Virus record (IMG/VR): IMGVR_UViG_3300020171_000017
Span: 112,685 to 135,529 of that record
Length of the DNA stretch: 22,845 nucleotides
Origin: a virus
Strand: one strand, 5' to 3'
Position 1 is the stretch's first letter; each line of letters starts with the position of its first letter. Positions 1 through 22,845 of the stretch are shown one piece after another. The translations under genes were made by a program, and so were the position numbers. The notes below the pieces were generated by a model. It did no database searches. It had not been told where the DNA came from and saw only the letters and a list, made by a program, of their open reading frames with translations.

Positions 1-189
1 TACCTTAACTTTACTACAATTTCTCCCATCCACACTGACTCTCAGAGAGGAAAAGAACTTGGGAAGCATTCTTTACATCTTTTCGGGCTACCACGCCCAG
101 AGAATTCAGTTACTATCTGTGTAGTCAATTGTTTAACCTGTTAAGACGATTGGTCTTCTCTTTTACAAGCCCCTATTTTTAAATAGGGG
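1..189. other. Left-end stretch without a clear gene
   Basis: I see no convincing protein here. A 9-bp inverted repeat, CCCCTATTT then AAATAGGGG with a 2-nt spacer, lies at 170-189 just after the stop of the 30-aa ORF. It could be a transcript-end hairpin, but it has no clear run of T in either direction. Farther left on the minus strand are a GGGC/GCCC hairpin (about 90-103) and the short palindrome CTCTCAGAGAG. A minus-strand run of about 32 codons without an ATG contains one CxxC pair; it is too short and lacks an RBS, so I do not call it. Confidence 0.4.
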
Positions 190-282
190 TTATTGACAAG
201 TACCTATAATGCTATTTGAACCATCCTGTAATCTGCTAATTGTTGTTAAGGGTATTCTAACACCTTGCACTGCTAGTGCCAT
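190..282 (-). CDS. Small hypothetical protein, 30 aa
   Basis: A 30-codon reading frame starts at ATG 282 behind a strong AGGAGG ribosome binding site that begins right after the TGA stop of the Pif1-like helicase gene, so the two are probably co-translated. The protein is short, mildly hydrophobic and has no motif I recognise. A perfect 9-bp inverted repeat follows the stop at 170-189. It may be a genuine small protein or the 5' part of a longer gene broken by a frameshift; no convincing continuation is seen in the other frames downstream. Support rests on the RBS and spacing only. Confidence 0.45.
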   Translation of the reverse strand: MALAVQGVRIPLTTISRLQDGSNSIIGTCQ

Positions 283-294
283 ATTTTCCTCCTT

Positions 295-1479
295 TCATTT
301 TTTCACATTCATATTTTTATAAAACTCCACCGCCTTTTTGTTCGCCTTAATCAAATTTTGCCTTAAATTTTTTACTGAAAGGCCTGCTTTGGTGCGAACT
401 CTACTCAAAGCTACATATGCTTGACCGCACTCGAAAGTACCTCTGAAATCGATACAGACCTTGTCTAAACTTAATGATTGTGATTTATGGATACTAATGG
501 CATATGCTAATCGTAAAGGTATTTGTGATCGAGAAGCTAATTCAATTTTATCATCCATGATTTTCGCTACGGTTTCATATCCTAAATCTAATGAGATATC
601 GTTATCAAACTTAACCGTGACAGTTTTGCCTATTATCTCTGCGACATTACCTATCGAACCGTTAATTAAACTTAGATCTATATATTTGTTAATTAATAGC
701 ATAACTCTTGCTCCGACTTTTAAATACAGATTTTTAGGTACGAGGCAATTCTTGTCGATAGAAGCTTTATGGTATTCGCTACCACTATCTCTAGCCTCGA
801 AATGATAGATTTGACCTTTAAGTTCAGCAAGTTTAGCTTCGTTAAATTTATCCGCAGGATAATTTAGAGCGAATAAATGTAGTGCGTCATCGTGTTTAGC
901 TGTCGACACAATATCAACAGCTTCACCAAAACGAATCTTATTAAGATCATTCAGAAAATCCACATCATTTTGTCGAAACTGCTCTTCTAAAAGCACAGTT
1001 TGGAAATTAGCTTCTTGCCAAGAGATGCTTTCGAAAGCGAACTTAACTTCTTTACCTTCTTTTTCGACTGGTGGTAGTTGTAGAAAATCGCCAATAACTA
1101 TTAGTTGTATTCCGCCGAAAGGATCGTCATTACGTTTAAGGATTTTAAATACATCGTTGATGAGATCTAGGGTATCGGCACTCAACATAGAGATTTCATC
1201 TATGGCTAAACGACGGCAATAAGAAATACGTGATCTTTGTTCGGTATGCATCGAATAAGCAATCTGGTTGGCTGATCTTTCACCGATTCCGATTCCCGAA
1301 AATGAATGGATGGTTGAACCACCTACATTGATTGCTGCAACGCCTGTTGACGCGGTAACTATAAGATCAGGTAAGTCTTGTTGCAATTTGTTGAGATAAA
1401 AGGACTTTCCTGTGCCAGCATTTCCAGTAATAAAGACATTCTTGTCTGATTGGATAAGAGATAAGATTTTTGTATACAT
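295..1479 (-). CDS. Pif1/RecD-like superfamily 1 DNA helicase
   Basis: A 394-aa ATP-dependent DNA helicase of the Pif1/RecD2-like group, expected to unwind DNA 5'-3' during replication or recombination. Visible motifs are Walker A GNAGTGKS (residues 19-26), an STGVAA motif Ia (44-49), Walker B DEIS (94-97), motif III GDFLQLPPV (130-138), an FRQ motif near 166, and the C-terminal helicase block with HKSQSLSLDKV and YVALSRVRT near residues 335-365. It is near the compact end of family length, with no added domains. The ATG at 1479 is used; a GGAT lies about 10 nt upstream. It begins 23 nt beyond the three-unit structured array and about 320 nt beyond the IS110-like transposase on the same strand. 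Co-transcription through the array is likely, and a functional link with the recombinase is possible but unproven. Confidence 0.9.
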   Translation of the reverse strand: MYTKILSLIQSDKNVFITGNAGTGKSFYLNKLQQDLPDLIVTASTGVAAINVGGSTIHSFSGIGIGERSANQIAYSMHTEQRSRISYCRRLAIDEISMLSADTLDLINDVFKILKRNDDPFGGIQLIVIGDFLQLPPVEKEGKEVKFAFESISWQEANFQTVLLEEQFRQNDVDFLNDLNKIRFGEAVDIVSTAKHDDALHLFALNYPADKFNEAKLAELKGQIYHFEARDSGSEYHKASIDKNCLVPKNLYLKVGARVMLLINKYIDLSLINGSIGNVAEIIGKTVTVKFDNDISLDLGYETVAKIMDDKIELASRSQIPLRLAYAISIHKSQSLSLDKVCIDFRGTFECGQAYVALSRVRTKAGLSVKNLRQNLIKANKKAVEFYKNMNVKK

Positions 1480-1501
1480 TTACATTGTTATCCTTTTTAA
1501 T

Positions 1502-1594
1502 TTAAAGTAGGTGCGTGAAGTGGCAATGGCTCTAAAGGCAGATAAGTTTTATCTGTAACAATTAATTAAAAGTCTTCAAACGCATCTACTTTAA
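1502..1594 (-). ncRNA. Structured array unit 1 (bridge-RNA-like candidate)
   Basis: Outer arms 1502-1516 and 1580-1594 pair over 15 positions; 1511/1585 is a G-T wobble if the plus strand is the RNA. Core 1517-1579 (63 nt) carries, on the plus strand, GAAGTGGC, a 12-nt variable window, the hairpin CAGATAA/TTATCTG with loop GTTT (1539-1555), GTAAC, a 9-nt variable window, then AAGTCTTCAA. GAAG (1517-1520) can pair with CTTC (1574-1577) and extend the outer stem past an AA bulge. It is the most divergent unit (GGC instead of GAC/GTC around the 12-nt window). The strand is assigned as minus only because the flanking genes are transcribed that way. Confidence 0.8.
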
Positions 1595-1605
1595 AGTGTT
1601 ATTAA

Positions 1606-1700
1606 AATTCTTGAAAGGATAGAAGTGACAACCTTGAAAAAGTCAGATAATTTTTATCTGTAACAGCACATTCGAAGTCTTCAATATCCTCTCAAGAATT
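1606..1700 (-). ncRNA. Structured array unit 2 (bridge-RNA-like candidate)
   Basis: Outer arms 1606-1621 and 1685-1700 pair over 16 positions with one exception, 1615/1691, which is A-C on the plus strand but U-G on the minus strand. The arm sequence is unrelated to that of unit 1. The 63-nt core (1622-1684) keeps GAAGTGAC, a 12-nt variable window, GTCAGATAA, a T-rich loop, TTATCTGTAAC, a 9-nt variable window and GAAGTCTTCAA. TGAC and GTCA can close the 12-nt window as a hairpin loop, and CAGATAA/TTATCTG forms a second hairpin sharing the CA. Part of the 12-nt window is complementary, with one bulge, to the end of the 9-nt window plus GAAG. Confidence 0.8.
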
Positions 1701-1710
1701 ATATATAAAT

Positions 1711-1790
1711 CGATCAGTGGAAGTGACATTGTCCATGAAGTCAGATAATTTTATCTGTAACAAACAAATGGAAGTCTTCAACACTGATCG
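1711..1790 (-). ncRNA. Structured array unit 3 (bridge-RNA-like candidate)
   Basis: Outer arms 1711-1719 and 1782-1790 pair perfectly over 9 bp with a sequence unrelated to units 1 and 2. The 62-nt core (1720-1781) keeps GAAGTGAC, a 12-nt variable window, GTCAGATAA, TTTTATCTGTAAC, a 9-nt variable window and GAAGTCTTCAA; it is 1 nt shorter only in the hairpin loop. The TCCAT inside the 12-nt window is complementary to ATGGA at the end of the 9-nt window. The outer arm ends 6 nt before the stop codon of the IS110-like transposase (1797-1799), so on the minus strand this unit lies directly in that gene's 3' untranslated region. Confidence 0.8.
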
Positions 1791-1796
1791 TTGAAT

Positions 1797-2834
1797 TTAA
1801 AAAAAACTTTCAATTCCGTTTTGTTTATCTATTGCTTTTCCTAACAATAAACTAGTTTCTGATTTTTTTGTGATATCAAAATCTTTAAATTTAAAATATA
1901 TTTCTTTGCATAATAAAGTAGATATTTTATTCCTGGCACAGGCATTTGCGTAGCCATCAAAACTTAAATCTTTCCAGCCTTTTGATCTGCGTTGTTCGTT
2001 AAATTTTTCATGTTTTAATTTAAAGGCATCTGAGTTAAGATAATTTTCCCGCATAGACCTATAGATCGGTTCATAAACTTGATTTTCTTGTAGTAGCATT
2101 TGCCCTGTGCATTGATAGAACAAAGATTTTGCCTGGCGATTATATACTTGGTCTGATTTACTACCATTTTTACCGATATAACCACAGTATTTTAAATATT
2201 TTCTTACATTACTGAATAAAAAAGGTGTTGCTGTAATTAAAATTCTGCCAATTAATCTAAACCCTATACCACGTATGTTTAAAAATTCTTTATATAATGA
2301 AAAATATTTATCCATTTTTTGACCCATTAAATCTCGTTGAAAATTAATTGCTTTTAAACTCATTTTCAAGTCACGTAATTGATCTTTAATATTCTCATTG
2401 GGGTATTCACGTTCAAGAGCTAATAAATTTAGTTGTCCACGCACGCTTGTTTTTTCTAGTAAAGAATAGTTATTCTCAATGATTTTTAATGGTAAAAGAG
2501 AAATAGATAAAAGATTAAAATCTATAACTTCTATTTTATTGTTTAATATTGCATAACGTAAGAATAAGGCATCATTAGTATCAGTTTTTAAATAATTAGT
2601 ATTTTTTAGATCATGCAATTTTTTGCTATCAACTAAAAAAATCTGGACACCTGATTTTAATAATACGATTAATTGTTTTTTTGGACAACCTGTTTCTGAA
2701 TACAGAATATCGTTGGGCAAGATAATTGTATTAAGTTCTGCCCAATCAACTTCCAGGATTACCTCATCATTATTCTTACAAACCGCCAATTTTTTTATAT
2801 TTTCATGCGCCCAGTCGATATAATATGTATTCAT
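1797..2834 (-). CDS. IS110-family-like DEDD transposase/recombinase
   Basis: A 345-aa protein with the two-domain layout of IS110 transposases. The N-terminal RuvC-like DEDD domain shows D7 (YID), E47 (SETG), D85 and D88 in the KTDxxDA motif. A helical, coiled-coil-prone stretch spans about 130-185. The C-terminal Transposase_20-type domain starts with RGIGFRLIGRI (188-198) and F..VRKYLKYCGY (207-219), with candidate catalytic serines at 225 and 227. IS110 enzymes recombine DNA through a serine intermediate guided by an element-encoded bridge RNA (family knowledge). The start is ATG 2834 with AGGA 8 nt upstream. A 9-bp inverted repeat lies 31-70 nt upstream of the start and the three-unit structured array begins 6 nt after the stop. 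No complete insertion-sequence ends are recognisable, so it may be a resident recombinase gene and not a simple IS. Confidence 0.85.
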   Translation of the reverse strand: MNTYYIDWAHENIKKLAVCKNNDEVILEVDWAELNTIILPNDILYSETGCPKKQLIVLLKSGVQIFLVDSKKLHDLKNTNYLKTDTNDALFLRYAILNNKIEVIDFNLLSISLLPLKIIENNYSLLEKTSVRGQLNLLALEREYPNENIKDQLRDLKMSLKAINFQRDLMGQKMDKYFSLYKEFLNIRGIGFRLIGRILITATPFLFSNVRKYLKYCGYIGKNGSKSDQVYNRQAKSLFYQCTGQMLLQENQVYEPIYRSMRENYLNSDAFKLKHEKFNEQRRSKGWKDLSFDGYANACARNKISTLLCKEIYFKFKDFDITKKSETSLLLGKAIDKQNGIESFF

Positions 2835-2864
2835 AGTTTAGTTCCTTTTTTTATTTACATTTTA

Positions 2865-2904
2865 GATATAACGTATCGTTTTTATCATATATAACCGTTA
2901 TATC
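2865..2904. repeat. Perfect 9-bp inverted repeat upstream of the transposase
   Basis: GATATAACG (2865-2873) and CGTTATATC (2896-2904) are perfect inverted copies separated by 22 nt, 31-70 nt upstream of the IS110-like start codon. The position fits an operator, a recombinase binding site, or a subterminal repeat of an element end. The intervening AT-rich DNA has TATGAT and TATATA sequences that could form a minus-strand -10 region, but no clear -35 was identified. Confidence 0.6.
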
Positions 2905-2957
2905 AATCAACCTGCCTTCTTTATAGATGAACCATTCGCACAAGTGTATAGTAATAT

Positions 2958-3194
2958 TCACTTTTTCCTATATTCGCGCATATAATTTTTCATATAATCT
3001 TTATGATTCACTCTCCAATTTTTCATCATATTATTTAATTTAACAGAATTGTTAGCATAATAATTTTTTTCACATTGTAACATTTTATCGCGGCATATAG
3101 CGCAGCGGTCAGCTTTCATTATTTTTCTTATACCGCAGGTAATACATAAACCTGCGGCTTTCTTTTTTAATTGCCAAGCTCTTTGCCTATTAAT
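2958..3194 (-). CDS. Small zinc-ribbon protein with apparent non-AUG start
   Basis: A 78-codon frame ending at TGA 2958-2960. It encodes CITC and CAIC pairs (a CxxC-x15-CxxC zinc ribbon), a further Cys, then a basic Tyr-rich tail with YMKNYMREYRKK. No ATG, GTG or TTG lies between the upstream in-frame stop and the first Cys pair. A strong AAAGGAGT stands just ahead of in-frame ATA (3197) and ATT (3194), at 5 and 8 nt spacing, so initiation at AUA or AUU is likely; I mark ATT 3194. The first ATG falls inside the zinc ribbon and would destroy it. Function is unknown; such small zinc proteins are frequent in phage early regions and may bind nucleic acid. A sequencing error near the start is the alternative. 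Confidence 0.6.
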   Translation of the reverse strand: MNRQRAWQLKKKAAGLCITCGIRKIMKADRCAICRDKMLQCEKNYYANNSVKLNNMMKNWRVNHKDYMKNYMREYRKK

Positions 3195-3312
3195 TATAAT
3201 TACTCCTTTTTAAATTTAGGCACAGGCAAGAAGAAAAAAGAATTAAGGAACAACAACCAATAAGAATCAACAACATGAGGGGTTTTTTTATGTGGACAAC
3301 AACCAACAACAT
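3190..3312 (-). CDS. Possible 40-aa hydrophobic peptide
   Basis: A 40-codon frame from ATG 3312 to TAA 3190-3192 encodes a very hydrophobic peptide rich in Leu, Val, Ile and Cys, enough for one membrane span, with a short basic tail. Its stop overlaps the presumed start of the zinc-ribbon gene, which would suit translational coupling. Against it: GGGG lies immediately next to the ATG, with no properly spaced RBS, and the underlying DNA is low-complexity with repeated CAACAACCAA blocks. It could equally be leader sequence. Confidence 0.22.
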   Translation of the reverse strand: MLLVVVHIKKPLMLLILIGCCSLILFSSCLCLNLKRSNYN

Positions 3313-3405
3313 CCCCACAAAGGGAGTTTCTTTTTTAGTTTTTTACCCGCACAACAATCCCCGATATCCAACTGGATAAGTTATTAATTCAATCTCCTTC
3401 TCAGA

Positions 3406-3476
3406 CCTCACTATTTAATTGCACTCGCCACAACTTATGAGGTATAAGTGTAGCACTAGCAAAACAAGACAGTGAG
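3406..3476. other. Nested inverted repeats, possible structured RNA
   Basis: Three nested complementary pairs share one centre: CTCACT (3407-3412) with AGTGAG (3471-3476), TTGC (3419-3422) with GCAA (3459-3462), and ACTTAT (3433-3438) with ATAAGT (3444-3449) around the loop GAGGT. The nesting suggests a folded RNA or ssDNA structure of about 70 nt in an otherwise gene-free stretch between the coiled-coil gene and the zinc-ribbon gene. It shares no obvious sequence with the 1502-1790 array. Which strand is transcribed is unknown. Confidence 0.4.
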
Positions 3477-3494
3477 TTGCCTATGCCGTTAAAT

Positions 3495-3794
3495 TCACTC
3501 TAAAGGTTTTAATAAATCTTCAACGCTTATTTCAAAATCCAATTTTGTTATTGCGTTGCTTGTTTTTACAGCCGAGTCAGCTAAAAACAAGAAATTCTCC
3601 AACTCAACAACTTTACGATCAACAATTTTTACATCGAATTGTGGTTCTATTTCTTTCCTTTTTTGTTCCTGATCACCGAAATAATTCGTTTCTTTAGTCG
3701 CTAAACTCTGCCTTAAGGACCTTAATTCATTTAATCGCTCCCGAATTATTTTCGTCAAACTTAAGACTTGATTTATGCTCATTTTTTCAGACAT
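3495..3794 (-). CDS. Helical coiled-coil protein, DIP1984-like pattern
   Basis: A 99-aa, highly charged helical protein. The N-terminal half has heptad-like Leu spacing (residues 8-35). The C-terminal half has an aliphatic helix followed by a TSNAIT sequence near 79-84 and a VEDLL end. The order of features (helix, R..L..LR, later 'x-N-x-x-T') loosely resembles the DIP1984/DUF6847 family, but I cannot confirm this by eye. The start ATG 3794 follows AAGGAG at good spacing. It precedes a stretch of structured non-coding DNA. Function unknown. Confidence 0.65.
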   Translation of the reverse strand: MSEKMSINQVLSLTKIIRERLNELRSLRQSLATKETNYFGDQEQKRKEIEPQFDVKIVDRKVVELENFLFLADSAVKTSNAITKLDFEISVEDLLKPLE

Positions 3795-3956
3795 TGTATT
3801 TCTCCTTTTTTATTTGTAGTAATTACTAAAATTTTGTTCAGTTACTTTTTTTTCTAAAAAATTCACTACAGCACTTTTATATATTTTAACACCGTTAATA
3901 TAATAGAACAATTTGGCAAGATACATATTGTCTGTATTATTAATTTTTGTAATTTC

Positions 3957-4217
3957 TCAAGAATCTAATAAAACTTCGTTCCCCATAGATTTTTCTATAG
4001 AAAGCTCTAAACCAAAAACTGTACCAACAGTGTCCATACCCGATAGGCTAGAAATCCGATGAGTTAATACAATATTTTTTATTTCTTCACTTTGTTCACG
4101 AGATTTCTTATATTTAATAATTATTGCTTCTTCTAATGTATTATAATCTTCTCCACAACCACATAGAAATAATACAAATGTTAGAATAAATATAAAATTA
4201 TTATTTTTTCTTAACAT
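3957..4217 (-). CDS. Putative lipoprotein, possibly truncated by an in-frame TGA
   Basis: An 86-aa protein with a short basic N-terminus (RKNNN), a hydrophobic segment (residues 8-19) and a lipobox L-C-G-C with the predicted lipidated Cys at 21. It should be exported and anchored in the membrane. The start ATG 4217 follows AAGGAG. The frame stops at TGA 3957-3959 but then stays open for 48 further codons to TAA 3810-3812. The extension includes a hydrophobic patch and a Lys-rich helix, and its end directly precedes the RBS of the next gene. This looks like a 134-residue ancestral gene cut by a nonsense change, or a natural 86-aa protein followed by chance open sequence. TGA reassignment is excluded by its normal use as a stop elsewhere in the window. 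Confidence 0.6.
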   Translation of the reverse strand: MLRKNNNFIFILTFVLFLCGCGEDYNTLEEAIIIKYKKSREQSEEIKNIVLTHRISSLSGMDTVGTVFGLELSIEKSMGNEVLLDS

Positions 4218-4236
4218 ATTGTATTTCTCCTTTTAT

Positions 4237-4719
4237 TTATTTCGCTTGATGGTTAATCGTTCTGGTTAACGAATAATCAAAGCCTGGCGGTATAGACTGT
4301 CCAGCTTCAATTCTTTTTTTAAGCAACTCATTTATACGCGCGGCTATCGGCTTTAATCGCAGTACTTCATCAAATAACCCATTTTCTTTCAGCCATTCTT
4401 CTGCCACGCTCATATCAGTAATCTTACCATAAAGCCTGTTTGCTAAAGATATCAAACCAAATTCAGCTGTACGAAATTGGTCAATACCTACATCTTTCAT
4501 GCGTTCATAAAGTGATAGCTCCATTTTTTCCTTCTGATCATAGATTTCGGATAACTTCTTTTTTTCTGTATCATACCTTTCTTCTAATTCTAACAACCTG
4601 CGCGTTAAATCCAGAATTTCGTGTGTTGGCGTGATAGATATAGTAGTATCAGCAGAATGATGTTCGAGTAAATTATTGCCTGAATGATCTTTAGAAGTTT
4701 TTTTTGGTTTATGTTTCAT
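4237..4719 (-). CDS. Phage-type coiled-coil protein with C-terminal recognition-like domain
   Basis: A 160-aa protein. After a Lys/His-rich disordered N-terminus (1-30), residues 35-75 form a charged coiled coil. A compact domain follows with FGLISLANRLYGKITD, then an EWLKENGL helix and a C-terminal IPPGFDYSLTRTINH strand pattern. This layout (coiled coil, then a beta element and WLKENGL helix) recurs in phage early proteins near recombination genes and resembles Gp157-type proteins; the family name is uncertain. ATG 4719 directly abuts the stop of the upstream helical protein gene, so the two are probably coupled. Function unknown, perhaps DNA metabolism. Confidence 0.65.
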   Translation of the reverse strand: MKHKPKKTSKDHSGNNLLEHHSADTTISITPTHEILDLTRRLLELEERYDTEKKKLSEIYDQKEKMELSLYERMKDVGIDQFRTAEFGLISLANRLYGKITDMSVAEEWLKENGLFDEVLRLKPIAARINELLKKRIEAGQSIPPGFDYSLTRTINHQAK

Positions 4720-5097
4720 TTAAATTCCTTTCTTTGGTTGGTTCTCGTTAATTATAGCTTCAATTGCGAGTACCATTTTCGCCTTGATAGTCGGATCGCT
4801 GCGGATAGCATTAATCGCATGGTCAATTGTAGAAGTCAGGTGATCAACCATCGCGCGAGCTATCTTATGGTCAAACGCTTGCCGAACGGCTTCGACAAAT
4901 TCCTTTTTTTCTAAAGTTTGAGATAATGCAGAATAGACTATTTCACGTAGTTGCGTATCGTGTACTTTAAAAGCATCATCAATCAACTTTTTAAGCGGTG
5001 AATCGTAACTTTTAAGTTTTTCCCAGATAGTTGTATGAATGCCTTCTTGAATGCTTGAAAGTATTATTTTTTCAAAATCAGTTAATTTTTTTTCCAT
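4720..5097 (-). CDS. Helical protein of unknown function, 125 aa
   Basis: An all-helical, charged protein with repeated Ile/Leu/Ala heptads; the central segment around FVEAVRQAFDHKIARAM and the C-terminal KAKMVLAIEAII helix look amphipathic. No catalytic motif is seen. The mRNA start reads AAAGG-ATG-AAA-ATG; the first ATG (5103) touches the RBS, so the second (5097), at normal spacing, is preferred. The stop is immediately followed by the start of the coiled-coil gene, indicating one transcript. Confidence 0.6.
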   Translation of the reverse strand: MEKKLTDFEKIILSSIQEGIHTTIWEKLKSYDSPLKKLIDDAFKVHDTQLREIVYSALSQTLEKKEFVEAVRQAFDHKIARAMVDHLTSTIDHAINAIRSDPTIKAKMVLAIEAIINENQPKKGI

Positions 5098-5112
5098 TTT
5101 CATCCTTTCTTT

Positions 5113-5376
5113 TTAAAACTTCCCGATTCTACTTTTAAAAGTTTGTTTAGTTATGGTGGATCTATGTTTTTCACCAGTTAAGGCAATAGTGACTGCCAAT
5201 CCTGTAATTCCCAACCAAACTTGGATAGGCAATAAAAATACCGTTCCAATAATAATTAATATTAATTTTTGCCAAAAAGTTGTCGGCTGTAATATTAACC
5301 ACATGCCAACAAATATTTCTGTTGGTATTAACGCTAAAATCAAACCAAACATTGACCAAAATAATTTTTTAAACAT
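5113..5376 (-). CDS. Small membrane protein, two transmembrane segments
   Basis: An 87-aa protein with hydrophobic stretches at about residues 5-30 and 35-68 split by a short TTFWQK turn, and a basic C-terminal tail (KHRSTITKQTFKSR). It should be an integral inner-membrane protein with a cytoplasmic tail. No family is recognised. It follows the SNF2-type helicase gene by 4 nt on the same strand. Small membrane proteins of this kind in phage-like regions can act in lysis or superinfection exclusion, but nothing here identifies either. Confidence 0.6.
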   Translation of the reverse strand: MFKKLFWSMFGLILALIPTEIFVGMWLILQPTTFWQKLILIIIGTVFLLPIQVWLGITGLAVTIALTGEKHRSTITKQTFKSRIGKF

Positions 5377-5380
5377 AGAT

Positions 5381-7054
5381 TTAATCTCCTAACATTTCTA
5401 GCAATGTATCTTTATCTAATGCAACGCCCAGCTCTTCTTCAATAATCGTATCTTCTCGAAATAAAATTTTGCTGGCTTTTTGTTTATTTTCTAAAATCTT
5501 GAGCCAGTGCCCGTCAACCGTATCCTTCGCCAGTAGCCTGATAATAACCACGTTTTTTGTCTGGCCAATTCGGTGATTCCTGGCTTCGGCCTGAATAACC
5601 GTTGACGGAGACAAGAAACTCAAATCTGTGAACACAGCCACATTGCCGGCGTGCAAAGTAATACCCATACCGCCTGTTTGCACGGTACCGATGATGATTT
5701 TGCAGTTAGGATCGGTCTGAAAGCGGTTAATGTTTTTATCTTTTTCTTCTGCTGACATACCGCCCCAAAAGAAAGCGCAGTTATACGTAACGGTTTCGCC
5801 ATTATATTTAAAGCCTTCAGTATAGCGTTTATAAATATATGCGGTAAACGCACGAAACCTAGTCCAGATAACTATTTTATTGCCTGAAGATAATACCTCA
5901 TCGATAATATCGTCAAGTGCTTTTACTTTCGGGTTTTCTTTATAAAACATAGGCTGGTTAAGTTTCACATCAGTAATAAACCCGCAAGTCAGTTGCGATA
6001 ACCGCAGCATTTGAGTTAAGATACCATTAGCCTTCGCGATTACATCTTCATTAGACATGTTTTTTATAGTTACCTTCATCTCTTCTTTCATTGTAGTATA
6101 AGCCCTTAGTAAATCTCCTGAAAGCAAAGTTTCCCGCTCTTCATATGTCTTTTCAGGCAAGTCTAAAGTCTCACTTGCTAACCTGCGGATAAAATACGGT
6201 TCGAGTTTTTTCTTTAATTCATCCAAATTCTTATACCCCACCACTTTTTTAAAACTAGGTGCTTCCCATTCAGGAGTTACACAGCAACAAGTATAAATTT
6301 TAGCATATCTTTGTTCAGGCGACCATTTTCCGCAGCATTTACATTTTCTGCCTTTACTTGATTTTTTACTTTCCTCTGTTTCGTGTAGTTTTATGGTAAT
6401 AGTCTCGACATATTTATCAAAGAAACTCCAATACGAGCCAAGATACCCAGGCTTTAACCAATCGAATTGCGACCAAACATCAATAATTTTGTTCGCCGCT
6501 GGGTACCCTGTTATGGCTATTTTATACTTAAAAGGAATTTTTTTTAATTCCTTGGTACGTTTAGAATCTCTGGTTTTTATATAAACACTCTCGTCAATTA
6601 TGCATAAGGAATTAATAGAAAACTTTAACAAATAACCGCTATCTTTAAGTAATTGCTCATAATTCATAATAAGATAAAAAACATCTTCCCTCGTTAAAAA
6701 GGTAAAATAAGTTTCTTCCCTTTTTTTCATACTTCCATCAACAACCAGGCATTTCTCGTCGGTAAACTTTTCAATTTCACGTTTCCAAACGGAATACTTA
6801 GTAGTTGCTGGACACACAATCAGGCATTTTTTAATTTCGCCTTTTTGTTTACGTAATAAGGATAAACCTAATGATTGTAAGGACTTGCCAAGTCCGAGCT
6901 GATCCGCGAGCATTGCAGTATCAAGGTTAAGAAGGTAGTTTATTCCTGTTTTTTGGTGATTGAATAAAGTAGCCTTTAATTGTGGCACTTCAATCGTACA
7001 ATCAGGCAAAGCTTTTAACGCTAAAAGTTTCTTTTCAAACTCAGAATATTCCAT
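5381..7054 (-). CDS. SNF2-family DNA-dependent ATPase/helicase
   Basis: A 557-aa SF2 ATPase of the SNF2 type. Motif I is ADQLGLGKS (50-58) and motif II is DESV (154-157, in place of DEAH). Motif III follows at TGYPAANK (181-188). The helicase-C half contains WTRFRAF, the RFQTDP..KIIIGTVQTGGMGITLHAG motif V region, and motif VI QAEARNHRIGQTKNV. A Cys-rich insert (C237, C239, C240 and C255-257) probably forms a zinc site between the lobes. Such enzymes translocate on double-stranded DNA and occur in many phages and mobile elements. The start ATG 7054 lies 5 nt after the acyl carrier protein stop. It belongs to the integrase-RuvB-ACP transcript. Confidence 0.92.
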   Translation of the reverse strand: MEYSEFEKKLLALKALPDCTIEVPQLKATLFNHQKTGINYLLNLDTAMLADQLGLGKSLQSLGLSLLRKQKGEIKKCLIVCPATTKYSVWKREIEKFTDEKCLVVDGSMKKREETYFTFLTREDVFYLIMNYEQLLKDSGYLLKFSINSLCIIDESVYIKTRDSKRTKELKKIPFKYKIAITGYPAANKIIDVWSQFDWLKPGYLGSYWSFFDKYVETITIKLHETEESKKSSKGRKCKCCGKWSPEQRYAKIYTCCCVTPEWEAPSFKKVVGYKNLDELKKKLEPYFIRRLASETLDLPEKTYEERETLLSGDLLRAYTTMKEEMKVTIKNMSNEDVIAKANGILTQMLRLSQLTCGFITDVKLNQPMFYKENPKVKALDDIIDEVLSSGNKIVIWTRFRAFTAYIYKRYTEGFKYNGETVTYNCAFFWGGMSAEEKDKNINRFQTDPNCKIIIGTVQTGGMGITLHAGNVAVFTDLSFLSPSTVIQAEARNHRIGQTKNVVIIRLLAKDTVDGHWLKILENKQKASKILFREDTIIEEELGVALDKDTLLEMLGD

Positions 7055-7059
7055 TTTCT

Positions 7060-7299
7060 TTAATTTATGGTTGTAGTTTTTTTCTCAATGTGACTAATCA
7101 CTTCACCTACAGTTAAAAGCCGTTCAGCTTCGTTATCAGGTATTTCTATTTTAAAAACATCTTCTAATTGCAAAGTTATTTCAATCTTGTCCAACGAATC
7201 AGCGCCTAAATCATCAAAAGTAGTAGTATCGGAAATGTTTTCGATCTTAACACCAAGTTGATTGGCAAATAGTTCTTTCACTTTGTCAGAGGCAGTCAT
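7060..7299 (-). CDS. Acyl carrier protein
   Basis: A 79-aa acidic four-helix protein with the phosphopantetheine attachment motif GADSLDKIEI, Ser35 being the expected attachment site. The flanking pattern (FDDLGADSLD, EDVFKIEIPD, TVGEVISHIE) matches bacterial acyl carrier proteins used in fatty-acid synthesis. Its length is normal and nothing key is missing, so it should be chargeable by a host holo-ACP synthase. The context is abnormal: it sits alone between RuvB and an SNF2 helicase, with no fatty-acid or polyketide gene nearby. ATG 7299 is 11 nt after the RuvB stop, with an AAGGAG ahead. It may have been captured to alter host lipid metabolism or to serve as a protein-protein partner. Confidence 0.93.
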   Translation of the reverse strand: MTASDKVKELFANQLGVKIENISDTTTFDDLGADSLDKIEITLQLEDVFKIEIPDNEAERLLTVGEVISHIEKKTTTIN

Positions 7300-7309
7300 T
7301 TTAATCTCC

Positions 7310-8767
7310 TTAATTAATTTGGTTTAACCTTTCAAGTCCAGCTTCAGCAATAAACTGTTTACTTGTAGTTAATATATATTCTTTACTGCGCAAGAAAGGA
7401 AAGATCATTTCTTCAAGAGTATCTCTATCGATATCGCATGTACCTGCCAATGTTTTAATACCCATACCTTTAGGGTATCTTGCCAGAGTAGATAAGACCT
7501 TTAAATCAATTTCAGTCAAGCCGTCTGGCTCTATTTTTTGAGTAGCCATTTCCTCTTGCACCGTAACGGTACTGATACTTTTTTCATGTTTATACACAGA
7601 CCTGTCTCGGCAAGCCATTAGATACCCTATCACCACACGAGGCACGCCGCGCGCGCGTTTAGCAATTTCAAGTACCGCTTCTTTTTCAATCGGTATTTCC
7701 TCTTTTTCAGAATTAAATTGAATAATTTTCACCAAATCGTTGACAGAGTAGGATTTCAAGTAACATGATAAAGGCAACCTATCTCTTAAAGGTTTTTTAA
7801 GTGTGCCTGGGTTTGTAGTAGCGCCGATGATCGTAAAAGGCAACCGCGTGCCGATAATATTAGCCGTAAGTATACAATCTACTCCATCAACTAACACCTT
7901 TGTTCCTGATAAACTTGAATAGAAGATATGAGATTCCATTAAAGAAAAGAACATTTCATCAGGCATTTCCTTACTGGAAAGTTTATGTATCTCATCAAAA
8001 AAAAGAATAGCGTTCTTACCTGATTCCTGAATAAGATCTATTTCACGCATAGCGAAATACAAATCTTTTTGCGAACCGATTGAGCCGCCGGTGCGCTGTA
8101 CGCAGATAGAGTCCATTTCGTTAGCGATTATCTGTGCTAGAGTGGTTTTACCAGTATTATGTGTAATAATCCAATCATTAGTTATGTACCAACCACTAGG
8201 AGAATTAAGTGTAAATCCGTAAACCATTTCTTTTTTATTCTCTGGGGTGACAAACATTGATTTTATCCTTACATTCTTCCATTTAGTAGAGAATTCAATA
8301 GCAGAAGCAAAAATTCCGAATTTATTTCCTATATTTGAAAACTCGCCTGCTGGAACATTTACATAGCTATTACAAGATACACATTTACAAACTAAAAGAT
8401 GTTCTTTAGCAACACGGTATTCTCCATAATTAATTTTTCTAATAACTCCAGATTTCCTTTTACCAACAACAACTTTATAGATATTTGATATATATTTTTT
8501 AGTGTCTAGTACTGTCGCTATAACAGTAGTGTCATCTGATTGAGGAGAAAAGACTTGGTCGCCTTTTTTAATTAACTCAACATTTTTCCATTTCCCATTA
8601 GCCATCAAAACTTTTTGTCCTTTAGGTTGGCATCCAGCCTGGCCATATAACAGAATATTAGGTAACATAGTTGAACGTGCTTTAGCTGAAACGATAGCGA
8701 TACGCAGCCTTTCTACCGTATCTTTGTTAGTTTCTCCTTGAAACTCTTCAAGTGTTGTCGGTCTCAT
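7310..8767 (-). CDS. ruvB: Holliday-junction helicase RuvB interrupted by a mini-intein
   Basis: RuvB is the AAA+ motor that drives branch migration of Holliday junctions. Numbering from the upstream GTG at 8779 (489 aa), the Walker A loop is split: GQAG (46-49), then a 159-aa intein (50-208), then TGKTT (209-213). Splicing would give GQAGTGKT and a RuvB of about 330 aa, the usual length. Other RuvB signatures are DEIH (262-265), sensor 1 GATTN (319-323), arginine-finger region PLRDR (330-334), sensor 2 RGVPR, and the C-terminal winged helix. The GTG at 8779 lacks an RBS; ATG 8767 (residue 5) has GGA upstream and is preferred. The gene overlaps the integrase end. No RuvA or RuvC is visible nearby. 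Confidence 0.93.
   Translation of the reverse strand: MRPTTLEEFQGETNKDTVERLRIAIVSAKARSTMLPNILLYGQAGCQPKGQKVLMANGKWKNVELIKKGDQVFSPQSDDTTVIATVLDTKKYISNIYKVVVGKRKSGVIRKINYGEYRVAKEHLLVCKCVSCNSYVNVPAGEFSNIGNKFGIFASAIEFSTKWKNVRIKSMFVTPENKKEMVYGFTLNSPSGWYITNDWIITHNTGKTTLAQIIANEMDSICVQRTGGSIGSQKDLYFAMREIDLIQESGKNAILFFDEIHKLSSKEMPDEMFFSLMESHIFYSSLSGTKVLVDGVDCILTANIIGTRLPFTIIGATTNPGTLKKPLRDRLPLSCYLKSYSVNDLVKIIQFNSEKEEIPIEKEAVLEIAKRARGVPRVVIGYLMACRDRSVYKHEKSISTVTVQEEMATQKIEPDGLTEIDLKVLSTLARYPKGMGIKTLAGTCDIDRDTLEEMIFPFLRSKEYILTTSKQFIAEAGLERLNQIN
8156..8632 (-). other. Mini-intein within RuvB Walker A motif
   Basis: The insert starts with Cys (codon 8630-8632) and ends with THN (Asn codon 8156-8158), followed by extein Thr. 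These are the residues needed for protein splicing: N-terminal Cys, penultimate His, terminal Asn and a hydroxyl +1 residue. The opening block CQPKGQKVLM with KKGDQV resembles intein block A, and VAKEHLL resembles block B with its His; the usual Thr there is replaced by Ala. GFTLN...GWYITNDWIITHN matches block F plus G. With 159 aa and no LAGLIDADG or HNH endonuclease, it is a minimal intein. Splicing is required for any ATPase activity because the insert breaks the P-loop. CKC and SC Cys in the centre might form a redox or metal switch. Confidence 0.93.
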
Positions 8768-9725
8768 TAGATTTTCCACTGTACATTTTTTGCTCTACCT
8801 TCATTGCGGCTTTACTAATGAAGTTAGGTGATACGCTCACATATCTATCAAGTTGCGAGAATGAACTCCAACCCATTATCGCGCGTAACGCGTGAATATC
8901 ACCGCCTGATTCTATCCATCTGGTACAAAAAGTATGGCGTGCGAGATGCGAACCGTAAGGCTTGTTCCATGAGTTCTTATAAGGAAACGCTACATCAATA
9001 ATATTTTTCATCGCATAATAAACATAATCACGCCGCAATGGCTTGCCCCAGTGGTTAAAGAAGATATTGCTGATAGGTGAAGGATACTTGATTAAGTAAG
9101 ATTCTAACACTTCTTTAGTGCGTTTTGATATAGGCACACGTCTTTCTCTATACTTACCCTTTACGTCTTCTTTTGGCAAGAAGATCAACCTTTTTTCAAG
9201 ATCGATATTTTCTTTTTTAATTGAGATGATTTCTTTCGCGCGCAGGCCTGAAGTTATCGCGATATAGAAGAGTAACTTTTCTCTTAATTCAATTAAAGGA
9301 CCTTCAACCGCTTTTAACAGTAAACGTATCTCTTTAAGTGTTATAGTGCGATAAGTACCTCCACTGCCGTTTGGCGGTGATTTCAATCCTTTAGCTGGGT
9401 TCTTCGCGTCATCAAGGTAACGTTCTAATACCAAGAACTTAAAGAAAGTTTTTAGCTTTACGATAGCTAATTGAAGAGTAGTAATACTCTTCCAACGGCC
9501 GTCGGTTTTCTTTTTAATGATATAATTGCGTAGATCGGTAGTGGTAACTTCTAGTAATGATTTATCAATATCATTTAAAATCATAACAAAGAATCGTTGC
9601 CAGTTGTAAATAGTTACAGGGCTAAGTAACGCTATAGAACTGAGATATGCTTCGGTAAGTTGTTTATTCGACCAAGTTGGCGGTGTTGGTATTGTTTGGT
9701 TTTGATTCAAGATTTCATTTTCCAT
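8748..9725 (-). CDS. Tyrosine recombinase (phage-type integrase)
   Basis: A 325-aa XerC/D-like integrase that would insert and excise the element at att sites. The N-terminal SAM-like core-binding domain spans about 20-110. The catalytic domain shows R162 (SGLRAKE), H260-x-x-R263 (HLAR), W286 in place of the third His (IMGWSS) and nucleophile Tyr295 (DRYVSVS). Trp at that position is tolerated in some family members. The gene has its own consensus promoter (9753-9781) and follows an excisionase-like gene, the usual integration module. Its 3' end overlaps the RuvB start. The ATG at 9725 lacks a strong RBS, so translation may be modest despite the promoter. Confidence 0.93.
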   Translation of the reverse strand: MENEILNQNQTIPTPPTWSNKQLTEAYLSSIALLSPVTIYNWQRFFVMILNDIDKSLLEVTTTDLRNYIIKKKTDGRWKSITTLQLAIVKLKTFFKFLVLERYLDDAKNPAKGLKSPPNGSGGTYRTITLKEIRLLLKAVEGPLIELREKLLFYIAITSGLRAKEIISIKKENIDLEKRLIFLPKEDVKGKYRERRVPISKRTKEVLESYLIKYPSPISNIFFNHWGKPLRRDYVYYAMKNIIDVAFPYKNSWNKPYGSHLARHTFCTRWIESGGDIHALRAIMGWSSFSQLDRYVSVSPNFISKAAMKVEQKMYSGKSNETDNT

Positions 9726-9752
9726 TTTTCGTATTTTATTTTAATTATTGTA

Positions 9753-9781
9753 ATTATAGCATATTTTGTATTAATTGTCAA
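9753..9781 (-). promoter_or_regulatory. Consensus sigma70-type promoter for the integrase operon
   Basis: On the minus strand, TTGACA (9776-9781) and TATAAT (9753-9758) are both exact consensus with a 17-nt spacer, and TGC ahead of the -10 gives an extended -10. Transcription would begin near 9746, about 20 nt before the integrase ATG, and read into RuvB, ACP and SNF2. The -35 overlaps the 3' end of the excisionase-like gene. Confidence 0.85.
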
Positions 9782-10004
9782 TATCTTTTTTCATCCTTGG
9801 TGGGCCTTTGCGTGTTAGAGTAGAAATAAACTGTTTGACATCATCTTCAATAAAGATACGCGTAGATCCAATCTTAAATGAAGGTAATTTCTCGTTTGTT
9901 ATAAGGTATTGGATGTAAGTACGGCCCCAATGCCTGCCTTGAGTGGTTACATAAACCATTAAATCTTTTGTTGTAAGCCATTCTTTCGGTTTAGTTGTTG
10001 TCAT
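9771..10004 (-). CDS. Excisionase-like helix-turn-helix DNA-binding protein
   Basis: A 77-aa basic protein with the excisionase/MerR-like winged-helix pattern: WLTTKDLMVYV (helix), GRTYIQYLITNEKLPSFKIGSTRIFIEDDVKQFI (recognition helix, wing and closing helix). The KIGSTRIF-xxxDV element is typical of helix-turn-helix-17 domains found in excisionases and small regulators. It lies directly upstream of the integrase gene, supporting a role in excision or directional control. ATG 10004 overlaps the preceding gene's stop by 4 nt, so translation is coupled. Confidence 0.82.
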   Translation of the reverse strand: MTTTKPKEWLTTKDLMVYVTTQGRHWGRTYIQYLITNEKLPSFKIGSTRIFIEDDVKQFISTLTRKGPPRMKKDIDN

Positions 10005-10369
10005 TTTTTTATCGCCTCCTTTTGAGTTCGTTCAGTGAATAGGTCTTTATTCCAGTAATCGGTTTGTTTTGGTGTGTTTTTTGCTTCTATATATTGTGGG
10101 TACATTTCAGCCACAAACCTGAATATTTGTTTGTACTGTTTAATATAAGGTACTGCGTACTTCTGTTTCATTTCGGTTTTTGTAGGCTCGTCCCATTCGC
10201 TCGGCAATTTAAACGCTAAATCTTTGCCGTTAAGTTGCAGCAGCGCGCCCGCGCAGCGCAAGCCGTGCAGGTTGCCGAAGATAAAATAATCTTGATAGCA
10301 AGTAGCGCAGGCAAGCACGAGTTGCCAAAGGTCAGTATCTTGTTTCAAATCGGAACGTGGGTCAGTCAT
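10001..10369 (-). CDS. Hypothetical protein, 122 aa
   Basis: No family recognised. It has three Cys in the first 40 residues (LACATCYQDYF, GLRCAGALLQL), and mixed helical sequence after that with aromatic residues in the C-terminal half. A stretch around 10235-10270 is much more GC-rich (GCGCGCCCGCGCAGCGC) than the rest of the window, which hints at separate ancestry for this gene. It overlaps both neighbours by 4 bp (ATGA), between the methyltransferase and the excisionase, so it is translated as part of that operon. Confidence 0.6.
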   Translation of the reverse strand: MTDPRSDLKQDTDLWQLVLACATCYQDYFIFGNLHGLRCAGALLQLNGKDLAFKLPSEWDEPTKTEMKQKYAVPYIKQYKQIFRFVAEMYPQYIEAKNTPKQTDYWNKDLFTERTQKEAIKK

Positions 10370-11304
10370 CTAGTTTTCTTTCCGACGATAAGATACTCAT
10401 GTTTTTTAGGAGTAATCTTCCTTTCCCAGATTTGATTCGGGAAAGAAGCACCCATACAATTATTATTAGCAAGTATAATTATGTCAAATAGTTTAAAACC
10501 TACTTCTTGCATAAGATTGGCAGTATCGGCATGAAACATATAGAATTTACCATCCATTCTAAAATCATTGACATTAAAAGCGCAGATCTTATCAGGTTTC
10601 AATACTCGGTAACATTCAGCTAATATACGCTTTAATCCTATTAAAAACTCTTCATATGTTTTATTGTAGCCTATTTGACGGGGATCATCGTTATAGAACT
10701 CGATCGAAAAATAAGGCGGTGAAGTGAAAATCAGGTCAATTGAATTATCAGTTTCTTCCATTTTTTCAGATGACTGATATCGTAATGTTATATTATATTT
10801 AGATGGGAAAAGTTGATTAGAAGTAATTTTAGTTTTTACTTCATTAGTGAATTCAACATAATCTTTACAAACATCATAACCAATATAGTGCCGATTAAGT
10901 TTATGTACGATTTCCATTCTACTATTATGTCCGTGGCATGGATCTAACACCGTTTCGCCTTCTTCACTGTAAAAATTCGTAATCTTTCTACATAGATCAG
11001 GTGGAAAAGTAGATACACCAGAACCTTTACCTCTTACATTCAATGAACTCATATCGAATGCGTCTAAGATTTGATTGACTTCCTTTTTTTCGCCGCCAAG
11101 AGTCTCAAATTTTTTAAGATTATACTTCATTCGGTGGTGCTTCTTTTCAGCGATAATAGTTTGTTTTTGATCGTCCATCTCAAGAGTATTTTTTCCCCAT
11201 GAAAAGTTTATATTCCAAATTGAAGTAGGAATCCCCCCAAATTTTTGCAATACATTTACTTTTCCTTTTCTACTTTTTTCAAGATCTTCGGGTATTTTCG
11301 CCAT
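10366..11304 (-). CDS. DNA methyltransferase (N4-cytosine or N6-adenine type, TSPPY)
   Basis: A 312-aa SAM-dependent DNA amino-methyltransferase. The SAM-binding motif I region reads VLDPCHGHNSR (119-129) with IGYDV following; the usual GxG is altered to HGHN. The catalytic motif IV is TSPPY (194-198), a form common in N4-cytosine enzymes. Motif I precedes motif IV and little target-recognition sequence lies between. The first 70 residues are basic and unassigned. AGGAGG precedes ATG 11304. No restriction endonuclease is adjacent, so it is probably an orphan enzyme protecting the element or regulating expression. The changed glycine motif makes activity slightly uncertain. Confidence 0.85.
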   Translation of the reverse strand: MAKIPEDLEKSRKGKVNVLQKFGGIPTSIWNINFSWGKNTLEMDDQKQTIIAEKKHHRMKYNLKKFETLGGEKKEVNQILDAFDMSSLNVRGKGSGVSTFPPDLCRKITNFYSEEGETVLDPCHGHNSRMEIVHKLNRHYIGYDVCKDYVEFTNEVKTKITSNQLFPSKYNITLRYQSSEKMEETDNSIDLIFTSPPYFSIEFYNDDPRQIGYNKTYEEFLIGLKRILAECYRVLKPDKICAFNVNDFRMDGKFYMFHADTANLMQEVGFKLFDIIILANNNCMGASFPNQIWERKITPKKHEYLIVGKKTR

Positions 11305-11672
11305 AAAACCTCCTAAAGAATTTACAAGACATTACATAACAGAACCATAATTTATTTTACGTGACTTTACTTCACTTCATCGTAAAACACTTTAAAGTAC
11401 TTGATCTTAATTTACATTATAATCAGCAATTATCCTTTCATATTTTCTACAAATTCAATTTTTGCTTTTTTATCTTTTTCCATTGAAATATTGATTGAGC
11501 CTTTAAAAACGAGATAACCTTGCATCAATCTTAATGATTCTTCCATGAATAAGTTAATAACTTTACTTTACTTAAATATACACTATGTGACTAAACAATA
11601 CTTTATTTTAACTGACACTAAGATACATAACACCACGCGACAAGACAGTACGTCATTCCACTTTACATAATC
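11305..11672. other. Mostly non-coding stretch with ACTTTAC heptamers
   Basis: About 370 bp between the methyltransferase and the next gene. It holds a possible 38-aa frame and four exact ACTTTAC heptamers (11364-11370, 11560-11566, 11565-11571, 11660-11666), plus near matches, which read GTAAAGT on the minus strand. Spacing is irregular. It could be a protein-binding region or degenerate sequence; no clear promoter or terminator was found. Confidence 0.4.
11430..11546 (-). CDS. Possible 38-aa small protein
   Basis: A 38-codon frame from ATG 11546 to TAA 11430. The peptide has a normal-looking composition, with a beta-like GYLVFKGSINIS stretch followed by a Lys-rich helix (EKDKKAKIEFVENMK), unlike random AT-rich translation. 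There is no recognisable RBS, so it may be untranslated or the remnant of a longer gene. No family recognised. Confidence 0.35.
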   Translation of the reverse strand: MEESLRLMQGYLVFKGSINISMEKDKKAKIEFVENMKG

Positions 11673-12542
11673 CTATATATCCGATTTCACTTTCTCAAAT
11701 TTCATTAACTTTAATAACCCATAATCCTTATGTGAAGCACCTATATGTATGTTGTCAAGGCATTTTAAAAAAGTTTGTTCATCTATAAAACCGACTGTTG
11801 GAAAATGCACCGTTGTTTCAAAAGTCTCGCCAGGTTGTAAGGCTTCATATTTACGCAAACCTGTGCCTGGTTGACCGTCTCTTTGTGGAGGGCTATCTTT
11901 TGTAATAATTTTAATTTCTTTTTTTGGTTTAATAAATGCATCTGTAAATTCGATGTAAAGGCTTTTGCTATCTGACATATTCTTCCTTCTTAAATGTAAT
12001 TTAACTGCACTGCGTAACCATAAATTTAATGGCAACCAGATTTTACCGTCTAAATGACGAAGGGTGTTTATCCCATCATTAGAAGAAGGTTCACCGCCAA
12101 GTATAGGCACTATGTTTTCATAATATAATTTATAATCTACATAATCACGGATATCAAGTAAACGAGTTTTCCTTTGACCTTCTTCACCGCCTGTTTCTAA
12201 AAATTTAATTAAATCTAATGTTTCTTTATTTTCAAAAAATTTAGAAAGTATCGGTTTGATATGTGCCATTTCAGGTGGATTACTCCATCTGCTATCTTTC
12301 ATTGAATATCGTTCTATTGTTCCACCTTCATGGTTAGTATCATAATTAACTGAGAATAATCCTCTTTTCTTTACTGCGAGAACTGCATCTTTTATGGCTT
12401 TACCTTTAACAGATACTCCTATTTGTTTATTTATAGTTTCTGTAATCTCATCAATTGTGGGGCGGCCTTCCATTTGAACAGTGTAGACACATAAAACCGC
12501 TATTTTATTGCGATCTAATTCAAACTCCGCATTTTTTACCAT
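11673..12542 (-). CDS. Hypothetical protein with N-terminal winged-helix-like region
   Basis: A 289-aa protein. Residues 1-75 have the helical spacing of a winged helix-turn-helix (ITETINKQIGVSVKGKAIKDAVLAVKKRGLFSV). The middle is mixed, with a conserved-looking LGGEPSSNDG and PLNLWLRSAVK. The C-terminal part has PGETFETTVHFPTVGFIDEQTFLKCLDNI followed by IGASHKDYGLL, a pattern that looks like a compact alpha/beta domain but that I cannot name. The start reads AGGAG-TA-ATG-AAA-ATG; the second ATG (12542) is better spaced than the first (12548). DNA binding is a guess from the N-terminus. Confidence 0.65.
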   Translation of the reverse strand: MVKNAEFELDRNKIAVLCVYTVQMEGRPTIDEITETINKQIGVSVKGKAIKDAVLAVKKRGLFSVNYDTNHEGGTIERYSMKDSRWSNPPEMAHIKPILSKFFENKETLDLIKFLETGGEEGQRKTRLLDIRDYVDYKLYYENIVPILGGEPSSNDGINTLRHLDGKIWLPLNLWLRSAVKLHLRRKNMSDSKSLYIEFTDAFIKPKKEIKIITKDSPPQRDGQPGTGLRKYEALQPGETFETTVHFPTVGFIDEQTFLKCLDNIHIGASHKDYGLLKLMKFEKVKSDI

Positions 12543-12638
12543 TTTCATTACTCCTTTTTTATCTCCTAAAAATATTAATTAGAAATATAAAACATAATTC
12601 TTTTTAATACGATTTTATAGGTTTATAATTTTTCCTCC

Positions 12639-12914
12639 TTACGCCTTTTGTGTTTCAGGTTCTTTACTATCGAAAATCAGCTCATAACTTTCACCTTTAT
12701 CTCTAGTTAAAAACAAAAAGAACTTATCTAAATCGAACGCTTTTATAACAAAAACCCCGTCTTCTAAAAGATTATAACAAATTTCTAAACCACCTTCTAG
12801 CCCTAACGCCTCAAATCCTTCTTCCGCGAATAATTTAATTCCTTTATATTCTTCTAAATACCATTTACGCATACACAGTTTTTCTAAATTCTTCGGTTGA
12901 TTCTTTTTAGCCAT
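12639..12914 (-). CDS. Hypothetical protein, 91 aa
   Basis: A 91-aa protein with a basic start, then a mixed alpha/beta sequence containing several aromatic residues (WYLEEYKG, FVIKAFDLDKFFLFLTRDKG) and an acidic C-terminus. No motif is recognised. ATG 12914 follows AAAGGA at good spacing and is the first gene after the promoter at 12958-12985, so it heads a new transcript that may run into the downstream unknown and methyltransferase genes. Confidence 0.6.
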   Translation of the reverse strand: MAKKNQPKNLEKLCMRKWYLEEYKGIKLFAEEGFEALGLEGGLEICYNLLEDGVFVIKAFDLDKFFLFLTRDKGESYELIFDSKEPETQKA

Positions 12915-12957
12915 AAATCCTTTCTATTGCACATAGTATCACTTATCAGGTTATTCT

Positions 12958-12985
12958 ATTATACCACTAATTAGGCAAAAGTCAA
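12958..12985 (-). promoter_or_regulatory. Sigma70-type promoter with extended -10
   Basis: On the minus strand, TTGACT (12980-12985) is followed after 16 nt by TATAAT (12958-12963), preceded by TGG, giving an extended -10. Transcription would begin near 12951, about 37 nt before the 91-aa protein's ATG. The -35 lies just beyond the stop of the Cys-rich small gene. Confidence 0.75.
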
Positions 12986-12986
12986 G

Positions 12987-13151
12987 TTAAATCATATCTT
13001 TTTTGTCCTTCTTAAACTGAAGTTTGCCGATCGGGCATGATATTTCTTTACAATTATCGACAATTTTTTGCATAGGATTAAAGTTGCTTCGGCAACGGTT
13101 CTTAACATATTGTTTACAGAAAGTTTTCAAAATCTCGAATTCTATTTGCAT
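12987..13151 (-). CDS. Cys-rich small protein, 54 aa
   Basis: A 54-aa basic protein from ATG 13151, whose start overlaps the last codons of the truncated methyltransferase gene; GGTGA lies 6 nt upstream. Four Cys (12, 20, 34, 39) with C-x7-C and C-x4-C spacing suggest a metal-binding fold. The overlap suggests coupled translation with the methyltransferase fragment. Function unknown. Confidence 0.55.
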   Translation of the reverse strand: MQIEFEILKTFCKQYVKNRCRSNFNPMQKIVDNCKEISCPIGKLQFKKDKKDMI

Positions 13152-13450
13152 ATGTTCTCACCATCTGCTGGACCTAACATACTTTTAAATCCGACTATCG
13201 TCTTAACTATTTTATTATCACAAGTATCGACTATTTCTGCGTAAGTTTTTTCAGCTTCTATATCCCACCGCCAGGTATCTTCAAATGCTTGAATTTGAGC
13301 TTTTGATTTTGTGCCGTCTTGCTCTTGAAACAAAAGATTATAATTCTTACCTGACTGAAACGGTGGGTCAAGGTAAATTAAATCAATCGATTCGGTTGGG
13401 ATATGTTTTCTTAAAATTTCTAAATTATCACCATAATAAAGTGCGTTCAT
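13142..13450 (-). pseudogene. N-terminal fragment of a DPPF-type adenine DNA methyltransferase
   Basis: The 102 aa match the start of large DNA adenine methyltransferases: LYYGDNLEILRKHI, then catalytic motif IV IYLDPPF (25-31), QSGKNYN, and the AFEDTWRWDIEAEKTYAEIV block. Full enzymes continue for several hundred residues to the FxGxG SAM-binding motif, which is absent. Here the frame ends soon after FKSMLGPADGE, replaced by a short new tail. Without the SAM site it cannot methylate alone. It is most likely a deletion remnant, though the clean overlap with the upstream regulator (ATGA) and the downstream Cys-rich gene shows the locus has settled into an expressed arrangement. Confidence 0.8.
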
Positions 13451-13815
13451 TTCATTTCCTTTTCAAACGTCAATAACTTCGGTTTATACACGATACTCAA
13501 TTTTTTAAATTCAGGTAGAGCGATTTTTTTGCATCTGGCTCTGATAAACTGGCTGCTGATTGCCATACCGATCATTTGGGAAAGCCGAAGATTAGTCTCA
13601 TACACTACCCCGCGTTTAGTTTCATGCAAAGAATATCCTTCAGGTGTAGTATAGATATATGTATCTATCTTTCCTGTTCTAAAACTGTGGCGTAAACTTC
13701 TGATTATATTAGTAATATTTTTCAATTCAATATTCAATTGGCGAGCTATCTCTGTGCATCTAATCGGCCCTTTTTCTGAAATCAACTGTAATACTAATTT
13801 CGTATTATTTTCCAT
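13447..13815 (-). CDS. Winged-helix DNA-binding protein
   Basis: A 122-aa protein. Residues 5-45 form a winged helix-turn-helix pattern: LVLQLISEKGPIRCTEIARQLNIELKNITNIIRSLRHS, with a beta wing in IYTTPEGYSL. The C-terminal half is basic with two Cys. It resembles small phage regulators or replication-initiation accessory proteins. The start reads AAAGGACT-ATG-AAA-ATG; the second ATG (13815) has better spacing, while the first (13821) overlaps the ParB-like stop by 4 bp. It is translated between the ParB-like and methyltransferase-fragment genes. Confidence 0.75.
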   Translation of the reverse strand: MENNTKLVLQLISEKGPIRCTEIARQLNIELKNITNIIRSLRHSFRTGKIDTYIYTTPEGYSLHETKRGVVYETNLRLSQMIGMAISSQFIRARCKKIALPEFKKLSIVYKPKLLTFEKEMK

Positions 13816-13817
13816 TT

Positions 13818-14792
13818 TCATAGTCCTTTCTTGTTCTGCAACTCTTTTGTTAATACTTCAATTGTTTTTTTGTATATTCTGCGTAACGAAGTTATAGTAT
13901 TTCTATTCAGGCGTTTTCTCTCTAATTTAGAAATGCCTTTGATCGCATCCGAAAGACAAGAAAAGATATAAAGCGCATGTTGATTGTCCGAAATCATCTT
14001 TTTATCCTCGTGCATCTTTTTATGCTCTATAATTCTATCCTCGGACTCTTCTTCTGTTTCTTTTGCTGTTTGCAGGGATATCAAATCTGCTTCACCAGAT
14101 AAGATTTTGTTTTTAATATTTGTTGGAGCGGTTTTATACATCGTAATCAGTTTAGCCTGATCGCCCGTCCTTTGTGCGATAGAAGATTTTAATGCTGTTG
14201 CCAATGCTTTTTGTTCTTCGTGGTTTTTAAATAAAGAGAGCATCTCCGCCTGGCTAAGGTTAATCATATCGCTTTGCGGTTTATGGCCGCCCTCTTGGCT
14301 CTCTATCTTGTTTATTAAATCTGGAGCTAAATTCTCGGCTATACGCAGCAGTGCCCAAATTCCTTCTTTATTAACTGTTTTACCATCAACCGATATGAAT
14401 TTAACAATATCAGCAGCATTAACATTTTTATAGTGTAACGTATCTATTAAATACTTTTTCGCTAAAACAGCTGATCGCATACGTAAATTCCAACCATGCT
14501 CTCTGGTAAGGTTTTCCCGCAACAACTCAACGAGCATTTTACTATCGTTATAATCTCTGATTAATATTTCAACTTCAATCCCTGTGCCGTAATAAGATCT
14601 TAATGCTTCAAGCCGATGATGGCCATATACAAGTTGGTATCCACTGCCAGTAATACGTACTTCAAACCTTTGGTTTTTGCCGAAATCCGACATTTTAAAA
14701 CTTTCTTTAATCCTATCGATTTGATTATTATCAAGGTTGCCAAGTTCTTTTCTAAACGGATTCGGTGCTATTAACTTTTCAATAACTTTCAT
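13818..14792 (-). CDS. ParB-like partition/nuclease-domain protein
   Basis: A 324-aa protein with a ParB N-terminal (ParB/Srx) domain. From the upstream ATG, the NPFRKEL motif comes first (13-19), then YGHHRLEAL (58-66, the GxHR nucleotide-binding motif) and ELLRENLTRE (91-100). These elements bind CTP in chromosomal ParB proteins. A helix-rich region follows with a possible helix-turn-helix about 110-150, then a charged coiled coil (240-270). No ParA ATPase is adjacent, so it may act in phage DNA processing or regulation, not partition. The RBS AGGAG touches the first ATG (14798), so the second ATG (14792) is preferred. Its stop overlaps the winged-helix gene. Confidence 0.88.
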   Translation of the reverse strand: MKVIEKLIAPNPFRKELGNLDNNQIDRIKESFKMSDFGKNQRFEVRITGSGYQLVYGHHRLEALRSYYGTGIEVEILIRDYNDSKMLVELLRENLTREHGWNLRMRSAVLAKKYLIDTLHYKNVNAADIVKFISVDGKTVNKEGIWALLRIAENLAPDLINKIESQEGGHKPQSDMINLSQAEMLSLFKNHEEQKALATALKSSIAQRTGDQAKLITMYKTAPTNIKNKILSGEADLISLQTAKETEEESEDRIIEHKKMHEDKKMISDNQHALYIFSCLSDAIKGISKLERKRLNRNTITSLRRIYKKTIEVLTKELQNKKGL

Positions 14793-14806
14793 TTTCATCT
14801 CCTTTT

Positions 14807-15229
14807 TTAATTTATTTTAATATCATATTGTATGGTTATATCCTTTTTCTCATAAAGGCTTATTGTTTGGGTAGATAAAATCATGCTGTTTTTAAGAAAA
14901 GATTGCACCTCCTCTTGAGTTTCAAAACCGCAAATGTTACTGCTATTAATATAAAGTATATACTTCGCGCCAAATACGAGTTTAGTTTCTTTTGGTTTAG
15001 AAGATCCTGGTTTATACTTTAAATCTGGATTCTGCACACCACGTAACCAAGTATAAAGTCCAGCACCACCTATATGCCGATTAAACTTCGCATTGTATTC
15101 TTCAAGGATTTTAAGATCTCTAATTTTAGCACCTTTAATATCGTTATTAAGTTTAGTAGCAATGACTTCTTTCGCCCAAACTACTTCTTCTTCACTATGC
15201 TTCGGTCCTTTGTATCCGCCTATTCCCAT
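14807..15229 (-). CDS. Hypothetical protein, 140 aa
   Basis: No family recognised. The N-terminal half has a helical region (SEEEVVWAKEVIATKLNN, KIRDLKILEEYNAKF) ending in a GGAGLYTWLRG sequence, compatible with a helix-turn-helix. The C-terminal half alternates hydrophobic residues (KLVFGAKYILYINSSN, TIQYDIKIN) as in a beta fold. The start reads AGGAGG-A-ATG-AAA-ATG; the second ATG (15229) has the normal 7-nt spacing. It precedes the ParB-like gene by 8 nt on the same transcript. Confidence 0.6.
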   Translation of the reverse strand: MGIGGYKGPKHSEEEVVWAKEVIATKLNNDIKGAKIRDLKILEEYNAKFNRHIGGAGLYTWLRGVQNPDLKYKPGSSKPKETKLVFGAKYILYINSSNICGFETQEEVQSFLKNSMILSTQTISLYEKKDITIQYDIKIN

Positions 15230-15245
15230 TTTCATTCCTCCTTAA

Positions 15246-15536
15246 TTAAATTGGTTTGTCTTCTACTTGCTTTTCGATATCAATAATCCTAACTTTTTTG
15301 TTAAACTGTTTTGCCAAACCTCTTGGGCTTGATATGATTAAACCTGTTGCATCTAAATTGAAATAATCCCATTCATAAGTTGTATTTGCGCCATGCCAGG
15401 ATTCACCTGTTTTTATGCGGATGCCGTAACCATTGTCATTTTTAAATACTGCAGGACTAAATTTACCAAAAACACGCATACTTGATATTTTGTGTTTATA
15501 TGGAAACTGATCAAAACTAATTTCTCTCACTTTCAT
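15246..15536 (-). CDS. Hypothetical protein, 96 aa
   Basis: A probably beta-rich protein: short alternating segments (MRVFGKFSPAVF, GYGIRIKTG, YEWDYFNLDATGLIIS) separated by Gly/Asn turns. It is basic at the C-terminus. There is no motif I recognise. ATG 15536 has AAAGG about 8 nt upstream. It lies in the same tightly spaced run of small genes upstream of the ParB-like gene. Confidence 0.6.
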   Translation of the reverse strand: MKVREISFDQFPYKHKISSMRVFGKFSPAVFKNDNGYGIRIKTGESWHGANTTYEWDYFNLDATGLIISSPRGLAKQFNKKVRIIDIEKQVEDKPI

Positions 15537-15551
15537 TTTTATACCTTTCTT

Positions 15552-15779
15552 TTAATATTTATTTATTTGCGGTTTAGATCCTAAACGATAAAATAAATCA
15601 CGAATTAAATGCGGTGGGAAGTTTTCCCAACTGCCTAATTCGTTTATTAATTTGTTAACCAGCCAATTCTCCTTTTTAAATTTTTCAATTTTTTCATTAA
15701 ATTCATTTAATGGAATAATTGGTAAACTATCAACTTGTTCTTGTGTTATCTTCCTTTCTATTTGTCGTTCAATCATCAT
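15552..15779 (-). CDS. Hypothetical helical protein, 75 aa
   Basis: A small charged protein, mostly helical, with a LPIIPLNEF linker and an aromatic ENFPPHLIRDLFYRLG C-terminal helix. No family recognised. ATG 15779 overlaps the zinc-ribbon gene's stop by 4 bp, so it is translationally coupled to it; a second in-frame ATG follows immediately and either could be used. Confidence 0.55.
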   Translation of the reverse strand: MMIERQIERKITQEQVDSLPIIPLNEFNEKIEKFKKENWLVNKLINELGSWENFPPHLIRDLFYRLGSKPQINKY

Positions 15780-16243
15780 CTTACTAAATAAAGGCTTTTC
15801 GAAAACCTTATCGCTTCCTTAATTTTATCTTTAGGCAACTTCTTGGTTAAGGTATCTTTTATCGCTAAAGAAACCGCATCTTTTAAATTAGTATAATCGC
15901 CTAACTTCTCAAGATCCTCAATTATACCTGTTACAGTATCATTAACTATATCTTGCTCAGATTGAGATAAAATTAATTGAGGATATGAGGCCACTACTTC
16001 TTCTTTAACAATTGTTTCCGATTCTTTAACGACAGGTATTTCTTCTTTAGGCAAAACTTTTTCTTCCTCTTTTACAACAGGTTTTATTTTCGGCACAAAA
16101 GCACTTTTCTTGCCTCCTCTCACGCTTTTACAATGTGTGCATTCATAAGTTTTTAATACTTCTTCGGTATACTTTTCAGGGTAGTTAGTAGTTACAGGCG
16201 TGGTATCGTTGCATTTGATACAGATAAGCTTGATTTTTGACAT
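15776..16243 (-). CDS. Zinc-ribbon protein with low-complexity linker
   Basis: A 155-aa protein. The N-terminus carries CIKC (8-11) and CTHC (35-38), a zinc ribbon. Residues 50-90 are a Lys/Glu/Pro/Val low-complexity linker with repeated KEE-type blocks. The C-terminal helical domain has a DLEKLGDYTNLKDAVSLAIKDTLTKKL pattern. The ATG 16243 follows AGGAG at normal spacing. It is the first gene after the long structured leader at 16338-16486, so its expression is the one most likely set by that leader. Function unknown. Confidence 0.65.
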   Translation of the reverse strand: MSKIKLICIKCNDTTPVTTNYPEKYTEEVLKTYECTHCKSVRGGKKSAFVPKIKPVVKEEEKVLPKEEIPVVKESETIVKEEVVASYPQLILSQSEQDIVNDTVTGIIEDLEKLGDYTNLKDAVSLAIKDTLTKKLPKDKIKEAIRFSKSLYLVR

Positions 16244-16337
16244 TTTAATATCTCCTATTTAATTAAAGGTTTTTAATTTTGTTCTGGTTTACAACTCAAT
16301 CCTTTATTTTTTTATTTTTTATACCTCCATAAATAGT

Positions 16338-16486
16338 TTGCGGGTATGCCTCAGAGCAAAGGCACACCCGCAATATCGCCCCTTAAAAATATTGACGCAG
16401 GATTAGAAAGGATAGAAACCTGCATCGGTTTCAAGAGGTTCTTTTAAGCACTTCTGCCATAACAGGCAGGTTCAAGTGCGAATCTA
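16338..16486 (-). ncRNA. Structured leader or small RNA with three hairpins
   Basis: This lies in the 350-bp gap upstream of the zinc-ribbon gene and follows a promoter. On the minus transcript, hairpin A (16448-16479) pairs GCACTT with AAGTGC and, inside it, CTGCC with GGCAG. Hairpin B pairs GAAACC with GGTTTC (16415-16432). Hairpin C pairs 13 bp (16338-16350 with 16361-16373) around a 10-nt loop; its single non-Watson-Crick pair is U-G on the minus strand but A-C on the plus, which supports a minus-strand RNA. An RBS-like GGAGG after hairpin C heads a three-codon frame. No known riboswitch is recognised. Confidence 0.65.
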
Positions 16487-16492
16487 ATTTCT

Positions 16493-16527
16493 ATTATAAC
16501 TATGGCATATTACTACGTCATTGTCAA
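16493..16527 (-). promoter_or_regulatory. Promoter for the structured leader
   Basis: On the minus strand TATAAT (16493-16498) is exact. ATGACG (16516-16521), with the TGAC core, lies 17 nt upstream as the -35; an exact TTGACA sits one hexamer farther (16522-16527), too far (23 nt) to be used with this -10. Transcription would start near 16486, just ahead of the first hairpin. Confidence 0.6.
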
Positions 16528-16534
16528 GATATTC

Positions 16535-16567
16535 TTTTTGCCTTGTAATTTTTACTGAAAGAAGTGT
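16535..16567 (-). pseudogene. Fragment matching the C-terminal tail of the 67-aa protein at 21069
   Basis: Over about 33 nt this segment closely matches 21092-21124, inside the gene at 21069-21272. On the minus strand both encode SFSKN-(H/Y)-KAK. Here the frame is only about 18 codons, without a start, downstream of the 71-aa gene's stop. It is most likely the last piece of a lost paralog, left just upstream of the promoter at 16493. Confidence 0.4.
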
Positions 16568-16600
16568 TTTTTAGGGTTTGGGATCAAAAACTTCTTGATT

Positions 16601-16816
16601 CTAACAATTCTGTTTCGCTAATTCTTTACTCATACGTTCGAGTAGATTTTCCATTCTCTCAATCACATTTTTATCTACCTCAATACATGTTTGTTTTCCT
16701 TTTTCACTATAGTCATATTTATTGGATAGCAAATCATTTAACGCTTCTTTTCTAAGTTCAATTCCTGCATGTAATGATTCTCGTAATGTAAATAGTTCTT
16801 CAATGTTTAATTTCAT
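16601..16816 (-). CDS. Small helical protein, 71 aa
   Basis: A highly charged, helical protein with regular Leu spacing (ELFTLRESLHAGIELRKEALNDLL, ERMENLLERMSKEL), suggesting a two-helix coiled-coil hairpin. ATG 16816 follows AGGAG. It is the last gene of the 18.9-16.6 kb run before the leader region. Function unknown. Confidence 0.6.
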   Translation of the reverse strand: MKLNIEELFTLRESLHAGIELRKEALNDLLSNKYDYSEKGKQTCIEVDKNVIERMENLLERMSKELAKQNC

Positions 16817-16829
16817 TTAATCTCCTTTC

Positions 16830-17060
16830 TCAATCTATCCAAAGCGACCATTTCAACGTCTTTTTCCTCCTACTGCCTTTCAATGGTTTTAAATATACAT
16901 CTGTTTTCTTATCCGTTCGCTCAATTTTAACTGTTTCAGGAAAATTATATTTAACTAAATGCGTAATGGCTTCATCAGTCCCGCAACTAAACGGCAATGT
17001 TGAATAGACAAAGCCATTAAACCGTTTTCTTTCCTGTTTTATAAAATCGGATATTTTCAT
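16830..17060 (-). CDS. Hypothetical basic protein, 76 aa
   Basis: A basic, probably alpha/beta small protein. Notable sequences are FSCGTDEAITHLVKYNFPETVKIERTDKKTDVYLKPL and a basic GSRRKKTLKW tail. No family recognised. ATG 17060 overlaps the stop of the 197-aa gene by 4 bp, so it is coupled with it. Confidence 0.6.
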   Translation of the reverse strand: MKISDFIKQERKRFNGFVYSTLPFSCGTDEAITHLVKYNFPETVKIERTDKKTDVYLKPLKGSRRKKTLKWSLWID

Positions 17061-17650
17061 TTTCCAAATACTTCTTCTGTCAATTCTTTTGCGAACTTTT
17101 TATCCGATTTCGCTCGTTTCACATCCGTCTCAAGTTGTGTTAATCGTTGTTCCACTTTTTTATCTTGATCGGCAATAATTTCTTTTTCTATCGCGTACAA
17201 CAATTTTCCCATTTCTTCTATAATCACTATTCTATCAGTTGCCCAACATGGTTGAGAAGGTGATACGATTTGTCCAAAATCGTTACGCCTAAACAGTTGT
17301 TTCAACGCGTAAAGATCTGGATACGCAGCAATCCAGCCTTGTTTATTATAGTGAGCGATCGTGCCGCAACAAAGATGGAAAAACTTATACAACTCATCGG
17401 TTAGAGATTGCATTCCATTTTTCAGCAAGCGTTTAAAATGAGAAATTAGTTTTGTTTTACTATACACGCTGTTTCCATCATACAATATGCTTGCCTTGAC
17501 ATCATCAACCACATAATTTTGCAAAGCTATCCGATCTTCACCTTCTTCACCTGTAAGTTTTAAATTTGATATTTTTTCTTCTGCAAACTTAATTTCTTTA
17601 TCACTGCCGTATAAAGTTATTTCTGTGCCTTCGATTTTTTTGTTATTCAT
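17057..17650 (-). CDS. Hypothetical protein, 197 aa
   Basis: An alpha-helical protein. Noticeable sequences are a helix-rich centre with FFHLCCGTIAHYNKQGWIAAYPDLYALKQLFRRNDFG and a Lys/Asp-rich C-terminal coiled coil (170-195). No enzyme motif is recognised. It overlaps both neighbours by 4 bp (17647 and 17057), forming a coupled trio with the 86-aa and 76-aa proteins. Confidence 0.6.
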   Translation of the reverse strand: MNNKKIEGTEITLYGSDKEIKFAEEKISNLKLTGEEGEDRIALQNYVVDDVKASILYDGNSVYSKTKLISHFKRLLKNGMQSLTDELYKFFHLCCGTIAHYNKQGWIAAYPDLYALKQLFRRNDFGQIVSPSQPCWATDRIVIIEEMGKLLYAIEKEIIADQDKKVEQRLTQLETDVKRAKSDKKFAKELTEEVFGK

Positions 17651-17907
17651 TTTAAATCTCCTTTTTTTATTTTCTCAATTCTCCATTGACCATAATCTAA
17701 CAACCAATCCAGTTGGTCTTTAGTGGTATTAATTTCCCAAAACTTAAAATACTCCAAAATTTCTAATTCATTATTTTTATCATCAGTACCTATAAAATCA
17801 ATATTATGAAAATCTGCAAGCTGTTCAACAATCTGTTCTTTTGTTTCATACAATTCCCCATTAGCGAAGTATTTACCTGGAGTTTGTAAATCGGCTATGC
17901 GGTACAT
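17647..17907 (-). CDS. Hypothetical acidic protein, 86 aa
   Basis: An acidic protein with many aromatic residues (GKYFANGELYETKEQIVEQLADFHNIDF, EYFKFWEIN, WLLDYGQWRIEKI). The pattern of a beta turn, a helix and a Trp-rich tail recurs in phage-encoded small proteins, but no name is possible. ATG 17907 follows AAAGGAGG at ideal spacing, one of the best RBSs in this stretch. Confidence 0.65.
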   Translation of the reverse strand: MYRIADLQTPGKYFANGELYETKEQIVEQLADFHNIDFIGTDDKNNELEILEYFKFWEINTTKDQLDWLLDYGQWRIEKIKKGDLK

Positions 17908-17974
17908 TTTAACCTCCTTTCTGTTTCTTTATTCCTAAATAAAAAATCTTTACAACCAATAACTTCGCTGCATT

Positions 17975-18946
17975 TCACACTTTTAATATTACACCAATCA
18001 CTGCCTTCTCCTTTAATTCGGTACGCTCGCCAGAAACAAAGTTTCTTAAGTTCCATTTTTCTCCTAACACACAGCGTTTCGCTATTGAAATATACAAATT
18101 TTGATCCCAATCATCTCTGAACTTAGTTATCTTCTCTATTCTCCAGCCTGTTTCATGCCTGCCGCCGTCTTTCAGGTAATAACCATCACCCATTGACCAT
18201 TTCTCGCGGTGTTCTAACTCTTCTTCTTCTATTCTCCAACTAAATGGTATTAATTTACCTTCAAAACTTATACTGCAAGGTTGTCCTACTTTAATTATAT
18301 AATCTTCAGCCTCCTTCCTTGTTTTGAACACAATTTGTTTTCCGTGCGCTTCGTTTAACTCTCTATGCCAGTGGGAATAGGCTCCTTGGTGGTAATAGCC
18401 ATCTGACTTAAAATCGGCTCCTATCAGCACCCTAGCCTCAAAATGACCGTATCCTACAGCCAGGTGCGCGGTTTCAGGTATCTTTGTTGCGTATTTTCGC
18501 ATTTCAGAGAAAAGATCCCGTTTATGTAGAGAAAACCCTAGAATTACAGTTCCCGAACTGATATGGCTGAAATAATCAGTTTGGACATCAGAATCATTAG
18601 TATCGTAACAAGCGATAATCAACGCTTGTGCTGTAGTAGAGATATACTTCTTAAACAATTCACGTCCTTTCTTCTCTAAATCATTACTTGTTTCTATCGC
18701 TTTTGATTGCGCATTCATCATCCTTTTTCTGTTCTCTTCAGATTTCTGCCACAAATCTAATACTTCATCAGGCGTTTTTATTTCAGTAGTAATATAAGTT
18801 TGTATCCTATCATCTTTCTTTTCACTAAAATACTTCAGTTCATAAGCATTCTTTCTTTGTTGCCCAAAATCCACTAGTGAAACCACAAGATACTTTGCGC
18901 CATAATAATTGTACTTCTCATCTACCCCTAAATTCTTGACAATCAC
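17975..18946 (-). CDS. Hypothetical protein, 323 aa
   Basis: No family recognised. The N-terminal third is mixed alpha/beta. Residues about 70-110 are a charged helix. The middle includes HLAVGYGHFEARVLIGADFKSDGYYHQGAYSHWHRELN, unusually rich in His, Tyr and Trp. The C-terminal part has FSWRIEEEE and ETGWRIEKITKFRDDWDQNLYIS, which look like beta strands. The His cluster could bind metal, but no enzyme motif is certain. ATG 18946 lacks a clear RBS. The 5' end abuts the copy-A repeat, so its promoter may lie in that repeat. Confidence 0.6.
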   Translation of the reverse strand: MIVKNLGVDEKYNYYGAKYLVVSLVDFGQQRKNAYELKYFSEKKDDRIQTYITTEIKTPDEVLDLWQKSEENRKRMMNAQSKAIETSNDLEKKGRELFKKYISTTAQALIIACYDTNDSDVQTDYFSHISSGTVILGFSLHKRDLFSEMRKYATKIPETAHLAVGYGHFEARVLIGADFKSDGYYHQGAYSHWHRELNEAHGKQIVFKTRKEAEDYIIKVGQPCSISFEGKLIPFSWRIEEEELEHREKWSMGDGYYLKDGGRHETGWRIEKITKFRDDWDQNLYISIAKRCVLGEKWNLRNFVSGERTELKEKAVIGVILKV

Positions 18947-18965
18947 TGAAGAGTATTAATAGTTC

Positions 18966-18994
18966 TTGACAATCCTATTTAAATATAATAGAAT
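18966..18994 (+). promoter_or_regulatory. Plus-strand sigma70-type promoter in the repeat
   Basis: TTGACA (18966-18971), a 17-nt spacer and TAGAAT (18989-18994). It is the strongest plus-strand promoter seen in a window whose genes all run on the minus strand. A transcript would start near the palindrome and cross the TnpB remnant. The same promoter is repeated at 22618-22646. Confidence 0.75.
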
Positions 18995-19001
18995 ATTATT
19001 A

Positions 19002-19020
19002 TATTGAACGGTGTTCAATA
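19002..19020. promoter_or_regulatory. Perfect palindrome, probable operator
   Basis: TATTGAAC-GGT-GTTCAATA: perfect 8-bp arms with a 3-bp centre, lying at the expected transcription start of the plus-strand promoter. A bound repressor would block that promoter. The same site is upstream of the minus-strand gene run, so it might also control a leftward promoter. It is repeated at 22654-22672. Confidence 0.65.
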
Positions 19021-19026
19021 AGCTGT

Positions 19027-19185
19027 TATGAATGGGCATATATTTCGCAAGTTTGTTATCTTTGTGATATTTACAAGGATGATAAATTTTATTGTGCTAA
19101 ACACAAGGAAGTAAATGCTCATTACAACGCCACTATGAATATTCTTATTAGAATAACGGTTGAGACTGTCCAACCAAGACTCTAG
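19027..19185 (+). pseudogene. 3' remnant of a TnpB (IS200/IS605 or IS607 OrfB) gene
   Basis: An open frame of 52 codons without a start, ending at TAG 19183-19185. It reads YISQVCYLC, then KFYCAKH and EVNAHYNATMNILIR, then TVETVQP. This matches the C-terminal zinc ribbon and last RuvC element of TnpB (TSQxCxxCG ... C..C ... NADYNAxxNIL.R). One Cys has become His and several residues between the pairs are missing. TnpB is an RNA-guided nuclease whose omega RNA overlaps the 3' end of its gene (family knowledge). The hairpin GGTTG/CAACC (19158-19175) near the stop fits an omega-RNA 3' region, and GATATA/TATATC (19190-19203) follows. The nuclease body is missing, so only the RNA-encoding part might still work. 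Confidence 0.72.
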
Positions 19186-19230
19186 ATATGATATAACTAT
19201 ATCAGAGAGCGAAAAAATCCATACATACAT

Positions 19231-19362
19231 TTAAATATGTTTTGGGTAACAGTGGTAATCATATCCATTTAGGCGCAGAACTGTGCCGATCGGCAGGTTA
19301 TTTTTTGGATCGTTGGATTTAACACTAATATCTTTCATACTATTACTTATTTCATATAACAT
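19231..19362 (-). CDS. Small hypothetical protein, 43 aa
   Basis: A 43-codon frame from ATG 19362 behind a strong AAAGGAG. The peptide contains LPIGTVLRLNGYDYHCYPKHI, a short beta-like sequence typical of small SH3-like phage proteins, but no family is certain. Its stop lies about 38 nt beyond the part of repeat copy A that can be compared, so the repeat may have inserted just after this gene. Confidence 0.6.
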   Translation of the reverse strand: MLYEISNSMKDISVKSNDPKNNLPIGTVLRLNGYDYHCYPKHI

Positions 19363-19381
19363 TTTTAGGTCTCCTTTCTTT

Positions 19382-19657
19382 TTACCAACCTGCTAAAGTA
19401 GTTAATTCTTCTAATGTTTTTGTTTCTATTAACGGTTTTATTTCTTTTTCCCAAAATTCTTTTGACGGTCGGACCCAGATTGTTTCATTCTCTTTTTTCA
19501 TATTAGTTATTAGAACTCCTTTTTTTAGTAAATGAGATACATTACCATATTTAAACAATCCCCATAAATTAATAGTATCCCAATTCTCATCTTTATGGAA
19601 TTGTACCTTTCTTCTTGCCATTTCTGCCGTAACTTCTTTTTGTGTGTATTGGCTCAT
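19382..19657 (-). CDS. Hypothetical protein, 91 aa
   Basis: A charged alpha/beta protein: N-terminal helix (TQKEVTAEMARRKVQFHK), then NLWGLFKYGNVSHLLKKGVLITNMKKEN, suggesting a helix-turn-helix plus wing, and a C-terminal helix ending in LTTLAGW. It could be a small DNA-binding protein but no family is recognised. An AAAGGAGG precedes ATG 19657, which overlaps the end of the 47-aa gene. Confidence 0.6.
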   Translation of the reverse strand: MSQYTQKEVTAEMARRKVQFHKDENWDTINLWGLFKYGNVSHLLKKGVLITNMKKENETIWVRPSKEFWEKEIKPLIETKTLEELTTLAGW

Positions 19658-19658
19658 T

Positions 19659-19802
19659 TTAGGCCTCCTTTATAAATTTAACTTCTTTAGTCCATAACCA
19701 ATGATTTGTTTCAAGATAATTACTAAAAAACTCATTCAATAAATTCTGGGCTTCTCTTGAAACATTTGTTAAGTCTACTTCAATAATAAGTTTTTTTCTC
19801 AT
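19659..19802 (-). CDS. Small hypothetical protein, 47 aa
   Basis: A 47-codon frame from ATG 19802 with GTAGGA upstream. It starts with a beta-like KKLIIEVDL segment and continues as an amphipathic helix (SREAQNLLNEFFSNYLE), then HWLWTKEVKFIKEA. Its last codons carry the RBS of the 91-aa gene, whose start overlaps its stop, so the two are coupled. Confidence 0.6.
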   Translation of the reverse strand: MRKKLIIEVDLTNVSREAQNLLNEFFSNYLETNHWLWTKEVKFIKEA

Positions 19803-19817
19803 TTTATTCCTACTTTC

Positions 19818-19988
19818 TTAAATATCCCAAGTTACTTTGCCAACTTTGTTGCCGTTATAATCCAGCAACACAGAAGGATCATAACCATTGCGTACTTTAG
19901 AAACCAATTCTTCCAGTATTCTGGCTATCTCGCCTCTTGGATCATCCGTAAATGCCGCGTTCTCGGTTTTAATTTCTAGTTTAAACAT
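19818..19988 (-). CDS. Conserved phage-type small protein, 56 aa
   Basis: A 56-aa protein with ENAAFTDDPRGEIARILEELVSKV and LLDYNGNKVGKVTWDI. The pattern NAAF...EIARIL...D.NGN.VG is one I recognise from many phage and prophage genomes, with no known function. A longer frame opens at 20027, but ATG 19988 has AAAGGAGAG at ideal spacing and begins with the conserved residues, so I use it. Confidence 0.75.
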   Translation of the reverse strand: MFKLEIKTENAAFTDDPRGEIARILEELVSKVRNGYDPSVLLDYNGNKVGKVTWDI

Positions 19989-20004
19989 TTTAAATCTCTC
20001 CTTT

Positions 20005-20481
20005 CTAATTAAATACTTTTCTGCCATTTTTTATTGTAATTACATTATTTTTAATTATTATTTTCCCAAAATCTTCTGGTTTTTCCCCTTGCCATTCAAC
20101 TTCACCATTAACAAAATATCCTCTCGGTTTCAGTATTGCTTTAATAAGATATTTTATCCATTCAATATAATTATAAAACTTTTCACCGCCATTCCATTGA
20201 ATAGTTTGCCTATCTTTTTGTATTAACCATTGACAATAAAGAGAAGGCTGAGTTTTTGGTGGGATAGAATAATTAATTATTTTACCTTCATTTGGATTTT
20301 TACTTTGTCCAAAATCATCAACATTTTTACAATAAAACTCTCCTTCTACCCCATATTTCTTTGGCAAATTGCCTCGTTTTATTCTTCTTGTTTCTGCTAT
20401 CCCTTTTAAAAGATCATAAGTTTTTTTATCTACTTTCTTATTTATTTTAAATTCTCCATAAAACTCTGTTGTATATCTCAT
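20005..20481 (-). CDS. Conserved phage/plasmid hypothetical protein, 158 aa
   Basis: Recognisable widespread family of unknown function: RRIKRGNLPKKYG, FGQSKNPNEGKIINYSIPP, QPSLYCQWLI, WNGGEKFYNYIEWIKYLI, ILKPRGYFVNGEVEWQGE, and DFGKIIIKNNVITI. The order matches the known pattern (PP...QP.LWCQW...GEKFY.Y.EWL.YLI...L.P.GY.LNGEV.WQGE...D.G.I.V..N.V). It is cytosolic, mixed alpha/beta, usual length, with no catalytic motif identified. ATG 20481 has only a weak RBS; it starts 4 nt after the 41-aa gene's stop. Confidence 0.8.
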   Translation of the reverse strand: MRYTTEFYGEFKINKKVDKKTYDLLKGIAETRRIKRGNLPKKYGVEGEFYCKNVDDFGQSKNPNEGKIINYSIPPKTQPSLYCQWLIQKDRQTIQWNGGEKFYNYIEWIKYLIKAILKPRGYFVNGEVEWQGEKPEDFGKIIIKNNVITIKNGRKVFN

Positions 20482-20484
20482 TTT

Positions 20485-20610
20485 TTATCTACTTTCTTTA
20501 ATAAATTTGCCAGTCATAGCAGATTTAGCACTAATTATAATATTTTGTTTCCATTTTGGCCAGCGTTTAACTTCTTTTTTGTTAACAGTAATTCTTTTTT
20601 TTGAATTCAT
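20485..20610 (-). CDS. Small basic protein, 41 aa
   Basis: A 41-aa, very basic protein (KKRITVNKKEVKRWPKWKQN, then ISAKSAMTGKFI). ATG 20610 shares its A with the TGA of the zinc-ribbon gene (TGATG), and AGGAGGTG lies upstream within that gene, so translation is coupled. No family is named, though the composition suggests nucleic-acid binding. Confidence 0.65.
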   Translation of the reverse strand: MNSKKRITVNKKEVKRWPKWKQNIIISAKSAMTGKFIKESR

Positions 20611-20777
20611 CAATATCCACCTCCTTCAGCTCTATCAGCGCACTCATCGCACTGATAGTGGCAAGCCACATCTTTAGCGGTTAATCTGTTTGGCTCTTTA
20701 CAAGTAGGACATGGATACTTTCTTGGATTGTATTTTGTAGCTTTTCTTAATGCTGAACCATCTCTTTCAAACTGCAT
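20610..20777 (-). CDS. Conserved small zinc-ribbon protein, 55 aa
   Basis: A 55-aa protein with CPTC and CDEC pairs (CxxC-x15-CxxC) ending in ADRAEGGGY, a pattern I recognise from many phage and mobile-element small proteins. It probably binds zinc. A longer frame opens at 20834, but ATG 20777 is preceded by AAAGGA and starts two nt after the stop of the 99-aa gene, so it is chosen. Function unknown. Confidence 0.75.
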   Translation of the reverse strand: MQFERDGSALRKATKYNPRKYPCPTCKEPNRLTAKDVACHYQCDECADRAEGGGY

Positions 20778-20778
20778 T

Positions 20779-21078
20779 TTAATTTTCCTTTCTCTGAAAC
20801 GCTGGTTTAAATACACCATTCCTAAAATCTTCACTTACTTGTATCACATTTTCAAATTCATAATCAGCAAGTAAAAGTTCCAATCCTATTTCTTTTAAAA
20901 AATATTCGCATTCAGTTTGTCCATCAAGCATTATTCTTCTATTTGAGAAACCATCATATTCTCCATTTTCAAATATTGCCTGAAAACCATCACCATAATC
21001 ACCAAATACTACGCCGATAGCGCCTGGATTATTGCCTAAACATTTTATTTTTAATTCCACTATCGTGCCTACACGCAT
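20779..21078 (-). CDS. Conserved phage-type protein, 99 aa
   Basis: An acidic protein with an SH3-like or KOW-like beta start (VGTIVELKIKCLGNNPGAIGVVFGDYGDGFQAIFENGEYDGFS), then a helix-rich C-terminus (EYFLKEIGLELLLADYEFENVIQVSEDF). The first part matches a widespread phage hypothetical family (GN..G..G.VF..Y.DGFQ.IFENG.YDGF). It overlaps the 67-aa gene end by 10 bp. Function unknown. Confidence 0.75.
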   Translation of the reverse strand: MRVGTIVELKIKCLGNNPGAIGVVFGDYGDGFQAIFENGEYDGFSNRRIMLDGQTECEYFLKEIGLELLLADYEFENVIQVSEDFRNGVFKPAFQRKEN

Positions 21079-21272
21079 TTATATCCTTTTATTTTTGCCT
21101 TATGATTTTTGCTGAAAGAAGATTTTTCTTTGACTTCTATCACTTTAGCTTCAACTAAATATACAGGCGAACTGCGGTATAATTTCCAAGCTTCTTCTTC
21201 CGCCGAGACTTCGTTATTCGCGAGAATATCATAAGTTGTTTGTTTTCCGATTATCACTTTATATCGCTTCAT
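21069..21272 (-). CDS. Hypothetical protein, 67 aa
   Basis: A basic small protein: beta-like YKVIIGKQTTYDIL, a helix with SAEEEAWKLYRSS, then EVKEKSSFSKNHKAKIKGYKCV. Its first part resembles DpnD/PcfM-like small proteins in outline only. The tail SFSKNHKAK is duplicated as a fragment at 16535-16567. ATG 21272 overlaps the stop of the 50-aa gene (ATGA) behind an AAAGGA. Confidence 0.65.
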   Translation of the reverse strand: MKRYKVIIGKQTTYDILANNEVSAEEEAWKLYRSSPVYLVEAKVIEVKEKSSFSKNHKAKIKGYKCV

Positions 21273-21421
21273 TTTTTTCCTTTCTTTTTTTCTTTATCCA
21301 TTAATATCTTATCAGGCAAAACCTGGCTATCACGTATTGCCTGTTCCTCTGGCGCTTCATATTTTTCATTAAAAATATAAGCAAGGTAATTTTGTTCGGG
21401 TATCATTTGTATTTTACGCAT
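21269..21421 (-). CDS. Small hypothetical protein, 50 aa
   Basis: A 50-codon frame starting at ATG 21421, which shares an A with the preceding gene's TAA (TAATG), and ending in a Lys-rich tail whose TGA overlaps the next start. AAAGGA lies upstream. The sequence (IPEQNYLAYIFNEKYEAPEEQAIRDS) looks like real protein. No family recognised. Coupling on both sides supports expression. Confidence 0.65.
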   Translation of the reverse strand: MRKIQMIPEQNYLAYIFNEKYEAPEEQAIRDSQVLPDKILMDKEKKKGKK

Positions 21422-21636
21422 TATTTTTTCCTTTTATCGGTTTTTAAATCATCAAACTCTCCGTTATAAAATTCATCAGGCTCAAATTCATAATTTTCTG
21501 CTGTTGCATCCTGAAAACATTCACCGCCAAATACCTCACCTAATAACCGAGCTAATTCATCTCCATCACATTCATCAATATATTTTTTTAATCTTTCAAT
21601 TGCCAACCATTCTGGAATCTTAATAAATTTTTTCAT
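21421..21636 (-). CDS. Conserved acidic phage-type protein, 71 aa
   Basis: A strongly acidic protein: EWLAIERLKKYIDECDGDELARLLGEVFGGECF, then a Glu/Asp-rich tail. The LARLLGEVFGG..C motif resembles a small phage hypothetical family. No function assigned. ATG 21636 has AAAGGAGAGAGA upstream at normal spacing. Confidence 0.65.
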   Translation of the reverse strand: MKKFIKIPEWLAIERLKKYIDECDGDELARLLGEVFGGECFQDATAENYEFEPDEFYNGEFDDLKTDKRKK

Positions 21637-21672
21637 CTTTCTCTCTCCTTTTATTGCTATAAATAAAGTAAG

Positions 21673-21852
21673 TTATTTTACTTCCCATTCTTGAATATCA
21701 ATTTCTTCTTCACAGTTTGGATATTTTTTCTTGTAATCAGCAACATATTTTTCAGCTTTTGGATTAGTATTAAATACAGCATCAATATCTTTTCCTTCAA
21801 AATCAATATCTACTGTTACTACATAAACTTTTATCTTTCTACCTCCTTTCAT
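21673..21852 (-). CDS. Small alpha/beta protein, start codon uncertain (AUA candidate)
   Basis: The core KVYVVTVDIDF...DIDAVFNTNPKAEKYVADYKKKYPNCEEEIDIQEWEVK is a compact alpha/beta small protein. The ATG at 21852 and TTG at 21864 have no RBS. Instead AGGAGG lies inside this 5' extension and stands 7 nt before ATA 21834, which would give a protein of the usual length starting (M)KVYVV. So initiation at AUA is plausible. The neighbour at 21871 is a truncated paralog. I give the first ATG as the conservative start. Confidence 0.6.
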   Translation of the reverse strand: MKGGRKIKVYVVTVDIDFEGKDIDAVFNTNPKAEKYVADYKKKYPNCEEEIDIQEWEVK

Positions 21853-21870
21853 TGTTACAAACAAAGTAAA

Positions 21871-21998
21871 TTATTTGACTTCTCGTTCTTCGATAGAAAA
21901 TTCTTTTTCTGACCAGATATTATTTTCAGGCTTTTTTCTCCAATCTGCGATATATTGTTCTGCTTTTAATTCAGTATCAAATACAGCTGAAATCCATA
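21871..21998 (-). pseudogene. 5'-truncated paralog of the 21673 gene
   Basis: The minus-strand frame ending at TAA 21871-21873 reads ISAVFDTELKAEQYIADWRKKP...ERE VK, aligned residue by residue with DIDAVFNTNPKAEKYVADYKKKYP...EWEVK of the next gene. It has no start codon or RBS; upstream it runs out of frame into the 3' part of the 54-aa gene at 21977. The 5' half has been lost by a deletion, leaving a tail fragment. Confidence 0.6.
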
Positions 21999-22141
21999 AC
22001 TCCCGCTGTGGCTTCTTTTTGATATTGCTCAATCAAATCGGCATGACCCGCTCGCCGTAATGCTTGAGTCACTCTACCCATGATCATAAAAGCATTGCCG
22101 TCTTTACCCACTAACCTAACTGTTACATTTGTTTTTGGCAT
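21977..22141 (-). CDS. Conserved phage-type small protein, C-terminus altered, 54 aa
   Basis: A 54-aa protein with TVRLVGKDGNAFMIMGRVTQALRRAGHADLIEQYQKEATAG, matching a widespread small family (LvG.DGNAF.i.grV..ALR.AG...li.ef..EA..gD). Relatives usually continue past the EAT motif with a GDYDHLL-like C-terminus; here it ends in VMDFSCI, read in another frame from the adjacent paralog fragment. This marks a deletion junction near 21985-22000. ATG 22141 has AAGGAG at good spacing; a longer frame from 22186 lacks an RBS. It may still fold, lacking its last helix. Confidence 0.7.
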   Translation of the reverse strand: MPKTNVTVRLVGKDGNAFMIMGRVTQALRRAGHADLIEQYQKEATAGVMDFSCI

Positions 22142-22197
22142 TTGTATATCTCCTTTCTTAAAAATTAATAGCAAATGATTCCACATCTTTATTCATT

Positions 22198-22542
22198 TTA
22201 ATACTCGCTCGGCAAAAACAAAGTTCCGTTCTGAAACCAAACTATAACTTCACGCATTGGGAAATCAGTAAAACCTAAAATCTCATTGTATAAACTGTTA
22301 CCGTTTCCATCTTTACAAACTAAAGCAGCGGTTTTATCTTCTTTTACAGATAATTTCCAAACCCCAAATTCTTGCAGTTTTGGTTTATATCTTGTAATAA
22401 TTAAGATTTTGTCCAATAACCAATACGCACCCGCTTTCTCTGCCAGATATTGTATGCCATCAGTATAAACATAGCCACTTAATGGGTGTTTGTAGTAACT
22501 TTCGGTTCCGGTAAATTGTTCTAATTCATTTTGCGTTAGCAT
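22198..22542 (-). CDS. DUF6876-like protein, 114 aa
   Basis: A conserved phage/mobile-element protein: LTQNELEQFTGTESYYKH at the start, YTDGIQYLAEKAGAYWLLDKI, FGVWKLSV, ALVCKDGNG, and the ending TDFPMREVIVWFQNGTLFLPSEY. These match the DUF6876 pattern. Its function is unknown. A longer frame opens at 22578, but ATG 22542 has AAAGGAGAAT upstream and starts with the conserved segment. It is the first gene left of repeat copy B, so its promoter may lie in that repeat. Confidence 0.82.
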   Translation of the reverse strand: MLTQNELEQFTGTESYYKHPLSGYVYTDGIQYLAEKAGAYWLLDKILIITRYKPKLQEFGVWKLSVKEDKTAALVCKDGNGNSLYNEILGFTDFPMREVIVWFQNGTLFLPSEY

Positions 22543-22610
22543 TTGTGTATTCTCCTTTCTATTTTTTAAATCTACCAATTTTTTTAAATCCTATTTCATT
22601 AAGAGTTTTT

Positions 22611-22845
22611 ATAGTTCTTGACAATCCTATTTAAATATAATAGAATATTATTATATTGAACGGTGTTCAATAAGCTGTTATGAATGGGCATATATTTCGC
22701 AAGTTTGTTATCTTTGTGATATTTACAAGGATGATAAATTTTATTGTGCTAAACACAAGGAAGTAAATGCTCATTACAACGCCACTATGAATATTCTTAT
22801 TAGAATAACGGTTGAGACTGTCCAACCAAGACTCTAGATATGATA
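22611..22845 (+). repeat. Long direct repeat, copy B (runs off the window)
   Basis: Identical to 18959-19193 over 235 bp up to the last base of the window. It carries the same promoter (22618-22646), palindrome (22654-22672), TnpB 3' remnant (22679-22837, stop included) and GGTTG/CAACC hairpin (22810-22827). The window ends inside the repeat, which is typical of an assembly broken by a repeated sequence. Confidence 0.9.

What the first reader, a model, noticed from the sequence alone, without database searches (positions are those of the whole stretch)
1502..1790. Three-unit structured RNA array directly downstream of an IS110-like recombinase
Seen: three tandem units of 80-95 nt at a pitch of about 100 nt, each with a shared 62-63-nt core and its own outer stem, starting 6 nt after the transposase stop codon and ending 23 nt before a Pif1-like helicase gene. 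Known: IS110-family enzymes are guided by an element-encoded bridge RNA (normally one per element). Inference: this looks like an array of guide RNAs, giving one recombinase several programmed specificities. I know of no described IS110 locus with a tandem array, so this is the best candidate here for a new system.
Basis: partly seen in the sequence, partly recalled or inferred. Interest (0 to 1): 0.96.

Follow-up and report, generated by a model that had tools for sequence, protein, structure and literature searches.

The report
Phage TIGR-Tas guide-RNA stem-loop array

Summary
Three tandem units lie on the minus strand between a 345-aa protein gene and a Pif1-like helicase gene. Their outer stems differ in sequence but covary (8 pairs changed on both sides, 0 of 500 shuffles). 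The reading as an IS110 recombinase with several bridge RNAs is only half right. Each unit decodes as box C (GACTT), 9-nt spacer A, box D (TGTTAC), constant 7-bp hairpin, box C, 9-nt spacer B, box D (TGYCAC), all six spacers being exactly 9 nt. That is the stem-loop form of TIGR arrays (Faure et al. 2025, PMC12045711). I found the same template (GACGA-9-TGTC, twice per hairpin) beside Tas genes in Patescibacteria. The protein matches the NCBIfam TIGR-Tas model (E 1e-9, but below its curated cut-off). It follows Tas through the C-terminus and lacks the IS110 catalytic serine (N in its place), yet keeps four RuvC/DEDD acids (D7, E47, D85, D88). Most likely it is a divergent TasR-like, RNA-guided DNA-binding or nicking protein with three programmed guides. 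Neither expression nor targets could be shown. This is a new member of a known kind; the possibly new point is an active-looking RuvC paired with a stem-loop array.

The parts
1797..2834 (-). tas-like gene, 345 aa: N-terminal RuvC/DEDD-like region (D7, E47, D85, D88) plus C-terminal Nop-type RNA-binding region (about aa 130-318)
   Evidence: NCBIfam TIGR_Tas_endo E 1e-9 on aa 142-283; IS110 model E 2e-4, best on aa 44-92; alignment with Tas and IS110; one copy in the record
1711..1790 (-). unit U1 (first in the transcript): stem CGATCAGTG/CACTGATCG, spacer A CCATTTGTT (1763-1771), spacer B CATGGACAA (1729-1737)
1603..1703 (-). unit U2: 19-nt arms 1685-1703/1603-1621, spacer A CGAATGTGC (1666-1674), spacer B TTTCAAGGT (1631-1639)
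1501..1595 (-). unit U3: 16-nt arms 1580-1595/1501-1516, spacer A TTAATTAAT (1561-1569), spacer B TAGAGCCAT (1526-1534)
295..1479 (-). Pif1/Dda-like helicase gene downstream of the array; phage backbone gene rather than part of the system
   Evidence: Pfam PIF1 E 9e-36; 63% identical homologue in a related phage that has no tas match

Best explanation
The locus is a TIGR-Tas system of the stem-loop-array type carried by a tailed phage. The array is transcribed with the tas gene and cut into three hairpin guide RNAs. Each hairpin binds a symmetric dimer of the Tas protein through two near-identical box C/D-like motifs, one at the outer stem and one at the inner hairpin. Its two 9-nt spacers pair with the two opposite strands of an approximately 18-bp DNA site. 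Because the RuvC-like acids are kept, the protein probably cuts or nicks the site; failing that, it bends and blocks it. Shown here: array architecture, 9-nt spacers, pseudo-symmetric boxes, covarying stems, relationship of the protein to Tas, loss of the IS110 serine, presence of the four acids. Inferred from the TIGR-Tas paper: transcription, processing, dimer binding, two-strand targeting, cleavage. Not known: the natural targets; competition with other mobile elements or regulation of the phage's own DNA are both possible.
For: (1) In all three units, GMCTT - exactly 9 nt - TGTTAC - AGATAA(2-3 nt)TTATCT - GMCTT - exactly 9 nt - TGYCAC. Both ends of the internal loop read spacer-TG-TYA-[helix]-M-CTT-spacer, the pseudo-two-fold symmetry the TIGR paper describes for a symmetric dimer. 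(2) Outer stems are different in sequence and covary, as in the paper's stem-loop arrays: 'variable but consistently palindromic' edges, two 8-12-nt spacers, linker sometimes conserved. (3) Patescibacterial genomes with Tas genes carry the same template with other boxes: 18 regular-expression matches GACGA-9-TGTC-linker-GACGN-9-TGTC, all 9+9 although 7-12 was allowed, in L195, L197, L198 and L199, most inside stems of 8 or more pairs. (4) TIGR_Tas_endo E 1e-9. (5) The IS110 serine column holds N-G in the window, as [D/E/G/N]-G in most Tas, against S-G in 10/10 IS110. (6) The alignment to my 13-member Tas profile runs to aa 313; the IS110 profile match ends at aa 218, before the serine region.
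Against: The protein is only about 14-18% identical to any Tas found and scores 38.7 bits against the Tas model, below its 100-bit cut-off; real IS110 proteins score 22-52 bits against the same model, so the model alone does not decide. The tree puts the window on the Tas side (100/99), but on a very long branch, and a tree joining it to IS110 is not rejected (AU p = 0.30). No close homologue was found in viral contigs, genome contigs, phages or plasmids, so conservation of the locus could not be tested. The single-sequence AlphaFold model was unusable (pLDDT 38). No target was found.
Confidence: 0.86

Rival explanations
1. An IS110-family transposase or invertase with a tandem array of bridge RNAs that gives one recombinase several programmed sites.
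For: DEDD-type region with a KTDxxDA motif identical in style to IS110; phrog_4285 'transposase' E 8e-6; AU test does not exclude grouping with IS110.
Against: IS110 catalytic serine replaced by N and the following IS110 motif missing; 20 bits against the IS110 model versus 154-262 for real members; each unit has one guide loop, not a target loop plus a donor loop; single copy in the record.
Confidence: 0.07
2. A sub-reading of the TIGR-Tas explanation: a catalytically silent, TasA-like or regulatory Tas. The RNP binds DNA and bends or represses it without cutting, perhaps acting on the phage's own genome.
For: The Patescibacterial Tas of my sample that have stem arrays lack the first acid; both spacers of U3 occur exactly, 3 nt apart, in one intergenic site next to the phage tmRNA gene (genome 70944-70964; 0 of 400 simulated genomes).
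Against: D7, E47, D85 and D88 are all kept; the U3 site has both spacers on the same strand, not the opposite-strand geometry reported for Tas; the test was framed after the match was seen; U1 and U2 have no such site and the canonical geometry gives only chance matches.
Confidence: 0.3
3. The hairpins are DNA sites or mRNA-stability hairpins (integron attC-like, terminators, protein-binding repeats) unrelated to guide function.
For: Some phage intergenic hairpins act this way (general knowledge); no RNA-seq is available here.
Against: attC-like and binding-site repeats keep the outer ends constant and vary inside; here the outer stems vary and covary while two 9-nt inner blocks vary between constant boxes; no terminator call in the array; no Rfam family at gathering score.
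Confidence: 0.06

Closest known systems
TIGR-Tas systems with stem-loop arrays (Faure et al. 2025, PMC12045711, section on stem-loop arrays)
   Different: Boxes here are GACTT/TG(T/C)(T/C)AC; only three units against the 13 of the tested example; the protein is short, very divergent and keeps four RuvC-type acids, whereas the paper's stem-array examples are a TasA and an inactive-RuvC TasR clade.
TasR with dual-repeat TIGR arrays (TaTasR, ParTasR)
   Same: N-terminal RuvC with acidic tetrad plus Nop domain; 9-nt spacers; similar length (TaTasR 331 aa).
   Different: Dual-repeat arrays have constant edge repeats of 8-12 nt and a 36-nt product; here the edges are long variable stems.
IS110 transposase with bridge RNA (IS621, ISCro4)
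   Same: Related RNA-binding domain, DEDD-type acids, two-sided guide loop.
   Different: No catalytic serine, no two-loop bispecific RNA, several guides, single-copy gene.
Box C/D sRNP (Nop5, sRNA)
   Same: Pseudo-symmetric RNA with two guides between C and D type motifs; weak sub-threshold Rfam match of U2 to a C/D snoRNA (17.6 bits, E 0.43).
   Different: No canonical RUGAUGA box C, no fibrillarin or L7Ae partner seen next to the gene; RuvC acids intact.

Membership tests
TIGR-Tas (stem-loop array type) | Tandem units with two 8-12-nt spacers flanked by box C/box D type motifs | tested here: met
   Six of six spacers 9 nt between GMCTT and TG(T/C)(T/C)AC
TIGR-Tas (stem-loop array type) | Variable palindromic edges instead of edge repeats | tested here: met
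   Covarying outer stems, 0 of 500 shuffles
TIGR-Tas (stem-loop array type) | Boxes shared between edge and loop (pseudo-symmetry) | tested here: met
   TG-TYA-[helix]-M-CTT at both edge and loop in the three units
TIGR-Tas (stem-loop array type) | Same template beside bona fide Tas genes | tested here: met
   18 matches, all 9+9, in L195, L197, L198, L199
TIGR-Tas (stem-loop array type) | Adjacent Nop-domain Tas protein above the curated model cut-off | tested here: inconclusive
   E 1e-9 but 38.7 bits against a cut-off of 100; aligns with Tas to the C-terminus; tree not decisive
TIGR-Tas (stem-loop array type) | Array transcribed, processed and bound by Tas; opposite-strand DNA targeting | not testable with these tools
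   Needs RNA-seq, pull-down and cleavage assays
IS110 family transposase | DEDD acidic residues | tested here: met
   D7, E47, D85, D88; E47 is shifted by one residue relative to the IS110 E
IS110 family transposase | Catalytic serine in the C-terminal Tnp domain | tested here: not met
   N in the window, S in 10 of 10 IS110
IS110 family transposase | Score above the NCBIfam IS110 cut-off (140 bits) | tested here: not met
   20.5 bits; controls 154-262
IS110 family transposase | One bispecific bridge RNA with target and donor loops | tested here: not met
   Three units, one loop each
Box C/D sRNP | Canonical kink-turn boxes RUGAUGA / CUGA with L7Ae and fibrillarin | tested here: not met
   No RUGAUGA in the units; no Rfam match at gathering score; none of the ten window proteins scanned with Pfam was fibrillarin or L7Ae

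The most novel reading that the evidence does not exclude
A nuclease-competent TasR (all four RuvC acids) that works with a stem-loop TIGR array, a combination absent from the stem-array examples described in the paper's text, with one guide possibly drawn from a site in the phage's own genome beside its tmRNA gene.
Probability: 0.35. Interest if true: 0.62.

Novelty: new member of a known kind. Interest (0 to 1): 0.45.

Why it matters
TIGR-Tas is recent and its natural role, targets and array evolution are open. A compact, three-guide, single-gene stem-loop system in a phage with an active-looking RuvC would be a small and easily testable model. It bridges dual-repeat TasR nucleases and stem-loop arrays, and lies close to the split between Tas and IS110. 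It also warns that 'IS110-like' genes in phages may be Tas proteins.

Tried and rejected
Pattern searches for sister arrays in viral contigs: GAAGACTT-9-TGTTAC gave chance hits only, and the two-box pattern gave tail-fibre coding repeats and other repeats, not arrays. Close homologues of the protein: none in viral contigs, genome contigs, phages or plasmids; no significant PDB match. Profile search of 398 genomes of the Oscillospiraceae MAG's phylum: no match over the Tas cut-off, and the four loci read out were IS110s. A3 profile search of viral contigs: nothing. Window protein against 362 Patescibacteria: best E 0.002, nothing convincing. Phylogeny: not decisive. Single-sequence AlphaFold: too poor for a fold search. 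Target search in A + rc(B) geometry: own genome best 3 mismatches, chance level; viral contigs 1, 17 and 6 exact matches, in unrelated coding contexts or near-identical copies of one region. Integron attC, CRISPR and terminator readings were rejected on anatomy.

Full report
1. Observation. The window is genome positions 112685-135529 of a 135,529-bp IMG/VR virus record; the record has terminase-like and portal-like genes and a long tape-measure-like ORF, judged by eye from the translations, so it is a tailed phage. On the minus strand the order is a 345-aa gene (2834-1797), three hairpin units (1790-1501) and a Pif1/Dda-like helicase gene (1479-295). Single-strand folding of each unit beats dinucleotide shuffles (z -3.1 to -4.7). 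On the alignment of the three units the outer stem has 8 pairs changed on both sides, 98% of cells paired over the whole structure and no shuffle of 500 as good; sliding the partners by 1-3 columns destroys it. The stems are therefore selected as stems, with different sequences.

2. Decoding. Read 5'->3' on the minus strand, each unit is: 5' outer arm - (T)TGAAGACTT - 9 nt - TGTTACAGATAA(2-3 nt)TTATCTG(A/C)CTT - 9 nt - TG(T/C)CACTTC - 3' outer arm. Spacers: U1 CCATTTGTT / CATGGACAA; U2 CGAATGTGC / TTTCAAGGT; U3 TTAATTAAT / TAGAGCCAT. At both ends of the internal loop the reading is spacer-TG-TYA-[helix]-M-CTT-spacer: at the outer end the helix is the variable stem, at the inner end the constant 7-bp hairpin. 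This is the pseudo-two-fold arrangement described for tigRNAs bound by a symmetric Tas dimer, whose boxes covary between edge and loop. [quoted passage not shown] The window array meets each point.

3. Comparison with Tas loci found here. With the NCBIfam model NF052498 (TIGR_Tas_endo) I searched 380 genomes of the phylum of a Saccharibacteria MAG. Ten had a match over the curated cut-off. Their neighbourhoods contain stem-loop arrays with other boxes, for example in L198 repeated hairpins GACGA - 9 nt - TGTC - linker - GACGA - 9 nt - TGTC. A regular expression that allowed 7-12 nt for each spacer returned 18 matches in four loci, all 9 + 9 (a few of these sit across neighbouring units). The window array is the same template with different box sequences.

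4. The protein. No Pfam match. TIGR_Tas_endo E 1e-9, 38.7 bits (cut-off 100), aa 142-283; IS110 model E 2e-4, 20.5 bits (cut-off 140), best on aa 44-92. Controls show that the Tas model alone is not decisive: six IS110 transposases score 22-52 bits on it and 154-262 bits on the IS110 model, and three Patescibacterial Tas score 76-130 on the Tas model and 31-52 on the IS110 model. The window protein is remote from both. Three features lean to Tas. The IS110 catalytic serine (S241 in IS621, S in 10/10 IS110 compared) is N in the window, in a [D/E/G/N]-G context typical of Tas. A 13-member Tas profile aligns through to aa 313, while the IS110 profile stops at aa 218. In the Nop-region tree it falls on the Tas side of a 100/99 branch, though with a long branch and without rejecting the alternative (AU p = 0.30). 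The N-terminal part keeps D7, E47, D85 and D88, so the RuvC-like site may be active; none of the 13 Patescibacterial Tas shows the D7 equivalent in my alignment.

5. Mechanism proposed. Transcription through tas and the array gives hairpin guide RNAs; a Tas dimer binds the two equivalent box motifs; the two spacers pair with opposite strands of an approximately 18-bp DNA site; the RuvC-like domains then cut or nick it, or the complex blocks the site. The anatomy, spacers, symmetry and domain make-up are shown here. Processing, binding and targeting rest on the published systems and are inferred for this locus.

6. Targets. In A + rc(B) geometry, derived from the 8-nt 3' overhangs and the cut rule in the paper and from the order of guides in IS110 bridge RNAs (own knowledge), the phage genome has only chance-level matches (best 3 mismatches). 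Exact matches in viral contigs number 1, 17 and 6, in unrelated coding contexts or copies of one region. One oddity: both U3 spacers occur exactly on the same strand, 3 nt apart, at genome 70944-70964, in an intergenic stretch about 93 nt downstream of a phage tmRNA gene and near the switch of gene strand and GC skew. No simulated genome of 400 had such a pair, but the test was framed after the match was seen and the geometry is not the canonical one. I leave it as unexplained.

7. Spread. A phage record with 76% identical terminase (G004, 175 kb) has a 63% identical Pif1 gene but no match to the Tas-like protein, and only other short ORFs upstream of Pif1; the system looks like an accessory module. 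No close homologue of the protein was found in any collection searched.

8. Verdict. The array is real and is a guide-RNA array. It belongs, by anatomy, to the known TIGR stem-loop class, served by a very divergent Tas-like protein. It works like a TIGR-Tas system with high probability; strict membership of the protein in the curated Tas family is not met by score and is called inconclusive. It is not an IS110 transposase by the serine and model tests. The possibly new aspect, an active-looking RuvC combined with a stem-loop array, needs experiment; I could not see the paper's tree figure, so I cannot say that no such combination is already in it. The confidence of the rival 'silent Tas' is a split within the best explanation, not on top of it.

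Noticed in passing
window 7310-8779 (-): RuvB-like AAA ATPase interrupted in its Walker A motif (GQAG|C...HN|TGKTT) by what looks like a mini-intein (weak Hom_end_hint match).
   Followed up: no
L125 10041-19105 (genome 70041-79105): Phage-encoded cluster of 18 tRNA genes and a tmRNA gene, at the point where gene strand and GC skew switch.
   Followed up: partly
L125 10944-10964 (genome 70944-70964): Exact copies of both U3 spacers, same strand, 3 nt apart, about 93 nt downstream of the tmRNA gene; 0 of 400 simulated genomes show such a pair, but post hoc and in a non-canonical geometry.
   Followed up: partly
L123 1365-2510 (genome 21365-22510): TnpB/OrfB-like protein (zinc-finger motif CSRCGS...CTSCGH) in a region rich in glycosyltransferase- and nucleotide-sugar-type genes; judged by eye from the translation, not searched.
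   Followed up: no
L124 4744-7752 (genome 44744-47752): 1002-aa ORF with a long SPSISPS low-complexity repeat.
   Followed up: no
window 13818-14798 (-): ParB-like gene (phrog_3264, E 1e-8); the TIGR paper reports ParB genes in operons with some TasA genes, but here it lies 11 kb away.
   Followed up: no
window 13142-13450 (-): 102-aa ORF that begins like an N4/N6 DNA methylase (YGDNLEIL...DLIYLDPPF) and then loses similarity, perhaps a truncated gene; judged by eye.
   Followed up: no
L143 and L145 (viral contigs): Same 59-nt sequence with an internal direct repeat (GACTTTATTCTTTATGTGAC twice) in two viral contigs, found as an off-target of the array pattern.
   Followed up: no
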